Positions 1 through 64,000 of a DNA stretch of 64,000 nucleotides are shown here, in pieces. This DNA is from Bacillota bacterium (GTDB lineage Bacteria; Bacillota; Sulfobacillia; JAJYWN01; JAJZPE01): positions 1-64,000 of the forward strand of contig JAJYMC010000033.1 in NCBI GenBank assembly GCA_021787335.1, in the 5' to 3' direction. Every line of letters begins with the position of its first letter. Within the stretch, counting starts at the first letter, position 1. A program made the translations under genes and the position numbers. The notes under the pieces were generated by a model, which ran no database searches, was not told where the DNA came from, and worked only from the letters and a program-made list of their open reading frames with translations.

Positions 1-359
1 ACGCCGCGGGAAAGACGCTGGCCGGTCTTCCGGTCCTTCCAGTAGCGGGGCGGGTGAGGCTTGCGCTCCAGTTTCCCCTGGCCAAAGGCACGGCGAAGGG
101 CGAAGAACGACCGCCACGCGGCGGCCAGCTTCTTGAGCGTCTCCTGGGCCACGTCCGACGGCAGCCCTCTGTACGCCGAGTGCGAGACGAACTCGCGGCA
201 CAGGGCCTCGTAGCCGGGGACGTGCCCACCCATGACGAACGCCTGCCGGCAGCGGTAGTTGGCGCTGTTCCAAAGCGCGGCGGCGCGGTCAGCCACGGTG
301 GCGAGGGTCCTACCTTGTGCCCTTGTCGGCAGAAGGAGGAGAACGCCCGTTCGCTTCAT
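1..359 (-). CDS. tnpB: TnpB (IS200/IS605-family) RNA-guided nuclease, N-terminal part, cut by window edge
   Basis: The minus strand from an ATG at 359 reads without a stop to the window edge (119 codons). The translation has the typical TnpB N-terminus: an opening strand ending in LLPT, then ALWNSANYRCRQAF, YEALCREF, and LPSDVAQETLKKLAAAW followed by an FFALRR stretch and HPPRYWK. These match the wedge/REC part of TnpB. The RuvC catalytic part and the right end, where the guide (omega) RNA would lie, are outside the window. No tnpA is seen on this side. Whether the element is complete or mobile cannot be told from here. Confidence 0.85.
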   Translation of the reverse strand, partial: MKRTGVLLLLPTRAQGRTLATVADRAAALWNSANYRCRQAFVMGGHVPGYEALCREFVSHSAYRGLPSDVAQETLKKLAAAWRSFFALRRAFGQGKLERKPHPPRYWKDRKTGQRLSRG

Positions 360-486
360 GAGCCCATTGTACCACAAAACTGGAAAGAGGGAACGCCGCC
401 CTTCCTCCCCGGAATGAATTCCAGGGCTTCCGGACGGCGGATTCTTGTGAAAAGGCCCGGTCGCTCGGGCCCTGGTGGTGCGCATT

Positions 487-528
487 CCCTCGCCTTTGCC
501 TGGCGGCTGCCAGGCCCAAAAGCGAGGG
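487..528 (-). terminator. nested hairpin downstream of the SASP-like gene
   Basis: CCCTCGC (487-493) pairs with GCGAGGG (522-528), and inside it GCCTGGC pairs with GCCAGGC. It lies just past the stop codon of the minus-strand gene ending at 537. There is no T-tract after it, so termination is only a suggestion. Confidence 0.4.
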
Positions 529-536
529 CTGTGAGC

Positions 537-827
537 CTATTGTTCCTTGGTCCGCCCGCGCGGTTCATGACGGCCGAACTCCTCGGCCTCCTCGCGGCTC
601 AGGGTCTGCTTGCGGCGGCTCTCCTCGTCGAGACCGCCTTTCTTCCAGGCTTGCGCCTCTTCCTCGGTGCGACCGGCGACGCCCTTCCCCTCGCTCCGCG
701 GCCCCTTCTCCGGCCCCAGTTCCGAGGCCATCTCCATCTGCAGCCGGTCGAGGTCCAGGTTGAATTCGAACTTCGGCCGGACGGCCTTCCTGGCCTTGAT
801 GTTCTTCTCGTCAGGCGTGTCGACCAC
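537..827 (-). CDS. small acid-soluble spore protein-like (alpha/beta-type SASP-like), 96 aa
   Basis: The start is set at GTG 827 because a perfect GGAGGTGAT ribosome site lies 6 bases before it; the longer reading frame upstream has no such site. Residues 27-38 read LDRLQMEMASEL, which resembles the conserved first helix and germination-protease cleavage region of alpha/beta SASPs (E-I-A-S-E-F/L). The second half (GRTEEEAQAWKKGG, then an acidic/basic tail rich in E, R and K) does not match the usual second SASP block. Such proteins coat DNA in the forespore. The call rests on one motif plus size and charge, so a general small charged protein is the alternative. It stands alone between the TnpB fragment and the divergent hemerythrin gene. 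Confidence 0.5.
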   Translation of the reverse strand: MVDTPDEKNIKARKAVRPKFEFNLDLDRLQMEMASELGPEKGPRSEGKGVAGRTEEEAQAWKKGGLDEESRRKQTLSREEAEEFGRHEPRGRTKEQ

Positions 828-1070
828 GGCCCCATCACCTCCCGCGTTGTGCCGGGAGTCGGGCTTGCGGAGCCGAACGCCCGGCGGGCTTATTTTCCCC
901 GGCCGGCCGGCGCCCAATCGTATGCACCACCACCTAAGACTCCCCTTCGAACAACTTGCTCGGATGGGGACAAGAACCGTTGATACGCATCTGCGTCCCT
1001 AAAAAGGATGTGACTGGGGCTGCTTTTATGGATTTGGCTGGTGCCGGTCCCACGGGGCAAGAGTAGTTGT

Positions 1071-1099
1071 TCTGGGATTGGCCGAAACCTGATCCCAGA
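1071..1099. other. inverted repeat in the 343-base gap before the hemerythrin gene
   Basis: TCTGGGAT (1071-1078) and ATCCCAGA (1092-1099) form a perfect 8-base inverted repeat about 70 bases upstream of the ATG at 1171. It could be an operator or the hairpin of a short leader. Nothing else convincing is seen in the gap 828-1170. Confidence 0.3.
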
Positions 1100-1170
1100 C
1101 GCTGCCTTTTGGTCAATCCCGGCCCAACTCGTTAGGACACGGGGAATAATAGCCGGTGGAGGGATTCCTA

Positions 1171-1656
1171 ATGTCAGTGTTGGACACTTTCTGCGAAGAA
1201 CACGAAGAGGCCCTCGACCGGCTGGCCAACTTGCGGCAGTACCTGGACCAGCTGCGCGAGGGCAAGCCCATGGGCTGGCTGGTCGACGGCTACGAGGCCT
1301 TCTCGGACTGGCTCGGTGAGGCCCTGAAGACCCACTTCCGGATGGAGGAGGAGGTCCTCTTCCCGCCCCTCAAAGAGGTCTTCGGCCGGGGCGGCGGGCC
1401 GGTCTCCCAGATGCTCTACGAGCACGGCGAGATCGAGGAGGCTCACGCCAAGATGGCCGCCGCGCTGGCCAAGGAGGACCCCGACCGCGAGGCCCTGGCC
1501 GAGGCGTCCGAGAGGATCCTGGCCGTCCTGCCAGGCCACATCGAGAAAGAGGACAACGTCCTCTTCCCCTTCGCCGAACGGCGGCTGACCCCCGACCAGA
1601 TGGCCGAGGTGGACGCGGCGGTCCGGGAGTTCAGTCCACCGCCTGGTAGTTCCTAG
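1171..1656 (+). CDS. hemerythrin HHE domain protein, 161 aa
   Basis: The ATG at 1171 is chosen over a GTG at 1156 because GGAGGG lies 8 bases upstream of it. The protein is a four-helix bundle with the HHE pattern: CEEHEEALDRL near the N-terminus, HFRMEEEVLFP, YEHGEIEEAH and HIEKEDNVLFPFAERRL. The repeated H-x3-E and E-x2-LFP motifs supply His and carboxylate ligands for a non-haem di-iron site. Relatives bind O2, NO or act in iron/oxidative stress response. It is a single gene, transcribed away from the SASP-like gene. It ends in TAG, showing that TAG is an ordinary stop in this genome. Confidence 0.88.
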   Translation: MSVLDTFCEEHEEALDRLANLRQYLDQLREGKPMGWLVDGYEAFSDWLGEALKTHFRMEEEVLFPPLKEVFGRGGGPVSQMLYEHGEIEEAHAKMAAALAKEDPDREALAEASERILAVLPGHIEKEDNVLFPFAERRLTPDQMAEVDAAVREFSPPPGSS

Positions 1657-1671
1657 GCCACCCGGACGCGC

Positions 1672-2121
1672 TCAGATCTTCAGCTCCACTGCATACTTAT
1701 AGGATATTGGCTGCCCTGGCTTGGTCTGGGACCAAGCCAGTTCTTTGTGAGAACGATCAGATAGCCTCGTCGCGCTTAGAGGACCGAGCTTCTTAGCCAC
1801 ACGTTGGAGGACCTCGCGCTCTGAGCGCCCCAGAATCGCAAGGTTTGGCTCGTCGAGGGCTCGAACCCGGTCGCCGATTGCGGGTTGGCTATCTCCCTTT
1901 CGAACTACTTCCTCATCGACCGAAATCAGGCCTTTTCTTTCAAGGATTCCCAGTATAAGACTCCAGCTATCGAGGGCCGGTCCATTTGACAGGTGAACAT
2001 AGGTGGCCCCGCTGATGCCAACTGTCTTCTCCCGGAAGTGCAGAAAATCCGAATACCAGAGCAGCTTCATCAGCTTGGTCTTGAAGACTCCTTTGCCCTG
2101 ACAGAAAAGGCCCCGGCACAA
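1672..2121 (-). pseudogene. Panacea (DUF4065/SocA-like) antitoxin-domain protein, 5'-truncated remnant
   Basis: The frame encodes most of a Panacea domain: KTKLMKLLWYSDFLHFRE, ISGATYVHLSNGP, a middle ILGILERKGLI segment and the C-terminal SHKELAWSQTKPGQPISYKYA. Full-length members have another 10-60 residues (often an HTH) before the KTKL motif. Here that part is missing, and the sequence runs straight into the transcription terminator of the upstream gene (2120-2146). The only available start is a TTG inside the terminator T-tract, with no ribosome site. The stretch is visibly poorer in G+C than its neighbours, which suggests acquisition. Panacea proteins neutralise diverse toxins; no toxin gene is adjacent. 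A leaderless functional short form cannot be excluded. Confidence 0.65.
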
Positions 2122-2146
2122 AAAAACACCGGGGCGATTACCCCGG
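2120..2146 (-). terminator. rho-independent terminator of the polyprenyl synthase gene
   Basis: On the minus strand a CCGGGG/CCCCGG stem with an 8-base loop is followed by G and seven T. It lies 37 bases past the stop at 2183. Confidence 0.85.
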
Positions 2147-2182
2147 GTACCTTGACGATTTCTTGCTCTGCTTTCGCCGGTA

Positions 2183-3151
2183 TCACACCGGCCGGTTGGC
2201 CATGAAGTCGGCGATGTTGTTCAGGGTCTCCTTGGCCGGGTGGTCGGGCAGGTCCCGCAGGCGGGCCTTGGCCTGATCGACGTACTGCGAAGCCAGGTCC
2301 AGGGTGTAGTCGACGCCGCCGCTCTTCCGGACGACCTCGAGGGCGTCCTGCAGTTGCCCGTTGTTGAAGGCCCGCGAGTTGATGAGCCCGGCGAGGTGGT
2401 CCCGGTCGGCCGAGTGGCGCAGGGCGTAGATGACCGGGAGGGTCAGGACGCCGCTCTGGATATCGCCACCGACGGGCTTGCCGGTGTCGCGGGTCTCGCC
2501 GTTGATGTCAAGGACGTCGTCCATCATCTGGAAGGCCACGCCGACCTCGAAGCCGAACCGCTCGAGCTGGTGGCTGAGTTCGTCCGGAGCGCCGCTGATG
2601 CGCGCCCCCACGTGACAGCAGGCGCCGAAGAACGAGGCCGTCTTCAGGCCGATCCGCTCGATGTACTGGTCCTGGGTCAGGTCGAGCCGCCAGGCCGCGT
2701 TGGTCTGCTGGATCTCCCCGCGGACGACCTCGTTGATGCACTTGGCCAGCAACCTGATGGTCTCGTTGCTGCTGCTCTTGGCGATGATGTCGACGGCGGT
2801 GGCGAACAGGTGGTCGCCCACCAGGACCGAGACCTTGTTGCCCCAGCGCGAGTTGACCGTCGGCCAACCGCGGCGGGTGGACGCCTGGTCGATGACGTCG
2901 TCGTGGACGAGGGTGGCCATGTGCATGAACTCCACCCCGGCCGCGACCGGCATCAATTTCTCGAGCTCGTAGCGGTGGAACTTGGCAGCCAAAAAGACCA
3001 GGGCCGGCCGAAGCCGCTTGCCGCCCGCCTGGAGCGGGTGCAGGGAAGCGTCCTTCAGGACAGGCTCCGGGTTCTCGAGGTAGTCGGCCATATATCGTTC
3101 AAGACGAGCTAGGTCCGGGGCGACTTCCCCGAGGAGTTCCGTGGTCTTCAT
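2183..3151 (-). CDS. polyprenyl diphosphate synthase (long-chain trans-isoprenyl synthase)
   Basis: The enzyme condenses isopentenyl diphosphate onto an allylic primer to make the side chain of menaquinone or a similar long prenyl chain. The sequence has the class I trans-prenyltransferase hallmarks: GGKRLRPALV, the first Asp-rich motif in HDDVID, the GD-x-LF motif (VGDHLFATA), K-T-A-S-F-F, and the second Asp-rich motif in QMMDDVLDINGE followed by GKPVGGD. The residue before the first Asp-rich motif region is FMHMATLVHDD, typical of heptaprenyl/octaprenyl synthases (HepT/IspB type). ATG 3151 is preferred over TTG 3163 (GGGGG six bases upstream). Chain length cannot be read off. It is a single-gene unit with its own terminator. 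Confidence 0.92.
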   Translation of the reverse strand: MKTTELLGEVAPDLARLERYMADYLENPEPVLKDASLHPLQAGGKRLRPALVFLAAKFHRYELEKLMPVAAGVEFMHMATLVHDDVIDQASTRRGWPTVNSRWGNKVSVLVGDHLFATAVDIIAKSSSNETIRLLAKCINEVVRGEIQQTNAAWRLDLTQDQYIERIGLKTASFFGACCHVGARISGAPDELSHQLERFGFEVGVAFQMMDDVLDINGETRDTGKPVGGDIQSGVLTLPVIYALRHSADRDHLAGLINSRAFNNGQLQDALEVVRKSGGVDYTLDLASQYVDQAKARLRDLPDHPAKETLNNIADFMANRPV

Positions 3152-3213
3152 CCTGACCCCCAACTTGGGGCTGCATCGGCCACGCCGTGACGAGCCGGAA
3201 GCCCAACATGGAT

Positions 3214-3243
3214 GGTCCCGACCCGGCGGCCCGGGCCGGGACC
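3214..3243 (-). terminator. GC-rich hairpin after the hdr-flx operon
   Basis: GGTCCCG (3214-3220) pairs with CGGGACC (3237-3243), with a further CCCGG/CCGGG inside. It lies 41 bases past the last flx stop codon. No T-tract follows, so it may act as a weak terminator or only as a 3' stabilising hairpin. Confidence 0.45.
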
Positions 3244-3283
3244 TCTTGATCTGATTTTCCTCCGCCGGACGGCCGCAGCCTTC

Positions 3284-4123
3284 TCAGAACTCCGGCGGAA
3301 GCTGTTTTAGCTGCGTTAACGTGAAGACGGGGCCGTCGACGCAGACGTACTTGCCGCCGACGTTACAGCGACCGCACTTCCCCACGCCGCACTGCATCTT
3401 CATCTCCAGGGTGGTGACGACCTGATCGTCGGCGAAGCCCAGCTTGGAGAGGGACTGCAGGACCATCTTGATCATGATCGGCGGACCGCAGGTGATGGCC
3501 ACGGAGTCTTTCGCCGACGGGTTGAGCGATTCCAGGTAGGGCGGGACGAAGCCGACCGGCCCGGTCCACTTGTCGTCGCCCCGGTCCACGGTCACGTGGA
3601 CGCCGGTGTTCTCGTACTTGGTCCAGTTCTCGAAGAGCTCGTACTTGAAGCACAGATCCCCGGGGGACCGGGCTCCATATACGATATCAATTCTACCATA
3701 TTCCTTTCGATTGTCCAACACGTTATTGATCAGGGAACGCAAGGGCGCCAAGGCGAACCCGCCGCCGATGAAGAGCAGGTTCTTGCCCTTCATCATCTCC
3801 AGGGGGAAGTGGTTCCCGTAGGGCCCGCGGATGCCGAGCTTCTGCCCCGCGACCGCCTCGTGAATGGCGTCGGTGACCCGGCCGGTCTTCTTGATGCAGA
3901 ATTCGATGACGCCCTTGCGGGTGGGGGTCGAGGTGATGGAAATCATCGACTCGCCCACCCCAAACATGGAGAGCATGGCGCACTGGCCGGACTGGTAGTT
4001 GAAGTTGTCCATGACCGCCGGGTCATCGAAGCTCACCTGGAAGGTCTTGATGTCCGAGGCGGCCGTCTCCGAGGTTATCTTGTCGATCGTGCCGACCAGA
4101 GGAATCAGCGGACTCTCAGGCAT
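3284..4123 (-). CDS. flxA: FlxA: FAD/NAD(H)-binding oxidoreductase subunit of the Hdr-Flx complex
   Basis: 279 aa. The N-terminal half is a ferredoxin-reductase-type FAD domain, with the NAD-binding glycine motif GGGFALAPLRS at about 120-130 and the CGPP motif at 212-215. The C-terminus carries a plant-type cluster motif with Cys at 245, 250, 253 and 261 (CGVGKCGRC then C), as in the sulfhydrogenase gamma and AsrB family. In Hdr-Flx complexes this subunit takes electrons from NADH. It is the last gene of the operon and overlaps flxB by 8 bases. AsrB or a hydrogenase gamma subunit would be the alternative names, but the gene order with hdrCBA and flxD decides for FlxA. Confidence 0.85.
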   Translation of the reverse strand: MPESPLIPLVGTIDKITSETAASDIKTFQVSFDDPAVMDNFNYQSGQCAMLSMFGVGESMISITSTPTRKGVIEFCIKKTGRVTDAIHEAVAGQKLGIRGPYGNHFPLEMMKGKNLLFIGGGFALAPLRSLINNVLDNRKEYGRIDIVYGARSPGDLCFKYELFENWTKYENTGVHVTVDRGDDKWTGPVGFVPPYLESLNPSAKDSVAITCGPPIMIKMVLQSLSKLGFADDQVVTTLEMKMQCGVGKCGRCNVGGKYVCVDGPVFTLTQLKQLPPEF

Positions 4124-5150
4124 GGGCCTTCACCCCCTTGACGTCCTTGATGACGCCGGCGATGTGCAGGCCGACCGGGCACATGGCCACGCACCGGCCG
4201 CATCCCGTGCACAGGTAGCTGCCACCATAGCGGTTCGGGTAGTAGTTCAGCTTGTGCATGAAGCGCTGGCGGACCCGCTCCTTCTTGGTCGGGCGGGGGT
4301 TGGCGCCACTGGCCATCTTGGTGTAGTTGGCGAACATGCACGAGTCCCAGCACCGGAAGCGCAGCCCCTGCCCGCCCCGGGCCTCGTCGGTCAGGAGGAA
4401 GCAGTGGCAGGTCGGGCAGACGTAGGTGCAGGTGCCGCAGCCGATGCACTTCTTGGAGATGTCGTCCCAGTACTGATCGTAGAAGAAGCCGTCCAGGATC
4501 TTGTCGATGCCCTGGACGTCGACCTCTTTGCCGAAGGGGACGTCCTTCTCGGCGTAGGCCTTCTTGACGGCCTCCCCGGCGGCCTCGTCGGCCGGCTTGA
4601 AGAGGCCCTCGCCAGGCCCGCCGACGAGCTCGCGGCCCTTGTCGGTGAGGGCTTCGGCGAGGTACTTGTCGCCGTCCTTGTAGAGCATCACGTCGGCCGC
4701 ACCGGCCCATCCCGGATTGTATCCGTAGGTGGTGCAGAAGCAGGTGTCGGCCGGGTTCTCGCAGGCCAGGCCGATGAGGAGGGTGTTGTTGCGGCGCGTC
4801 TGGTAGTGGGCATCGGAGAATTCGCCACCGAGCAGCACCTTATCCATCAGGGCCACGCTGGCCAGGTCGCACGGGCGGAGGCCGAAGGCGACCTGGGCCC
4901 GCTCCGGCTTGATCTCCTCGATGCTGAGGGTCCCGTCGGTCACGAAGCGCAGCAGGTCCTCGCTCTGCGGGAAGAGGAAGTCCTTGATCGACGTGGCCGT
5001 GTTGCTGTAGTCGAAGGCGATCTCGGCGGCCGAGTGGACCGGCTTGAGCCGGGTGACGCCGTCTTCCATCGAGGGCGCCACCAGGAGACGGTCCCTGGCC
5101 AGCTTGTCCAGCAGGTTCTTGAGGTTATCGGGGGCGATGGTCATGAGCAT
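4116..5150 (-). CDS. flxB: FlxB: 4Fe-4S dicluster subunit (AsrA-like)
   Basis: 344 aa, with a strong GGAGGTG site before ATG 5150. The C-terminal half holds two ferredoxin-type cluster motifs: CIGCGTCTYVCPTCHCF and CTGCGRCVAMCP. The N-terminal half (APSMEDGVTRLKPV, FPQSEDLLRF, FGLRPCDLASV) matches the AsrA / sulfhydrogenase beta family. The protein would pass electrons between FlxA and the FlxC/FlxD side of the complex. It overlaps flxA and follows flxC by 14 bases. Confidence 0.85.
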   Translation of the reverse strand: MLMTIAPDNLKNLLDKLARDRLLVAPSMEDGVTRLKPVHSAAEIAFDYSNTATSIKDFLFPQSEDLLRFVTDGTLSIEEIKPERAQVAFGLRPCDLASVALMDKVLLGGEFSDAHYQTRRNNTLLIGLACENPADTCFCTTYGYNPGWAGAADVMLYKDGDKYLAEALTDKGRELVGGPGEGLFKPADEAAGEAVKKAYAEKDVPFGKEVDVQGIDKILDGFFYDQYWDDISKKCIGCGTCTYVCPTCHCFLLTDEARGGQGLRFRCWDSCMFANYTKMASGANPRPTKKERVRQRFMHKLNYYPNRYGGSYLCTGCGRCVAMCPVGLHIAGVIKDVKGVKAHA

Positions 5151-5164
5151 CCGGCGTCACCTCC

Positions 5165-6136
5165 TCACATGAACTCCTCCGGGTCTTCAGTCGCCCGGAA
5201 CTGGCCGAGCACTTCGACCTCGGAGGGCTCGAACGGTTTGGGATTGCCGAACAGCTTGACGATGTCCTTCTGCAGCTTGTGCTGCAGCTTCATGAGCGGC
5301 AGTTCCATCGGACAGACCCGCTCGCACTCGCCGCAATCGACGCAGCGGCCGGCGACGTGCCAGGCCCGGGTGAAGTGGAACATCTGCTGCTCGGAGAGCT
5401 TGACGGTGTTCCCGACCCAGCGCGGGTCGGCGATATCGAAGACGCACTCGCGGCAGTTGCAGGCGGGGCAGACGTTCCGGCAGGCATAGCACCGGATGCA
5501 CCGTGAGAACTGGCGGGTCCAGTAGGCGGCCTTCTCTGCCGGCGGCAGGTTCTCCATGGCCTCGATGTCCGAGTAGTCGCGGGGCTTCATGGCCACGTTC
5601 TCGACCTCGGGTCCGAGCTTGGAGTCGGCGACCGCCGGGTTGTGGTGCTCGCACCACAGGCACTTGTCCCAGAGGTATTCGGTCTTGGCCAGTTCGCGCG
5701 AGCCCTTGTCGCCTTCGACGAGGAAGGACGCGCCCTTGTCGGTGACCTTCTGGACGTTGCCCAGGCCCAACTGGGCGACTTTCTCGGCGTTGATGACGCC
5801 GGCACACGGCAGGCCGATGACGTGGACCTTGTCGCGGCTGACCCGGTGGTCGGTGATGAGCCGCTGCAGGGCCAGCGAGTCGCAGCCCTTGGCGACGATG
5901 CCCATCTTCCCGTCCTCGAAGATGTAGTCGAGGAGGTACTTGGTCAGGCCGAAGATGCAGAACTGGTCGAGGATGAGCCCGTCGACCTGATCGGGCCGGG
6001 TGACGATGGCCGGCGCGGGGTGGTAGGAATCGCGGCCGCGGGCGTAACCGATGAAGCCCTTGATGGTCCCGTCGGTCAGAAGCTTCCTGACCTCATCCCG
6101 CAGGGCCGCCTGGTGGTCCGTGAAGATAGCGCTCAT
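5165..6136 (-). CDS. flxC: FlxC: 4Fe-4S dicluster subunit
   Basis: 323 aa. The N-terminal region resembles the CoB-CoM reductase/F420 hydrogenase beta family ([21 protein letters not shown]). Two cluster motifs follow in the C-terminal half: [19 protein letters not shown] and [16 protein letters not shown]. The start ATG at 6136 overlaps the end of flxD (ATGA) with GGGAG upstream. It is predicted to be an electron-wire subunit between FlxB and FlxD. Confidence 0.82.
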
Positions 6137-6630
6137 AGCGTCTCCCTGAGCCTCCTCTGGGGGCCGAGGGCCCTGATCTTCTCGGTCAGCTCACGGACGG
6201 TGTCGGCGAACTTCTGACCCTCGGAACCCGAGATCCACCGGACCTCCAGGCGTTCCGGCTCGACCCCGAGGTATTCGATGAACCGCGTGGCCAGAAGGTA
6301 GCGCCGGCGGGCGAAGTAGTTGCCGGTCGAGTAGTGGCAGTCACCGGGGTGGCACCCGGCCACCAGGACCCCGTCCGCCCCGCGCTGGAAGGCGCGGACG
6401 ACGAACTGCGGGTTGATCCGGCCCGAGCACGGGACGCGGATGACCCGGATGTTCGGGGGGTACTGGATGCGGCTGGTCCCGGCCAGGTCGGCACCGGCGT
6501 AGGTACACCAGTTGCAGGCGAAGCCGATGATCTTCGGCTCCCAGCCCTCGGGGGCCGGGGTCGCCGCGGCCACCGTGGACGGCCCGGTCGCGGCACCGGC
6601 GGCCTGGGCCGCTTTCTCGTTCACAGACAC
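6133..6630 (-). CDS. flxD: FlxD / MvhD-like hydrogenase iron-sulfur subunit
   Basis: 165 aa with the canonical MvhD features: a [16 protein letters not shown] opening (around residue 33), [10 protein letters not shown], and [14 protein letters not shown]. MvhD binds a [2Fe-2S] cluster and docks an electron donor onto HdrA. About 30 residues of Ala/Pro-rich N-terminal tail precede the domain. The start is GTG 6630, eight bases after GGAGGTG and inside the end of hdrA. No hydrogenase or formate dehydrogenase gene is next to it, so the donor is the Flx module. Confidence 0.9.
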
Positions 6631-8600
6631 AGCGCATCCACCTCCGCCAGGATGTGTTCGTTGGTGAAGCCCAGGACGTTCATGGCGCCCGTTCGGCAGG
6701 CCACGGTACAGGCCCCGCAGCCCTGGCAGAGGCTGGCGTTGACGGAGGCGACGGTGCGCTCGATGGTCTTACCGCCGGCGATGCGCTCCTTGATGACCTT
6801 ACCGTCGATGGCCTTGTACGGGCAGATGGGCTTGCACCACAGGCAGCCCGAGCAGATGCCCTCGTTGACCTGGGCCACCAAGGGCTCCGTCTCCAGCTTG
6901 GCCTTGGAGAGGAGGCCGATGGCCTTCGACGCGGCCGCGCTGGCCTGGGCGACGGTCTCGGGGATGTCCTTCGGGCCCTGGCAGGCGCCGGCGAGGAAGA
7001 TGCCGGCCGTATTCGTCTCCACCGGGCGCAGCTTGGCGTGGGCCTCGGTGTAGAAGTGGTTCTGGTCGTAGGAGATGCCGAGGGTCTGGGCCAGCTTGGA
7101 GGCTGCCGGCTGGTGGACCATGGCCGACGCGAGGATGACCATGTCCGCCTCGACCGCGACCTTCTTGCCGAGGAGGGTATCCTCGCCGAGGCAGACGAGC
7201 TTATCGCCCTTCTGGTAGACCTTCGAGACGCGGCCGCGGATGTAGGTCGCGTGATGCTCCTCGGTGGCCCGCTTGTAGAACTCCTCGTAGCCCTTGCCCG
7301 GGGTCCGGACGTCCATGTAGAAGACGTACGGGTGGGCGTGGATCTTCTCGTCGAGGAGGATGGCGTGCTTGGCCGAGTACATGCAGCACGTCTTGGAGCA
7401 GTACGGGATGCCCTTGGCCTCGTCCCGCGAGCCGACGCACTGGATGATGACGACGTCCTTGGGGATCTTCCCGTCGGACGGCCGCTTGATCTTGCCCTCG
7501 GTCGGACCGGAGGCGTTCACCAGGCGCTCGAACTCGAGCCCGGTGATGACGTCCTTGTAACGGCCGTAACCGTATTCGCCGTACGGCGAGGGGTCCCACT
7601 GTTCGTAGCCGGTGGCGACGATGATGGCCCCGAACTTCTCCTCGATGAGTTCATCCTTCTGGTCGAAGGCGATGGCCCCGGCCGGGCAGAAGATCTGGCA
7701 AGCCTTGCACTTGCCGGTCTTGAAGTAGATGCAGTTCTTCTCATCGATGACCGGCTTGTTCGGGATGGCCTGCGGGAACGGCACATAGATGGCCTTCCGC
7801 TGGCCGAGGCCGAGGTCGAACTCGCTCGGCAGCTTGGCCGGGCACTTGGACCAGCAGATGCCGCAGCCGGTGCACTTGGTGGTATCGATGTGCCGGGCCT
7901 TCTTGCGGATGGTCACGGTGAAGTTGCCGATGTACCCTTCGACCTTCTCCACCTCGGACCAGGTCATCAGGGTGATGTTCTGGTTCTGCGCGGCGTCGAC
8001 CATCTTCGGCGTCAGGATGCAGGCCGAGCAGTCGAGGGTCGGGAAGGTCTTGTCGAGCTGGGCCATGTGCCCGCCGATGCTCGGCGTCTTCTCGACGATG
8101 ACGACCGGCTGGCCGGCGTCGGCGATATCAAGAGCGGCCTGGATGCCGGCGATGCCGCCGCCGATGACCAGGGCCTTCTTGGTGACGTCGATCGAGGCCC
8201 GCTGCAGCGGGACGTTCTTGGCGACCTTGTAGACCGCCCGGCGGACGAGGTCGACGGCCTTCTTCGTGCCGGCCGCTTTGTCCGGGTGGACCCACGAGCA
8301 GTGCTCGCGGATGTTGGCGATCTCCAGGAGGTACGCGTTCAGGCCGGCCCCTGAGACGGTGCGCCGGAAGGTGTTCTCGTGCATCCTCGGGGAGCAGGCC
8401 GCGACCACCACGCGGTCGAGGTTCTGTTCCTTGATGGCCTTCTGGATGGCCGCCTGGCCCGGCTCGGAGCAGGTATACTTGTTGTCTTCGACGTAGACGA
8501 CGTTGGGCATCTTCGCCGCGGCGGCTTTGACCTGCTCGATATCGACCATGCCGGCGATGTTCGAGCCGCACCAGCAAACGAAAACCCCTACTCTTCGCAT
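6621..8600 (-). CDS. hdrA: HdrA: FAD-containing bifurcating subunit of heterodisulfide reductase
   Basis: 659 aa. The N-terminus has the HdrA signature [12 protein letters not shown] and AACSPRMHE; the FAD-binding GGGIAG lies at 147-152. Cluster motifs follow: C243, C246, C249, C253 ([12 protein letters not shown]), CKACQIFCP, and two more ferredoxin motifs near the C-terminus ([12 protein letters not shown] and [12 protein letters not shown]). The FAD is the expected site of flavin-based electron bifurcation. The conserved position that is selenocysteine in some HdrA proteins is Cys here ([10 protein letters not shown]). The N-terminal and C-terminal ferredoxin modules and length fit the standard family. 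Confidence 0.95.
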
Positions 8601-8624
8601 CTTGACATCGCTCCCGGTGGTGGA

Positions 8625-9494
8625 TTAAGCGATTTCCTTGCTGTGAAGGAGCTCGCGAGGGTCGATCGAATGCCGGGCGAAGCCCAGCTTGTATGGCTCT
8701 TTTCCGAAGGCCAGGCTCATCAACTGGGTGAAATAGAACACCGGTAAGTGGTATTGGGTCTTATAGGTCTTTTCCACGAGGCCCTGGCGGCCGTCCAGGT
8801 TGGCCTGGCACATCGGGCAGGCGCAGACGATGGCGTCGGCCCCGGCGGCCTTGGCGGCGTCCAGGATGTCGTGGGTCAGCTTGGCGACGATGTCCGTGCG
8901 GCTGATGGTCAGGCTGGCCCCGCAACACTCGGTCTTGTGTGACCAGTCGACGGTCTCGGCGCCCAGGGCGGTCATCAGCCGTTCCATGCTCTGCGGGTTC
9001 TCGGCGTCGTCCCAACCGGTGACGGCCGGCGGCCGGACCAACAGGCAGCCGTAGTAAGCGGCGACCTTGAGGCCCTTGAGCGGCTTTTGGACCTTGGCCT
9101 CGACGACCTTCGGCCCGATGTCCGCGGCCAGCACCTCGAGGAGCGACTTGGCCTTGACCGTGCCCTGGTACTCCGCGCCGATGACCTGGGACACCTTGTG
9201 GCGGAGGACCTCGTTGTCCTTGGTCTCGTGGATGGTCTGGGCCATCCGGTTATAGCAGGCGGCGCAGGGGGCGACCACGTCGAGGCCCATCTGCTCAGCC
9301 TTGGCCAGGTCGCGAGCCGGCAGGGCCAACGAGAGCAGATGGTTCGTGGCGTGGGCCGAGGTGGCGCCGCAGCAGTTCCAGTCGGGGATCTCGGCCAGCT
9401 CGACGCCGAGGGTCGCGCAGACCGTCCGCGTCGTCTCTTCGTACTCGGTGGCCGTCGAGTGGAGGCTGCATCCGGGGTAGTAAGCGTACTTCAT
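8625..9494 (-). CDS. hdrB: HdrB: CCG-domain subunit with non-cubane [4Fe-4S] clusters
   Basis: 289 aa with two CCG domains. The first shows YYPGCS at the start, then WNCCGATSAH and APCAACYNR; the second shows YGCLLVRP, ECCGASLT and CACPMCQAN. These cysteines hold the two non-cubane clusters that reduce the disulfide substrate. ATG 9494 has GGAGGG just upstream and overlaps hdrC. The physiological disulfide in a bacterium lacking coenzyme M is unknown; DsrC-like proteins are used in sulfate reducers, but none is in the window. Confidence 0.95.
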   Translation of the reverse strand: MKYAYYPGCSLHSTATEYEETTRTVCATLGVELAEIPDWNCCGATSAHATNHLLSLALPARDLAKAEQMGLDVVAPCAACYNRMAQTIHETKDNEVLRHKVSQVIGAEYQGTVKAKSLLEVLAADIGPKVVEAKVQKPLKGLKVAAYYGCLLVRPPAVTGWDDAENPQSMERLMTALGAETVDWSHKTECCGASLTISRTDIVAKLTHDILDAAKAAGADAIVCACPMCQANLDGRQGLVEKTYKTQYHLPVFYFTQLMSLAFGKEPYKLGFARHSIDPRELLHSKEIA

Positions 9495-10126
9495 GAATGT
9501 CCCTCCGTTCCCTCGTGGGCCACGGGCCGACCTTCACGCTGGGCGGCAACCTCTTTCCGCTCGATCTCCCGGACCTTGTCGAAGATGTCCCGGACGGCCG
9601 CGGCGCCGTGGATGCGCTCGGGGAAGAACTTGAGCTTGCCCTGGCGCAGCCAGGTCAGGCCGAGGTCGATGTCCTTTATGAGTTCGAAGGTGGCCATCTT
9701 GTAGCTGAGGATCATCCCCAGCTCGTAGGCCCGGCCGCCGCCGGCGACGGCGTTCAGGAAGGCCCGGTGGAACGCGGCTATGTTGCGCTCCTTGTATGGG
9801 TAACCCTCGCGGCGGGCCATGGCCCTGAGGGTGTCCATGACCGTGGCGATCTCGACCTCCCGCGGGCAACGGGTGGTGCAGGTGGCGCAGGAAGCGCAGA
9901 GCCAGATGGTGGAGCTTTTGAGGGCTTCGTCTTTGAGCCCGAGTTGGACGAGCCGCATGATCTGGCGCGGCTGGTAGTCCATGGCGTAGGAGATCGGGCA
10001 ACCGGCCGAACACTTGCCGCACTGGTAGCAGCTGAAGACGTCAGTTCCGGCCTCTGCGCCCACCTGGGCGGCAAAGGCCGCGCCGGCCGGGCCGACCGCG
10101 GTTAAGTTCAAGACCTCCATCTCCAT
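9491..10126 (-). CDS. hdrC: HdrC: ferredoxin-like subunit of heterodisulfide reductase
   Basis: 211 aa with two [4Fe-4S] motifs, CYQCGKCSAGCPISY and CASCATCTTRCPREVE. It links HdrA to HdrB. The start is placed at ATG 10126 (a second in-frame ATG at 10120 is equally possible, with AAAGGTG 5 bases before it); the reading frame extends to 10306 but that part has no HdrC similarity. It is the first gene of hdrCBA-flxDCBA, all on one strand with overlaps or gaps under 25 bases, so one transcript of about 7 kb is expected. Confidence 0.92.
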   Translation of the reverse strand: MEMEVLNLTAVGPAGAAFAAQVGAEAGTDVFSCYQCGKCSAGCPISYAMDYQPRQIMRLVQLGLKDEALKSSTIWLCASCATCTTRCPREVEIATVMDTLRAMARREGYPYKERNIAAFHRAFLNAVAGGGRAYELGMILSYKMATFELIKDIDLGLTWLRQGKLKFFPERIHGAAAVRDIFDKVREIERKEVAAQREGRPVAHEGTEGHS

Positions 10127-10247
10127 CACCTTTCTTCCTCGCGGATGTCGGACCTCACCGGTCATCGTCCGGTCGTTCTCGATGGTTTTCCCCGGTGGTT
10201 GGTCTGAAGGGTGACTCGCAGCCGCCGTAGCAGCGGCTTGGGGGGAC

Positions 10248-10265
10248 TTGTGAGAGAGAAAACAA
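10248..10265. promoter_or_regulatory. Rex-like operator candidate upstream of hdrC
   Basis: TTGTGAGAGAGAAAACAA is an 18-base imperfect palindrome about 120 bases upstream of the hdrC start. It matches 10 of 14 fixed positions of the Rex consensus TTGTTAA-N4-TTAACAA. Rex senses NADH/NAD+, which would suit an NADH-linked complex. The identity is inferred from pattern only. Confidence 0.35.
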
Positions 10266-10314
10266 GCACAACGATTGGCAAAAACAATAGCCCCGAAGAG
10301 CTTCACACCACCAT

Positions 10315-10342
10315 AGCACGATACTCCGGTACCGTGCTTTTT
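10315..10342 (+). other. hairpin with T-tract in the 364-base gap between hdrC and whiA
   Basis: AGCACG-A-TAC, a TCCG loop, then GTA-C-CGTGCT (10315-10338), followed on the plus strand by TTTTT. It has the form of a rho-independent terminator facing right, although no plus-strand gene precedes it. It may end a short plus-strand RNA or serve as an operator palindrome for the minus-strand hdr operon. Confidence 0.4.
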
Positions 10343-10400
10343 CGGTGAAGGCCATAACTTTCTGTGGTTTCCACGACCCCATGGTTTTCTCCTTCATTAA

Positions 10401-10430
10401 GAAAACTTCACCCCCGTCAAACGGCGGGGG
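10401..10430 (-). terminator. terminator-like hairpin after whiA
   Basis: On the minus strand CCCCCGCCGTTTGACGGGGG folds into a short stem, followed by TGAAGTTTTC. It lies 60 bases past the whiA stop and separates whiA from hdrC. Confidence 0.5.
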
Positions 10431-10490
10431 TTTCGGTCGGGAATGAGTGGTGCGTTTACCTGCGCCGAACCGAGGCGGTAAAGCCGCGGT

Positions 10491-11477
10491 TCAACTGGGA
10501 CCGTCGACCAGTCCGCCGCGGTCTTCGAGCAGTTCGTCGGCGAGTTTGATGAGCCGGCGGAGGCGGTGGTTGATGCCCGATTTGCTGACCCTCGGCCGCG
10601 ACAACTGGCTCAGCTCCTCGAGGGTCGCCTCGGGGTACTCCAGCCGCAGGTTCGCGGCTTCGACGAGGCCCGGCGACAGCGACCGCAGCCCGATCGTCCG
10701 GGCGATCTTCTCGATGGCCTCGCGCTGCCTGGCGGCGGCGTCGGCGACCTTGTCCAGGTTGGCCGTCTCCATGTTGACCAGACGGTTGACCCGGTTGCGC
10801 ATGCCCTTCGTGATGCGGACGTTCTCGTAGTTGAGCAGGGCCCGGTGGGCCCCGATGACGCTGAGGAACCGGCCGACCTGCTCGCCGTCCTTGAGGTAGA
10901 CGATGAAGCTGTCCTTGCGGGCGGCGACGCGGGCCCTGAGGTCGAACGTGGCCATCAGCTCGATGACCTGGTCGGCCAGGGCGCGCCGGGCGAAGACCAT
11001 CTCCAAGTGGTACGGACGCTCGGGCTCGCTGAGGAACCCGGAGCCCATGAAGGCCCCGCGGAGGAAGGCGCGGCGGCAACAGGCGCGGCCGATGAGGGCG
11101 CTGGGGCTGGAGCCGGTGACCGCCCCGCGCCGGTCGATCAGGCCCAGGTGGTGCAGCATCGACTGGGCCGACCCGTCGGGCATGGCCGCCCTGACCACGT
11201 AGCGGTTGGCCCGGCGGAGCCGTTGCTGACGCTCGACGGTGACCTCGCTGCTCGTGTGGAGCAGCCCTTTGACGAGCGAAAAGGCCTTCCGGGCGACGGC
11301 CGCGTTCTCCGTGGCCAGCTTCAGGTGAAGGTGGCCGGAGCCGTCCGCCCCGCCCGGGCGGGAGATCTCGAGGCTGCCCGCCGCGCGGGTCAGGCCGGCC
11401 AGTTCGGCCAGCCGGCAGCAGTCGCGCTCGATGGGCAACCGAGCCAGTTCATCCTTGGTCGTCTCAGCGAACGACAG
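10491..11477 (-). CDS. whiA: WhiA DNA-binding protein, apparently CTG-initiated
   Basis: WhiA couples a LAGLIDADG-like N-terminal domain to a C-terminal helix-turn-helix (EELSQLSRPRVSKSGINHR). It affects division and sporulation in Gram-positive bacteria. The conserved N-terminus S-F-A-x-x-T-K-D-E-L-A-R is present only if translation begins at CTG 11477, which sits 7 bases after GGAGGTG and overlaps the yvcK stop codon. The next ordinary in-frame start, TTG 11438, would lose that conserved block. With the CTG start the length is 328 aa, normal for WhiA. It is the last gene of PHP-rapZ-yvcK-whiA. Confidence 0.93.
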   Translation of the reverse strand: MSFAETTKDELARLPIERDCCRLAELAGLTRAAGSLEISRPGGADGSGHLHLKLATENAAVARKAFSLVKGLLHTSSEVTVERQQRLRRANRYVVRAAMPDGSAQSMLHHLGLIDRRGAVTGSSPSALIGRACCRRAFLRGAFMGSGFLSEPERPYHLEMVFARRALADQVIELMATFDLRARVAARKDSFIVYLKDGEQVGRFLSVIGAHRALLNYENVRITKGMRNRVNRLVNMETANLDKVADAAARQREAIEKIARTIGLRSLSPGLVEAANLRLEYPEATLEELSQLSRPRVSKSGINHRLRRLIKLADELLEDRGGLVDGPS

Positions 11478-12762
11478 ACCGGTTCACCTCCGCCAGCCGC
11501 AGGGCCGCCTTGGCCAACCGGTCGGGGTCGTGGCGGACGAGGCCGGTGGCCGCGATGACCTGGGCCCTGACGGTCTTCACCCGCAGGTCGTCAAGACTGC
11601 GGGGGGCGATCGTCACCGGGTGGGCGCCCTGGTCGTCATAGGCCCGCAAGCGTTCCGGGGCAAGGGCGTCGCCGGGGACGATGACGTAATCGACGGACCC
11701 TGGTCCGAGCTGGTCCACCACCGCCCGCACGTGGCCGGCGGCGTCCAGGCCGTCGGTCTCGCCGGGCTGGGTCATGACGTTGACGATGTAGACCACGGGG
11801 GCCGGCGTCTCCCTGATGGCGTCGGCCAGGTCGCCCACCGCCAGGTTCGGGATGACGCTGGTGAAGAGGCTGCCCGGGCCGAGGATGACGAGGTCGGCCG
11901 CACCGATGGCCTCGACCGCGTCGGGCAGGGCCCGGACGTCGTTCCCCTCCTCGGGCTGGAGGAAGATCCGCCTGATGGGCTTGAAGCTCTTGGAGATGGT
12001 CGTCTCGCCGTAGGCCGAGGTGCCGTCCTCGAACTCGGCGTTGAGGACGACCTTGGACGTGGTCGAGGGCAGGACCCGCCCGCGGATGGCCAGGACGCGG
12101 CTGGACTCGCGGACGGCCTCCTCGAAGTCGCCGGTCAACTCGGACATGGCGGCGATGAAGAGGTTGCCGAAGCTGTGACCGTCGAGCCGACCGCCCTTGA
12201 ACCGATACTGGAATAGTTTCTGCATCGTCGGCTCGGCGTCGGCCAGGGCGACCAGGCAGTTGCGGATATCGCCCGGGGGCAGGACGCCCATCTCCTCGCG
12301 GAGACGGCCGGAGCTGCCGCCGTCGTCGGTGACGGTGACGATGGCCGTGATGTTGCTGGTGTACTCCTTCAGGCCGCGGAGCAGGACGGAAAGACCGGTG
12401 CCGCCGCCGAGGGCGACGACCCGCGGCCCCCGGGCCAACTGGCGCCGGTGATAGATGGTGTCGGCGATGCTGCTGATGCCGGCCGGCAGGACGCCGAGAA
12501 TGATGGTGCGGACGATCCGCTGGACGGCGACGAAGGCCATGGCCGCGCCGACGGCGGCGAGGAAGGCCCCGCGAACGGCCCGGCTGATGAACCGCCCCGT
12601 GGCGGCCATGGTCAGGTTGCGCATGCCCTCCTCGAGCTGACCGAGAACATGGGCGTCGACGGCCACGGCGAGGCCCGCGGCGATCAGGAAGACGCCCAGG
12701 CTGAAGAGGACGAGCCAGCGTTTCACCCCGACGCCGGGGTAGAACCAGCGTAGGAACCTCAT
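11464..12762 (-). CDS. yvcK: YvcK/CofD-like gluconeogenesis factor with N-terminal membrane anchor
   Basis: 432 aa. Two hydrophobic segments at about 17-34 and 64-82 precede the YvcK/CofD domain, which opens with ALGGGTGLSVLLRGL (GGGTG 119-123) and continues with VTVTDDGGSSGRLR and PPGDIRNCLVAL. In Bacillus YvcK binds UDP-sugars and influences cell-wall synthesis and carbon metabolism. Anchored versions are known in several Firmicutes. The start ATG overlaps the rapZ stop (ATGA). Confidence 0.93.
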   Translation of the reverse strand: MRFLRWFYPGVGVKRWLVLFSLGVFLIAAGLAVAVDAHVLGQLEEGMRNLTMAATGRFISRAVRGAFLAAVGAAMAFVAVQRIVRTIILGVLPAGISSIADTIYHRRQLARGPRVVALGGGTGLSVLLRGLKEYTSNITAIVTVTDDGGSSGRLREEMGVLPPGDIRNCLVALADAEPTMQKLFQYRFKGGRLDGHSFGNLFIAAMSELTGDFEEAVRESSRVLAIRGRVLPSTTSKVVLNAEFEDGTSAYGETTISKSFKPIRRIFLQPEEGNDVRALPDAVEAIGAADLVILGPGSLFTSVIPNLAVGDLADAIRETPAPVVYIVNVMTQPGETDGLDAAGHVRAVVDQLGPGSVDYVIVPGDALAPERLRAYDDQGAHPVTIAPRSLDDLRVKTVRAQVIAATGLVRHDPDRLAKAALRLAEVNRSVVR

Positions 12763-13646
12763 CGCTGCCCCGCTCCCACCGGCTCACGGGAAATGTCCCG
12801 ATGTTCGACCAGCACCGTGTACCCCTTTCCGCGGAGCCAATCGGCCAGGCGCTCGGCGATGACGACGGAGCGATGACGCCCGCCCGTGCAGCCCACGCCG
12901 ATGGTCAGTTGTGACTTGCCCTCGTGCTCATAGTGAGGCAGGAGGAACTCGACCAGACCCTGGACGCGGCGAAGGAACTTCTGCGCCGCCGGCCACTTCA
13001 CAACGTATTCGCGGACCCGCTCGTCATTGCCGTCCAGCGGCCGCAACGTGTCGACATAGTGTGGGTTGGGCAGGAAGCGGACGTCGAAGATGAGGTCGGC
13101 ATCGAGCGGCAGGCCGTGCTTGAAACCGAAGGAGACGAGGGTGATGATCATCCGCTGCAGCCCCTCGTCCCGGGAGAAGATCTCGACGATCTGCTCCCGC
13201 AGCTTCTGCGGGGTCAGGTCGGTCGTATCGATGATCCAGGTGGCCCGACCGCGGAGTTCCTGCAGGCGATGCCGCTCCTCGCGGATGCCCTCGAGGACGC
13301 TCCCCTGTTCGGCCAGGGGATGGCGCCGGCGGGTCTCCTTGTACCGGCGGACCAGGGTCTCGTCGTCGGCCTCGAGGAAGAGGATCTGATAGGGGACGCC
13401 GCTCTCTTCGAGGTACTCCAGGGACTCGAAGAGGCTGTCGAAGAACTCGCCGCCGCGGATGTCGGTGACCAGGGCGACCCTGGTCAGCTTGTTCTCAGGC
13501 TGCGAGCATAGCTCGGCGAACTTGGGGATGAGCCCGGGCGGAAGATTGTCGACGCAGAAATAGCCGAGGTCCTCCAGCGATTGGAGGACGCGGGTCTTGC
13601 CCGCTCCGGAGAGCCCGGAGATGATCACGAAGCGGACGTTCTTCAT
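12759..13646 (-). CDS. rapZ: RapZ/YvcJ nucleotide-binding protein
   Basis: 295 aa from ATG 13646, chosen for the GGAGGT site 7 bases upstream; a longer frame upstream lacks one. P-loop GLSGAGKT lies at 11-18, and the C-terminal domain has the family motif GCTGGRHRSVVIAE. RapZ regulates amino-sugar synthesis in E. coli through small RNAs; in Firmicutes it (YvcJ) is a GTPase/ATPase of less clear role. The position between a PHP gene and yvcK-whiA is the standard Firmicutes arrangement. Confidence 0.95.
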   Translation of the reverse strand: MKNVRFVIISGLSGAGKTRVLQSLEDLGYFCVDNLPPGLIPKFAELCSQPENKLTRVALVTDIRGGEFFDSLFESLEYLEESGVPYQILFLEADDETLVRRYKETRRRHPLAEQGSVLEGIREERHRLQELRGRATWIIDTTDLTPQKLREQIVEIFSRDEGLQRMIITLVSFGFKHGLPLDADLIFDVRFLPNPHYVDTLRPLDGNDERVREYVVKWPAAQKFLRRVQGLVEFLLPHYEHEGKSQLTIGVGCTGGRHRSVVIAERLADWLRGKGYTVLVEHRDISREPVGAGQR

Positions 13647-13678
13647 TGACTGACCTCCCGGGAGCCCTGTCTCCCGGC

Positions 13679-14620
13679 TCAACTTCGGCGGACACGTGGG
13701 TTTTTCCTTGTCTGGTCGGGTTCCGGGGCCAGTTCCTCAGCCAGGGCGACGCGGGCATCGGGGCGTTCGCCGGGTCCGGCCTCGCGGGCGCGGAGGGGGC
13801 GGGCGCGGAGGGGGCGGGCGTTGATGAGATCGGCGGCGCCCACGCCGGCCCGCTCGGCCAGGCGGATGCCTGACTCCAGGCGCCCGACGTTGGCCGGCTT
13901 GTGGGCGTCGCTATCGATGGAGAACTTGACCCCTTCCTTGAGCCCGATGCGGATGAAGTCGACGGTCATGTAGGGGTGGCCGGCGCTGATCTCCAGGGCG
14001 GTGCCGCGGCGGGCGGCGGCCCGGGCCAGTTCGTGGGTGTCGATGTCCAGCTTCAGCCCGGGATGGCTGACGATGTCGATGTTGTAATGGTTGACGGCCT
14101 CGACGATGGCCTTCGTGTTGACCAGACGGGCGCGGCGGCGCATTCGTCGGCTGAGCTTCGACAAGACGAGGTTGTTCAGGATGATGTCGAAGCCGTCGGA
14201 AACGGAGGCCGGCATGATCTGGTAGTGCAGGCCGGCGACCCGGATGTCGAGCTCCTTGAGGGCGCTCCTGGGCACGTCCAGGCGCCCGTCGATGCTGACG
14301 ACGTTGGCCTCGACGCCGGCGAGGAGGCGGATGTCGGCGAAGAGCCGGTTGTAGTGCGTGGTCCGGGCCTTGATGACCTCGAGCGTCTTGACCTCGCGGA
14401 TGCCGATGCCAAGGGCCGCCGGCCCGTGGTCGGTGATGGCCAGCTCGGTCAGCCCCTTTTCCCTGGCCGCGAGGAGGTTGTCTTCGATGGTCCCCTTGCC
14501 GTGGTTGCGGCTGTAGACGGTGTGGGTGTGGTAGTCGGCGAACACCTCGAAGTCGTGGGCGCGAAGGCTTGCGTCGAGCGGGTGCGGCTCATTCCAGGTG
14601 AACCAGTTGTCCTCGGTCAT
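13679..14620 (-). CDS. PHP-domain phosphoesterase (YcdX-like)
   Basis: 313 aa. The metal-binding PHP motifs are visible: DYHTHTVYSRNHGKG at about 29-43, AITDHGP, GVEANV, VAGLHYQI, IVSHPGL and IDSDAHKP. The family hydrolyses phosphoesters with a trinuclear metal site. It begins the rapZ-yvcK-whiA operon with a strong AAGGAGGACC site; its stop overlaps the upstream flank of rapZ. The C-terminal 50 residues are low complexity and include an in-frame RPLRA duplication produced by a 15-base tandem repeat. Confidence 0.88.
   Translation of the reverse strand: MTEDNWFTWNEPHPLDASLRAHDFEVFADYHTHTVYSRNHGKGTIEDNLLAAREKGLTELAITDHGPAALGIGIREVKTLEVIKARTTHYNRLFADIRLLAGVEANVVSIDGRLDVPRSALKELDIRVAGLHYQIMPASVSDGFDIILNNLVLSKLSRRMRRRARLVNTKAIVEAVNHYNIDIVSHPGLKLDIDTHELARAAARRGTALEISAGHPYMTVDFIRIGLKEGVKFSIDSDAHKPANVGRLESGIRLAERAGVGAADLINARPLRARPLRAREAGPGERPDARVALAEELAPEPDQTRKNPRVRRS
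13784..13820. repeat. 15-base tandem duplication inside the PHP gene
   Basis: The unit GCGGGCGCGGAGGGG occurs at 13784-13798 and 13799-13813, with a partial third copy (GCGGGCG). Because 15 is a multiple of three, it repeats the pentapeptide RPLRA in frame. Confidence 0.9.
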
Positions 14621-14733
14621 GGCGTTTGGTCCTCCTTGTCCCGCTGCCGTTGACGGCGTTCCGGGTTATTATGCCCGCGCGTCCCGGCGCGGTTCCGCGC
14701 GTCGTGGGCCGCCCGGCGCCATGGGTACGAAGA

Positions 14734-14760
14734 AGCCCGCCCGGCTTATGCCGGCGGGCT
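14734..14760 (-). terminator. terminator of the EEP phosphoesterase gene
   Basis: AGCCCGCC (14734-14741) pairs with GGCGGGCT (14753-14760); on the minus strand it is followed by TCTTCGT. It lies 39 bases past the stop at 14799. Confidence 0.7.
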
Positions 14761-14798
14761 GATTGACTTTGCGAGCTATTTGACTGATGGGCTTCCGC

Positions 14799-15734
14799 TC
14801 AGCGAGAGGGTGCGCCCTCCGGCGCCACCTCGACGACCACCGGCAGGTGGTCGGAGGCCTGACCCGGGACGGCCGTCCAGGACAACGCCTTGAGCCCGGA
14901 GGACAGCCAGACGAAGTCGATCCGTTCGCCCGCCTGACCGGCTCCCACGCCGAAGGTGCCGTAGCCCGTGACCTTGTCGCTGGTATCGTGGCTATCCTTC
15001 AGCAGGGCGCTGAGTTCGGCCTGCTCCGGCGCTCCCGGCGTGGCGTTGAAGTCGCCGACCAGGATGACCGGGGTCTTCGCCTGCCTGAGACTCCCGACAA
15101 TGGACTCGAGCTGGATCTGGCGGTCCGCCGTGGACAGCCCGAGGTGAGTGTCGATGAAGGTGACCGGCGTGTTCGGCGCGACGTCGATGGTGACGAAGAG
15201 CGCCCCACGCGGCTCGAGCTGACCGGGCAGAGGCTGATTCTGCCGGCCCACGATGGGATACCGGCTGAGGACGGCGTTGCCGTAACCGACCGGGCCGGCC
15301 CCCAGGTTACGGCCGAACGCGTAGTCGTAACCGAGCCGAGCGGCGATCTGCCGGACCTCGTCCTGGAAGCCGCTGCGCGGCATGCGCCGGTCGACCTCCT
15401 GCAGGCCGACGACGTCGGCTCCGGAGCTTCGGATGACCTCGGCGATACGCTCGGTCGAGACACGACCGTCGAGCCCTTCGGCATGGCGGATGTTGAAGGT
15501 CATGACTTTCAACGGCCGCGCCGCGGTGAGCGCCGGGCCCTGGGCGACGGCGGCGGAGACCAACTTGCCGGCGGCCGGCCTGGCATCGATGAGCGAAAGA
15601 TAGCCGAAGAGACCGACCGCGATCACGGCCAACGCGGTCAGCCCGGCGATGAACGAACGCCCCAGATTCCTGGCGCGACGCGGCGGCCGAACATATAGCT
15701 TTCCGCCGGCGACCGGCTTGAGCGGCATGTTCAT
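14799..15734 (-). CDS. endonuclease/exonuclease/phosphatase (EEP) family protein, membrane-anchored
   Basis: 311 aa. An N-terminal basic stretch and one hydrophobic segment (about 29-48, FIAGLTALAVIAVGLFGYL) place the catalytic domain outside the cell. The EEP motifs follow: VMTFNIRH, GLQEVDRR, HLGLSTADRQ, GDFNATPG and SDHLPVV. These supply the metal ligand, catalytic His and Asp of the DNase I-like fold. The substrate (nucleic acid, sugar or phospholipid phosphate) cannot be told. It is transcribed alone from a good promoter at 15814-15842 and ends at a clear terminator. Confidence 0.88.
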   Translation of the reverse strand: MNMPLKPVAGGKLYVRPPRRARNLGRSFIAGLTALAVIAVGLFGYLSLIDARPAAGKLVSAAVAQGPALTAARPLKVMTFNIRHAEGLDGRVSTERIAEVIRSSGADVVGLQEVDRRMPRSGFQDEVRQIAARLGYDYAFGRNLGAGPVGYGNAVLSRYPIVGRQNQPLPGQLEPRGALFVTIDVAPNTPVTFIDTHLGLSTADRQIQLESIVGSLRQAKTPVILVGDFNATPGAPEQAELSALLKDSHDTSDKVTGYGTFGVGAGQAGERIDFVWLSSGLKALSWTAVPGQASDHLPVVVEVAPEGAPSR

Positions 15735-15813
15735 GGTAGATCAGCTCCTGACGCGGTTGAAGCGGCTGCAAGTTCTGGATTCAGAACCTCTTTGTGAAGG
15801 TCTGAAACTGTTC

Positions 15814-15842
15814 ATTGTAGCAGTTATCTTCGCGCCAGTAAA
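15814..15842 (-). promoter_or_regulatory. sigma-A-type promoter for the EEP gene
   Basis: On the minus strand TTTACT (15842-15837), a 17-base spacer and TACAAT (15819-15814). Transcription would start near 15807 and include a leader hairpin (TTCAGA/TCTGAA arms around 15781-15806). Confidence 0.6.
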
Positions 15843-15882
15843 GCCGCGTCGAACAGGCATGTCGAAAAGGCGCGCCGCGCGG

Positions 15883-17205
15883 TCAATCGCGCAACCTGGA
15901 CATGGGCGGTGGCGCGATGACGCCAAGGACGGCCGGACCGGACGCGCCGGTCGCGCCGGGCACGTTCCCCGGCAGGCCGCGCAGGGTGACGTCGGCCAGC
16001 AGAGCGAAGGCGACGGCCTCCTTGGCTTCCGCGGGGAGACCGACGTCGTCCTGGAGGACGACCTGACTCGCCTTCAGGCCGAGGCCGGGGACGGCGGCCA
16101 GGCGGCGCCGGATGGCCGCCACGAGGACCGGGTTATGGGCCCCGCCACCGGCGAGGACCGCCCGCGCCAGGCGTCCGCGCGGGCGGATGAAACGGTCGTA
16201 GGCGTCGGCGATGGACGCCGCGGTGAACTCGGTGGCCGTGGCGATGAGGTCGTCATCCGAGAGCCCCAGGGCCGGCCCTCTGGCCCGCACCCGGACGGCG
16301 AAGGGCCGCCCGAACTCCTCCCGGCCGGTGGACTTCGGCGGCGTCCGCGAGAGGTACGGGTGAGCCATCAACTCGGTCAACAGCTCCGGCGAGACGCGCC
16401 CACGGGCGGCGCGGGCCCCGTCTCGGTCGAAGCCCTCGGCCCCGCCGCTCGCCGACTCGACCAGGGCGTCGATGAGCATGTTACCCGGACCCGAATCGAA
16501 AGCGAAGACATCGGCCAGCCGGCGACCGGCCGGCAGGACGGTGACGTTGGCGATGCCGCCCAGGTTCTGCAGGGCCAGCGAGCGCCGCCGCTCGCCGTAG
16601 ACGAGAAGATCGAAGAGGGGCACGAGGGGCGCGCCCTGGCCGCCCAGGGCCATGTCGCGGCCGCGGAAGCCGCTCACGACGGTAAGGCCGGTCCGCTCGG
16701 CGATCACCGCCGGCTCGCCCAGTTGCAGCGTGGAGGTCAGGGGCCGCGGCCCGCCGGGCAGTTCCACCATGATCGGGTCCGGTTGGTGCCAGATGGTCTG
16801 GCCGTGTGAACCGATGAAGTCGAAGCGGTCGAGAGGCAGCCCGGCTTCAGCCGCGGCCGCCTGGGCGGCCTGGGCGAAGGCCTCGCCGATGGCCACGTTC
16901 AGGAGCGACAGCCGGTCGGCTCCCGCCCGGCCCGGGTCGAACGCTTCGAACACGGAGCGCCGCAGTTCCGGCGGGTATGGCCGGTGGGCCAGCCCGAGAA
17001 GGCTGAGCCGCGGACGCCCGCGCTCCAGCGAATACCGGCCGGCGATCTCGACGGCGGCCGCGGTCACGGCGTCGACGGAGGTCCCCGACATCAGCCCGAT
17101 GACCAGCCGTCGCGGTTTCCTCGCCAGGCGGTCGAGGACGTGCCCCAGGGACCGGGGTCGGCGCTCCTCTTTCAGACGTCCGGTGGGAGTCTTTGCTTCA
17201 GTCAC
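15883..17205 (-). CDS. anmK: anhydro-N-acetylmuramic acid kinase
   Basis: 440 aa. AnmK opens the anhydro ring of anhMurNAc and phosphorylates it to MurNAc-6-phosphate, the substrate of MurQ encoded at 22360-23277. Family motifs present: GLMSGTSVDAV at about 38-48, GSHGQTIWHQP, LQLGEPAVIAERTG, NLGGIANVT, DSGPGNMLID and LAGGGAHNP. A 35-residue Arg-rich extension precedes the usual start. GTG 17205 is used; a later start is possible. It lies 12 bases after the dehydrogenase gene and is probably co-transcribed with it. Confidence 0.95.
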   Translation of the reverse strand: MTEAKTPTGRLKEERRPRSLGHVLDRLARKPRRLVIGLMSGTSVDAVTAAAVEIAGRYSLERGRPRLSLLGLAHRPYPPELRRSVFEAFDPGRAGADRLSLLNVAIGEAFAQAAQAAAAEAGLPLDRFDFIGSHGQTIWHQPDPIMVELPGGPRPLTSTLQLGEPAVIAERTGLTVVSGFRGRDMALGGQGAPLVPLFDLLVYGERRRSLALQNLGGIANVTVLPAGRRLADVFAFDSGPGNMLIDALVESASGGAEGFDRDGARAARGRVSPELLTELMAHPYLSRTPPKSTGREEFGRPFAVRVRARGPALGLSDDDLIATATEFTAASIADAYDRFIRPRGRLARAVLAGGGAHNPVLVAAIRRRLAAVPGLGLKASQVVLQDDVGLPAEAKEAVAFALLADVTLRGLPGNVPGATGASGPAVLGVIAPPPMSRLRD

Positions 17206-17217
17206 TTGAAGCGCCCC

Positions 17218-18165
17218 TCAATAGCCCCGCTTGCGGTCGACGAGACCCCGCAGGGGCTGACCGTCGACGAAGCGTCGGGCGTTGTCACAGAAGAACTCGG
17301 ACACGTAGGCCGGGTCGCTGAGTCCGGAGATGTGCGGCGTGATGGTCACGTTCGGCATCGCCCACAGGGGGCTGTCGGCCGGCAGCGGCTCGGTCTCGAG
17401 GACGTCGAGGACGGCCCCGCCCAGGTGTCCCGAGCGCAGGGCGTCGATCAGGGCCGCCGTGTCGACGACCGGCCCGCGTCCGACGTTGACGAGCCAGGCC
17501 CCTTGCTTCATCCGGCTGAACTGTGGCGCGCTGAAGAGGTGACGCGTCTCCGGCGTCAGGGGCAGGGTGATGACGACTTGGTCGGGGAGCGGCAGGAACT
17601 CGTCCATCCGCTCGAGACCGTAGGTCCGGTCGACTTCGGGGCAGGGCCCGTCGCCGCGCCGCAGGCCGACCACGGTCATTCCGAAGACCCTGGCCCGCTC
17701 GGCGATGACCCGCCCGATCTCGCCCATGCCGGCCACGCCCAGGCACTTGCCGCGGAGGAGCGCCGGTTCCCACTGTTCCCAGGCCCGCCGCGATTGCGTC
17801 GCATAGGCCCGCCGTAGGTCCTGGGTCGCCGCCAGGAGGTGGGCCATGACGTATTCGGCGATCTGCGGGCCGAAGAGGCCGGTGACGCGGGTCAGCGGCA
17901 CGGCCGACGACAGCGAAGGGCCCCGCAGCAGGTCATCAACGCCCGCGCCGATGGACTGCACCCAGCGCAGGGCGGGCGCCTTGGCATAGTCGCCGGCCGG
18001 CAGCCCCCAGGCCAGGAGGACGTCGGCGACGGGCAGAGCGGCTTCGACCTCTTCAGGCGTGTCGCAGGCGATCACGGTGGCCTCGAGGCCGCGCCGGGCC
18101 AGCCCTTCGCGGACCAGCGGCAGATAACGCGAGCCGGTTCCGCGGCGATAGATGACGATTCGCAT
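17218..18165 (-). CDS. D-2-hydroxyacid dehydrogenase, NAD(P)-dependent
   Basis: 315 aa of the D-isomer-specific 2-hydroxyacid dehydrogenase family. The Rossmann glycine motif is GMGEIGRVIAERARVFGM; the catalytic Arg and Glu lie in NVGRGPVVD and LDVLETEPLP, and the catalytic His in NVTITPHISG. The specific acid cannot be assigned. GGGAGGGGGGACG precedes ATG 18165. Its pairing with anmK suggests, weakly, a role in lactyl/lactate handling after MurNAc breakdown. Confidence 0.9.
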   Translation of the reverse strand: MRIVIYRRGTGSRYLPLVREGLARRGLEATVIACDTPEEVEAALPVADVLLAWGLPAGDYAKAPALRWVQSIGAGVDDLLRGPSLSSAVPLTRVTGLFGPQIAEYVMAHLLAATQDLRRAYATQSRRAWEQWEPALLRGKCLGVAGMGEIGRVIAERARVFGMTVVGLRRGDGPCPEVDRTYGLERMDEFLPLPDQVVITLPLTPETRHLFSAPQFSRMKQGAWLVNVGRGPVVDTAALIDALRSGHLGGAVLDVLETEPLPADSPLWAMPNVTITPHISGLSDPAYVSEFFCDNARRFVDGQPLRGLVDRKRGY

Positions 18166-18242
18166 CGGCGTCCCCCCTCCCGCGGCGCCGTCGATTCATA
18201 CACGGACCTGCCGTGGGGGAAAATGGTTCTCGGTGATGCCAC

Positions 18243-18497
18243 TTGAGCCAACTCCCGGAAGACCCGGTCCAGCGGCAGAAGCGACACCTGCTATATATGG
18301 TCATCGCGGGCGTGGCCATCGTCGGCCTCGGCCTCTATTCGGCCGTCGTCAGCATCGCCTCGGGCAACCTGTGGAAAACGGCCCTGGCGGTGACGGCCCT
18401 GTGGGTCGGGGCGATGGCCCTGCAGGACAATTTCAGGGAGTGGCGGCAGGCCCGGCGGGCCGCCGCCAGACAGCAGACGTGGCGGAGGAATGACTAG
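18243..18497 (+). CDS. small two-helix membrane protein, 84 aa
   Basis: Not recognised. It starts at TTG 18243 (GGTGAT eight bases upstream). Two hydrophobic stretches, about 19-39 and 45-60, are followed by a basic, Gln/Arg-rich tail. The stop codon is immediately followed by the GTG of the L,D-transpeptidase gene, so the two are likely translated from one mRNA. An accessory role in envelope enzyme placement is only inferred from this coupling. Confidence 0.55.
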   Translation: MSQLPEDPVQRQKRHLLYMVIAGVAIVGLGLYSAVVSIASGNLWKTALAVTALWVGAMALQDNFREWRQARRAAARQQTWRRND

Positions 18498-19487
18498 GTG
18501 GCGCTCGGGCGAAGGCGGATGGGACACGGCAAAGCGGCGATCTGGCTGGCTGTCCTGATGGCACTGTCGCTGGTCCTCGGTCCGGCGTGGCCGACGGCGG
18601 CCGCGCCCGGAGAGGACGGCGGCGGCTTCTCGGCCGTCGATTTCCCGCGCCCGCTAACCTTGACCCAGCCCCGGATGGCCGGGACCGATGTCCGCGAACT
18701 CCAGGCCCTCCTGCAGGAAGGTGGGTACTACGAGGGACCGGTCGACGGCGTCTTCGGGCTGGCCACGGCCAAGGCCGTGACCCTCCTGCAGACGACGTTC
18801 GGACTACTCACGGACGGGGTCGTCGGCCCGGCGACGGTGGAAGCGTTGCTGTTCACGGCCGGACCCGCCAAACCGGGCAAGACGAGGGTCTCCTGGACGC
18901 CGAAGCCGAAGCCCGAAAGCGACGACATTCGCCTGGTCATCAACACCGACGCCCTGTCCCTGACGGTCATGGTCGACGGTGAGCCGTACCAGCAGTATCC
19001 GGTGGCCGTGGGACGCCCCTCCCTGCCCACCCCGCACGGCGACTTCTCCATCAAGGTCAAGGACGTCTGGGGCGGCGGTTTCGGGGCCCGGTGGATGCAA
19101 CTCAGCATCCCCTGGGGCGTCTACGGGGTTCACGGGACCAATAACCCGGGCTCCATCGGCTCGCGGGCCTCGCACGGCTGCGTCCGCATGTACAACCGGC
19201 ACGTCATCGAGCTCTTCGGCTGGGTCAGCGTCGGAACGCCGGTGAAGATCGTCGGCAAGCCTTTAAAGTACTGGGGCGAGGTACCGAGGGTCATCGGGGC
19301 GGGCGTCTGCGGCACCGACGTCATCCGCGTCCAGGAAGCCCTGACGGAGCTGGGGCTCTACAAGGGACCCATCAACGGCCGCTACAACAGCGAGACCCAG
19401 AAGGTCATCCGCGAGCTGCAGAAGGCCAACGGGCTGCCCGAGACGGGCGAGGTCGACGCGAAGACCTGGCACCTGTTGGGGTACTGA
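18498..19487 (+). CDS. secreted L,D-transpeptidase (YkuD) with two peptidoglycan-binding domains
   Basis: 329 aa. A signal peptide (about 13-35, ending in AAAPG) is followed by a PG_binding_1 domain (ELQALLQEGGYYEGPVDG at about 63-80 and the rest to about 112), a YkuD catalytic domain with the HGTNNP ... SHGCVRMYN active-site motif (catalytic Cys in SHGC), and a second PG-binding domain at the C-terminus (QEALTELGLYKGPINGRY). YkuD enzymes form 3-3 cross-links or attach proteins to peptidoglycan. GTG 18498 follows GGAGG by about 10 bases; ATG 18519 is an alternative. Confidence 0.92.
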   Translation: MALGRRRMGHGKAAIWLAVLMALSLVLGPAWPTAAAPGEDGGGFSAVDFPRPLTLTQPRMAGTDVRELQALLQEGGYYEGPVDGVFGLATAKAVTLLQTTFGLLTDGVVGPATVEALLFTAGPAKPGKTRVSWTPKPKPESDDIRLVINTDALSLTVMVDGEPYQQYPVAVGRPSLPTPHGDFSIKVKDVWGGGFGARWMQLSIPWGVYGVHGTNNPGSIGSRASHGCVRMYNRHVIELFGWVSVGTPVKIVGKPLKYWGEVPRVIGAGVCGTDVIRVQEALTELGLYKGPINGRYNSETQKVIRELQKANGLPETGEVDAKTWHLLGY

Positions 19488-19523
19488 ATCGACAAGGGTT
19501 CTGACCGCGAGTGGCGCGGACGG

Positions 19524-19550
19524 AGCCGCGACTGCGACCGCGGCTTCTCC
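19524..19550. terminator. terminator hairpin between convergent genes
   Basis: AGCCGCG (19524-19530) pairs with CGCGGCT (19539-19545), followed by TCTCCTC on the plus strand. It lies between the stops of the transpeptidase (+) and nagZ (-) and may serve both. Confidence 0.55.
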
Positions 19551-21215
19551 TCAAGCGGCGGGGTCAATTCCCGGGATGGTCACCGGGAGACGGCCCCCCG
19601 CTTTGTCTTTGCCCGCCAGAATGTGGGCCACGGCCTCGATGACCGGCTCGCTGTCGTCATAGGCGGCGAGGAAAGACCCGGCCTCGGGGAATCGGGCCAG
19701 CTCATAGGGCTCGCGAAGGGCGACGATGATGGTCGGACGGCCGCTGCCGAGCAGCCTCTTGACCAGCCCGACCTGCTCGGGGAAACGATGGGCGGCGACG
19801 GTGGCGACGACCACGACGCCGGCCCCGCCGGCGAGGTCCGCGGCCCGTTCGATCTCGGCCGGCGCGGGCCGCATGTTGACGTGGAGCCCGCGGGCGGCCA
19901 GCCCGGCTCGCGCGAGGGCGTCGGCCAGCGGGGGGGTTGTGGTCGGGCCGCCGGCGCCGTCTTCGACGCCGCTCAGCGGTCGCGGCGACACGGCGATGAT
20001 GGCGATGCCCGCGATGCCCGTGATGCCCGCGGCGCGGGCGTCTGAGCCGCGGTGGACCGGAATGAGCCCGGCGCGGTCGCGGACCAGGGTGACCCCGCTG
20101 ACCGCCGCCCGGAGGGCCAACTCGCGCTGGGCGGCCGTCCCGCAGGTGGCCCGAGCCCGGTCGGGCGGGGACACGCGACCGACGTCATAGCGAGCCTTAT
20201 GGGCGAGGATGCGGGCCACCGACTCATCGACCCGCCCCTCGTCGACGTCCCCGCGGCGGACGGCCGCCAGGACCGCGTCCAGCGATTCGGCCTGTCGCTC
20301 GGGCGTGTGCGAGACCAGGACGAGGTCCGCCCCGGCCTTGACGGCGAGTACGGCCGCCTGGCCGGCCGGGTAGTTATCGGTGATGGCCTTCATCTCCATG
20401 CAGTCGGTCATGACGAGGCCGTCGAAGCCAAGCTCCCGCCGCAGGAGGCCGGTCAGGACGCGCCGGGACAGGGTCGCCGGCAACCCCGGCGTCGGCTCGA
20501 TGGCCGGGAAGAAGACGTGGGAGGTCATGATCCCGGCCACCCCGGCGGCGATGGCCCGACGGAAGGGCAACAGCTCAACGGCTTCCAGGCGGTCGCGCTG
20601 GTGGGGGACGACAGGCAGGGCCAGGTGCGAGTCGACGTCGGTGTCACCGTGGCCGGGGAAGTGCTTGCCCGTGGCCATCACGCCGGCCTTCTGGTAACCG
20701 CGGACGGCCGCCGCCCCGTGGTCGGCGACCATGGCCGGGTCCTCGCCGTAGGAACGGCCGCCGATGACCGGATTGGCCGGGTTGACATTGACGTCGAGGA
20801 CGGGGGCCAGGTTGACGTTGACCCCACAGGCCGCCAGCTGCTCACCGGCCGCGACGGCGACGGCCTCGGTCAGCGACGGGTCCCCGGCCGCGCCCAGGAG
20901 CATGTTGCCGGGCATCCGGACGGCCCCGGAGGCGGCCGTGAAGCGGGCGACGATGCCGCCTTCCTGGTCGGCCGCCACGAACAGGGGCAGGGCGGCCCGG
21001 CCGTCCCGCGCCGTCGCCTGAAGGCGTTCGGACAGGGCGGCCGTCTGGGCCACCTCGGTCACGTTGCGGGCGAAGTAGATGACGCCGCCGATGGCGCGGC
21101 GCCCGATGAACTCCTCGATCTCGGGGCTCGGGGCGGTCCCGGGGAAGCCGAACATGAACATCTGCCCGATCTTCTCCTCGATGGTCAGGCGCCCGAGGAC
21201 CGCTGGGACGTTCAT
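19551..21215 (-). CDS. nagZ: beta-N-acetylhexosaminidase, GH3 (NagZ type)
   Basis: 554 aa, the two-domain Firmicutes form: an N-terminal TIM barrel and a C-terminal domain. The GH3 NagZ signature KHFPGHGDTDVDSHLALP holds the catalytic His, and the nucleophile Asp is in VMTDCMEMKAI. Substrate recognition residues RSYGEDP are also visible. It removes GlcNAc from muropeptides. No signal peptide is seen, so it may act in the cytoplasm or be exported another way. ATG 21215 overlaps the stop of the serine hydrolase gene. Confidence 0.93.
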   Translation of the reverse strand: MNVPAVLGRLTIEEKIGQMFMFGFPGTAPSPEIEEFIGRRAIGGVIYFARNVTEVAQTAALSERLQATARDGRAALPLFVAADQEGGIVARFTAASGAVRMPGNMLLGAAGDPSLTEAVAVAAGEQLAACGVNVNLAPVLDVNVNPANPVIGGRSYGEDPAMVADHGAAAVRGYQKAGVMATGKHFPGHGDTDVDSHLALPVVPHQRDRLEAVELLPFRRAIAAGVAGIMTSHVFFPAIEPTPGLPATLSRRVLTGLLRRELGFDGLVMTDCMEMKAITDNYPAGQAAVLAVKAGADLVLVSHTPERQAESLDAVLAAVRRGDVDEGRVDESVARILAHKARYDVGRVSPPDRARATCGTAAQRELALRAAVSGVTLVRDRAGLIPVHRGSDARAAGITGIAGIAIIAVSPRPLSGVEDGAGGPTTTPPLADALARAGLAARGLHVNMRPAPAEIERAADLAGGAGVVVVATVAAHRFPEQVGLVKRLLGSGRPTIIVALREPYELARFPEAGSFLAAYDDSEPVIEAVAHILAGKDKAGGRLPVTIPGIDPAA

Positions 21216-22363
21216 CGGTCTTCCCTCCCCGGCGGCGAGTCCCGCGCCACGGTGCCGACGGCCGCGGCGACGGCGTTGTGGAAGAGGCCGCGGAAACGGA
21301 TGATGCCGCCGGTCGTCTCGCGGCCGAGGTGGACGCGGTTGGTCAGGAGGACGCAGGTCAGGCCGGCCTGCGGGTCGATCCAGAGGGACGTCCCGGTGAA
21401 GCCGGTGTGGCCGAAGGCCGACGGTGACAGGAGGTCGCCCCCGGAGGACGGCGGGCCGGCGAGCGTCCCGGGGCCGGGGGCGCTCCTGGCCGACCAGCCG
21501 AGGGTCCGCGCCTCGTTCAGACCCGGCGTCTGGTTCGTGGTCATCGTCCGAATGGTGGCCGGGCTGAGGATCCGCCGGCCGCCGTAAGTGCCGCCGTCGA
21601 GCAGCATCCGCGCGAAGACGGTCAGGTCGGCGGCGCTCGAGAAGAGCCCGGCGTGTCCGCAGACCCCACCCAGGGCCCGGGCGTTCTCGTCGTGGACGGT
21701 GCCCCAGTCATACTCCCCTCGCTCCGCGCGGTATTCGGTGGCCGCCGTGAACGGCCGCCATTCGGCGGGCGGGTTGAACCGCGTGCGGGTCATTCCCAGG
21801 GGCTCGAAGACCCTTTCGGCGCAGAAGTGGTCGAGGGGCCGGCCGGCCCTCTCCTCGACCACCGCCTGAAGGGTCAGGAAGCCGAGGTCGCTATATTCGA
21901 CGCGGGTGCCAGGCGGCCACCGCACCTCGAGGCCGGCGATGTGCCGGAGCGCGGCCGGGCGGTCGCCGGTGAAGGGCCGCAGGTCCTCCCAGGCCGGCAG
22001 GCCGCTCGTGTGGGTCAGGAGGTGGCGCACGGTCACCGATTCCTTGCCCCGCGCCTCGAAGCCCGGGACGAACAGTCGCGCCGGGTCGTCCAGGCGCAGG
22101 CGGCCGTCCTCGACCAGCAGCATGACGGCGGTGGTCGTGGCCACCGGCTTGGTCAGCGAGGCGAGGTCGAAGACCGTCTCCAGGGTCATCGCCCGCGGCA
22201 CGGGTCTGACCGCGGCCTGGCCGACCGCCTCGTTGAAGACGGCCTCGCCGGATCGTGTCACCATGGCCACGGCGCCCGGGAAGAGGCCGCGCTCGATGCC
22301 CTCGCGCAAGAGTGAGGCGACCCGACCCAGGCGGGCCGCCTCCCCGTTCATGGCCGCGCTCAT
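21212..22363 (-). CDS. serine hydrolase of the class C beta-lactamase / D-peptidase family
   Basis: 383 aa. The catalytic S-x-x-K is in DLASLTKPVATTTA at about 71-84, the Tyr motif is YSD in VEYSDLGFLT, and the third motif is HTGFTGTSLW. In Bacillus the equivalent position in the ybbCDE cluster is held by a penicillin-binding-protein-like hydrolase that trims muropeptides. ATG 22363 overlaps the murQ stop and the gene overlaps nagZ, so translation is coupled. Esterase activity remains possible. Confidence 0.88.
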   Translation of the reverse strand: MSAAMNGEAARLGRVASLLREGIERGLFPGAVAMVTRSGEAVFNEAVGQAAVRPVPRAMTLETVFDLASLTKPVATTTAVMLLVEDGRLRLDDPARLFVPGFEARGKESVTVRHLLTHTSGLPAWEDLRPFTGDRPAALRHIAGLEVRWPPGTRVEYSDLGFLTLQAVVEERAGRPLDHFCAERVFEPLGMTRTRFNPPAEWRPFTAATEYRAERGEYDWGTVHDENARALGGVCGHAGLFSSAADLTVFARMLLDGGTYGGRRILSPATIRTMTTNQTPGLNEARTLGWSARSAPGPGTLAGPPSSGGDLLSPSAFGHTGFTGTSLWIDPQAGLTCVLLTNRVHLGRETTGGIIRFRGLFHNAVAAAVGTVARDSPPGREDR

Positions 22364-23277
22364 GGCTTCTCCCCCAGGGCCCGCCGCAACGAGCCCCCCG
22401 CCGCCGCCAGGGCGGCCCGGGCCTCTTCAGCCTTCAAGCCCTTGCGGCCGATGATGACCGCCACGAAGGCATCGCCTCCGGCTTCCTCGAGGAGTCCCTC
22501 CGCCTCGGCGGGGCCGACCGACGGCCGGCCGACGGCTTCGGCCACCTGGCGGGCGATCCTCCGGACGAGCTTGGCGTTGGTCGCCTGGACGCCAAGCATC
22601 AGGTTCGAGTAGGTGCGGCCGAGGCGGACCATGGCCCCCGTGCTGATGAGGTTGAGGACCATCTTCTGGGCGGTCCCCGCTTTCATCCGGGTCGAGCCGG
22701 TGAGGGCCTCGGGCCCCGTCAGGACCTCCACGGCGATATCAGCCGCGGTGGCCAGCGGGGTCCCCGGGTTGTTGACGACCGCCGCCGTCCGGCAGCCGAG
22801 CTCGCGGGCGCGCCGCAGGGCGCCCAACGTGTATGGCGTACGACCGCTGGCGGCGACGCCGACCACGACGTCGCCGGGCCTGACTCCGGCGGCCTCGAGG
22901 TCACGGGACCCCGCCGACTCGTCGTCCTCGGCCCCCTCCGATGAGCGCGATAATGCTTCGCGCCCGCCGGCGACCACGGCGGTCACGGTCGTCGCCGGCA
23001 CCCCGAAGGTCGGCGGGCACTCGGCGGCGTCCATGGCGGCCATCCGCCCGCTGGTCCCGGCGCCGACATAGATGAGTCGGCCGCCGCCCGCCAGCGCCCC
23101 GGCGACGGCCTCGACGACCCGGGCGATGGCCGGCAAGGCCACGGCGACGGCTTCAGCCGCCCCGGCCTCCTCGGCGTTGATCAGCCGCAGCATCGCCTCA
23201 GTGGGCAGGAGGTCGAGGTCGGCCGTGCGCGGGTGGCGGGCCTCGGTCGGGGGGATGGTCTCAGCGATGGGACTCAC
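22360..23277 (-). CDS. murQ: N-acetylmuramic acid 6-phosphate etherase
   Basis: 305 aa from GTG 23277, which overlaps the namZ stop codon; the longer open frame upstream is shadow of namZ. MurQ removes D-lactate from MurNAc-6-P to give GlcNAc-6-P. SIS-domain and MurQ motifs: LIYVGAGTSGRMAAMDAAE, ECPPTFGVP, GVAASGRTPYTLGAL, GPEALTGSTRMKAGTAQK and NLMLGVQATNAKL. It connects NamZ and AnmK to amino-sugar catabolism. Confidence 0.95.
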   Translation of the reverse strand: MSPIAETIPPTEARHPRTADLDLLPTEAMLRLINAEEAGAAEAVAVALPAIARVVEAVAGALAGGGRLIYVGAGTSGRMAAMDAAECPPTFGVPATTVTAVVAGGREALSRSSEGAEDDESAGSRDLEAAGVRPGDVVVGVAASGRTPYTLGALRRARELGCRTAAVVNNPGTPLATAADIAVEVLTGPEALTGSTRMKAGTAQKMVLNLISTGAMVRLGRTYSNLMLGVQATNAKLVRRIARQVAEAVGRPSVGPAEAEGLLEEAGGDAFVAVIIGRKGLKAEEARAALAAAGGSLRRALGEKP

Positions 23278-24434
23278 TCCTTGTAGAGCAGGTATGGCTG
23301 ACGCCTGGCCAGGTAGTCGGCGAGCCAGCCGGCCCAGGAGCGTTCGATGTCGGCCGGCGCCTGGCCGGCCTCGATGGCCGACCGGACCTGAGCCGTGCCG
23401 GTCAGGAGGTCGAAGTAGGAGCGCCCCTCTCGGCCACCGACCCAGACGAACCGATCGGGGTGAAGGGCCCGTAAGGCGGCGACTATCTCGAGCCCCAGGC
23501 GGACCGGGCGGAGGGCCGACCGATCGGTCACGTGGGCCTGGACCCCGCCGCATTCATGGCCCTCATGCTTGGAGGTCAGCGGACGGAAGTGGACGGGCCG
23601 GAAGCGGACGCCGTCCAGACCCCGGCCGTTCAGGTGAGCGGCCAGCCGCCGCCCGTCGGCCCAGGGTGCGCCGAAGACCTCGAAGGGCTTGGTCGTGCCC
23701 CGCCCTTCGGAGACATTGGTCCCTTCGAGAAAGCACGTGCCCGGATACAGCGCCAGCATGTCGAGGCCGGTGGTGTTGGGCGAGGGCGGGACGAAGGACA
23801 GCCCGGTCTGGTCGTACCACATCCCGCGGCGCCAGCCGGTCATCGCCACCACGTCGAGGTCGGCCCCGACGCCAAAGACCTCATTGACGTACCAGGCCAA
23901 TTCACCAAGGGTCAGGCCATGCCGGATGGGCACCGAGCGCCACCCGACCAGCGACTCGAAGCCGGGTTCGACCGGCCCGCCCTCGACGGCCTGACCGTTG
24001 ATGGGGTTCGGCCGGTCGAGGACGACAAAGCGCACGCCGGTCTGGGCCGCGGCCTCCATCGCCTTGAGCATCGTCGAGGCGTAGGTATAGAAGCGGACCC
24101 CGGCGCCCTGGATGTCGAAGACCAGCGCGTCGAGGCCCCCCAGCGTCTCCGGGGCCGGTTTGTCGTGCTCCCCATAGAGGCTGTACACAGGCAAGCGAGT
24201 GACCGGGTCGGTCGAACTCCCGACCCGCTGACCGGCCGGGGCCTCCCCGCGGATGCCGTGCTCCGGCCCGAAGAGGGCGACCAGGCCCACCCCGCCGGCC
24301 GCGACCATCAGGTCGACGTTGGCCCGCAGGAGCCGGTCGACACCGGTCGGGTTGGTGATGAGGCCGACGCGACGGCCCCGAAGGCGCTTGAACCCCTCGG
24401 CCGCAAGGACGTCGAGCCCGGTGCTGACGGACAT
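23274..24434 (-). CDS. namZ: exo-beta-N-acetylmuramidase family protein (NamZ/YbbC, DUF1343)
   Basis: 386 aa from ATG 24434, preceded by GGAGGTGA at 6 bases; ten extra codons upstream have no ribosome site. DUF1343 features include RVGLITNPTGVDR, LFGPEHGIRG, SLYGEH, DIQGAGVRFYTY and VLDRPNPING. The Bacillus subtilis member of this family removes terminal MurNAc from peptidoglycan chains. The gene order here (namZ, murQ, serine hydrolase, nagZ) parallels the Bacillus ybb cluster. Bacillus NamZ is secreted; no clear signal peptide is present in this protein, which is odd. Confidence 0.88.
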   Translation of the reverse strand: MSVSTGLDVLAAEGFKRLRGRRVGLITNPTGVDRLLRANVDLMVAAGGVGLVALFGPEHGIRGEAPAGQRVGSSTDPVTRLPVYSLYGEHDKPAPETLGGLDALVFDIQGAGVRFYTYASTMLKAMEAAAQTGVRFVVLDRPNPINGQAVEGGPVEPGFESLVGWRSVPIRHGLTLGELAWYVNEVFGVGADLDVVAMTGWRRGMWYDQTGLSFVPPSPNTTGLDMLALYPGTCFLEGTNVSEGRGTTKPFEVFGAPWADGRRLAAHLNGRGLDGVRFRPVHFRPLTSKHEGHECGGVQAHVTDRSALRPVRLGLEIVAALRALHPDRFVWVGGREGRSYFDLLTGTAQVRSAIEAGQAPADIERSWAGWLADYLARRQPYLLYKE

Positions 24435-24460
24435 TCGGGTCACCTCCGGGGGCATGGCGT

Positions 24461-25360
24461 TCACCTCCGACCGACCAGCCCGCCCCAGTCGTAAGCGGCC
24501 GGCCTGGTCAGGAAGGTCAGGCGCTGGGGCTCCGTGACCCCGAGGTCATACAGCGGGCGCGGCCCCGACCGGCCGGACGCCCGGCCGTCGAGCTTCACCG
24601 CCCGCCAGAGGTCCTCGCCTGGCGGGCACAGGGCCGCGAACGTAGGGGCGGATAGCCGTTCGAGGGGCACCGCCGGATAACGCGGGTTGGGCTCGACCCG
24701 CCCCTCGCCGCCTTTCCCGCCGACCCAGCCGCCCTCGCCGGCCCCGGCGAACTCGTAGTAACAGGCCCCCCGCCGTTCCGCATATGGCCCGTAGACCGAG
24801 GCGAAGGAGGCCTCGACCCAATTGGCCATGACCAGCGGGCCCGGGCCCGGGTTGATGGTCACGTGGCCGAAATTCGGGGGCACGAGGACGACCTCACCCG
24901 CCTCCGCCTCGACCAGGAAGGCGCGGCTCGGGCCATCGACCCGCCCGTCCTGCAGCAGGTAGTGGGCTCGGCCGTGGATGACCCCGTAGACCTCCGGGAA
25001 CGAGACGTCCACGCGGTCGCCCGGGGTCGTGGCCGGCCCGCCGTCCTGTCCGCTCGGGGCCGGGTGATAGTGCCCGGCCGTCTTGACCAGTTCCCCGGAG
25101 ACCGCCCCCGGGATGATGACAGTGACGTCGAAGCGCACACCGAAGGGGCCGTAGGCGTCCCGGTCGGCCGAGCGGCCGAGGTCCCGGTACATGAAATACA
25201 TTTCAGCCGGCCCGTGAGCGTCCGGGTCGGCGAGGTAGGGGCGCATCTCCCCGAGGGTCCGCACCGCCGGACGTTCGTTCCCCGCCCCCGGCGGGACCAC
25301 CAGCCGCAGGCCGCCGTCCAGGGCCAACGGGAGCCCCGCGGTCACGGTCAGATCGAGCAA
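24461..25360 (-). CDS. pgiA: cupin-type glucose-6-phosphate isomerase
   Basis: 299 aa. The cupin isomerase motifs are present: TAGHYHP (metal His residues), FPEVYGVIHGRAHYLLQ, VPPNFGHVTINPG. The family converts glucose-6-P and fructose-6-P and is best known in archaea. Here it heads the murein-salvage operon and would deliver the hexose phosphate produced there. TTG 25360 is the start with GGAGGG upstream. The window also encodes an unrelated bifunctional Pgi/Pmi (43379-44467), so the specificity may have shifted to another sugar phosphate. Confidence 0.85.
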   Translation of the reverse strand: MLDLTVTAGLPLALDGGLRLVVPPGAGNERPAVRTLGEMRPYLADPDAHGPAEMYFMYRDLGRSADRDAYGPFGVRFDVTVIIPGAVSGELVKTAGHYHPAPSGQDGGPATTPGDRVDVSFPEVYGVIHGRAHYLLQDGRVDGPSRAFLVEAEAGEVVLVPPNFGHVTINPGPGPLVMANWVEASFASVYGPYAERRGACYYEFAGAGEGGWVGGKGGEGRVEPNPRYPAVPLERLSAPTFAALCPPGEDLWRAVKLDGRASGRSGPRPLYDLGVTEPQRLTFLTRPAAYDWGGLVGRR

Positions 25361-25436
25361 CTCGTCCCCTCCCTCCGCTCCCGTCGAGCCGGGTCATTTC
25401 CCGCGAAATGCCGGCCCGTCGGTCGAACTCCCGGCC

Positions 25437-26000
25437 TCATTTCCGCGCCCTCGGTTTGCAGATTATCTCCAGGCAGACCGTGTCGAAGAAGTTCTTGGCG
25501 TGGGCCGGCAGGAGGACCAGGGCCGTGTCGGCCCCGCGGCCCGTCCCGGCCACGGAGACGATCTCCTCGCCGTGGGGGATGAGGCCGGCGTCGAGGGCCA
25601 TCACGGCGATCTCGTAAGCGACCTTGACCCCCTGCCCCATGGTCCGCAGGGTGTGGGAGATGATGCCGCCAGGGTACAGCCCGCCGAACTTGTTGGTGAT
25701 GGCCCGTTCGACGTTGGCGAAGAGGTGGGTCGTCGTCAGGAGCTGAACGCCTCTGGCCGCCAGGCGCTGCCGGTTCTCCCGGGCCATCTGGTCGGCGCCG
25801 GGGGAGGCGTAGCCGACGTGATGGGTCACGCAGACCACGTTGATCCTGGCCTCCAGCGCGCCCATCTCGAGGAGCGGCTCGACCGTCTCGCCGGTGTTGG
25901 AGGCCACCACGATGTGTTTGATTCCCAGCTCCTTGGCCCGGGCCAGGGCCGCCTCCATAGTCGGCCGGGTGTTGTCGGGGCCGGGTGATTGCCAGTACAT
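25437..26000 (-). CDS. stand-alone pyruvate kinase alpha/beta (C-terminal) domain-like protein
   Basis: 187 aa from ATG 26000 (GGGGAG upstream; the longer frame is antisense shadow). The fold is that of the pyruvate kinase C-terminal regulatory domain: NTRPTMEAALARAKELGIKH, VVASNTGETVEPLLEM, VVCVTHHVGYASPG, and a GxGRGADTALVL loop. There is no TIM-barrel catalytic domain. Such small proteins occur in many Clostridia-like genomes with no defined role. It probably binds a phosphorylated metabolite; its place upstream of pgiA suggests a sugar-phosphate link. Confidence 0.75.
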   Translation of the reverse strand: MYWQSPGPDNTRPTMEAALARAKELGIKHIVVASNTGETVEPLLEMGALEARINVVCVTHHVGYASPGADQMARENRQRLAARGVQLLTTTHLFANVERAITNKFGGLYPGGIISHTLRTMGQGVKVAYEIAVMALDAGLIPHGEEIVSVAGTGRGADTALVLLPAHAKNFFDTVCLEIICKPRARK

Positions 26001-26078
26001 GCGGTCTCCCCCCGTGGAATCGACTTGAAATGGAGAAGATAAAGGGGACAGGATCCCCCATGGAAGGAGGCGCGGCCC

Positions 26079-26219
26079 ACGGATCTGCTCCTGACCGCCG
26101 CCCACTACATCGGGCACGTCGTCACGTTCATCCTCAGCGTGCTCATGCGGGTCTGGTGGGCGGCCATCGCCCTGGCCATCGCCACGATGTTCTATCAAGC
26201 GGTCACCCGCCGCTGGTGA
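26079..26219 (+). CDS. possible 46-aa single-span membrane protein with ACG start
   Basis: In the plus frame ending at TGA 26217-26219, the sequence reads as a hydrophobic helix: HYIGHVVTFILSVLMRVWW, then AAIALAIATMFYQAV and a basic RRW end. No ATG, GTG or TTG begins this frame upstream of the helix; ACG 26079 lies exactly 8 bases after AAGGAGG. The stop before it is TAA at 26040. It sits in the gap between two minus-strand genes. If it is not translated, the hydrophobic frame is coincidence. Confidence 0.4.
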   Translation, partial: TDLLLTAAHYIGHVVTFILSVLMRVWWAAIALAIATMFYQAVTRRW

Positions 26220-26273
26220 GCCCCGCGTCGGCCGCCCGCCGGTCCGATGCCCACACGGCGGCGCCCGCGCCCG

Positions 26274-27104
26274 TCACTCCTGCAGGAACTGGAACAACGC
26301 TCCGAGCATCTCCTCGGGGCATTCCATCGGCATGACATGCCCGCATGACTCGACGACCTGCATCTGCCCGTGCTGCAGGCGCTTGAAGATGGCCACCCCT
26401 TGCTCGACGGGAATGACCTGGTCTTCGGCCCCCCAGAGAACGAGCGTGAAACAGGGAACCTGAGCGACGCGGTCGAGGAAACGCTCGATGACCCAGGAAG
26501 CCCGACCCGTCGGCGGCAGATGCATCTGGCGGACTCCCGCGCGGAGGGCCGCCAGTTGTTCTTCATTGAGGCGCCCCTCGTCGGCGACCATCCGCCGGAC
26601 GACCCGTGGAAAGGCGCGGTCGGCGGTTAGGGCCCTGATTATCAACCGCCCGAGGAGCGGGTAGCGCAGGGCAACGCGCATGGAGGGCCTGTCCAAGGGC
26701 GTGGCGACCTGGGCTCCGGCGCTATCGACGAGCACCAGGCGGTCGACGCGGCTCTGGTTCAACCGGGCCAGCTCGACGGCGACCAGACCGCCGAAGGAGT
26801 GGCCGACGACGGTCAGGGAGGCCAGGTCGAAGGTCTTGATGAAGGCGCCGACCGCGTGAACCATGTCCTCGAACCGGTGATGGGCCGCCAGAGCGTCGGA
26901 GCGGCCGAAACCGGGCAGGTCGATGGCGTAGACGCGGAAGCGACGGCCCAACGCCGGCAGGAGGGCCCGCCAGTTCTCGAGGCAGCCCCCGAAGCCGTGG
27001 ATGAGCAGAAGGGGAGTTCCGGCGTCCCCAACGGCGACATAATGCATCCGCAGCTTGGACTTTCCTACCTGTATATCGGCATATCTCTCGCCGCCGGACG
27101 ACAT
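26274..27104 (-). CDS. alpha/beta-fold hydrolase
   Basis: 276 aa from ATG 27104 with GGGGTGA 6 bases upstream. Oxyanion-hole LLLIHGFGGCLENWR is followed by the nucleophile elbow VVGHSFGGLVAVELA (Ser in GHSFGG), the acid in LWGAEDQVIPVE and the catalytic His in ESCGHVMPMECPE. A lid segment lies between. Substrate is unknown; the family includes esterases and C-C hydrolases. It is followed closely by no partner and is probably co-transcribed after the PIG-L gene upstream (26 bases away). Confidence 0.9.
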   Translation of the reverse strand: MSSGGERYADIQVGKSKLRMHYVAVGDAGTPLLLIHGFGGCLENWRALLPALGRRFRVYAIDLPGFGRSDALAAHHRFEDMVHAVGAFIKTFDLASLTVVGHSFGGLVAVELARLNQSRVDRLVLVDSAGAQVATPLDRPSMRVALRYPLLGRLIIRALTADRAFPRVVRRMVADEGRLNEEQLAALRAGVRQMHLPPTGRASWVIERFLDRVAQVPCFTLVLWGAEDQVIPVEQGVAIFKRLQHGQMQVVESCGHVMPMECPEEMLGALFQFLQE

Positions 27105-27130
27105 AACGTTCACCCCCGTCGGCCCCCGTC

Positions 27131-28654
27131 TCACTCGGACCCCGGCCAGGAGCTGAGGGCTTTTCCGCCCTCCACCTCGACCATCTGCCAGGCCATCCGG
27201 TCGATCGTCAGGTTGGCCACGGACGTCTCCGCGCTGAGGTAGACCCGCTGCGGCGAGCCGATGGCCCACAACGGCACGCTGATCTCGATAGCGTTCCGGC
27301 TGACCTTGACCACCACCTGACTCCCGCCCGTCACTTCCTGTTGGAACGGGTTGGTCAGGGTCACCCGGGACGGGGGCCGCACGCCCACGATGACCTGGTG
27401 CCGGTATGGTCCGGCCGAGTGGTCGAAGGGAATGAGGCGGACGGTGTAGGTCAGTTCGGCCGAGACCGGCCGCCTCGTCTGCAGCAACAGGAAGATGTGG
27501 GTCGAGTCGGCGGCGACGGAGAGGGCCCGCAGGTCACCGCTGCCCTCGAGCCGGCGGGCGATGGTGTCGCGGGTCGGGTCGAGGATGTCCGGGGACACCG
27601 CGGCCCAATCGGAAAGGTTCCCGGTCATCTTTATCTCCCCGTCCGGCACGGACACCGCCGGCACCTCGCCCAGTTGCCCGAAGACCTCGTTGGCCCGGGC
27701 GAAACTGGTCAGGAATCGGCGTAAGAGGTTGATCTGGCTCTTGTATTGAAGGATGGCCTGGTACTTGAGGTTGGTCACATCGCTCGACAGAGGCAGTGAG
27801 GACCAGGCGGTGGTGATGTCGGCGAGGGTCGTCGGCGGGGTCAGAAGGCCGCTCAGGTGGACGCCCTTGGGCGCCGGCCAATCGCCCCGGTGAACGAGGT
27901 AGAGGTAGACCGTGGGGGCCTGGGCGAAGGGCTGACCCTTCTGGCGCAGGTCGGCCAGGGCGTAAGTGGTAAAGGCGTTCAGGGCCCAGTGGTCCGGGTG
28001 AGCGTCGTTGGGATGGGGTATGACCACGACGTCCGGCTTGAAGTCGACGAGCACCTTCTCCAGGTCGGCCAGCAGAGACTCGCCGCTGTATGTGGCCGCC
28101 GGGGTGAGGCTGTTCCGATAGGGCGAGTGGGCGACCTTCGTGTACGGCGACGTGTACGGTTTGTCGCTGCTCCAGTTGTCCAGCCACAGGCGGGCCAGGC
28201 CGCGGTCGGGGTAGCCGAGGAAGGTGACCTTCTCGGCCGGGACGCCCAACAGTTTCAGGGCGGCCAGGCTCTCCTTCTGGCGCACGTAGCCGAATTGGAT
28301 GTACTGGGCGGGGGTCAGGCGCAGGCGGTGATACTCGTCCTCGACCGCGTAACGGAAGCCGTCGCCATTGGTGGCCAGGACCACCCGCACGTCATCGCCA
28401 CGCCGCGTGGCCTCGGCGATGAACCCGCCCGGCCCGAGGGTCTCGTCGTCGCTATGAGGAGCGAGGACCAGGATCCGTTTCCCGGACGGCACTTCGACGA
28501 CCCCCGGCGGGCGCAGCCGGCCCGGCCGTGGGAAGACATAGAAGTAGAGGGCCGCCGCGAGGCCGAGGACGGTCAGCCCAAGGGCCGCCCGCAGAATGAC
28601 CCGCGGCCAACGTCCGGTGATCTCGATTCTCGGCCAACGTAACCGACGCGTCAT
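27131..28654 (-). CDS. membrane-anchored PIG-L family deacetylase with C-terminal beta-sandwich domain
   Basis: 507 aa from ATG 28654 (GGAGG upstream). One hydrophobic segment at about 20-42 is followed by a PIG-L/LmbE domain with the zinc motif APHSDDETLGPG and the later HPNDAHPDHW, which deacetylates N-acetylglucosaminyl or related groups. The C-terminal third (from about residue 345, GNLSDWAAVSPDILDP) looks like a CBM9/DOMON-type sandwich that binds carbohydrate. Extracellular deacetylation of a cell-surface glycan is the likely role. It is divergent from livK. Confidence 0.85.
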   Translation of the reverse strand: MTRRLRWPRIEITGRWPRVILRAALGLTVLGLAAALYFYVFPRPGRLRPPGVVEVPSGKRILVLAPHSDDETLGPGGFIAEATRRGDDVRVVLATNGDGFRYAVEDEYHRLRLTPAQYIQFGYVRQKESLAALKLLGVPAEKVTFLGYPDRGLARLWLDNWSSDKPYTSPYTKVAHSPYRNSLTPAATYSGESLLADLEKVLVDFKPDVVVIPHPNDAHPDHWALNAFTTYALADLRQKGQPFAQAPTVYLYLVHRGDWPAPKGVHLSGLLTPPTTLADITTAWSSLPLSSDVTNLKYQAILQYKSQINLLRRFLTSFARANEVFGQLGEVPAVSVPDGEIKMTGNLSDWAAVSPDILDPTRDTIARRLEGSGDLRALSVAADSTHIFLLLQTRRPVSAELTYTVRLIPFDHSAGPYRHQVIVGVRPPSRVTLTNPFQQEVTGGSQVVVKVSRNAIEISVPLWAIGSPQRVYLSAETSVANLTIDRMAWQMVEVEGGKALSSWPGSE

Positions 28655-28973
28655 GGGACCTCCGGTCAACCGGCACGGTCGTGGGGTACTCATGATTTCC
28701 GTGCCGGGCTGGGAATTCCTTTTGCCGCCCAGAATCGTTCGTGGTGTGTGGCCCATCTTTTGTCTGCTCAGGCGGGCATCCCTCAGGAGGAAAACTCTCA
28801 ACCATCGCGAAAGTATGGCGAAATAAGCAGAGTGCCAAGGTTGCCCAGGCGGACTTCCGCGCGACAGGGAGATATGGTATCATTCCCATCCTCATTGTGA
28901 TCCCCACCCTTACCCTTGACGCGCAGGGGTTCATGGCAACCGGAAGGCACAGAGAACAAAGGAGGTCGTCGGA
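28655..28973. other. 319-base intergenic region between divergent PIG-L and livK genes
   Basis: Must carry promoters for both directions. No clear -35/-10 pair or inverted repeat stands out by eye. AAGGAGGT eight bases before ATG 28974 is the livK ribosome site. Confidence 0.5.
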
Positions 28974-30128
28974 ATGAGGATTCCACGGATCGTGGCGGTA
29001 GTCGCTATCGCCCTGCTGATCCCCGCCCTCGCCCTGTCCGGTTGCTCGAGCGGGGACAAGAAGACCCTTCGGGTCGGGTTGATTACCCCCCTCACGGGTG
29101 ATGTCAAGACCTTCGGCGAGTCGACCAAGAACGGTGTCCTGCTGGCCATGGAGCAGGCCGGGGTGACCCTGGACAAGGGCGGCAAGATCGGCAACGTGCC
29201 GGTCAAGCTGTTCATCCAGGATGACCGGAACGACGCCACTGAGGGCGTCAACGTCGCCACCAAGCTGATCAGCGAGACCAAGGTCCAGGCGATCATCGGG
29301 TCGGTCACTTCCAAGGTGACCATCGCCGTCAGCAACGTGACCAATCCAGCCAAGGTGGTCCAGATCACCAGCACGGCCACCAACCCGAAGGTCACGGTGG
29401 AGGACGGCAAGCGCAAGCCCTACACCTTCCGGGCCTGCTTCATCGACCCGTTCCAGGGCACGGTCGGAGCCAAGTTCGCCCTCGACACCCTGAAGGCCAG
29501 AACAGCGGCCATGCTCTATGACCAGTCCAACGACTACACCGTCGGCCTGGCTCAGTACTTCAAGGAAGCCTTCGAAAAGGGCGGCGGCAAGGTCGTCTTC
29601 GAGGCCTCTTACGGCACCAACGACACCGACTTCTCGGCCGTCCTGACCAAGATCGCCGGCTTCAAGCCTGACATCCTCTATCTGCCCGACTACTACCAAA
29701 AGGTGTCCCTCATCGGTAGCCAGGCCCGGGCCAAGGGGATCAAGTCCGTCTTCATGGGCGGCGATGGTTGGGACTCCTCCGAGCTGGACTTCAAGGCGAT
29801 GGACGGAGGCTACTTCACCAACCACTATTCGCCGGACGACCCGCGCGCCGAAGTCAAGAGCTTTGTCGCGGCCTATAAGGCCAAGTACGGCGCCGTCCCC
29901 GACGCCCTGGCCACTCTGGCTTACGACGCCACGAACATGCTGATCACGGCCGTCAAGCAGACCCAGAGCAACGATCCCGAGAAGATCCGCGAATACCTGG
30001 CCAACGGCACCTTCAGCGCCGTGTCCGGGACGATTAAGAACGACGCGAACGGCAACCCGATCAAGTCCGCGGCGATCCTCCAGATCAAGGACGGCAAGCA
30101 GCAGTTCGTCGCCAGCGTCAATCCTTAG
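28974..30128 (+). CDS. livK: branched-chain amino acid ABC transporter, substrate-binding lipoprotein
   Basis: 384 aa. A lipoprotein signal peptide ends in LSGC at about 21-24, so the mature protein is anchored by a lipidated Cys. The domain is a type I periplasmic-binding protein of the LivK/Leu-Ile-Val family (RVGLITPLTGDVKTFGESTKNG region, YDQSNDYTVGLAQYF, ALATLAYDATNML). It delivers the amino acid, or a related small compound such as an amide, to LivHM. A strong hairpin after the gene likely lowers expression of the downstream permease genes. Confidence 0.93.
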   Translation: MRIPRIVAVVAIALLIPALALSGCSSGDKKTLRVGLITPLTGDVKTFGESTKNGVLLAMEQAGVTLDKGGKIGNVPVKLFIQDDRNDATEGVNVATKLISETKVQAIIGSVTSKVTIAVSNVTNPAKVVQITSTATNPKVTVEDGKRKPYTFRACFIDPFQGTVGAKFALDTLKARTAAMLYDQSNDYTVGLAQYFKEAFEKGGGKVVFEASYGTNDTDFSAVLTKIAGFKPDILYLPDYYQKVSLIGSQARAKGIKSVFMGGDGWDSSELDFKAMDGGYFTNHYSPDDPRAEVKSFVAAYKAKYGAVPDALATLAYDATNMLITAVKQTQSNDPEKIREYLANGTFSAVSGTIKNDANGNPIKSAAILQIKDGKQQFVASVNP

Positions 30129-30142
30129 AAGGCTAGTCCTTA

Positions 30143-30170
30143 GGGGGGAGGGCCCCGCCCTCCCCCCTTT
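30143..30170 (+). terminator. hairpin between livK and livH (attenuator)
   Basis: GGGGGGAGGG pairs with CCCTCCCCCC around a CCCCG loop (30143-30167), followed by TTT. It is 15 bases after the livK stop and 33 before livH. Partial termination here would give excess binding protein over membrane parts. Confidence 0.75.
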
Positions 30171-30199
30171 GCATCCCATCCCTCGGGGGGCTGGAGCGT

Positions 30200-31084
30200 A
30201 TGACTGAGGCCGTCAACCAGATTCTCAACGGGCTGCAATTGGGGCTAGTCTACGCCCTGATCGCCCTCGGCTACACGATGGTCTATGGAATCATCCGGCT
30301 GATCAACTTCGCCCATGGCGACGTCTTCATGGTCGGGGCCTTTGTGGCCTTCTTCTCAACCTCCAGCTGGCACCTACCGTTCGTGGTCGCCGTGCCCCTG
30401 AGCATGGTCATCTGCGCGGTCCTGGGAGTGGTCATCGAACGCCTGGCGTACCGACCCCTGCGTTACGCCGCCCGGATCGCCGCCCTGATCAGCGCCATCG
30501 GTGTCTCCCTGCTCCTGGAGTATGGGTCCAGCCTGAAATGGGTCTTCGGGCCGAACTACCGGGTCGTGCCGAGGCCCTTCAACGTGACCCAGTGGAGTTT
30601 CCGAGGGGTTCAGGTTTCCAACATCCAGGTCATCGTCCTGTTGACGGTGATCGTCCTCCTGGCCGCCCTGCAGTACATGGTCACCCGGACGAGGATGGGC
30701 AAGGCCATGCGGGCCGTCTCTTTCGACCATGACGCCGCCCGGCTGATGGGCATCAATGTGGACGCCATCATCTCTTATACCTTCGCCCTCGGTTCGGCCC
30801 TGGCGGCGGCCGGCGGAGTCCTCTACTCCGTCGCCTATCCTCAGATCAACCCGTTCATGGGAATCATGCCCGGCCTGAAGGCCTTCACCGCGGCGGTCCT
30901 CGGCGGCATCGGGAGCATCCCGGGGGCCATGCTGGGCGCGTTGATCATGGGCGAGGTCGACGTGCTCTCCGCGGCGTACCTGTCATCACGATTGCGCGAC
31001 GTTTTCTCATTCAGCATCCTGATCCTCGTCTTGCTGACTAAACCCTCCGGGTTGCTCGGCAAGTCGGGGCCGGAGAAGGTCTAG
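30200..31084 (+). CDS. livH: branched-chain amino acid ABC transporter permease LivH
   Basis: 294 aa with about eight membrane helices. The family opening is NQILNGLQLGLVYALIALG followed by YTMVYGIIRLINFAHGD, and the cytoplasmic coupling loop MRAVSFDHDAARLMGINVD is present. C-terminal helices include AAVLGGIGSIPGAMLGALI. GGAG lies a few bases before ATG 30200. Confidence 0.93.
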   Translation: MTEAVNQILNGLQLGLVYALIALGYTMVYGIIRLINFAHGDVFMVGAFVAFFSTSSWHLPFVVAVPLSMVICAVLGVVIERLAYRPLRYAARIAALISAIGVSLLLEYGSSLKWVFGPNYRVVPRPFNVTQWSFRGVQVSNIQVIVLLTVIVLLAALQYMVTRTRMGKAMRAVSFDHDAARLMGINVDAIISYTFALGSALAAAGGVLYSVAYPQINPFMGIMPGLKAFTAAVLGGIGSIPGAMLGALIMGEVDVLSAAYLSSRLRDVFSFSILILVLLTKPSGLLGKSGPEKV

Positions 31085-31098
31085 GGGGTGAGGCAGTC

Positions 31099-32148
31099 GT
31101 GAGAAGGAGATTCACCGGCGGCCTTCCCTTCGTTCTGATCTCCGCGGTCGTCTTCTTCGCCCTGCGCGAGGTCCTGGGGGCCACCGAGATCGTCAACGCA
31201 TACTGGCAGTTGATTCTGGACCAAGCGATGATCATCACCATCGCGTCCATCGGTCTTTCGATAATCTATGGCTTCTGCGGCCAGTTCTCCCTTGGCCAAG
31301 CGGCCTTCTACGGCCTCGGAGCTTACGTCGCCGGGCTGATCAGCAAGCTCTACGGGCATGGCAACTACGGGGTCTTCCTCCTCGGTCTGGCGGCCGCGAC
31401 GCTGGTCGCCGGCGCCGTGGCCTTCCTGATCGGCATGCCCATCCTCCGGCTGCGCTCCGATTACCTGGGCATCGCCACGATGGGCTTCGGCATCATCGTC
31501 AAGGTCCTGATGGACTACTCCAACAAGTGGGTCCCGGCCACCGGCGGCGCTACCGGGATGACCGGGGTCCCCCAGATAGCCAAGTTCCCGGTGATTTTCA
31601 TCATCTTCTTCCTGGTCGCCCTGCTCGTCCGTAACCTGCGGCTGTCATCGTTCGGGCGGGCCTGGATGGCCGTCCGTGATGACGAGATGGCCGCCGATGC
31701 CATGGGCGTCGACACGACCCGGGTCAAGACCCTGGCCTTCGTGCTGGGCTGCGCCCTGGCCGGGTTGGCCGGCGGGCTCTACGCCCACCGCTACCCGATC
31801 GTCCACCCGTCGTCCTTTGACTTCCTGAAGTCCTTCGATTTCCTGATCATCGTCGTGGCCGGCGGTCTGGGTAGCCTGAGCGGGACGATCGTCACCGGCA
31901 TCGGTTGGGTCTTCCTCCTCGAGGTCTTGCGGGCTGTCCTCGGCCAGAGCTTCATCGACTTCCGCGGCGTCCTCTACGCCCTGGCCCTCGTCCTGGTCAT
32001 CATCATGCGGCCGAAGGGCCTTCTCAGCGGCCTCGAATGGCAGCCTCTGATTCCACGACACGTGCCCGGTACTACTCCGGCCGCCGGTCAGGCCGAGGTA
32101 GCCACGGATAGCTCGGTGAGGGGGGGTATGCCCAATGCCGGCGCTTGA
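31099..32148 (+). CDS. livM: branched-chain amino acid ABC transporter permease LivM
   Basis: 349 aa. LivM hallmarks: SLIYGFCGQFSLGQAAFYGLG-type segment, LRLRSDYLGIATMGFG, coupling loop AVRDDEMAADAMGVDTTRVK, and VAGGLGSLSGTIVTGIGWV. GTG 31099 follows GGGGGTGAGG. Its end overlaps livG by 14 bases. The C-terminal 30 residues after the last helix are hydrophilic and not conserved. Confidence 0.92.
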   Translation: MRRRFTGGLPFVLISAVVFFALREVLGATEIVNAYWQLILDQAMIITIASIGLSIIYGFCGQFSLGQAAFYGLGAYVAGLISKLYGHGNYGVFLLGLAAATLVAGAVAFLIGMPILRLRSDYLGIATMGFGIIVKVLMDYSNKWVPATGGATGMTGVPQIAKFPVIFIIFFLVALLVRNLRLSSFGRAWMAVRDDEMAADAMGVDTTRVKTLAFVLGCALAGLAGGLYAHRYPIVHPSSFDFLKSFDFLIIVVAGGLGSLSGTIVTGIGWVFLLEVLRAVLGQSFIDFRGVLYALALVLVIIMRPKGLLSGLEWQPLIPRHVPGTTPAAGQAEVATDSSVRGGMPNAGA

Positions 32149-32902
32149 GATCAGGGACCTCAACAAGAACTTCGGCGGCCTGCGAGCGGTGGTCGATTTC
32201 AACCTGGCCATGGAACAGGGTGAACTGGTGGGCCTCATCGGTCCTAACGGAGCCGGCAAGACCACCGTCTTCAATCTCATCACCCAGATGATCTCCCCCA
32301 GCTCGGGAAGCGTCCATTTCCATGGTCAGAGCCTGGTCGGCCTAAGACCCTTCCAGGTCTGCCGGCGGGGGATCGCCCGGACCTTCCAGAACATTCGGCT
32401 GTTCAAGGACGTCACCGTCCTCGACAACGTCCGAGTGTCCTTTTCCAATCACCTCGGTTACAACCTCTTCGGAGCCTCCCTCCACCTCCCGGCTTTCGAC
32501 CGTTAGATCGCTGCCCTGACGGCAAAGTCCCGCGAGATCCTGGCTCTCCTGGGTCTGGTCGACAAGGAATACGAACTGGCCGGCTCGCTACCCTATGGGC
32601 AGCAGCGCCGCCTGGAGATTGCCCGGGCTCTGGCGACCGACCCGAAGCTGCTGCTTCTCGACGAGCCCGCGGCCGGGATGAACCCGGCCGAGGTCACCGC
32701 CCTCGTCGAGCTGATCCGCTCGGTGAAGACCGAATTCGGTTTGACCGTCCTGCTCATCGAGCACCAGATGGGCCTGGTGATGAACCTCTGCGAGCGAATC
32801 GTGGTCATGGACTTCGGGCAGGTCATCGCCGGCGGCACACCGGCCGAGATCCAGGCCAATCCCAAGGTCCTGGAGGCCTACCTGGGGAGGGCTGTGGCGT
32901 GA
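32135..32902 (+). pseudogene. livG: LivG ABC transporter ATPase interrupted by an in-frame TAG
   Basis: The first 123 codons give the LivG N-terminus with Walker A (GPNGAGKTT) and ARTFQNIRLFKDVTVLDNV. Codon 124 (32504-32506) is TAG. The same frame continues without other damage to TGA 32900-32902 and contains the signature LPYGQQRRLEIARAL, Walker B LLLLDEPAAGMNP and the H-loop LLIEHQMG. With the TAG read as an amino acid the protein is 255 residues, the normal length. Neither half alone could hydrolyse ATP. A point nonsense mutation (for example GAG to TAG), an assembly error, or readthrough are the options. Livf starts at the overlapping GTGA. Confidence 0.88.
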
Positions 32903-33606
32903 TTCTCGCGGTGAAGGACCTTAACGTCGCCTATGGCAACATCCTGGCCCTCCACGGCGTGTCCTTCGACGTGGAGGAGGGCGAGATCGTCACCCTCATC
33001 GGGGCCAACGGGGCGGGCAAGTCGACGAGCCTGAGGGCGATTTCCGGCTTGGTCCGGGCGCGCGGCGGCAAGATCATGTATCACAGCCAGGAGATCACCA
33101 GGACGACCGCCCACAACATCGTCCGGATGGGCATCGGTCACGTCCCGGAGGGACGTAAGATCTTCGCCAACCTGACGGTGGCGGAGAACCTGGAGATGGG
33201 GGCGTACACCCGGAGAGACGGTTTGGAGGCGGCTTTCGAGCGCGTCTTCAAGAGCTTCCCCCGGTTGAAGGAGCGGCTCAAGCAGAATGCCGGGACGCTC
33301 TCCGGCGGCGAGCAGCAGATGCTGGCCATGGGTCGGGCCCTGATGGCCACGCCCAAGCTGCTCTTGCTGGACGAGCCGTCCATGGGCCTATCGCCCATCC
33401 TGGTCCAGGAGATCTTCTCGATCATCCAAGAGATCAACCGCCAGGGGATGACGGTCCTCCTGGTCGAGCAGAACGCTTACATGGCTCTGCAGGTGGCCAC
33501 GCGGGCCTACGTCCTGGAGACCGGACGGATCGTCCTCTCGGGGACGGCGGCTGAACTGCGCGAGAACCCGCAGGTGCGCGCGGCTTACCTGGGGCGCGCG
33601 GTTTAG
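32899..33606 (+). CDS. livF: branched-chain amino acid ABC transporter ATPase LivF
   Basis: 235 aa, complete. Walker A GANGAGKSTSLRAISGL, LivF-typical GIGHVPEGRKIFANLTVAENL, signature TLSGGEQQMLAMGRALM, Walker B LLLLDEPSMGLSP, and the H-loop before VEQNA. The start GTG 32899 overlaps the livG stop. A clear terminator ends the livKHMGF operon 34 bases later. Confidence 0.95.
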   Translation: MILAVKDLNVAYGNILALHGVSFDVEEGEIVTLIGANGAGKSTSLRAISGLVRARGGKIMYHSQEITRTTAHNIVRMGIGHVPEGRKIFANLTVAENLEMGAYTRRDGLEAAFERVFKSFPRLKERLKQNAGTLSGGEQQMLAMGRALMATPKLLLLDEPSMGLSPILVQEIFSIIQEINRQGMTVLLVEQNAYMALQVATRAYVLETGRIVLSGTAAELRENPQVRAAYLGRAV

Positions 33607-33639
33607 GCACCGATTCGCGGAACCACAGACAGATGAAAG

Positions 33640-33674
33640 CCTCCCGCCGGGCATGGCGGGAGGTCTTATTTTTT
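33640..33674 (+). terminator. rho-independent terminator of the liv operon
   Basis: CCTCCCGCC (33640-33648) pairs with GGCGGGAGG (33655-33663), followed by TCTTATTTTTT. Confidence 0.92.
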
Positions 33675-33708
33675 CGGGAATTTGTAGCAGTCAACGCGGG
33701 GGCGCCGT

Positions 33709-34491
33709 TCAAAAATCCTTCTGCTCCAGCAGCCGCTGGGCCACCGCATAGACGGCGACCGCGAGGACGAGCATGAGGAGGACGAAGCCCCAGTGGGGCG
33801 AGCCGTCGGCGGCCACCGGTCCGGCCGACAAGTAGTAGAACAGCGACCACTGGCGGAGCTTGACGAACCAGCTGGGGAAGGACAGGACGAGGAGGGCCAG
33901 GGTGGCCGCCCCGCCGGCCTTGACCGGGTCGTCGAAGACCACCGAGAAGACGAAGCTTAGGCTCAGGACGACCAGCCCAGCGGCGATGACCATGGGCAGC
34001 GCGGCCAGGTGACGGCCGATCTCGTAGGTGTGGCCGGCCGCCAAGGACAGCGGGTAAAGGAGCAGCGTCGAGACGACGGTCACGAGGGCGAACCCGGCGG
34101 CCGAGGACAGCCACTTGGAGAAGAGGACCGTCCCTCGCCGGACCGGCTTCGACAGGAGGAAGCTCGACGTGCCCCGGGAGACCTCCGAGGCCATCGCGCT
34201 CATCCCGTAGAGGACCAGGAACAGGGTGGCCATCTGGTAGAGGTTCTTGCCGAACCAGTTGGCCCAGACGTACGTGGGATAAGCCGCCATCTGGTTGACC
34301 AGCTGACCCTCGGCCCACTTCGGGATGGTGATGTCCTTGAGGATCCGGGTCAGTTGGTCGAAGAAGACGGCCGTGACGGCCGCGTTGACCACCAGCACCA
34401 AGCCGAAGGCGATGGTCTTCCAGCGGTTCTCGCGCCACTCCTTCAGCCAGACCTGACGGTTAAGCGAGAGCAAGGCGTTCACCCCCGGCAT
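33709..34491 (-). CDS. ABC-2 family transporter permease
   Basis: 260 aa with about six membrane helices (first about 27-46, VLVVNAAVTAVFF). A cytoplasmic stretch SKPVRRGTVLFSKWLSS follows helix 2, as in ABC-2 permeases such as YtrC/EcsB. It is the membrane partner of the ATPase encoded upstream, which it overlaps by 32 bases. The YtrA-type regulator at the head of the operon suggests response to cell-wall antibiotics, by analogy with the Bacillus ytr operon. Confidence 0.82.
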   Translation of the reverse strand: MPGVNALLSLNRQVWLKEWRENRWKTIAFGLVLVVNAAVTAVFFDQLTRILKDITIPKWAEGQLVNQMAAYPTYVWANWFGKNLYQMATLFLVLYGMSAMASEVSRGTSSFLLSKPVRRGTVLFSKWLSSAAGFALVTVVSTLLLYPLSLAAGHTYEIGRHLAALPMVIAAGLVVLSLSFVFSVVFDDPVKAGGAATLALLVLSFPSWFVKLRQWSLFYYLSAGPVAADGSPHWGFVLLMLVLAVAVYAVAQRLLEQKDF

Positions 34492-35401
34492 AGTCGACGA
34501 AGATTTCCTCGAGGCTCATGTCGACTGCTTCGAGATAGGACGGGTTCAGGGCCTCGAGCCGGCCCCTGACCTCGTCCAGGCGGCTCTCGACGCTGATGAG
34601 GAAGCCGCGCCCCTCGCGAGCGACGGTCCGCACGCCCGGCCAGCGCTCCAGGTCGGCCGGGGCCTCGCCGGCGAAGACCACGCGGATCTTCTTGACGTTC
34701 TCCTTGATCTGGTCCAGGCTGCCGGCCAGGACCAGGCGCCCGCGGTTGAGGAGGCCGACGTGGTCGGCGACCCGCTCGACATCGCCGAGGATGTGGGAGG
34801 ACATGAAGACCGTCTGGCCGGCGGCGGCCACCTCCTGGAGGATGGTCGACAGGAACTGCTTGCGGGCCAGTGGGTCCATGCCCGAGGTCGGCTCATCGAG
34901 AATGAGCAGCTCCGGCTGTGGGCCGAGGGCGAGGATGAGGGCCAGTTGGGCCTTCATGCCCTTGGAGAGGGCCTTTACCCGGCGGTCCCGAGGGAGGCCG
35001 AAGAGGTCGAGGTAGCGCGACACGAGGGCGTCGTCCCATCGCGGGTAGAGCCCGCGGGTGAAGGCGATGATCTCGCGCACCCGCATGTAGCCGTACAGGT
35101 CGGCGTTCTCGGCGACATAGCCGATCCTGGCCCGCGCGGCGATGTTCTGCGTGGCCAGGTCGTGGCCGAGGACTGCGCCCCCGCCGGCGGTCGGCCGGAG
35201 CAGCCCGAGGAGCATCTTGATGGTCGTCGTCTTGCCCGCCCCGTTGGGCCCGATGAACCCGAAGACGCTGCCGCGCGGTACGATGAGGTCGAGGTCGACG
35301 ACGGCCTCGGTGGCCCCGAAGCGGCGCGATAGGCCGTGGGTCTCGATGGCGTTGGCTGAGGCGGCGGCCGCGGCGGCCCTCACCTTTTCACCTTGAACCA
35401 T
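34460..35401 (-). CDS. ABC transporter ATP-binding protein (YtrB-like)
   Basis: 313 aa. Walker A GPNGAGKTTTIKMLLGLL, Q-loop region IGYVAENADLYGYM, a degenerate signature ALSKGMKAQLALILAL, Walker B LLILDEPTSGMDP, and SSHILGDVERV. The last 80 residues form the accessory domain common in drug and bacteriocin exporters. The N-terminal 15 residues are an Ala-rich tail overlapping the end of the regulator gene by 22 bases. Confidence 0.9.
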   Translation of the reverse strand: MVQGEKVRAAAAAASANAIETHGLSRRFGATEAVVDLDLIVPRGSVFGFIGPNGAGKTTTIKMLLGLLRPTAGGGAVLGHDLATQNIAARARIGYVAENADLYGYMRVREIIAFTRGLYPRWDDALVSRYLDLFGLPRDRRVKALSKGMKAQLALILALGPQPELLILDEPTSGMDPLARKQFLSTILQEVAAAGQTVFMSSHILGDVERVADHVGLLNRGRLVLAGSLDQIKENVKKIRVVFAGEAPADLERWPGVRTVAREGRGFLISVESRLDEVRGRLEALNPSYLEAVDMSLEEIFVDYAGGERLALA

Positions 35402-35769
35402 TGGCGCAAACCCTCCCGGAAAAGCCGTTCGATGTCTTCGACCGACAGGTCGAGATGGAGCGCTTCGACCATGAGCTGGTCGACCAGGCGGGCGCAGACC
35501 CGCTCGCGCTCTTCTTTGATGAGGGTGGAGCCTTTCGTGGCGACGAAGGTGCCCCGTCCCTTGACGGTGACGATGGCCCCTTCCTGCTCCAACTCCTGAT
35601 AGGCCTTGGCGACCGTGTTGGGGTTGATGGTCAACCCCGCGGCGACCTCACGGATCGAGGGCAACTGCGCTTCGGGGACCAGGAGCCCGCTGGCCACGGC
35701 GTGCTTGACCTGGTTCACGAGCTGCAGGTAGACCGGGATGCCGGAGGCCGGATCGATGTGGAACCACAA
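35380..35769 (-). CDS. GntR-family regulator, YtrA subfamily
   Basis: 129 aa. The short YtrA form: winged helix with FHIDPASGIPVYLQLVNQVK, LPSIREVAAGLTINPNTVAK and GAIVTVKGRGTFVA, then a short C-terminal helical dimer region rather than a large ligand domain. TTG 35769 is the only start that includes the conserved N-terminus. A 24-base palindrome fills the promoter upstream (35810-35833), so the regulator is expected to repress its own operon. Confidence 0.9.
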   Translation of the reverse strand: MWFHIDPASGIPVYLQLVNQVKHAVASGLLVPEAQLPSIREVAAGLTINPNTVAKAYQELEQEGAIVTVKGRGTFVATKGSTLIKEERERVCARLVDQLMVEALHLDLSVEDIERLFREGLRQWFKVKR

Positions 35770-35809
35770 ACCTGTCAGTCACCACCTGCCGGGTCGTTGG
35801 GTCGGTTCT

Positions 35810-35838
35810 AGTGTACTATATCAGTAATACACTGTCAA
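35810..35838 (-). promoter_or_regulatory. promoter with embedded YtrA-type operator
   Basis: On the minus strand TTGACA (35838-35833), a 17-base spacer and TACACT (35815-35810). The arms AGTGTA (35810-35815) and TACACT (35828-35833) form an inverted repeat that covers the spacer and the -10, matching the AGTGTA-N-TACACT operators of the YtrA subfamily. Binding there would block RNA polymerase. Confidence 0.82.
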
Positions 35839-35883
35839 GAAAAACATACCCCTCGCCTGAGCCTTGGCCAAAGGTGAGGGGTA
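35838..35883 (-). terminator. terminator of the natAB-like operon
   Basis: TACCCCTCGCC (35847-35857) pairs with GGTGAGGGGTA (35873-35883); on the minus strand the stem is followed by TGTTTTTCTT. Its T-tract abuts the -35 of the YtrA promoter. Confidence 0.85.
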
Positions 35884-35891
35884 GGTTCGGT

Positions 35892-37094
35892 TCAGCTCCG
35901 GAAGAGGACGCTCTCGCGCTGGAACAGGCGGCCGGCCAGGCGCAGGGCGATGACCACGTAGATGGCCGAGAAGACCAGCGTGTCACGGATGTGGGCGGGG
36001 TTGACGATGCCCATCACCAGTTCCTTGAAGGCCATCACCCCGTTCATCACCGGGACCATGTAGTACCACGACGGGATGTCGGCCGGCGAGGTGAACTCGG
36101 TGAGGATCCACGGGATGATGACGATGAAGGTGATCGGGGTGAGGTACGTCTGGGCCTCGCGGAAGCCCCGGGCGAACGAGCTGACGGTCAGCTCGATGGC
36201 GGCGAAGAAGGCCGACAGGGTCAGGGCGACCAGAAAGATCAGGCCGACCTGTGCCGCGGTCATGGTGAAGGTGACCTCCTGGCCGGGCTGCAGCGAGACC
36301 GGCGCGACCCGGAAGGCGACGGCGAAGCCGACCAGCGAAATGGCCGCGGCGATGAGTGAACTGACGACGACCACCAGATACTTACCGACAGCCAGCGACA
36401 TACGGGACACGGGGACGGTCAGGAGGGCCTCGAGGGTGCCTCGCTCCTTCTCGCCCGCGGCCACGTCGATGGCCGCGTAGAGTCCGCCGGTGGCCGCCCA
36501 CATGGCCATCAGCATCGGCAGGATCATCCCCAGGAAGGTCGCCCCCATCTGTTCCTTCGGGGCGACGTTCTCGAAGTTCATGGCCAGGGGCGTCAGGATG
36601 GTCGGGTCATACCCCCGGGCCTGCAACCTGGCGGTGACGACGGCCTGCGAGAACATGGTCAGGACGCGGGCCACCTTCTCCTCGACCATCGACGACTTGT
36701 TGTCGGAGGCGTCGAAGGCCACCCGGACCTGGGCCGGCTTCTCCTGGCGGAGGCTGTCCTCGAAGTCGGCCGGGACGTGGATGACGGTCAGGGCCTTGCG
36801 GTCCTTGAGGGCCGTGGCCGGGTCGGCCGCCACCAGGTTGAACTGGCCGCTCGCCTCGAGGTACTGGACCAGGGTGGGCGCCCGCTCGGCGCCGGCGACG
36901 ACGATGTCGGACTTGTTCCGCTGGACGTCCTCGGCCTGTTTGATGGCCGCCCGCGGGCCGATCAGGGTCATCAGCGGGACGATGACGATGGGCAGGATGA
37001 TCATCGCCCACCAGGTCCGCCGGTCGCGGATGGTGTCGCTGAGTTCCTTGGTGAAGACGATCCAGGCGTGGCGCAGGTTGATACCCCGGCTCAT
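35892..37094 (-). CDS. natB: ABC-2 family transporter permease (NatB-like)
   Basis: 400 aa with an N-terminal helix (IILPIVIVPLMTLIGP), a large extracytoplasmic domain (about 50-200) and a C-terminal block of five helices including IAAAISLVGFAVAF. This layout and the motif TVPVSRMSLAVGKYLVV are those of NatB, the permease of a Na+ extruding ABC pump. The ATPase gene natA lies upstream with ATGA overlap. Substrate could equally be a drug or lipid. Confidence 0.82.
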   Translation of the reverse strand: MSRGINLRHAWIVFTKELSDTIRDRRTWWAMIILPIVIVPLMTLIGPRAAIKQAEDVQRNKSDIVVAGAERAPTLVQYLEASGQFNLVAADPATALKDRKALTVIHVPADFEDSLRQEKPAQVRVAFDASDNKSSMVEEKVARVLTMFSQAVVTARLQARGYDPTILTPLAMNFENVAPKEQMGATFLGMILPMLMAMWAATGGLYAAIDVAAGEKERGTLEALLTVPVSRMSLAVGKYLVVVVSSLIAAAISLVGFAVAFRVAPVSLQPGQEVTFTMTAAQVGLIFLVALTLSAFFAAIELTVSSFARGFREAQTYLTPITFIVIIPWILTEFTSPADIPSWYYMVPVMNGVMAFKELVMGIVNPAHIRDTLVFSAIYVVIALRLAGRLFQRESVLFRS

Positions 37095-37810
37095 TGGTTC
37101 TGCCCCCCGATCAAGCGGAGGAAGACGTCCTCGAAGCGCTCCCGTTTGGCCTTCAGCTCGTCCATGGTCCCGGCGGCGATGAGCGCGCCGCGGTGGATGA
37201 TGGCCACGCGGTCGCAGAGCTTCTCGACCTCGCTCATGATGTGGCTGGAGAAGATGATCGTCTTGCCCTCCCGCTTGGCCCGGAGGATGAACTCGTCGAC
37301 GGCGTGGATGGCCGTGACGTCCAGGCCGGCGGTGGGCTCATCGAGGAACATCACCGGCGGGTCGTGGACCAGCGCCCGAGCGATACAGACCTTCTGCTTC
37401 ATGCCCTTGGAGAACTTGCCGACCCGGCGGTCGGCGAACTCCTTCATGTCGAGCCAGGAGAAGGCATTCTCGATCCGTTCGCGGATGGCCGTCTCAGTCA
37501 GGCCGTGCAGCCGTCCGAAGTAGGCCACGTTCTCCCTGGCCGTCAATCGGTCGTAGAGCCCCGCGTCGGAGGAGACGAAGCCGATGGAAGCCCGCACCTT
37601 CTGGGCCTCGCGGGTCACGGAAAAGCCGTTGACGACGGCGTCGCCCGAGGTCGGGCTGAGCACCGTCGCCAGGATGCGGAGGGTGGTCGTCTTCCCCGCC
37701 CCGTTCTCCCCGAGGAGTCCGAAGATCTCCCCGGGGCGGGCTTCGAAGCTGATCCGGTCCACCGCGGTCAAGTTATTGAAGCGTTTGGTCAGTTCCTTGA
37801 CTTCGACCAT
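37091..37810 (-). CDS. natA: ABC transporter ATP-binding protein (NatA-like)
   Basis: 239 aa. Walker A GENGAGKTTTLRILATVL, Q-loop IGFVSSDAGLYDRLTARENV, signature KFSKGMKQKVCIARALV, Walker B VMFLDEPTAGLDV, SSHIMSEVEKL. The start ATG has AGGAG upstream. NatA pairs with NatB in one operon that begins further up with the PspC and LiaF-like genes. Confidence 0.88.
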   Translation of the reverse strand: MVEVKELTKRFNNLTAVDRISFEARPGEIFGLLGENGAGKTTTLRILATVLSPTSGDAVVNGFSVTREAQKVRASIGFVSSDAGLYDRLTARENVAYFGRLHGLTETAIRERIENAFSWLDMKEFADRRVGKFSKGMKQKVCIARALVHDPPVMFLDEPTAGLDVTAIHAVDEFILRAKREGKTIIFSSHIMSEVEKLCDRVAIIHRGALIAAGTMDELKAKRERFEDVFLRLIGGQNQ

Positions 37811-37850
37811 CGATTTCTCCTGGCGGGCCAGTCTTGGCTACCGGTGCGCT

Positions 37851-38795
37851 TCAGCGAGGCTCCAAGTCGAAACTCCCGACGCCGCCGCTGTAGTCGATGT
37901 CGATCCTGGTCGCCGAGGTATCGTAATTCGGCGAGGTGTAGGTTCGCCCCTGCTTGCTGTAACCAAGGGTCCCCAGGTTGCTGCTGCCGATGCCGGTGCT
38001 GACGGTCACCCGCACCCCGGCGTTTTGGGGCACCTCGACCGTCGTCGATGCGGCCCCGGCCCTGAGCTGAACGGTCACCCGGGGCGACTTGTCGCCAAGG
38101 ACGATGGTCGTCGCCGCGGCCCCGGCGTTGTAGTGCAGCGATTCGAGCTTGTAGGCGCTGAGGTCGAGGTGGACATCCCCGGCGCCGATGTTGGCGGTCA
38201 GGTCCAGGGGCACCTGATCGGTCAGTTTGAACGTCCAGGTCTGGTTGGTTATCCCGCCGATGCCGCCGAAGCTGCGTAGGGACGACTGCCTGATGGTGAC
38301 CTGGCCGCCGTCGCCCACGATCTCGGGGCGAAGCGACTCGGGCCAATTGCGCTGGTCGAAACGGGCTTCGGCGAGGGCCGTCGAGGCCCCTCCGACCTCG
38401 AGTCGGCCGGCCGTCATCTCGATCCGGACCGCCCCGCGCGTGGCCCCGGCCGGCAGCGGCTGGCTCTTCTCGATGACCTCGGTGAACCGCGGCCCGCCCA
38501 AAGAGCCCCCGTATCCAAAGTAGAAGTGCCCATCGGCATCCCGGCCGAACCCGAGGTTCACGCCGACGATGATCACCAGGGCCACGAGAATGAGCGCTCC
38601 GAGGCCGATGTAACTGCGGCCGAAGAAGATGATGTTGAGCCCGCCGAGGATCAGGAGCAGCGGCCAGAGCTTGATGATGGCCGTCCACAGGTCCCAGCGG
38701 ATGTAGCCCAGGCTGTGCAACAGGAGGAGGACGCCGACGGCTACGACCAAAAGGCCGTTGACGACGCCTCCGACATAGCGGCGATAGTCTTTCAT
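37851..38795 (-). CDS. LiaF-like membrane protein with toastrack (DUF2154-type) domain
   Basis: 314 aa. Three or four N-terminal helices (from about 8, VVNGLLVVAVGVLLLLHSLG, to about 80) precede a beta-rich soluble domain. The helices include LWPLLLILGGLNII, typical of the LiaI/LiaF-like family; the C-terminal domain has repeated GAGxVxLDLS and GVGSFDLEPR strands of the toastrack fold. LiaF proteins restrain the LiaRS stress system. It starts with ATGA overlap on the PspC gene; no liaRS is in the window. Confidence 0.8.
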   Translation of the reverse strand: MKDYRRYVGGVVNGLLVVAVGVLLLLHSLGYIRWDLWTAIIKLWPLLLILGGLNIIFFGRSYIGLGALILVALVIIVGVNLGFGRDADGHFYFGYGGSLGGPRFTEVIEKSQPLPAGATRGAVRIEMTAGRLEVGGASTALAEARFDQRNWPESLRPEIVGDGGQVTIRQSSLRSFGGIGGITNQTWTFKLTDQVPLDLTANIGAGDVHLDLSAYKLESLHYNAGAAATTIVLGDKSPRVTVQLRAGAASTTVEVPQNAGVRVTVSTGIGSSNLGTLGYSKQGRTYTSPNYDTSATRIDIDYSGGVGSFDLEPR

Positions 38796-39259
38796 CGATG
38801 GTCTCCCCGCGTGGCGTTGTAGAGGATGTACACGCCGAACGCAACCAGGATCAAGGGCCAGAAGAGGCCCCAGGTGAACCAGGGGATGAAGTTGCGCAGC
38901 AGGAATAACAACCCCAGGCCGAGGAGCACCCAGCCGAAGATGGAGGCCGTGCCGGCCGGGGTGCAGTCCGGGCGCGCGTGCTCCGCGCCTGTCGCCGGAT
39001 GGCCGCCCGTGGGCGTGCCGCTTCCGGCGGCCCCGCCGTTCTCGGCCGTCCGGCCGTTCGGCTCAGGGACATACCCGTATGGCTCTTCCGGGATGATCAG
39101 GGCGGCGACGATGTAGGCGATCAGGCCGCTGCCGCCGGCGAAGATGGCGACCACCCAGATGAGCCGGATCAGGGTCACGTCGACGTTGAAGTAGTCGGCG
39201 ATGCCGCCGGCCACACCGGCGATGACCCGCTCATGGCGTGAACGGTAGAGTCTTCTCAT
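38792..39259 (-). CDS. PspC-domain protein with LiaI-like C-terminal helices
   Basis: 155 aa. The first 60 residues are a PspC domain (RRLYRSRHERVIAGVAGGIAD ending at a membrane helix IRLIWVVAIFAGGSGLIAYI). A Gly/Pro/Thr-rich linker is followed by two helices (GWVLLGLGLLFLLRNF and the FWPLILVAFG segment). AAGGAGAG precedes ATG 39259. PspC proteins monitor inner-membrane stress. Confidence 0.88.
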   Translation of the reverse strand: MRRLYRSRHERVIAGVAGGIADYFNVDVTLIRLIWVVAIFAGGSGLIAYIVAALIIPEEPYGYVPEPNGRTAENGGAAGSGTPTGGHPATGAEHARPDCTPAGTASIFGWVLLGLGLLFLLRNFIPWFTWGLFWPLILVAFGVYILYNATRGDHR

Positions 39260-39262
39260 GTC

Positions 39263-39472
39263 TCAACTCTCCTTACTGGGGTCGTAGTCAGGGGGTGCCT
39301 CGGGGACGATAAAGATGGCGATGATGTAGGCCAGGAGCCCCGCCCCGCCGGACAGGCCGAGGAGCACCCAGAGCACCCTGACGAGGGTGACATCGACCCG
39401 GAAGTACTCGGCGAGGCCGCCGCAGACGCCGGCGATCATCCGCTCATGTCTTGAACGATACAGTCTACGCAT
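39263..39472 (-). CDS. minimal PspC-domain protein
   Basis: 69 aa from ATG 39472 (AAGGAGAG nine bases upstream; TTG 39481 is the alternative). It is almost only a PspC domain and nearly repeats the N-terminus of the next gene (RRLYRSRHER-IAGVCGG), so the two arose by duplication. It would insert one hydrophobic helix (LWVLLGLSGGAGLLAYIIA). Confidence 0.88.
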   Translation of the reverse strand: MRRLYRSRHERMIAGVCGGLAEYFRVDVTLVRVLWVLLGLSGGAGLLAYIIAIFIVPEAPPDYDPSKES

Positions 39473-39496
39473 CTCGATCAACTCTCCTTCCCAACC

Positions 39497-40645
39497 TCAA
39501 CGCGTCGTCCGGCCCATGATGAAGAGTCTGGCGACCCGTTCAGCGGCGGCGGTGATGAGGGCGGCCGCCTCGCCCATGGCCTGTTCGAGGGACATCGGGC
39601 CGGTCACGACCGGCAGGACCACCGTCCGACCGACCGCCTCCAGCCCCTCCGCGCCCGGGCCGACCGAACCGGCCAAGACCACTGTCGGTCGCCCGGCCTC
39701 GGCCGCCGCCCGGGCCACGCCGTAGGGTCCCTTGCCCCGCAGGGTCTGGCCATCGACCCGACCCTCGCCGGTGAAGACCAGGTCGGCCCAGGCCAGCTGG
39801 TCGCGGAAGCGGACGAGGTCGAGGAGGAGGTCGATGCCTGGCGTCAGCCGCGCCCCGAGGAAGGTCATCAGCCCGGCCCCGAGGCCGCCCGCGGCGCCGG
39901 CCCCCGGTCGCTCGGAGACGTCCCGCCCGAGGTCGCGGGCGAGGACCTGCCCATAGTGGGCGAGGGCCCGGTCGAGGATGGCGACCATCTCCGGGGTGGC
40001 GCCCTTCTGGGGGCCGAAGACGGCCGCGGCGCCGTTGGGCCCGCAGAGCGGGTTGTCGACGTCGGAGGCCACCGTGAACTCGACCCCGGTGACGGTGCGG
40101 GCGAGGTCGCCGGTCTCGATCCGGTCCAGCCGGGCCAGGGACGCGCCGCCCGGCGGGAGTTCGCGGCCGTCAGGGTCGAGGAGCCGGGCCCCAAGGGCCT
40201 GAGCCAGTCCGGCCCCGCCGTCCACGGTGGCGCTGCCGCCGATGCCGACGATGATCTTCCGGCACCCGAGGTCGATGGCCGCGCGGATGAGTTCGCCGGT
40301 CCCGCGGGTGGTCGCCCGCAGTGGGTCACGGCGCTCGGCCGGCACGAGGACCAGCCCGCTGGCCGCGGCCATCTCGATGACCGCCGTCTCGCCGTCGGGG
40401 AGGACCGCGAAGGTCGCCTCGACCTTTTCCCCAAGCGGGCCGGTGACTTTCCGGGCCACCGCCGTCCCACCCAGCGCGGCCAGGAAGGCGCGGACGGTGC
40501 CGTCGCCGCCGTCGGCCAGCGGGATGGACCGGCACTCGGCGCCCGGGTCCACCCGCCTGACCCCCACCGCGATGGCCTCGGCCACTTCGGCGGCCTGGAG
40601 GCTGCCCTTGAAGGCGTTGGGGGCGGCGATGATGTGCAGGCTCAC
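39497..40645 (-). CDS. glxK: glycerate 2-kinase (GlxK/GarK family)
   Basis: 382 aa from GTG 40645, which overlaps the pfkB-like stop codon; the longer frame upstream is shadow. The family pattern is clear: IAAPNAFKGSLQAAEVAEAI, SIPLADGGDGTVRAFLAALGG, IGIGGSATVDGG-type motif (IVGIGGSATVDGGAGLAQA), NPLCGPNGAAAVFGPQKGA, and FTGEGRVDGQTLRGKGPYGVA. It phosphorylates glycerate at C2 to enter glycolysis. It sits at the end of a sugar-kinase block and just upstream of the PspC genes. Confidence 0.93.
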   Translation of the reverse strand: MSLHIIAAPNAFKGSLQAAEVAEAIAVGVRRVDPGAECRSIPLADGGDGTVRAFLAALGGTAVARKVTGPLGEKVEATFAVLPDGETAVIEMAAASGLVLVPAERRDPLRATTRGTGELIRAAIDLGCRKIIVGIGGSATVDGGAGLAQALGARLLDPDGRELPPGGASLARLDRIETGDLARTVTGVEFTVASDVDNPLCGPNGAAAVFGPQKGATPEMVAILDRALAHYGQVLARDLGRDVSERPGAGAAGGLGAGLMTFLGARLTPGIDLLLDLVRFRDQLAWADLVFTGEGRVDGQTLRGKGPYGVARAAAEAGRPTVVLAGSVGPGAEGLEAVGRTVVLPVVTGPMSLEQAMGEAAALITAAAERVARLFIMGRTTR

Positions 40646-41643
40646 GCGACCTTCACTCCTTCGCGCAGATGGGCCGCGTCGGCCTTGCGAATGGTGGCCG
40701 CGGTGAGGGTCAACGCGTTGGCCGCGCCGCAGGCGGTGGCCGTCTTCAGGGCTTCGATCACGTCGCGCCCGGTGGACAGCTCGCCGACCAGCCCGCCCAA
40801 AAAGGCGTCCCCCGATCCGACCGTGCTGACCACGGGAGAGGCGGCCGGTGGCTTGACGAAGCAGGAGATGATGGTCGGGTCCACACCGGCTTGCTCGAGG
40901 CGGCCGACGGCCGCGGCTCCCTCGCGTCCGGCCGTGACCACCGCCAGCTGGCACCCTGATGCGGCCCGCAGGCTTTCGGCGAGAGTCAACGCGTCGGCCC
41001 TTCGCTCGTTCATCCCGAGCGCCTCGGCGGCCTCGGAGACGTTGACCTTGATCACCGCCGGGCGGGCTTTGAGGCCGAGCCTGAGGGCTTCCCCGGAGGC
41101 GTCGAGGGCGGCGTTGAAGCCGTATGAACGGGCCGCGTGGATGAGTTCAGCGTAGAACCCGCTCGGGACCCCCGGGGGGAGGCTGCCGGCCAGGAGGAGA
41201 TAGGGACCCGAGAGAGGGGCATCCGGGACACCGGTCCCGACGGCCCCCGCCGCGTATTCGCCCATCACTCCGCCCAGCTTCTGCTTGAGGCGCAGGAGTT
41301 CCCCTGAAGCGATGGGCGCTCCTGGTTCGAGGACCTGGGTCAGGGCGTCGGCCACCGGGTCGATCAGGGCCAGGCAGGTCCGGGATTCCTCGGCCGTCCA
41401 GACGAACTCGGTGACGACCCCCAGTTCCTCGAGACCACGGTGGATGGTCGCTCCGCGCGAACCGCCGGCGAACCCGGAGGCGACCACATGGTATCCCAGC
41501 TCTCGCAGGACCCTGGCGACGTTGTTGCCCTTGCCGCCCGGGACGGTGGCTTTCTCCTTGACCCGGTTGATCCCGTCGACGATGAGCCCCGGTACGATGT
41601 AGGCGGTGTCCAGTGAACTGTTGACGCTGACGGTGAGCAGCAA
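40642..41643 (-). CDS. PfkB-family sugar (phospho)kinase, 1-phosphofructokinase-like
   Basis: 333 aa from TTG 41643, eight bases after GGGGAG; a GTG at 41676 would add 11 residues without a ribosome site. The 1-phosphofructokinase/tagatose-6-P kinase subgroup is indicated by TVSVNSSLDTAYIVPGL, PGGKGNNVARVLRELG and the anion-hole motif TVGSGDAFLGGLVG with the catalytic Asp. The sugar is not certain. It overlaps glxK. Confidence 0.85.
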   Translation of the reverse strand: MLLTVSVNSSLDTAYIVPGLIVDGINRVKEKATVPGGKGNNVARVLRELGYHVVASGFAGGSRGATIHRGLEELGVVTEFVWTAEESRTCLALIDPVADALTQVLEPGAPIASGELLRLKQKLGGVMGEYAAGAVGTGVPDAPLSGPYLLLAGSLPPGVPSGFYAELIHAARSYGFNAALDASGEALRLGLKARPAVIKVNVSEAAEALGMNERRADALTLAESLRAASGCQLAVVTAGREGAAAVGRLEQAGVDPTIISCFVKPPAASPVVSTVGSGDAFLGGLVGELSTGRDVIEALKTATACGAANALTLTAATIRKADAAHLREGVKVA

Positions 41644-41702
41644 TTTCCCGTCTCCCCTTCTTATAACTTGGATCACCCGGTCAGAGTTTCACGATTTCAG
41701 AG

Positions 41703-42212
41703 TCATGGGTTCGGGCCCGCCCCGCCGGTCAGCGGCGCCAAGACGGCCCGGGTCAGCCGGCCCCGCTGGTCGTAGAAGAACTCCCCGGCGAAGTCGGGCG
41801 ACGCCGGGTCGAAGAGCCGCTCCAGATACAAAGGCACATCCTCGGGCCATTCGAGGCGACGGGCCTCGGTCCAGGGAACCCAGGTCAACCAGCCCTCCCC
41901 GGACGGGGATTCCCAGGCCGGGTCCAGGTCGCCCGCGTCCTCGGCCGTGAAGACGCATATCTCTTCGACCGTCCCCGGGTCGCCGTCCCAGCCGTTGAGG
42001 ACCAGCGCGGCCCGCGCCCTGACGGCGCCCAGGGTCAGCCCGGTCTCCTCGAGGACCTCGCGGCGACAGGCCTCTTCCGTCGTCTCACCGCTCTCGATCC
42101 CGCCGCCCGGAGCGTTCCAGCGGCCGCGGTCGGGCGCGCGGCGCCGCTTGATGAGGAGCACGGCCGGGGGCTCTGCCGCCCGGATGAAGCAGACCACGGA
42201 CCGACGAAGCAT
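41703..42212 (-). CDS. Nudix hydrolase
   Basis: 169 aa from ATG 42212 (GTGGTGA upstream). The Nudix box is intact: [20 protein letters not shown] followed by ETGL, matching G-x5-E-x7-R-E-U-x-E-E-x-G-U. It hydrolyses a nucleoside diphosphate linked to another group; 8-oxo-dGTP type clean-up or nucleotide-sugar hydrolysis are possible. It stands between the ROK kinase and pfkB-like genes. Confidence 0.9.
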
Positions 42213-42241
42213 CCTATTCACCACTTCACCACCCACATGAG

Positions 42242-42270
42242 AAAAGGCCGTCGACCCTAGGCCGGCGGCC
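42242..42270 (-). terminator. terminator after the ROK kinase gene
   Basis: GGCCGTCG (42246-42253) pairs with CGGCGGCC (one G-T pair, ending 42270); on the minus strand it is followed by TTTTCTC. It lies between the ROK gene stop and the Nudix start. Confidence 0.7.
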
Positions 42271-42288
42271 TCGATACTCGCGGTCAGC

Positions 42289-43335
42289 CTAGACGGCTGA
42301 CGGACCGGCTTCGCCCAGCCGCTCCAGGACCAGCGCCGCGGCCCCGATGACCCCGGCGTCCTCGCCGAGGCGGGCCGGGACGACCCTGGCCGTCGCCGCC
42401 TGGACCTTCATCGCCCGCTGCCCGACGACCCGCCGCATGGGCGCCAGCAACAGTTCGCCGGCCTGGGCCACACCGCCGCCGATGATGACCAGCTCTGGGT
42501 TGACCAGGTTGATGTAGTTGGCGATGCCGATGCCCAGATAGAGCGCCGCCAGCTCGATTATCTCCCAGGCCACCGGGTCTCCCTGGCGGGCCGCCTGGGT
42601 GACCACCGCGGCATCGAGGCGGTCGGGCTGGCCGCCGACCATGGCCAGCATCACCGTTTCGACGCCCTTCTCGATGGCCTCGCGGGCGCGCCGGGCGATG
42701 GCTGGTCCGGCCGCGAGGGCTTCGAGGCAGCCGTGGTTACCGCAATTGCAGCGGGGGCCGTCCTTCTCGATGGTCATGTGCCCGATCTCGCCGGCGCTCT
42801 CCGTGGCTCCCCGGACGAGTTGCCCGTCGATCATCAGCCCCGAGCCGATGCCCGTGCCGATGGTCAGGCAGATCAGGTTGGCCACCCCGCGCCCGGCGCC
42901 GTACCAGGCTTCCGCCAGCGTGGCGCAGCGGACGTCGTTGTCCATGAAGGTCGGCAGGTTGAACTCGCGTTCGATGGGCCGGACCACCTGGACGTTGTGC
43001 CAGAAGAGGTTGGGCGAGAAGATGGACAGGCCCCGGGACGAGTCGATGAGGCCCGGGATGCCGAGGCCGATTCCGGCCAGCTCGCGACGGGTCACGCCGC
43101 TGACCGAGATGACCTCCCGCAGGAGCTCGACGATGCCGGCGATGATCCCGTCGGGACCGGCCTCGACGGCCGTCGGGGCTTTCCGGCGCTGGAGGATGCG
43201 GCCGGCCTGGTCGACCAGGGCGGCCGAGATGTGGCTTCCCCCCAGGTCGACGCCCAGGAGCAGCGAGGCCTGTCCGACGCCGCGCACCGGTAACTGCTCG
43301 GTGACCGCCCGGACGGCGGTGCCGTTGACCGCCAT
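42289..43335 (-). CDS. ROK-family glucokinase
   Basis: 348 aa from ATG 43335 (GGGGGGAAGG upstream; ATG 43362 possible). N-terminal phosphate motif [15 protein letters not shown], catalytic Asp in [12 protein letters not shown], and the ROK zinc motif [21 protein letters not shown] kinases with this zinc site act on glucose or N-acetylated hexosamines. Operon context with Pgi/Pmi and HAD phosphatase supports a cytosolic hexokinase; there is no HTH, so it is not a ROK repressor. Confidence 0.92.
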
Positions 43336-43378
43336 GCCCGCCTTCCCCCCCCGCAGTGACATCTTTCTGCAGGGTTCG

Positions 43379-44467
43379 CTACTTTCCAGACATTTCCCTC
43401 TTGAAGAGGTCGATTATTTGGACCGGCGTGGGGTCGTGGCCCAGGGCCAGCGCGAGGTACACGGTCACGTAATCGAGCAGGTAGACGAGGGACATCAGGC
43501 GGGCCAGGCGCCCTTCGCCACGGGCCCAGACCTCGGCGCAGAACCCGGCCCGAGGTTCGAGGACCGACCGAGTGACCTCCATCCGCCGCCGGACCTTCTC
43601 TGTCTCGTCCTGGTCGCGTAGGAGGAGGAGGCCCAGGTCGCGGGTCACCTCGAGGGGCGAGTCCCAGCCGACTATCTCGTCGTGGTGCAGGGCCGGGACC
43701 GCGTTGGCCAGCGAGAGCAGCTTGGCGTTCTCGGCGAACTGGCGCTTGGCGCGGGCGGCCACGGCCTCGCTGAACTCGCTGCGCCCATAGACCACCGGCA
43801 TCTTGCCGACCAGCCCGGCCGCGATCAGCTTGGCCTCGTTGGCGACGGTCGGGGCGTCGGGGCCGATGGTCGACCGCATGGCCGCCATGACCTCGACCGC
43901 CTCCTGGATCTGCCGGCCTTTTGGTCCCACCAGGCCGAGTTGTTCGATGACGGACAGGACGGGGACCATCAGGTAGCCCAGGGCGACGCGGGGCATCAGG
44001 CCGCCCGGCACCTCGAGGACGGAGGTGCCCTCGCGGTGGCACCATTCCTTGAGCTGCCCGCCGGAGGTGACGGCGACGACGCGCGCCCGGCGGTCGACCG
44101 CCTGCTGATAGGCGCTCAGGGTCTCCTCGGTGTTGCCCGAATGGGTGACGACGAAGACCAGCGTCCGGTCATCGACGAAGCGCGGCAGGTTGTACCCCTG
44201 GTGGACGAGGAAGGGCAGACGAAAGTCATTGAAGAGATAGGCGGCGATGAGGTTGCCCGCGGCGGCCGAACCCCCGCCCGTCCCCAGGAGGAGCACCTCG
44301 TCGAGTTCGCGGAGCAGGAGCTTGGCGTCGAACCCGGGGTTGAAGTCGATGGCCAGGCGACGCCCCTCTTCGAACTGCTCGGGGTAGGTCCACAGGATCC
44401 TCAGCATCCCGCCCGCGTCAAGGGCGCCCATGGCCTCGCGGTCGTCGAGGACGGTCTTGTCGCTCAT
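43379..44467 (-). CDS. bifunctional phosphoglucose/phosphomannose isomerase
   Basis: 362 aa with two SIS domains. Family motifs: LLLGTGGGSAAAGNLIAAYL, FVVTHSGNTEETLSAYQQA, ALGYLMVPVLSVIEQLGLV and the C-terminal VYLALALGHDPTPVQIIDLF with the catalytic His. It interconverts glucose-, mannose- and fructose-6-phosphates. The start ATG overlaps the HAD gene stop (ATGA). It is the second, unrelated phosphoglucose isomerase of the window (the other is the cupin type). Confidence 0.92.
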   Translation of the reverse strand: MSDKTVLDDREAMGALDAGGMLRILWTYPEQFEEGRRLAIDFNPGFDAKLLLRELDEVLLLGTGGGSAAAGNLIAAYLFNDFRLPFLVHQGYNLPRFVDDRTLVFVVTHSGNTEETLSAYQQAVDRRARVVAVTSGGQLKEWCHREGTSVLEVPGGLMPRVALGYLMVPVLSVIEQLGLVGPKGRQIQEAVEVMAAMRSTIGPDAPTVANEAKLIAAGLVGKMPVVYGRSEFSEAVAARAKRQFAENAKLLSLANAVPALHHDEIVGWDSPLEVTRDLGLLLLRDQDETEKVRRRMEVTRSVLEPRAGFCAEVWARGEGRLARLMSLVYLLDYVTVYLALALGHDPTPVQIIDLFKREMSGK

Positions 44468-45297
44468 CGCTCTCCCCCCAGCACGAAACGTTCGATGGCG
44501 GCGGCCAGGCCGCCCTCGCCGGTGGACCCGGTGACATGGTCGGCGCGGGCCTTGACCTCGTCGGGGGCCGAACCCATGGCCACACCGACCCCGGCGTACT
44601 CTAACATGTCCAGATCGTTGAAAGAGTCGCCGACGGCCAGAATCTCGTCCCTGGCCACACCCATCCCCCGGGCCAGAGCGCCGAGGGCTTTACTCTTGGA
44701 TACGTCCGGATTCATCATTTCCAGGAAGTAAGGATAAGAAGTCACGGCATAGAGGTCTTTCCCGAAGCGCTCGCCGACCGCCCGCTTGAGGTCCTGGATC
44801 TTCGTCTCCTCATCGACGACCAGCATCTTCGTGGGCCGCCGGGTCGCGTCCCGGCCGAGGTAGGCGACTAGGTCGCCGACCGGATGGGCCTCGACGCCGG
44901 CGATGGTCATGTAGAACTGGGCCCTGTCGTTCACCTCCGACACGATGAGCTGGTCATCGACATAGAGGTTGAGGCTGTAGCCCAGGCCGGCGGCCAGTTC
45001 GGCCACCCCGCGGGCGACCGGCAGGTCGACCGGCAGATGGAAGTATGTGTGGGCGGTGACGGCCGTCCTTATCAGCGCGCCGTTGTAGGCCACGATGGGC
45101 ATGTCCCCCAGGCCGAGCTGCTCGGCGTACTTCCTCGCGGACGTAAACATGCGGCCGGTCACGATGGTCACGCGACGGCCGCTCGCAAGGACTTCCTTCA
45201 GGACGGTGATGGTCGACGGGTGGATGCTCAGGTCCTTGTCGAGGACCGTCCCGTCGAGGTCGAGGGCGATGAGCCGGATGTCAGCCTTGGATGACGT
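44464..45297 (-). CDS. Cof-type HAD phosphatase with no canonical start codon
   Basis: 277 aa if started at ACG 45297. The HAD nucleophile motif LIALDLDGTVLD is only present upstream of the first ordinary start (GTG 45171), so that start would give a dead enzyme. Later motifs: TIVTGRMFTSAR (II), the K in motif III region, and AVGDSFNDLDMLEYAGVGVAMG (IV). In the frame between the upstream TAG (45333-45331) and the motif there is no ATG, GTG, TTG or CTG; ACG 45297 is 8 bases after GGGAGGG, and ATC codons follow. The same frame is continuous with the upstream small membrane gene across that gene's TAG stop. Confidence 0.85.
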   Translation of the reverse strand, partial: TSSKADIRLIALDLDGTVLDKDLSIHPSTITVLKEVLASGRRVTIVTGRMFTSARKYAEQLGLGDMPIVAYNGALIRTAVTAHTYFHLPVDLPVARGVAELAAGLGYSLNLYVDDQLIVSEVNDRAQFYMTIAGVEAHPVGDLVAYLGRDATRRPTKMLVVDEETKIQDLKRAVGERFGKDLYAVTSYPYFLEMMNPDVSKSKALGALARGMGVARDEILAVGDSFNDLDMLEYAGVGVAMGSAPDEVKARADHVTGSTGEGGLAAAIERFVLGGER

Positions 45298-45330
45298 GGG
45301 CGAGTCCCTCCCGGCGGTGCCGGGCCTGCT

Positions 45331-45687
45331 CTAGCGGCGCCGCCCGACCACCAGGGAGGTCAGGACGGCGCTGATGACCGACAGGACGATGGCCCCCCAG
45401 AAGGCGGCCCCGAACCCGCGGACCTCGAACCCCAGGGGCAGGGTCGACACGGCCCATAACAGCAGGGCGTTGATGACCAACGTGAAGAGCCCCAGGGTGA
45501 GGAACCGGATGGGCAGGGTCAGGAAGAGCAGGACCGGGCGGATGGTGGCGTTGACGATGCCGATGACCGCCGCCGCCCACAGGGCGGCGACGAAGTCACG
45601 GACCACGATGCCTGAAATCAGATAGCTCGTGGCCAGGAGGGCCAGGGCGTTCAGCACCCAGCGGATGATGAGGTCCAATACACGCAC
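45331..45687 (-). CDS. phage holin family 4-like (Phage_holin_4_2) small membrane protein
   Basis: 118 aa with four membrane helices and short loops: LIIRWVLNALALLATSYLI, VAALWAAAVIGIVNATIRP (the conserved N-A-x-I-R-P), LFLTLPIRFLTLGLFTLVI, FWGAIVLSVISAVLTSLVV. Family members are chromosomal in many bacteria and have no proven lytic role. It ends in TAG, after which the same frame runs on into the HAD gene. Confidence 0.88.
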   Translation of the reverse strand: MRVLDLIIRWVLNALALLATSYLISGIVVRDFVAALWAAAVIGIVNATIRPVLLFLTLPIRFLTLGLFTLVINALLLWAVSTLPLGFEVRGFGAAFWGAIVLSVISAVLTSLVVGRRR

Positions 45688-45750
45688 CCCCCCTGATACT
45701 ATTTCGTCACCGCCAGGTCGGCCCCTGCTCGCCCAAAACCTATCCCGGAC

Positions 45751-46620
45751 TCAATGGAAGGCCAGGTTACCCGAAGTCTTCACGTCGCGCTCGATCTTCC
45801 TGAAGATGAGGTGCCCGGCGGCGACAAAGATGACCATGACCCCCAGTAGGATGGCGATCTCGATGGCCGGGGGAAGGAGGGTCGTCGTCCCCAAGAGATA
45901 ACCCCGGATGGCGTCCATGCCGTAGGTCAGCGGGATCATCAGGGACACGGTCAGGAGGATCCGTGGCAGCACCCGCACCGGGAACTGCGAACCGCTCAGG
46001 AGCTGGACCGCGTAGTTGGTCATGTCGATGACGTTGTTGGCGTTGTTGGTCACCAGGACCAGCGCCGCGATGCCAAACCCCAGGCCGTAGAGGCCGATGA
46101 GGACCGGGATCATGGTCAGCACGGCCGGCAGGAGGTAGCCGGTGAAGGAGAAGCGGAAGAGCGCCCAGGCGAGGCCCATGATGCAGAGGCTCTCGAAGGT
46201 CGTGAAGGCCAGCGACCAGAGGGAGCGCCCGACGAGCTGGACGATGACGGGCGCGGGGGTCAGCCAGTTGGTCTCGAGGACCCCCTGCCACATCTCCTGG
46301 CGAAGGGTGAACCCCATGCCCCACATGACCGAGCCGACGTACGAGCTGACCACCGCCCCGGCGATGAAGAAGGCGATGTAGTCGGAGGTCCCGGTGTAGG
46401 CCGCCAACCCCTCATTGCGGCCCCCGACCGAGAAGGCCTGAGCCATGAAGATGATTGGTAGGCCCCAGACGAACGGGTCGAGCAATGAGAAGACGAGGTT
46501 CAGCGGGTACCGGAAGTAGGCGATGAAGTCCCGCCGGAAGATGGCCCGGACGACGAGCCAGTGACGAGCCAGGGCGGAGGGCCCGGCGGAGGGCTTCGCG
46601 CGGACTTCGTTCGTATCCAT
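45751..46620 (-). CDS. ABC-2 family transporter permease
   Basis: 289 aa with six helices; the first cytoplasmic part (RAIFRRDFIAYFRYPLNLVF) and the TNWLTPAPVIVQLVGRSLW coupling segment are typical of ABC-2 permeases. It is similar over its length to the product of the preceding gene, so the pair would form a heterodimer. The start ATG overlaps the stop of that gene (TGATG). Confidence 0.88.
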   Translation of the reverse strand: MDTNEVRAKPSAGPSALARHWLVVRAIFRRDFIAYFRYPLNLVFSLLDPFVWGLPIIFMAQAFSVGGRNEGLAAYTGTSDYIAFFIAGAVVSSYVGSVMWGMGFTLRQEMWQGVLETNWLTPAPVIVQLVGRSLWSLAFTTFESLCIMGLAWALFRFSFTGYLLPAVLTMIPVLIGLYGLGFGIAALVLVTNNANNVIDMTNYAVQLLSGSQFPVRVLPRILLTVSLMIPLTYGMDAIRGYLLGTTTLLPPAIEIAILLGVMVIFVAAGHLIFRKIERDVKTSGNLAFH

Positions 46621-47489
46621 CAGTATTCCCCCAATGTGCCCTGGCTTCGAATCGTCCGTTCAGTGGCCCGGAAGGTGACCAGGCCACCGACCAGGAGGGC
46701 CAGCCCGGAGACCAGCAGGAAGACCAGGTCTCCGCTTATCGCCGCCCACCCTTGGCCGGCGACCACGGCCCGGGTGGCCTTGATCGAGTGGGTCAGGGGC
46801 AGCCAGAAAGAGACCGACTGCATCCAGAGCGGGAGGACGGCGATGGGATAGGACATCCCGCAGAAGATCATCATCGTCCCGCGGACCACGTTGACCGCCT
46901 ACTGGATCTCCTTGGCCCGCAGGACCAGGCTGGCGAAGATGAAGCCCAGCCCATAGACGCTCGGCAAGGACGCCACGAGGACGAGCGCCAAGAGGAGAGG
47001 GCTGCCGTGAACGCGGAAGCCATAGAGGAAGTAGAACTCGATCCCGCCGACGACGAGGAAGTAGGTCCACTGCGCGACGTCGGACAGGAGGCTGCCGGCC
47101 AGGACGAACCATTTCGGGACCGGCGCCAGCCAGTTGGCCTCGAGCGTCCCCCGCTGCTGCTCAGTGCGGAGGGTCGTGCCGAAGTTCCAGAGCATCGTAT
47201 TCAGCCACATCCAGAGGACGGTCCCGGTCAGGATGTAGCTCATGTAGTCCGAGGTGCCGGCGTACGCCAGGTAGGTGGCCATCCCTTCCCCGCTCGGCCC
47301 GGCCAGGGCCCGGGACGTGAAGACGTAGCCCAGCGGGAAGAGCGAGGGCCAGATGAGCATGGCGATGAACCATGACGGGTAACGGATGAAGATCTTCAGG
47401 TCTCGCCAGGCGGCCGCCCAGATGGCCGCGGCCAGCGACGGCCGGCGGAAGGCCGCCGGCCGCAAGGTCGCCGCGCTAATGGTCGACAT
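46620..47489 (-). pseudogene. ABC-2 family transporter permease interrupted by an in-frame TAG
   Basis: The first 196 codons encode helices 1-4 (LKIFIRYPSWFIAMLIWP at about 34-51, LEANWLAPVPKWFVLAG). Codon 197 (46901-46899) is TAG, directly after ...RAKEIQ. The same frame continues with AVNVVRGTMMIFCGMSYPI and the last two helices to the TGA at 46620-46622, without further damage. Counting the TAG as a residue gives 288 aa, the same size as the partner permease. A truncated product would lack the last two helices. Nonsense mutation, assembly error or suppression are possible. Confidence 0.85.
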
Positions 47490-47501
47490 TTGCTCCACCC
47501 C

Positions 47502-48575
47502 TCAGTCCCGGAGCGATTTGCCGGTCAGCTGGATGAACACGTCCTCGAGGGACGCTTCCTTGACCGTCAGGTTCTGCACGCTGTTGCCCTGTTCCAGGTA
47601 CGCCTTGATGACCGTGCCGACGCTGACTTCCAAAGGCAGGTGGATGACGACCCGCCAGGTCTCCCCGTCGGGCGGGCGCTGCGCGCTCCAGCTGGAGATG
47701 AGCCCGGCGGCCTTGAGGGTCTGGCCGAATTCGTCGCGCCACTCCCCGGCCTCGAGCTCGACCACACGCACCTGCCTGAGCTCGCGCTTCAGGTGGTCGG
47801 GGGAGTCGAGGGCGATGACCTTCCCGTGGTCGATGATGGCCACGCGGTCCGAGAGGAAGTCGGCCTCCTCCATGTAGTGCGTGGTCAGGAGGACGGTCTT
47901 CCCCTCGCTCTTGAGCTCCAGGATGAGCTCGCGGAGGTTCCGCGCGGCCTGCGGGTCCAGGCCGGCCGTGGGCTCGTCGAGGATGAGGACCTCCGGTTCA
48001 TGGAGGAGGGCCCGGGCGAGGGCGATTCGCCGCTTCATCCCCGTCGAGTACTTCTCGACCGTCTCGTCGGCCCGCTGAGACAGCTGAAACCGCTCGAGCA
48101 GGTCGCTTATCTTCTTGGTCAGGCGGGGCCCGGACAGGCCGTAGAGGGCCCCGAAGTACTGCAGGTTCTCGCGGCCGGTGAGCTTCCAGTAGACACAACG
48201 CTCGCCCGACAGGACCGTACCGATGCGGGAGAGCACCTTGGCCGGCTCCTTCTCGACCTCGAGCCCCTGGACGAGGACCCGCCCCGAGGTCGGCCGGAGC
48301 AGCGTCGAGAGCATCTTGATGGTCGTCGTCTTACCGGCCCCGTTCGGGCCGAGCAGGCCGAAGACCTCGCCCTGGGGGACGGAGAAGCTCACACCGTCCA
48401 CGGCAACAATGGTCTTGGCGCCGTTGGAGCCGTTGGCGCCGTCACCGCCATTCGTGCCGTCGGCCGCCCCGTTCTCCGGTCGACGGCTCTTCCGGAAGAC
48501 CTTGAACAGACTCCGCTTTGGCTTCGAGCGAAACTCCTTGCGCAGGTCTTCGACGACCAGCGCCGGAACAGACAT
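47502..48575 (-). CDS. ABC transporter ATP-binding protein (daunorubicin/exporter type)
   Basis: 357 aa. Walker A GPNGAGKTTTIKMLSTLL, Q-loop IGTVLSGERCVYWKLTGREN, signature KYSTGMKRRIALARALL, Walker B VLILDEPTAGLDP, LTTHYMEEADFLSDRVAI. An unusual insert of about 30 residues, basic then Gly/Asn-rich (NGGDGANGSNG), lies between the first strand and the rest of the ATP-binding core (about 14-55). It forms an exporter with the two permeases downstream. GGGGGTGG precedes ATG 48575. Confidence 0.92.
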   Translation of the reverse strand: MSVPALVVEDLRKEFRSKPKRSLFKVFRKSRRPENGAADGTNGGDGANGSNGAKTIVAVDGVSFSVPQGEVFGLLGPNGAGKTTTIKMLSTLLRPTSGRVLVQGLEVEKEPAKVLSRIGTVLSGERCVYWKLTGRENLQYFGALYGLSGPRLTKKISDLLERFQLSQRADETVEKYSTGMKRRIALARALLHEPEVLILDEPTAGLDPQAARNLRELILELKSEGKTVLLTTHYMEEADFLSDRVAIIDHGKVIALDSPDHLKRELRQVRVVELEAGEWRDEFGQTLKAAGLISSWSAQRPPDGETWRVVIHLPLEVSVGTVIKAYLEQGNSVQNLTVKEASLEDVFIQLTGKSLRD

Positions 48576-48640
48576 GGCGGACCACCCCCTGAGACCCTAT
48601 GGGACAGCTATCTGTGACGACCGGCGGCCGAGCCTCGGCT

Positions 48641-49000
48641 TCAGTCGACGTAGATCTCGACGTGGTCGCCGCTCTCCTCGTCGTTGATGTCGACGATCTT
48701 GCCCTGCGCGCCGGACTTGATGGCGGCCACCAGTTCGTCGACGTTGACGCCCTTGAGATAATCGGCGTTCTTGGGAACGAACCTCAAGGCCACATCGATG
48801 AGGGACAGCGGGAGGTTGACGTTGACCGTGGCCCGCCCGGACTTGGTCTCATAGACCTTGATCCGCAGGAAGTGGGCCTCGCGCCCGGTGGCCTCGGCGA
48901 CCTGCGTGGTCTCAACGGCCGAGAGGAGCTTCGCCCCTTCTTCGGCGCTGATCTTGCCGCTCTCGATCATCTTCAGGATTTGCAGCCGTTCCTCGTTCAT
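48641..49000 (-). CDS. SHOCT-like module protein, 119 aa
   Basis: Residues 3-30 form the two-helix module (LQILKMIESGKISAEEGAKL then LLSAVE) shared by six proteins of this operon. The remainder is beta-rich and ends in VDINDEESGDHVEIYVD. Similar proteins accompany DUF4097/YvlB genes in Firmicutes, with no known activity. A good GGAGG site precedes ATG 49000. It is the last gene of the DUF2089 operon, 65 bases before the exporter ATPase gene, which may be in the same transcript. Confidence 0.8.
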   Translation of the reverse strand: MNEERLQILKMIESGKISAEEGAKLLSAVETTQVAEATGREAHFLRIKVYETKSGRATVNVNLPLSLIDVALRFVPKNADYLKGVNVDELVAAIKSGAQGKIVDINDEESGDHVEIYVD

Positions 49001-49019
49001 CTGGGCTACCTCCTCTGTT

Positions 49020-49469
49020 TCATCTCAACCAGATTTCGACCCGCGTTCCGCGCCCGTCGTTCACCTCGACCAGCGGCCCGACGGCCACCAGGCTCTGGCG
49101 GACAGCCCTGATGATCGCTCGGAGCTGGGATGGGGTCAGTTCGAAGTCGTTCCCCAGACCCCACCGACGACGGCCGTACCCGTGCTGGCGCGTTCCCCAC
49201 CGCATCGCCCTTGGGGCGATCCAGCCCGCCATGGACAGACCTCCATGGACGAGGAACATGGGTAACCAGATGTTGAACCGTCGCCTCGCCCCGGCTTCGG
49301 CGATGCGGATCCCGAGCCAGTGGGCCGGCCGCGGGCGTTCCCGCCGCTCCAGTCGCCGCCGCTCCACCTCTCGATTGGTGCGCCAGCGTTCCAACTCGCG
49401 CAGGCCGGCGTCGACGGTCAGCTTCCCCGAGTCGATGGCGGCGACGACCTCTCTCACTTTCGGACTCAT
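49020..49469 (-). CDS. SHOCT-like module protein with hydrophobic middle, 149 aa
   Basis: Not recognised as a named family. ATG 49469 is chosen (GAGGGGATG upstream). The N-terminus VREVVAAIDSGKLTVDAGLR repeats the operon's helical module; a very basic stretch (RRRLERRERPRP) and a moderately hydrophobic segment (FNIWLPMFLVHGGLSMAGW) follow. The C-terminus VGPLVEVNDGRGTRVEIWLR resembles that of the neighbouring 119-aa protein (DINDEESGDHVEIYVD), which points to common descent. It may associate with the membrane. Confidence 0.7.
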   Translation of the reverse strand: MSPKVREVVAAIDSGKLTVDAGLRELERWRTNREVERRRLERRERPRPAHWLGIRIAEAGARRRFNIWLPMFLVHGGLSMAGWIAPRAMRWGTRQHGYGRRRWGLGNDFELTPSQLRAIIRAVRQSLVAVGPLVEVNDGRGTRVEIWLR

Positions 49470-49497
49470 GGAGTCATCCCCTCGCCGTTCATCCGGT

Positions 49498-50616
49498 TCA
49501 TTCAGGCTCTTCCTCTTCCAGCGCACGGAGCAGTTCCTCGGCCGCTTCCGGGGTGAGCCGCTTCTCTTCCACCATCTTCAGGATCTTGGCGATGTCCTCG
49601 TCGGCCGCGCGGGTGGCCGGTGCGCTTGGGACGGCAGGTTCCGCGGCCCACGCGCGTGAGTCGGTGAGCGGCTCGGCCGGCGCCGGCGCGAACCCCGGCT
49701 TCACCATGATGTCGCCGAGCCCGGAGCGGCAGATGATGCGGCATGAGGACCGGCCGAGGACGCCCCGCAGGAGGCCGCGCTCGGCGAATCGGTTGAGCAA
49801 CGGGAGGTCACATTCGGCCCGGCCGGCATTGGTCTCGAGGTCCAGCTCGGCCCCTGCACCGGCCGGCACGGTGACCTCGATCCGCCCGGATGCAGTGTCG
49901 AACTTGTACCGACCATCGAGTCGCGGATCGAAGTCCGCGGTGATGACGCCCCGCCCGGTGTCGACGTGGATCTGCCGCGCCTCCACCCTGGACAGATGGA
50001 CATCCCCGGTACCCGTATCAATCTCGATGTCCCCGCGGACCGCGGCGGCCTGGACGGGCCCCGACCCCGTGTCCACATGGACTTCACCATCAACCCCGAT
50101 GATCTCGACGCGGCCGCTGCCCGTATCGACCACGACCGGCCCGCCGGCGTCCTCGACGACGACGTTCCCCGAGCCCGTGTCAACGTGGACACCGGGCCCG
50201 ACCCAACTGAGGGCCACGTCACCGGAGGCCACGTCGACTTCGACGAAGCCCTCCACCCGCTCGACGCTGACACCCCCGCTGGCCGTGTCGATCTTGACCC
50301 GCGTCGACCGCGGGACCGTGATCTCCAGGTCGACCCGCGTCCCGGTCGCCGACCCGAAGAGGCCCCGCGGCGCCCCGGCGTCCACCTCCAGCCTGGACCC
50401 GTGGAGATGAGCCCTCAGGGTCAACCGGTCCAGCCGGCGACGCGCCTCATCCTCGCTGAGACCCTGGGCCCGCTTGGTCCCGCGGACGCGGGCCTCATCG
50501 CGGTCCCAGGAGGTCACGTCGACCCGTCCGACGTCCTGGTCGACCTCGAGCCGCCCCCCGGAACGGAGCGGGAAGACCTGTTCCCACACATCGGTGCGCT
50601 CGAGCCTATCGCTCAT
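49498..50616 (-). CDS. DUF4097 beta-repeat protein with C-terminal SHOCT-like module
   Basis: 372 aa. The central region is a run of short beta strands with repeated VDTGSG/IDTGTG turns (at least six), the DUF4097 beta-helix pattern. No signal peptide or membrane helix is present, so it is probably cytoplasmic or membrane-peripheral. Residues about 341-366 (IAKILKMVEEKRLTPEAAEE) carry the helical module, here at the C-terminus rather than the N-terminus. GGAGGG precedes ATG 50616. Relatives such as LiaX and YvlB act in envelope stress responses. Confidence 0.85.
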   Translation of the reverse strand: MSDRLERTDVWEQVFPLRSGGRLEVDQDVGRVDVTSWDRDEARVRGTKRAQGLSEDEARRRLDRLTLRAHLHGSRLEVDAGAPRGLFGSATGTRVDLEITVPRSTRVKIDTASGGVSVERVEGFVEVDVASGDVALSWVGPGVHVDTGSGNVVVEDAGGPVVVDTGSGRVEIIGVDGEVHVDTGSGPVQAAAVRGDIEIDTGTGDVHLSRVEARQIHVDTGRGVITADFDPRLDGRYKFDTASGRIEVTVPAGAGAELDLETNAGRAECDLPLLNRFAERGLLRGVLGRSSCRIICRSGLGDIMVKPGFAPAPAEPLTDSRAWAAEPAVPSAPATRAADEDIAKILKMVEEKRLTPEAAEELLRALEEEEPE

Positions 50617-50664
50617 CTTCGCCTACCCTCCCGCGGGCAGACCTTGTTCCCCTGATGGGCCGGC

Positions 50665-50973
50665 TCAACGTCTGACGAAGCTGCCGATCACGGCCGCGAC
50701 GCCCAGGGCCCCCAGGGTGAGGAAGCACGTCGCCCAGAACCCGAAGTGGAAGTAGATGCCGGCGAAGATGCCGCCGCCGATGGCCAGCATCATCAGACCG
50801 TCGGCGAAGTGATGCCCGTCGAACCACCGGTGCTCGTCGGCGCGGTACAGGCCGCTCTTGATGAGGGCCAGGGTCTTGAGATGACCCAGCACCGCCAGGG
50901 CCAAGAAGAAGCCGAGGACCGAGAAGAAGATCGTCAGGAACAGTTGTGTGTTGGTGACCATGAATTCGACCAT
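50665..50973 (-). CDS. small membrane protein with three helices, 102 aa
   Basis: Not recognised. Hydrophobic segments at about 10-33 (LFLTIFFSVLGFFLALAVLG), 58-75 (MMLAIGGGIFAGIYFHFG) and 79-98 (TCFLTLGALGVAAVIGSFV), joined by a loop holding DEHRWFDGHHF. The His-rich loop could bind metal but this is speculation. GGAGGGGAG precedes ATG 50973. It lies between two DUF4097 genes and is the only clear integral membrane protein of this operon. Confidence 0.7.
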   Translation of the reverse strand: MVEFMVTNTQLFLTIFFSVLGFFLALAVLGHLKTLALIKSGLYRADEHRWFDGHHFADGLMMLAIGGGIFAGIYFHFGFWATCFLTLGALGVAAVIGSFVRR

Positions 50974-51104
50974 TGTCCGTCTCCCCTCCGTATGAACCCT
51001 CTGGTCTGTCTCTGGTTATGGCTCGGCGCGGGCCGAAGCGCCTTCACGGGCTGTTCGGGCGCTCCGGCCCGGCCGTTCACACATGTTCTCCCCGCCGCCG
51101 GGGC

Positions 51105-52151
51105 TCAGACCGATCGGCTGACGACCACGGACCCGTTCGAGGTCCGGGCCGAGATGTAGATGCGGCGGGCTTTACCGTCGAACCCGGTGGTCCGGGCCTT
51201 GGACCTGCGGTGGCCCATCTGCCGCTCGTGGACGCTGTACTCGAGGTCGGGCAACTCCAGCTCGACGTGGCCCATCGAGGTCGAGGCGTCGATGTCGTAG
51301 CCGCTGTCGGCCTGCTCGTCCGGGCGGACCCGGATGCTGCCGTTGGAGGTCCGGAGCTGGAGGCGACTTTCGCCGCCTGAAGCGCCGAAGGGGACCACGG
51401 TGATCGAGCCGTTGGAGGTATCCGCGTCCAGGTCGCGGGCTGAGCAGTTGGCGATGATGCGGCCGTTGGACGTTCGCAGCCGGACCTTCTCGCCGGTCGA
51501 ACGCTCGCAGACGACGCGGCCGTTAGAGGTCTGGGCCTCGACGACCTCGGTCCGCAGGCCGTCCAGCTCGATGCGGCCGTTGGCGGTGCGTAGGTCCAGC
51601 CGGTACAGATGACTGGTCGGCAGGCTCAACTCGGCGGCCACTCCGCTGTTGTTCCACCCGCTGATGCGGGACTCGAGGACGAGTCCGGTGGGCGTGGCCG
51701 TGAAGCGGACCATCTCCTGAGCCCGGCGCCGCGCCTCTTCCTCGCCGGGACCACGCAGGCTCTTGATCACCCTCAGGTGGTAGTCCGGGCGGTCCCAGCC
51801 CTTGAGGACCAGGCGACCGTTGGATGTGTTCATCTGGATGGTCACCGGCCGGCCCTCAGTCGGCTCGAACCGGCCCCCATGCTCTTCCTCGAACTTGTAG
51901 GTCTCACCGAAGAGACCGAACCGGAGATTGATGCCGCCGAAGCCGTCGATGACATCCTCCAGGATGGACTTGGGTCGTGGACCGCGATCCTGATCCCACT
52001 CCTCGCGGGGTGGCGCCTGAGCCCCCGAGCCGGCCCGCGGGCCGGCTTCCTTGGCCGGTTGCCCCAGAGCCTTTAGAAGCTCCACGCCTTCCTGAGGGGT
52101 GATCTTCCCCTCCTGGACCATCTTCAGGATAGCCATTCGTTCCTCTTGCAT
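51105..52151 (-). CDS. DUF4097 protein with N-terminal SHOCT-like module (YvlB-like)
   Basis: 348 aa. Residues 4-31 are the helical module (RMAILKMVQEGKITPQEGVE); a Pro/Gly-rich linker follows, then the DUF4097 domain with repeated TSNGR/TSNGS turns about every 20 residues, and a final ISARTSNGSVVVSRS strand. This N-terminal module plus DUF4097 order is that of Bacillus YvlB and enterococcal LiaX. GGAGGG precedes ATG 52151. Confidence 0.88.
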   Translation of the reverse strand: MQEERMAILKMVQEGKITPQEGVELLKALGQPAKEAGPRAGSGAQAPPREEWDQDRGPRPKSILEDVIDGFGGINLRFGLFGETYKFEEEHGGRFEPTEGRPVTIQMNTSNGRLVLKGWDRPDYHLRVIKSLRGPGEEEARRRAQEMVRFTATPTGLVLESRISGWNNSGVAAELSLPTSHLYRLDLRTANGRIELDGLRTEVVEAQTSNGRVVCERSTGEKVRLRTSNGRIIANCSARDLDADTSNGSITVVPFGASGGESRLQLRTSNGSIRVRPDEQADSGYDIDASTSMGHVELELPDLEYSVHERQMGHRRSKARTTGFDGKARRIYISARTSNGSVVVSRSV

Positions 52152-52252
52152 CTTTCAACCCTCCTAAGCTCCCGATGGCGGGTCTCTTCTCCCCTTCCCT
52201 CCATCGCTGGAGACTGTCAACCACGTCAAGCCAGGCTGCGGTTCACGGCGCG

Positions 52253-53446
52253 TCAGTCGTTGACGGTGATGTCGCCGCCTCCCGTCCGTGCCTTCACCCG
52301 GGCCTCCCCGGTGCCGATCCGGCCGACCAGCTCCCGTTCGGAGCGGTGCTTGGTCTCGCTCAGGCGCAGGTCACACGTGACGTCGCCGCCGTCGGAGACC
52401 AGGTCGAGGGCGGCCGAGGCGTCGGCCGGCATGAACAGGACGACGTCACCCCGTCCGGCCACGAGTTCGCTGGATGTGCCGGCGGCCGGCCGGAGGCTGG
52501 CGGTGACATCACCGTGCTCGGCCGTGAGACGGGCCTCGGGCACCGGGTCCTGGACGGTCACGTCGCCGTGGCGGCTGATCGCCTTGACCGGACCGCCCGC
52601 CCGTTCCACGTCGATGTCTCCATGCTCGGTCGAGAGGTCGAGCGCGGAGGTCGGTCCCATGACGGTGATGTCGCCGAGGTCACCATGGACCTCGACCCTG
52701 GCGTCGGCCGGCACCTCGACTTCCAGGTCGACCGAACCCCGCGGGCTGGACGAAGCCCGGCCGAGGTCCACCCGGACCGTGACCGACTCCCGGTCGCCTT
52801 CCGTCCGGACGGTGATGGCCGAGCAGCGGGCCACGGCCTCGCTCGGGTCGGCCCCGCGGGCCGATTTGTCCGCCTCGACCCGGACGATCCCGGGCGCGCC
52901 GGCCTTGATGGTGATGTCCCCGACCGGGTCGATGACGGTGACCCGGGCGCCTGCGTCGACTTTGTGTTCGAGGAAGATGGTCTCATTGTGGCCGGACCAC
53001 CAGCCGCCGAGGCGGGCGGCCCGGAGCCCTTCCCGGACGCCCCGCATGGCCTCGCGGAGACCCGTTCCCAGGCCCTCGCGGAGACCGTACCGCATCCCTT
53101 CGAGACCTTCCCTGAGGCCGCGCATGCCCTCGTCGATGCCGTCGCGGACGGCCTCGCTGATCTCCGAGCCGAGGTCCCAGTCGTCATCGTCTTCATCCCG
53201 GCGACGTTCCGGTCCGCCCTGGCCGCCATTGCCGGTGGCCGACCCGGGCTCCCTGCCCGGGGCCGTCGCGGTGTGAGCGGTGTGAGCGGTATGCGCGGAT
53301 TGCGCGGATCGCGCGGGTTCCGCCGGCGCGACCGCCGCCCGCTGTTCGTCCTCTTCGCCCAGGGCCTTCAAAAGCTCGGCGGCCTCTTCCTCGGTGATCC
53401 GCCCGCTCTTGTGCAATTCCTCGATGAACCGGCGTTCCTCGTCCAC
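52253..53446 (-). CDS. DUF4097 protein with N-terminal SHOCT-like module and amphipathic repeats
   Basis: 397 aa from GTG 53446, just after the stop of the DUF2089 gene and 6 bases after GGGAGGG. The module is RRFIEELHKSGRITEEEAAE. An Ala/His/Thr-rich and then acidic linker leads to a repeated segment MRGLREGLEGMRYGLREGLG (unit about 11 residues, four to five copies), likely an amphipathic membrane- or protein-binding helix. DUF4097 strands follow with EHGDI, RHGDVTV, EHGDVT and RGDVV turns. Confidence 0.85.
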   Translation of the reverse strand: MDEERRFIEELHKSGRITEEEAAELLKALGEEDEQRAAVAPAEPARSAQSAHTAHTAHTATAPGREPGSATGNGGQGGPERRRDEDDDDWDLGSEISEAVRDGIDEGMRGLREGLEGMRYGLREGLGTGLREAMRGVREGLRAARLGGWWSGHNETIFLEHKVDAGARVTVIDPVGDITIKAGAPGIVRVEADKSARGADPSEAVARCSAITVRTEGDRESVTVRVDLGRASSSPRGSVDLEVEVPADARVEVHGDLGDITVMGPTSALDLSTEHGDIDVERAGGPVKAISRHGDVTVQDPVPEARLTAEHGDVTASLRPAAGTSSELVAGRGDVVLFMPADASAALDLVSDGGDVTCDLRLSETKHRSERELVGRIGTGEARVKARTGGGDITVND

Positions 53447-53447
53447 C

Positions 53448-53909
53448 TTAGTCCCTCCCGGTCTCGGTGTCGTCGTCCGTCTTTTCCTCGTCAAGCGGTT
53501 TGGCCGCCTCTGTTTCGTCAGCCGCGCCGGTGGGCAAGGACGCCTTGGACTTCAGCAGTTTCACTGCGTCCTCGGCGGAGATGCGACCGGACTTGAGGGC
53601 CTCCAGGACCTCGCGACGGCGGGAGGCCCCCCCCGTGTCCTCGGGGACCGGTTCGGCCCGGTAGCCCAACGCCTGGATGACCGCCTCGAGGCGGCCCCTG
53701 ACGGTCGGGTAGGAGATGCCCAGCTCCCGCTCGACCTCTTTGATGTTGCCGCGCGCCTTGAGGAAGACCTCTACGAAGTCGAGCTGGTCGCGGGTCAGGG
53801 CGTCGAACTTGGTGCCCCCGAAACGCCCTTCGATGGTCGTCTCACAGTGCGAGCAGTGTAGGCGGGTGATGTCGAGCTTTTCGTGGCAGACCGGGCACCG
53901 CCCGGGCAT
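53448..53909 (-). CDS. DUF2089 regulator: zinc ribbon, HTH and C-terminal SHOCT-like module
   Basis: 153 aa from ATG 53909 (GTG 53924 possible). The zinc ribbon is CPVCHEKLDITRLHCSHC, then LTRDQLDFVEVFLKARGNIK and a helix-turn-helix VERELGISYPTVRGRLEAV. After a linker the module RREVLEALKSGRISAEDAVK appears. DUF2089 proteins are predicted transcription regulators. As first gene of the DUF4097 operon, directly behind a sigma-A promoter, it is the likely autoregulator. Confidence 0.88.
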   Translation of the reverse strand: MPGRCPVCHEKLDITRLHCSHCETTIEGRFGGTKFDALTRDQLDFVEVFLKARGNIKEVERELGISYPTVRGRLEAVIQALGYRAEPVPEDTGGASRRREVLEALKSGRISAEDAVKLLKSKASLPTGAADETEAAKPLDEEKTDDDTETGRD

Positions 53910-53989
53910 TCTCCGCTTCTCCACAGGACCACCCCGTTTTCACCGAACATTTAAGGGACTGGTTTAATATCCTTAAGGTCTCACTTCAA

Positions 53990-54018
53990 AGAATAAAGGA
54001 TGGCATTCGTTCTGTCAA
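53990..54018 (-). promoter_or_regulatory. sigma-A promoter of the DUF2089-DUF4097 operon
   Basis: On the minus strand TTGACA (54018-54013), a 17-base spacer and TATTCT (53995-53990). Start near 53983. The leader contains TTAAGG and CCTTAA arms (53951-53956 and 53971-53976), a possible operator. Confidence 0.82.
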
Positions 54019-54035
54019 TCCCTCTGCATATGGCA

Positions 54036-54080
54036 CGAGCCGGCGACCGAATCCTGGGATCCGGAGGGCCGGCTCGTTTT
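54036..54080. terminator. hairpin after the 73-aa gene
   Basis: CGAGCCGGC (54036-54044) pairs with GCCGGCTCG (54068-54076). TTTT follows on the plus strand only; for the minus-strand gene ending at 54084 the T-tract is missing, so efficiency is doubtful. Confidence 0.45.
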
Positions 54081-54083
54081 AGT

Positions 54084-54305
54084 TCAGTTGGCTCGGTTCT
54101 GGCCTGAGCGCCGCACCTTGACCAGCTCGACCTTCATCGGCGAGTGGCTGATGGCGCCCAGCAGACCGGCGAGGACATCGGCTTCCTCGCGGGCGGCGAT
54201 GACCAGCGGGCAGGTGTCGAGCACCTTGGCCTGGCCGGTCGATTCGACGTACCGCAGGACGTCCTCAGACAGATCACCGTGATAGAGGACCTCGATGGTC
54301 TCCAT
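54084..54305 (-). CDS. unknown small protein, 73 aa
   Basis: Not recognised. ATG 54305 is chosen because GGAGGTGA lies 7 bases upstream; the frame stays open to 54407 and a GTG near 54398 after AAGGAG is an alternative giving about 31 more residues. The protein reads METIEVLYHGDLSEDVLRYV, then a Cys-containing strand VLDTCPLVIAAREEADVLAG and a basic end. The alternating strand-helix pattern and single Cys suggest a small ferredoxin-like or regulatory fold, without proof. It has a very strong promoter (54495-54523). Confidence 0.6.
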   Translation of the reverse strand: METIEVLYHGDLSEDVLRYVESTGQAKVLDTCPLVIAAREEADVLAGLLGAISHSPMKVELVKVRRSGQNRAN

Positions 54306-54494
54306 CCCGCGTTCACCTCCGTAAGACTTCCTAAGACCAGCATCAGTGCGTTCCATTCGAGCGAAGGGCAACGCGACCGACATCGAAAAGGTGGTCACGG
54401 TCTTCATCTCCTTCTTAAAGCCCTGGCGGTTCTGTGACTCCCCGTCCGCCGGGCGGATTACCGGAGGGTTAACATCCTTACCCTTCCGATTGAC

Positions 54495-54537
54495 ATTGTA
54501 AACCCACCCCCTTAATATGTCAAGGCACCCCCTTAAA
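54495..54537 (-). promoter_or_regulatory. strong promoter with an 11-base direct repeat
   Basis: On the minus strand TTGACA (54523-54518), a 17-base spacer and TACAAT (54500-54495). TTAAGGGGGTG occurs twice with a 21-base period: once just upstream of the -35 (54536-54526) and once inside the spacer (54515-54505). Two helical turns between copies fits a dimeric or tandem regulator. The leader to the next start is about 180 bases. Confidence 0.8.
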
Positions 54538-54616
54538 TTTCATGAACCCCTCCAATGATCAGCCGCCGTCCCTGGGGTGTTTTTCGTTTGACCAGCTATC
54601 TGCCCCTTGAACGCAC

Positions 54617-54644
54617 AAAGCGGCCCGGGAAACTCCCGGGCCGC
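54617..54644 (-). terminator. strong terminator hairpin
   Basis: GCGGCCCGGG (54620-54629) pairs with CCCGGGCCGC (54635-54644); on the minus strand TTTGTG follows. It lies 40 bases past the 58-aa frame at 54684-54860. Confidence 0.7.
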
Positions 54645-54683
54645 AGGTTTCTCACTGGAGTTAAGGATCTCAAGGGCGGTCTT

Positions 54684-54860
54684 TCAGCCCCGTTGTCGGC
54701 GGGGGTGTCCCGCGGAGCAAGGGAGACGACCTGGCCCGGTCCCCCGCTCCATGACTTCTTCAGTTGTCATCCGACCGCCGAGGGCAACACGGAACCTGAG
54801 CGCGGCAAAGCCGGCTCCAGCGATCCCGTTCACGCGCCTTGGAGTGAGGTTGCGGATCAT
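54684..54860 (-). CDS. possible small protein, 58 aa
   Basis: Not recognised. AAAGGAGGG lies 8 bases before ATG 54860, and a strong terminator follows the stop. The product is basic (MIRNLTPRRVNGIAGAGFAA at the start, RRQRG at the end) with no clear domain. It lies in the 690-base gap between the 73-aa gene and ogt. The ribosome site and terminator support expression; the composition does not strongly support a folded protein, so a small RNA is the alternative. Confidence 0.35.
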   Translation of the reverse strand: MIRNLTPRRVNGIAGAGFAALRFRVALGGRMTTEEVMERGTGPGRLPCSAGHPRRQRG

Positions 54861-54995
54861 CTTGGTCTCCCTCCTTTACCCTTGATGGGCGCAGCCGCCG
54901 TTTGCTCAGGGCGGCACCGAGTGTTTAAGACGTAAGAGACCCGGAAAGGTTCCGGCCTTCCGACCGGTTTGCGAAAAAAAGTCTAGGGGGTGCGG

Positions 54996-55526
54996 TCAAC
55001 CGCGGCTGCCCCGAGCCCGGTCGGCCTCCATCGCGAGCAGGCGGCGCTTCATCGGCAGCCCGCCACCGAACCCGCCCAGGCCTCCGCCGGAGGCCAGGAC
55101 CCGGTGGCAGGGGTGGACGAGCGGGACCGGGTTGGTTGCCATGACCTGTCCCACGGCCCGGGCCGCGCCCGGGCTGCCGACCTTTGCCGCCAGCTCCCCG
55201 TAGGTCACCGTCGACCCGTAGGGGATGGCGGCACAGGCGTCATGCACGCGCCGCTGGAAGTCCGTCAGCTTGATGTCCGCGGCGTGCCGGGCGAGGTCGA
55301 CCCGGTCCCCGGCGAAATACCGGCGCAGGTCGGCCTCCAGGGACGCGAAGGCCCCCGGGTCCTCGGCGGCGTCGGGGTACGCCCGGCGGGCCTCATCGAC
55401 CGCCTCCCGCCGGCTGCCCTTCGGCAGGGTCAGGTAGCGAAGCCCTCGGTCGGAACGCACGGCGGCCTGCCAGCCAAAGCCCGCGTCGAAGGCGGTCCAA
55501 CGGAGTCTTTCCTCACTGCTTCCCAT
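54996..55526 (-). CDS. ogt: methylated-DNA--protein-cysteine methyltransferase
   Basis: 176 aa from ATG 55526 (GGAGGAG 7 bases upstream), overlapping the uvrC end by 14 bases. The DNA-binding helix is in YGELAAKVGSPGAARAVGQV and the acceptor Cys in the PCHRVLASGG motif. It removes alkyl groups from O6-alkylguanine in a single-turnover reaction. Coupling to uvrC makes a DNA-repair pair. Confidence 0.95.
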   Translation of the reverse strand: MGSSEERLRWTAFDAGFGWQAAVRSDRGLRYLTLPKGSRREAVDEARRAYPDAAEDPGAFASLEADLRRYFAGDRVDLARHAADIKLTDFQRRVHDACAAIPYGSTVTYGELAAKVGSPGAARAVGQVMATNPVPLVHPCHRVLASGGGLGGFGGGLPMKRRLLAMEADRARGSRG

Positions 55527-57411
55527 TCGGTACTCCTCCCTCGGTCTCGGCATGCAGTCTCGAATAGATGATCTCGGCCACGGGCGCGGGAAGGCCCTCG
55601 ACCGACTTTATCTCGTCCAACGTGGCCCGTCGGAGCCCGGCCACCGACCCGAAGCGCCTCAGCAGCATCGTGCGCCGACGGGGACCGATGCCCGGGATGT
55701 CGTCGAGGACGGACCGCAGCGTCCGCTTCTTTCGGACGAGGCGGTGGTATCCGATGGCGAAGCGGTGGGCCTCGTCCCGGACGCGCTGGACCAGGAAGAG
55801 GGCCTCCGAGCCGCGTTGCAAGATGATTGGTTCTCTCCGGGCCACGCCGAAGAGCCACTCGTTCTCCTTGGCCAGACCGAAGGTCGGGATGCCGGCCAGG
55901 CCAAGGCCCTCGAGGACCTCACGGGCCGCGGACAGTTGCCCCTTGCCCCCGTCGACGATGATCAGGTCGGGCAGGACGGCGAACTTCGGGGCCCCGGCGG
56001 CCCTCTCCTCGCGCTCACGAAGCCCCCGGCGGTAGCGCCGGCCGATGACCTCGGCCATCATCGCGAAGTCGTTCGGCCCCTCGACCGTCCTTATCTTGAA
56101 GCGGCGGTAGTCCTCTTTCTTCGGCCGGCCGTCCTCGAAGACGACCATCGAGCCGACCGCCTCCGCCCCCTGGATGTTGGAGATGTCGAAGCACTCGATG
56201 CGCCGCGGGGGCTCGTCGAGGCCCAGCTCCCGGGCCAAGTCGCGGAGGGCGTCGCCGGTCTGCTCCTGCTCCCGGGCGCGCTCGGCCAGCCGCTCCTGCA
56301 TCGAAACCCGGGCGTTCTCGGTCGCCAGCTCGACCAGGCCGCGTTTCTCGCCCCGCTTGGGCTGGATCAGCCGGACCTTCTCGCCGCGCCGCGAGCTGAG
56401 CCACTCTTCGATGAGCTCCGCTTCGGGCACCGGCTCCGGCACAAGGACCTCTTTGGGGATGAAGGATGCCTGGGCATAGAACTGCTTGACGAAGGCGGTG
56501 ATGACGTCCGACCCGGCCTGGTCCTCGGCTCCGCTGAGGAGGAACCCCTCGCGCCCGACCAGGCGGCCCCCGCGGATCTGGAAGACCTGCACCGAGGCCT
56601 CGTCGCCGTGGCGGGCGAGGGCCACGACGTCCTGGTCCTCCATGCCGGTCGAGATCATCTTCTGCCTCTCACTGACCTGCTCGATCGCCTTCATCTGGTC
56701 GCGGTGCTCGGCGGCCCGCTCGAAGTCCAGGGCCTCGGCCGCCTCGTCCATGCGGTGCCGCAGCCGGTCCGTGATATCCTGCGTGCGGCCTTCCAGGAAG
56801 AGGCAGAGTTCCTTGACCATCGCCTTGTAGTCGGCCGCGGAGACCATCCCCCGGCACGGACCCAAGCAGCGGTGGACGTGGTAGTCGAGGCAGGGACGGG
56901 TGACCGACTGGAACTTGTGGTCGCTGCAGATGCGGAAGGGAAAGACCCGACGGATGGTGCGCAGCGTGTCCCGGACCGCGTCCGGATGGGTGTAGGGTCC
57001 GAAGTAGAGGGCCCCGTCGCGCCTCATCGACCGAGCGATGGTGACCCTGGGGAACGGCTCGTTGGGGTCCACCCTCAGGTACGGGAAGTGCTTGTCGTCC
57101 TTAAGCCGGACGTTGAAGTACGGGTGGTGCTCCTTGATCAGGTTGGACTCGAGGATGAGGGCCTCGACCTCGGAATCCGTCCGGACGAACTCGAAGTCCC
57201 GGACCTGGGCGACCATGGTCAGGGTTCGGGGGTTGAGGTTGCGGGAAGACTGGAAGTATTGCCGCACGCGGTTCCGCAGCGAGCGGGCCTTCCCGATGTA
57301 GATGATCCGGCCTTCCTGGTCCTTGAACAGGTAGACCCCGGGCTTGGCCGGGAGCCTGGCCAGCTTGGCTTCGATGGCTTCGTCGGGAGCAGGCCGGCCG
57401 TCCTCAGGCAA
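55513..57411 (-). CDS. uvrC: excinuclease ABC subunit C
   Basis: 632 aa. GIY-YIG nuclease domain at the N-terminus (GVYLFKDQEGRIIYIGKARS), a Cys cluster region (CSDHKFQSVTRPCLDYHVHR), the UvrB-binding UVR motif (FERAAEHRDQMKAIEQV), the RNase H-like 5' nuclease domain (IECFDISNIQGAEAVGS) and a C-terminal helix-hairpin-helix pair (DDIPGIGPRRRTMLLRRFG). It makes both incisions during nucleotide excision repair. TTG 57411 follows GGAGGGTGA. Confidence 0.97.
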   Translation of the reverse strand: MPEDGRPAPDEAIEAKLARLPAKPGVYLFKDQEGRIIYIGKARSLRNRVRQYFQSSRNLNPRTLTMVAQVRDFEFVRTDSEVEALILESNLIKEHHPYFNVRLKDDKHFPYLRVDPNEPFPRVTIARSMRRDGALYFGPYTHPDAVRDTLRTIRRVFPFRICSDHKFQSVTRPCLDYHVHRCLGPCRGMVSAADYKAMVKELCLFLEGRTQDITDRLRHRMDEAAEALDFERAAEHRDQMKAIEQVSERQKMISTGMEDQDVVALARHGDEASVQVFQIRGGRLVGREGFLLSGAEDQAGSDVITAFVKQFYAQASFIPKEVLVPEPVPEAELIEEWLSSRRGEKVRLIQPKRGEKRGLVELATENARVSMQERLAERAREQEQTGDALRDLARELGLDEPPRRIECFDISNIQGAEAVGSMVVFEDGRPKKEDYRRFKIRTVEGPNDFAMMAEVIGRRYRRGLREREERAAGAPKFAVLPDLIIVDGGKGQLSAAREVLEGLGLAGIPTFGLAKENEWLFGVARREPIILQRGSEALFLVQRVRDEAHRFAIGYHRLVRKKRTLRSVLDDIPGIGPRRRTMLLRRFGSVAGLRRATLDEIKSVEGLPAPVAEIIYSRLHAETEGGVPNGKQ

Positions 57412-57476
57412 GACCCTTCACCCTCCTGTCGCGCTGGTCGCCCCGCCGCGCCCGGCGGGGTTCACCCAGGTGCGGT

Positions 57477-57512
57477 GGCCGAAATGGCCGCAATGGCCGT
57501 AATGGCCGCGAT
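57477..57512. repeat. 9-base tandem repeat, four units
   Basis: GGCCGAAAT, GGCCGCAAT, GGCCGTAAT and GGCCGCGAT follow one another in the gap between uvrC and the M28 gene. The variable position could make it a slipping microsatellite in the promoter region. Confidence 0.85.
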
Positions 57513-57622
57513 GGTGGTATTCTCCCCGCGACGGTGGTCCCCTGCCGCGTCGGCGCAGGGATGCGGGCGAGGATGTGGAATCCTCCGTAGCGAAGTGATG
57601 CGTCTGGAAGGAGTGTTGGACG

Positions 57623-59023
57623 ATGGCCCAGCGAAAGGTGGTCCCGGACCTGGCGGCCCTGGACCGAGAGGTCATCGGCGACGTCTGGACCTCGGACGAA
57701 GCCTACAGGAACCTGGTCTATCTGTGCGACGAGTGCGGCAGCCGGTTCGGCGGCACGGAGAGCGAGCGTGAGGCGGTCGACTATCTCCTGGCCAAGATGA
57801 ACGAGTACGGCCTGGAGAACGTCCACACGGAGGAGTTCGAGTACACCGGGTGGGCCAGGGGCACCGCCAAGCTGCAGGCGACTTCGCCCGAACGGCGCGA
57901 GTTCCCGTGCATCGCCCTGCCGTACTGCGGCACGGCCACGATCGAGGGCAAGCTGGTCTTCCTGGGCTCTGGGAACCCCGAGGTCTACGCCGACAAGGCG
58001 GCCGAGATCAAGGGCAACATCGTCATGGTCACCACCGAGTCGCCCCCGGACATGAAGCGGGTCATGCATCGGATGGAGAAGTTCGGCCGGGCCGTGGCCG
58101 CCGGCGCCGTCGCCTTCATCTGGATGCGCGACGAACCGGGTCTGCTTGAGGAGACGGGTTCGCTGCGGTTCAACGCCGAGGCCGACATCCCGGGCATCGG
58201 CGTGTCCAAGGAGACCGGCGCCGCCATCCTCCGCTTGGCCGAGAAGGGCCCGGTCAAGCTGAAGGTGACCACCAAGAACAAGGTCGAGCGGATGACCTCC
58301 TCGACCATCGTCCCCGAGGCGCCCGGCCAGGAGAGCCCGCGCCGCCTGCTGTTCGCCGGCGGGCACCTCGACGGTCACGACATCGCCCCCGGGGCGATGG
58401 ACAACGGCTCCGGCACGGTCATCGTCCTCGAGGCCGCGCGGGCCCTCGCTCGCATCAAGGACAAGTTGCCCCACACCGTGCGCTTCGTCATCTTCCCCTT
58501 AGAGGAAATCGGCCTCATCGGCTCGGAGGAGTACGTCCACGCCCACCGGCGCGAGATGCGGAACGTGCAGTTCATGGTCAACCTAGACGCCGCCGGGGCC
58601 GGCGGTGAGCCGGTCCTGCTGGTCCAGGGCTGGAAGGAACTCCTGCCGGTGTTCAAGGGCATGGCCAAGCAGATGAAGCAGCCCTGGCAACTGCGCAGCA
58701 ACCTGAACCCATACTCCGACCAGTTCAACTTCGCCGCCGCCGGCGTCCCGAGCGGCTTCATGTCCTCGACCCGGCCGGCCGGGCGGAAGCCCGGTGAACG
58801 CGGCTGGGGCCATACCGCCGCCGACACGCTCGACAAGGTGAGTCCGCGGGGACTCCAGATGGACGCCCTCAACCTGGCTCGCCTGCTGCTTTACATGTCG
58901 TTCCAGGAACAGGACTGGCCGGCCAGCCACAAGGGCAAGGCGGAGATAAAGAAGCTCCTCGAGGCGCAGGACCTGTGGGAGGTCCTCGGCTTCGAGAAGC
59001 GGCTTCCATTGCGAGGTTGGTGA
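57623..59023 (+). CDS. M28-family zinc aminopeptidase
   Basis: 466 aa. The zinc ligands and catalytic Glu are in GGHLDGHDIAPGAMDNGSGT (His and bridging Asp), LEEIGLIGSEEY (catalytic EE) and NLDAAG; the last His is in the C-terminal GWGHTAADTLDKV. A PA-like insert occupies about residues 100-190. There is no signal peptide, so a cytoplasmic enzyme is expected. AAGGAG lies just upstream of ATG 57623. Convergent with uvrA. Confidence 0.92.
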   Translation: MAQRKVVPDLAALDREVIGDVWTSDEAYRNLVYLCDECGSRFGGTESEREAVDYLLAKMNEYGLENVHTEEFEYTGWARGTAKLQATSPERREFPCIALPYCGTATIEGKLVFLGSGNPEVYADKAAEIKGNIVMVTTESPPDMKRVMHRMEKFGRAVAAGAVAFIWMRDEPGLLEETGSLRFNAEADIPGIGVSKETGAAILRLAEKGPVKLKVTTKNKVERMTSSTIVPEAPGQESPRRLLFAGGHLDGHDIAPGAMDNGSGTVIVLEAARALARIKDKLPHTVRFVIFPLEEIGLIGSEEYVHAHRREMRNVQFMVNLDAAGAGGEPVLLVQGWKELLPVFKGMAKQMKQPWQLRSNLNPYSDQFNFAAAGVPSGFMSSTRPAGRKPGERGWGHTAADTLDKVSPRGLQMDALNLARLLLYMSFQEQDWPASHKGKAEIKKLLEAQDLWEVLGFEKRLPLRGW

Positions 59024-59099
59024 GACCTGACGGGAGCCTTCCCGGAGGGCTCCGCGGAGGATGAGTCCATGACGGCGCCGCCCGGCGTCCTGGCTTCGG

Positions 59100-61994
59100 C
59101 TAGTGGGCCTGGGCGAGCGCCTTTGTTTTGCCCGTCCGCTTGGTCCCCCCGGCCCGGGGCGCCCGCCGTTCCTGCGGCCCCAGGACCTTGGCCAGGAACT
59201 GCCCGGTGAAGGATTGGGGCATGGCCGCCACTTCCTCGGGCGTGCCGGTGGCAATGACCCGGCCGCCCCGCTCCCCGCCCTCCGGGCCGAGGTCGATGAT
59301 GTAGTCGGCGGTCTTGATGACGTCCAGGTTGTGCTCGATGACGAGGACGGTGTCACCGGCCTCGACCAGCCGGCCGAGGACCACCAAAAGCTTGTGGATG
59401 TCGTCGATGTGAAGGCCGGTGGTCGGCTCGTCCAGAATGTACATGGTCTTGCCGTTGGACCGGCGCGACAGCTCGGTGGCCAGCTTGACCCGCTGGGCCT
59501 CGCCGCCGGAGAGGGTCGTCGCCGGCTGCCCGAGCTTGATGTAGCCCAGGCCGACGTCGCGTAAGGTCTCCAGCTTGCGCTTGAGCCGTGGGAGGTTCTT
59601 GAAGAACTCGAGGGCCTCGTCGACGGTCATCTCGAGGACCTCGGCGATGGACTTGCCCTTGTACTTGACCTCCAGCGTCTCGCGGTTATAGCGCTTGCCC
59701 TTGCAGACTTCGCAGGGCACGTATACGTCGGGCAGGAAGTGCATCTCTATCTTGATGATGCCGTCGCCCCTGCAGGCTTCGCAGCGGCCCCCGCGGACGT
59801 TGAAGGAGAACCGGCCGGCCTTGTAGCCGCGCATCTTGGCTTCCGGCGTGGCCGCGAAGACCTCGCGGATGAGATCGAAGAGGCCGGTGTAGGTGGCCGC
59901 GTTCGACCGCGGCGTGCGGCCGATGGGCGACTGGTCGATGTCGATGACCTTGTCAAGGTACCGCAGTCCCGTGACGGCGTCGTGGTCACCGGGCTTGGTC
60001 CGGGCGCGGTTCAGCTCGGCGGCCAGCTTCTTGTGGAGGATCTCGTTGACCAGCGTGCTCTTGCCCGACCCGGAGACGCCCGTGACGCAGATGAACACGC
60101 CGAGAGGGAACTTGACGTTGATGTCCTTCAAGTTGTGCTCGCGCGCCCCCCTGACCTCGAGGGCCTTGCCGTTCGGCCGGCGCCTGGCCAAGGGCACCGG
60201 GATCTCCTTCTTGCCGCTGAGGTATTGGCCGGTGATGGACTCGGGGCAGGCCATGATGTCCTGGATGGTACCCGCGCAGATGACCTTGCCGCCGTGGGCG
60301 CCGGCCCCCGGGCCGATGTCGATGATGTGGTCGGCGGCCCACATGGTCTCCTCGTCGTGCTCGACGACGATGAGGGTGTTGCCCAGGTCGCGCAGTCGCT
60401 TGAGGGTGTCGATGAGCCGCATGTTGTCCCGCTGGTGCAGGCCGATGCTGGGCTCGTCGAGGATGTAGAGGACGCCGACCAGACTGGACCCGATCTGGGT
60501 GGCCAGGCGGATGCGCTGGGCCTCGCCGCCGGCCAGCGTCCCGGCCGCACGATCGAGGGTCAGGTAATCCAGGCCGACGTTGACGAGGAAGCCCAGACGT
60601 TCGCGAATCTCCTTGAGGACCTGGTGGGCAATGGTCTCCTCGCGCTTGGTCAGTTCCAGATGGTTGAAGAAACCGAGGGCCTCGACCACCGACAGGGCGG
60701 TGACGTCGGCGATGGACCGGTCGCCGATCTTGACCGCCAGGCTCTCCGGCTTGAGGCGCTTGCCGCCGCAGGCCGGGCAGGGCTTGGTGCTCATGTACTC
60801 CTCGAGCTCGGCGCGGGCGCCGTCGCTCTGCGACTCGCGGAAGCGCCGCTCGAGGTTCCGGATGACGCCCTCGAAGCTGGTCTCCTTGGTCCGCATGACC
60901 CCGCCGAAGCCCTCGAAGGTGAACCTTATCTGTTCGTTGCCGGACCCGTTGAGGATGATGTCGACCCACTTCGGGTCCAGTTCGTCGATGGGTACATCGG
61001 TCCGGAAACCGAAGTGGCGGGCGACGGCCTCGATGAGCGATGGGTAGTACGTCATCGTCCCACGGTACCAGGGGACGATGGCCCCGTCGTCGATGCTCTT
61101 TCGACGGTCCGGGATGACGAGGTCCGGGTCGATCTCCATGTTCGACCCGAGCCCGTCGCAGATCGGGCAGGCCCCGTAAGGGTTATTGAAGGAGAACATC
61201 CGCGGCTGGGGCTCTTCGATGCTTATACCGCACTCGACGCAGGCGAAGTTACGGGAGAAGAGGATCTCTTCCTTTCCCGCGACATCGGCGACGACCGTGC
61301 CGCCGGACAGGTTGAGAGCCGTCTCCAGCGAATCGGCCAGCCGTTTCTCGAACCCCGGGCGGGCCACCAAGCGATCGACGACGGCCTCGATGGTGTGCTT
61401 CTTGTTCTTCTCGAGGACGATGTCCTCGGTTATCTCCCGGACCTGGCCGTCCACGCGGACGCGGACGTAGCCGCCCTTCTTTATCTCCTCGAGGACCTTC
61501 TCATGCTCGCCCTTACGTCCGCGGACAATGGGGGCGAGGATCTGCAGCCGCGCACCCTCGGGTAGGGCGGCGATCTGGTCGACCATCTGCTCGACGGTCT
61601 GTTGGGCGATGGGGCGGCCGCACTTGGGGCAGTGCGGGCGACCGATCCTGGCAAAGAGGAGGCGCAGATAGTCGTAGATCTCAGTGACCGTGCCGACGGT
61701 CGACCGGGGGTTGCGGCTGGTCGTTTTCTGGTCGATGGAGATGGTCGGGGACAGGCCCTCGATGTAGTCCACGTCGGGCTTGTCCATCTGACCGAGGAAC
61801 TGGCGGGCATAGGCCGACAGGGACTCGACGTAGCGCCGCTGCCCCTCCGCGAAGATGGTGTCGAAGGCCAGCGACGACTTGCCCGACCCGGACAACCCGG
61901 TGATGACCACGAACTTGTCCCTCGGGATCTCGACGTCGATGTCTTTCAGGTTGTGTTGACGGGCCCCGCGGACGACGATCTTATCCTTGGTCAT
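59100..61994 (-). CDS. uvrA: excinuclease ABC subunit A
   Basis: 964 aa. Two ABC ATPase modules: Walker [17 protein letters not shown] near residue 31 and [15 protein letters not shown] in the second half; signatures [17 protein letters not shown] and [16 protein letters not shown]. Zinc modules are formed by CVECG...CPIC and CEACRGDG...CEVC. It recognises DNA damage with UvrB. A promoter with TATAAT lies upstream. The stop is TAG. Confidence 0.98.
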
Positions 61995-62050
61995 GGAGAC
62001 TCTCCAGTCGTTGCGGCAGTAAGCTTTAGGCCGCTCGTAGGTGCACTTGG

Positions 62051-62078
62051 ATTATACCACACGGCCGTACGCTTTCAC
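62051..62078 (-). promoter_or_regulatory. uvrA promoter
   Basis: On the minus strand GTGAAA (62078-62073), 16 bases, then TATAAT (62056-62051). Start near 62044, inside the end of the preceding gene's downstream flank. No LexA-type box was recognised. Confidence 0.7.
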
Positions 62079-62365
62079 CACCCGCGCTTGGGCAGCTCCT
62101 TCTCGAGGCTCTTGATCTTCCAGACCGTCCCCTTCTTCGACGGGCAGGAGATGAACCAGTGCTCCGGGTCATTGTCCTCCCACGATGGGGCGCCGAGGGC
62201 GCACATCAGGACCGGCCTGGTGACCGAGTCGGTCAAGGCGCCGCACATCCCCTTGGGCGGGATCCAATTGTCCCAGATGAAGCTCTGACCGAGTTTGTGG
62301 ACACACTTTCCACGCTGCTCGACCATGGTTATCCTGACCGGCAGGAACTCTCCCCTCTTGGCCAC
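62075..62365 (-). CDS. TIGR04076 family protein
   Basis: 96 aa from GTG 62365 (GAGAGGTG upstream). The family pattern is present: VRITMVEQRGKCVHKLGQ, PPKGMCGALTDSVTRPVLM and ISCPSKKGTVWKIKSLE. Conserved Cys residues (about 22, 39, 50 and 76 region) suggest a metal or redox role, but the family has no known function. It has its own good promoter with a palindrome in the spacer, and runs divergent from the selenoprotein gene. Confidence 0.82.
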   Translation of the reverse strand: MAKRGEFLPVRITMVEQRGKCVHKLGQSFIWDNWIPPKGMCGALTDSVTRPVLMCALGAPSWEDNDPEHWFISCPSKKGTVWKIKSLEKELPKRGW

Positions 62366-62405
62366 GGGATACACCTCTCTTCAGATCGGAGGAACCAGTG
62401 ACCTG

Positions 62406-62435
62406 ATTATACTATACCGAACACGTGTTTGGCAA
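62406..62435 (-). promoter_or_regulatory. promoter of the TIGR04076 gene with spacer palindrome
   Basis: On the minus strand TTGCCA (62435-62430), 18 bases, TATAAT (62411-62406). AACACGTGTT, a perfect 10-base palindrome, occupies 62420-62429 within the spacer and could be an operator. Confidence 0.8.
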
Positions 62436-62465
62436 CGGCCCCCAGGCTGCTCTCCACTGAGTCCA

Positions 62466-62494
62466 TTGACGTCGGCCCGCCCGGCTGTTATACT
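62466..62494 (+). promoter_or_regulatory. promoter of the selenoprotein gene
   Basis: TTGACG (62466-62471), 17 bases, TATACT (62489-62494). Start near 62501. It is followed directly by the CsoR-like operator. Confidence 0.85.
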
Positions 62495-62507
62495 GGTCGT
62501 GACCACT

Positions 62508-62523
62508 ATACCCGGCGGGGTAT
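62508..62523. promoter_or_regulatory. CsoR/CstR-family-like operator
   Basis: ATACCC-GGCG-GGGTAT is a perfect inverted repeat with a four-base centre, placed just after the predicted transcription start. It matches the general CsoR-family operator (ATACCC-N4-GGGTAT type). A second palindrome, TGGTC-GT-GACCA (62494-62505), abuts the -10. The sensor could respond to copper, nickel, persulfide or formaldehyde. Confidence 0.55.
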
Positions 62524-62599
62524 CAACCGGCCACCGATCGGTTACAAGAACGGACCGTCGGCTGGGCATAATCTAACGTGAAACGAGGTGATTGCGGGG

Positions 62600-63295
62600 A
62601 TGCCGTTGATCCAGGAAAAGGACCGTGAGTATCTTCAGAAGTTGTTCGCGGACGAGCTGAAGGGCGACGTCCGGATGATCCTCTTCACCCGCCTCAACGA
62701 AAACGCCGGGGCGGACGGCGAACCGGCGGACGACTGCCCCTACTGCCAGGCGGCCGCCGACCTGTCCAAGGAGATGGAGGGGCTCTCCGACAAGCTCAAG
62801 GTCGAGGTCCACGACCTCAACAAGGACGGCACCGAGGCCACGAAGTACGGCGTCGACAAGGTCCCCACGTTCGTCATCGTCGACCCGAAGGGTGACGACC
62901 ATGGCGTTCGGTTCTTCGGGCTGCCGGCGGGCATGGAGTTCTCGGTGCTCATCGCCGACCTCATGGACATGTCCAAGGAGCAGACCCGGCTGGCCCAACC
63001 GACCAAGGATTCCTTGAAGGAGATCGACAAAGACGTCAACATCGAAGTCTTTGTCACCCCTACGTGACCGCACTGTCCGGCCGCGGCGCGGCTGGCTCAT
63101 CAGTTCGCGATGGAGAGCGAGAAGGTCAAGTCCTCTGTCGTCGAGGCGTCTGAGTTCCCCGAGTGGTCCCAGGAGAACGACGTCTACGCCGTCCCCAAGG
63201 TGGTCATCCGCCATGGCGACAAGAAGGTCGAGTTCGAGGGGGCCTACCCGGAGAAGATGTTCATCCAGCAGGTGATGAAGGCCCTCGAAGCGTGA
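62600..63295 (+). CDS. selenocysteine-containing glutaredoxin-like protein (two thioredoxin folds, PDO type)
   Basis: 231 aa if TGA 63065-63067 is read as selenocysteine (residue 156). ATG 62600 has GAGGTGA 8 bases upstream. Fold 1 (about 1-115) has CPYC near residue 46 in DDCPYCQAA and the cis-Pro motif KVPTFVIVD. Fold 2 has VNIEVFVTPT-U-PHCPAAAR and cis-Pro VYAVPKVVI. Thus the Sec replaces the first Cys of a C-P-H-C site that is otherwise fully conserved; the frame is intact on both sides, and a hairpin follows the TGA. Proteins of this two-fold family (protein disulfide oxidoreductase/glutaredoxin-like) exchange thiols and disulfides. Read as a stop, TGA would remove the second active site. 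Selenoprotein machinery genes are not in the window. Confidence 0.88.
63065..63095 (+). promoter_or_regulatory. Sec TGA codon with bacterial SECIS-like hairpin
   Basis: TGA at 63065-63067. CCGGCCGC (63077-63084) pairs fully (one G-U) with GCGGCTGG (63088-63095) around a three-base GGC loop. The loop begins 17 bases after the TGA and starts with G, within the spacing and loop rules described for bacterial SECIS elements (16-37 bases, G in the first loop positions). Confidence 0.75.
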
Positions 63296-63318
63296 ACGGC
63301 CCACAGTAGCACCTTCGA

Positions 63319-63352
63319 AAGAGCCCGGCCAGTAGCCGGGCTCTTGTTTCTT
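63319..63352 (+). terminator. rho-independent terminator of the selenoprotein gene
   Basis: AAGAGCCCGGC (63319-63329) pairs with GCCGGGCTCTT (63335-63345), followed by GTTTCTT. Confidence 0.9.
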
Positions 63353-63360
63353 ACTCCCGA

Positions 63361-63387
63361 AAACAAAAGACCCGGTCTTAGACCGGG
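63361..63387 (-). terminator. terminator of the gene at 63414-63680
   Basis: CCCGGTC (63371-63377) pairs with GACCGGG (63381-63387); on the minus strand TCTTTTGTTT follows. Confidence 0.8.
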
Positions 63388-63413
63388 CTGCCGGACCGTC
63401 GATGACTGCAGGC

Positions 63414-63680
63414 CTATGCCCGCGACGGCTTGCGGGGTGAGGCGAGGTCGTCCGCCTCGAGGACTCTGATTCTCTCTCCCACCACCCGGACCCTCCCGAT
63501 AGCCGCCAGGGACCAGCCGGCGCGTTCCCTGTCCTTGATCACCGAGCCGACGCGCGTGGACGGGGCGTTGAGGACCACCAGCAGCTGCGGCTGCGCGGAG
63601 GGGGCGATGAACACCAGGTCGCTAACTGTCCGGCCGCCGGCCGGGCGGGCCGCAGACCGTCTGGATCCATTTCGGGCCAA
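63414..63680 (-). CDS. hypothetical protein, 88 aa
   Basis: Not recognised. The start TTG 63680 has AAGG four to five bases upstream, so an internal start is possible. The second half (VGSVIKDRERAGWSLAAIGR then VRVVGERIRVLEADDL) is beta-rich, like a small barrel; the N-terminus is Arg/Ala-rich. A clear terminator follows the stop, which supports transcription in this direction. Confidence 0.45.
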   Translation of the reverse strand: MARNGSRRSAARPAGGRTVSDLVFIAPSAQPQLLVVLNAPSTRVGSVIKDRERAGWSLAAIGRVRVVGERIRVLEADDLASPRKPSRA

Positions 63681-64000
63681 CTTGCCTTACACTTCCTTCT
63701 TCTAGTCTTGCGGGACGCGGGGGCACCCAGGATGACACCCCCAAAACCATTATCGGACGCCAATCGCCTGGCTTTAGCCGCGGGGAGCCCCTGGCCTTTC
63801 CTCGTACCAGGGCCGAAAGCGCGGCGTTGAAACGTAAACCCAGCTTCCTGGGCAAGATGCGGAAAACGTGAAGACCCGGCCGGGGCCGGGTCTTCTGTCC
63901 TTGTTTCGGTCTTCCTCACTGATGCCGGGCTAGGGTCACGCAAGCCTGATAAATCAACAACCAGGGTTCCCCCTGGTTGTTCTGAACGATAGCCGTTTAA
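63681..64000. other. 320-base edge region with two strong hairpins
   Basis: GAAGACCCGGC (63870-63880) pairs with GCCGGGTCTTC (63885-63895), and AACAACCAGGG (63956-63966) pairs with CCCTGGTTGTT (63971-63981). The first is followed by TGTCCTTGTTT on the plus strand. Both look like terminators. No convincing coding frame was found here. Confidence 0.6.

Follow-up and report, generated by a model that had tools for sequence, protein, structure and literature searches.

A two-helix module shared by a DUF2089 regulator, Toastrack proteins and small proteins of an envelope-stress operon: a candidate docking element

Introduction

The occurrence of SHOCT-like domains on both DUF2089 and Toastrack (DUF4097) proteins, together with the operonic association of these proteins, was described by Ravi et al. 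in 2024, who view Toastrack as a cytoplasmic assembly platform (PMC11237479). No established function for SHOCT-like domains was found in the literature searched. In Bacillus subtilis, YvlB interacts in two-hybrid assays with other proteins of the yvl operon, with PspA and with LiaH (PMC9239133), and LiaZ of Enterococcus faecalis is a holin-like membrane protein of 118 aa (PMC11601895). Elements of a similar build are known from trans-AT polyketide synthases, where docking domains of about 25 residues and two helices occur as N- and C-terminal partners (PMC9113145, PMC12097012); the pairs have fixed partners and measured Kd values of around 3-5 uM (PMC12097012).

Here we describe an operon of the LiaXYZ/YvlBCD envelope-stress type in a Bacillota genome (GCA_021787335.1), located in a window of 64,000 nucleotides that comprises positions 1 to 64,000 of contig JAJYMC010000033.1. 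Its DUF2089 regulator and five further proteins carry one and the same kind of helical module.

The operon and its six modules

A preliminary description had placed six copies of a two-helix module in the proteins encoded at 48641-53924, and all six are present there on the minus strand, one in each protein (Table 1); three of the carriers belong to DUF4097. Pfam PF22746 (SHOCT-like_DUF2089-C) matches five of the modules, with those of P0003, P0005 and P0007 above the Pfam cut-off of 27 bits and those of P0001 and P0002 below it, the latter two reaching E ~1e-9 or better with a profile built from family relatives. The sixth, in P0006, is degenerate and is not detected by PF22746; its N terminus scores 8.5 bits against the family profile, compared with at most 4.3 for 2,000 shuffled versions of the same sequence. 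The modules had been expected to align significantly with one another, and this was borne out for five by the Pfam or family profiles and for P0006 by a score above that of every shuffle. Because the remainder of P0006 belongs to the C-terminal S domain of P0007 (E ~3e-8; 28.6 bits vs 7.1 for the best shuffle), P0006 is a paralogue of P0007, and the six modules are therefore not six independent acquisitions. Orthologues of P0006 were found in all three genomes of the family.

Clear copies of the module are confined to this locus. Across the whole genome (3.55 Mb), PF22746 has five matches at E<=0.01, all in the operon, and the next match, at E 0.78, was taken as noise. The DUF2089 protein and the PF13349 proteins of the operon are likewise the only ones in the genome.

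Table 1. Coordinates of the operon genes, their modules and the candidate control sites, in positions of the window
Feature	Position	Strand	Evidence
DUF2089 regulator P0002, 158 aa	53448..53924	-	Pfam PF22747 + PF09862
P0002 module, C-terminal, regulator class, net charge +3	53550..53618	-	PF22746 E ~1e-4 to 2e-4, 21.5 bits
Toastrack DUF4097 protein P0001	52253..53446	-	PF13349 E 1e-13, 51.8 bits
P0001 module, N-terminal	53345..53440	-	PF22746 E ~0.0015 to 2e-3, 18.4 bits; family profile E 5e-10
Toastrack DUF4097 protein P0003	51105..52151	-	PF13349 E 1e-7, 31.6 bits
P0003 module, N-terminal	52059..52145	-	PF22746 E 7e-11 to 1e-10
P0004, small protein, ~3 hydrophobic stretches, likely TM	50665..50973	-	sequence
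Toastrack DUF4097 protein P0005	49498..50616	-	PF13349 E 3e-16, 60.2 bits
P0005 module, C-terminal	49507..49599	-	PF22746 E 1e-7 to 9e-7
P0006, small protein, divergent P0007 paralogue	49020..49469	-	S-domain profile E ~3e-8
P0006 module, degenerate, N-terminal, residues 6-27	49389..49454	-	family profile 8.5 bits
P0007, small protein, module + ~85-aa S domain	48641..49000	-	no Pfam model for S domain
P0007 module, N-terminal	48908..48994	-	PF22746 E ~1e-11 to 2e-11
ABC-2 type exporter cassette	45751..48575	-	ATPase 47502-48575; permeases 46899-47498, 45751-46620
PF04020 holin-family membrane protein, LiaZ/YvlD type, 118 aa	45331..45687	-	PF04020 E 6e-34
Sigma-70-like promoter TTGACA-17-TATTCT	53990..54018	-	consensus match; shuffles give 0.8 per region
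Candidate operator ACCTTAA-N5-TTAAACC-N4-CCTTAA	53951..53979	-	directly downstream of -10 box

In the order of transcription the genes are those of P0002, P0001, P0003, P0004, P0005, P0006 and P0007, followed by the ABC-2 cassette and the PF04020 gene. P0002 consists of a zinc ribbon, a LuxR/GerE-like HTH and the C-terminal module. P0001 starts at a GTG codon preceded by GGGAGGG, and an amphipathic helical stretch separates its module from the Toastrack domain. All three DUF4097 proteins exceed the PF13349 cut-off of 22.9 bits. The operon is wider than the module set of 48641-53924, with P0004 inside it and, probably, the exporter and PF04020 genes beyond 48641. P0004 has neither a module nor a Pfam match and is kept in the operon of the family relatives and in one further locus (L045); since it is module-free yet lies within the operon, belonging to the operon does not require a module. 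The ABC-2 cassette has the same place in the same-genus genome and was dropped as a core part because the sister genus lacks it. In most loci with a PF04020 gene, it comes shortly after the module genes.

The surroundings yielded further observations. A conserved 107-aa protein of unknown function is encoded between ogt and the DUF2089 gene (54084-54407, minus strand), and uvrC (55513-57411, minus strand) is a stable landmark, lying upstream of the DUF2089 operon in many of the Bacillota loci mapped. In the same-genus genome, the operon contains a second ABC exporter cassette (L031, G044:C43, 10395-14229) between the gene for the Toastrack protein with a C-terminal module and the P0006 orthologue.

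Conservation of the gene plan

PF22746 has matches at E<=0.01 in 47 of the 61 genomes of the class. Gene maps were drawn for 40 regions anchored on PF22746 and for 80 further loci anchored on the small (S) protein, and a recurrent plan of DUF2089, Toastrack and S genes emerged. Named records with this plan come from Bacillota (among them the same-genus record JAJZPE010000010.1), mainly from Chloroflexota and, as single cases, from elsewhere. A DUF2089 gene is present in 37 of the 40 PF22746-anchored regions and in 70 of the 80 S-anchored loci, where it always precedes the other module genes. Of the ten S-anchored loci lacking it, seven are truncated at their start, which lies ~200 bases or less from the first module gene. 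The module is C-terminal in DUF2089, N-terminal in S proteins and at either end in Toastrack proteins. Two to four modules were detected in most S-anchored loci, and the set of six is an expanded version that this operon shares with the two family relatives.

None of 369 module proteins contains two modules, and natural fusions were not found among them; one module per protein is what would be expected of an intermolecular element. In two loci, an N-terminal module is fused to long repetitive amphipathic helices (L059, 7703-8326; L060, 7417-8223, the latter weakly apolipoprotein-like), in a protein that occupies the slot after DUF2089 where other loci have Toastrack.

Two classes of module

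The modules fall into two separable classes that follow the type of protein. Partner modules, at either terminus, have a consensus of approximately EERxxILKMxEEGKIxAEEAxxLLxAL, and regulator modules one of approximately ERRxxILDxLxxGxIsAEEAxxLLR. Position 9 is Met in 192 of 237 partner modules vs 1 of 96 regulator modules, and position 8 is basic in 158 of the 237 partners and acidic in 63 of the 96 regulators. Classification with one locus left out at a time was correct for 98/100 regulators and 240/261 partners. In partner modules, positions 4 and 9 are also hydrophobic, in addition to the hairpin core, a feature that the DUF2089 module lacks.

The mean charge of partner modules is -1.6 to -2.2, and regulator modules are near neutral (+3 in the window), a combination that agrees better with hetero-pairing than with self-pairing. 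In a helical-wheel projection, positions 8 and 12 point away from the hydrophobic core; the charge swap is thus a mark of class and no proof of an interface. No charge co-variation between regulator and partner modules was detected across loci (rho 0.06, p 0.55), and column mutual information between modules was set aside because it is confounded by relatedness. Homogenisation of modules within a genome was considered and rejected: the identity of regulator and small-partner modules from the same locus is 0.388 vs 0.400 when permuted. Such modules are no more alike than those from different loci, which argues against recent copying between them.

Predicted structures

The AF2 model of P0002 has a mean pLDDT of 83, and its module is confidently predicted as a two-helix hairpin (helices 97-112 and 117-125, pLDDT ~82-93). 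That of P0007 is predicted to form helices 3-14 and 19-37, with a pLDDT of 72-84 over the first 30 residues. The P0002 HTH is closest to the DNA-binding domains of VraR and LiaR (VIA-align Z 7.8 and 7.3), but other LuxR-type HTHs score equally well. The S domain of P0007, which has no Pfam match, is predicted as beta-beta-alpha-alpha-beta-beta with a pLDDT of only 59-70; with this model, Foldseek returned nothing at E<=0.001 and VIA Z scores did not exceed 4.0. In searches of the PDB, P0003 alone and P0007 alone returned nothing, and the best matches of the S-family profile, designed TIM barrels, were taken as chance.

Long amphipathic helices between module and Toastrack domain occur in P0001 and in some Toastrack proteins with C-terminal modules. 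In some S-like proteins of Chloroflexota (such as L117, L124 and L140), a pair of hydrophobic and likely TM helices separates the module from an S-like domain, an arrangement that would probably put the module at the membrane.

With a profile of the six modules, the best match in the PDB was the MlnE docking domain (5d2e residues 8-34; E 0.0038), a match that was lost with a profile of 34 modules (E 0.5). A follow-up profile comparison with hhalign gave 96%, for a set whose sequences had been selected because they matched. Given the two E values, we treat the sequence link as a lead only and do not claim membership of the polyketide synthase docking-domain family.

Promoter and candidate operator

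Only one sigma-70-like promoter was found in the 45.2-54.5 kb interval, and it precedes DUF2089. The candidate operator downstream of its -10 box is the single match in the genome at <=3 mismatches (control 0) and is kept in the same-genus and sister-genus genomes (L031 and L032). Its position suits an autorepressor, and from this position and its conservation in the three related genomes only we infer that DUF2089 may bind it. Upstream of the DUF2089 genes of all loci, the only enriched words that stood out were -35-like TTGACA words.

The region upstream of the 107-aa protein gene (54440-54545) contains TTAAGG/CCTTAA half-sites resembling those of the candidate operator, as well as a promoter-like site, TTGACA-17-TACAAT, on the minus strand.

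Envelope-stress neighbours

Some 10 kb further downstream than the last module gene, the same strand carries two PspC genes (39263-39481 and 38792-39259, minus strand), the only clear ones in the genome, and a gene for a LiaF-like protein (37851-38795, minus strand). The PspC gene at 38792-39259 additionally encodes a LiaI-LiaF-like TM region. PspA is encoded on another contig of the genome. The stretch 37851-39481 on the minus strand is a second Lia/Psp-type gene group in the window, and an ABC exporter (35892-37810) follows it.

It had been suggested that an assembly based on the module could sense the state of the envelope, with the beta-repeat domains as sensors. The PF04020 gene of the LiaZ/YvlD type, the PspC and LiaF-like neighbours and the two-hybrid results for YvlB (PMC9239133) speak for an envelope-stress setting; the beta-repeat domains are putative sensors.

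A docking proposal and its rivals

What the sequences show is a set of shared modules in two classes, a conserved operon with a candidate promoter and a candidate repeat, and neighbours of the stress type. On balance we lean towards a proposal in which the shared hairpin docks DUF2089 to membrane-proximal Toastrack and S proteins within an autoregulated stress circuit. DUF2089, with its zinc ribbon and LuxR-type HTH, would replace a two-component regulator, and the SHOCT-like module would be its docking element. Each protein would contribute one hairpin, and the hairpins of two proteins would pair into a small helical bundle. The Toastrack and S proteins would thereby hold DUF2089 in a complex close to the membrane, which may be contacted through the 3-TM, PF04020 and PspC partners; in Chloroflexota, S proteins with a TM anchor may take this part. 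Changes at the membrane would alter which hairpins pair with that of DUF2089, and with it the action of DUF2089 at the operator. We infer that hairpins pair, that the partners control DUF2089 and that the operon regulates itself, and likewise infer the signal. The preliminary description had seen the module as one element linking the regulator with its effectors; the conserved operons, the limit of one module per protein and the leading position of a regulator with a C-terminal module agree with this, and pairing is the conjectural part of the claim. The one published oligomerisation test of a canonical SHOCT domain among the papers found, in which self-association was not observed (PMC3581485), counts against docking, as do the lack of charge co-variation across loci, the loss of the MlnE match with 34 modules and the module-free P0004 within the operon.

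The main rival, which we think unlikely, is that the module attaches proteins to the membrane, so that they would meet at the inner leaflet without contact between modules. Membrane attachment was predicted for SHOCT-like domains by Ravi et al. in 2024 (PMC11237479), and would make use of the extra hydrophobic residues at positions 4 and 9 of the partner modules; the DUF2089 module, however, lacks these residues, the acidity of the partner modules suits anionic lipid poorly, and the S variants with two TM helices retain a module that would be redundant. It is improbable that the module is instead a tag by which an outside partner (a protease adaptor, PspA or another hub) recognises all six proteins. 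That each protein has a single, similar tag at a free end would be in keeping with this, as would the binding of PspA and LiaH by YvlB (PMC9239133) and the presence of a PspA in the genome, but a single receptor reading all copies would not be expected to face a regulator module that differs systematically from the others, and no candidate receptor is conserved in the operon. About as improbable is the view of the modules as leftovers of shared descent, in which duplication within an old operon multiplied a hairpin cap that serves no common interaction: P0006 and P0007 are paralogous, the Toastrack proteins are homologous and charge co-variation is absent, yet the module is found at either end of three unrelated folds (DUF2089, Toastrack and the S domain) and on helical proteins, is strongly conserved across two phyla, has not spread beyond the operon in this genome, and is no more alike between regulator and small partner within a locus than between loci.

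The docking proposal can be widened to an operon-wide code. In it, a two-class hairpin family, one member to each protein, would build a stress complex close to the membrane, and exchange of partners would control a one-component transcription factor; polyketide synthases would have taken up the same kind of element for subunit docking. We offer this as a speculation that we ourselves doubt. Should the pairing prove real, it would account for the way in which Toastrack stress proteins, relatives of LiaX and YvlB, reach transcription without a histidine kinase, would apply to many Bacillota and Chloroflexota and would yield compact natural docking parts. The rule of one module per protein, seen across two phyla, makes the older guess on the module testable, and the operon is a clean test case, with one regulator module, five partner modules, two classes and one promoter.

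Comparison with known systems

The preliminary description cited YvlB and LiaX as single relatives, with no comparable set of six. The module itself is already Pfam PF22746 and published, and in the passages of Ravi et al. consulted (PMC11237479) DUF2089 is split, as here, into a zinc ribbon, an HTH and a SHOCT-like domain, with Toastrack partners and SHOCT-like domains at either end. The six-member set is apparently not set out in those passages, nor apparently are the near-constant S family, the one-module rule, the regulator-first order, the two module classes, the TM-anchored S proteins and the candidate operator. Canonical SHOCT domains (Eberhardt et al. 2013, PMC3581485) are similarly short two-helix terminal domains on unrelated proteins, but their Pfam model has no match at E<=1 in any of the seven operon proteins.

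The closest mechanical parallel is docking in trans-AT polyketide synthases (VirA-VirFG, MlnB-MlnC and MlnD-MlnE), in which a double-helix pair or four-helix bundle is formed. The likeness extends to the ~25 residues, the two helices, the location at protein termini and the single element per chain end; here, by contrast, the N- and C-terminal modules form one family, and their pairing is presumed.

From LiaXYZ of Enterococcus and YvlABCD of Bacillus the operon differs in its DUF2089 regulator, where control there is by LiaFSR, and in having three Toastrack and two S proteins vs one LiaX; its proteins miss the cut-off of the NCBIfam dapto_LiaX model (37.7 of 350 bits). PspC (LiaY/YvlC) is not beside a Toastrack gene here, but ~10 kb from the nearest one of the operon. 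Common to these systems are a Toastrack protein with a SHOCT-like N terminus, a nearby PspC, the envelope-stress setting and a same-strand PF04020 gene of the LiaZ/YvlD type, which follows the ABC cassette here and, at 118 aa, matches LiaZ in length.
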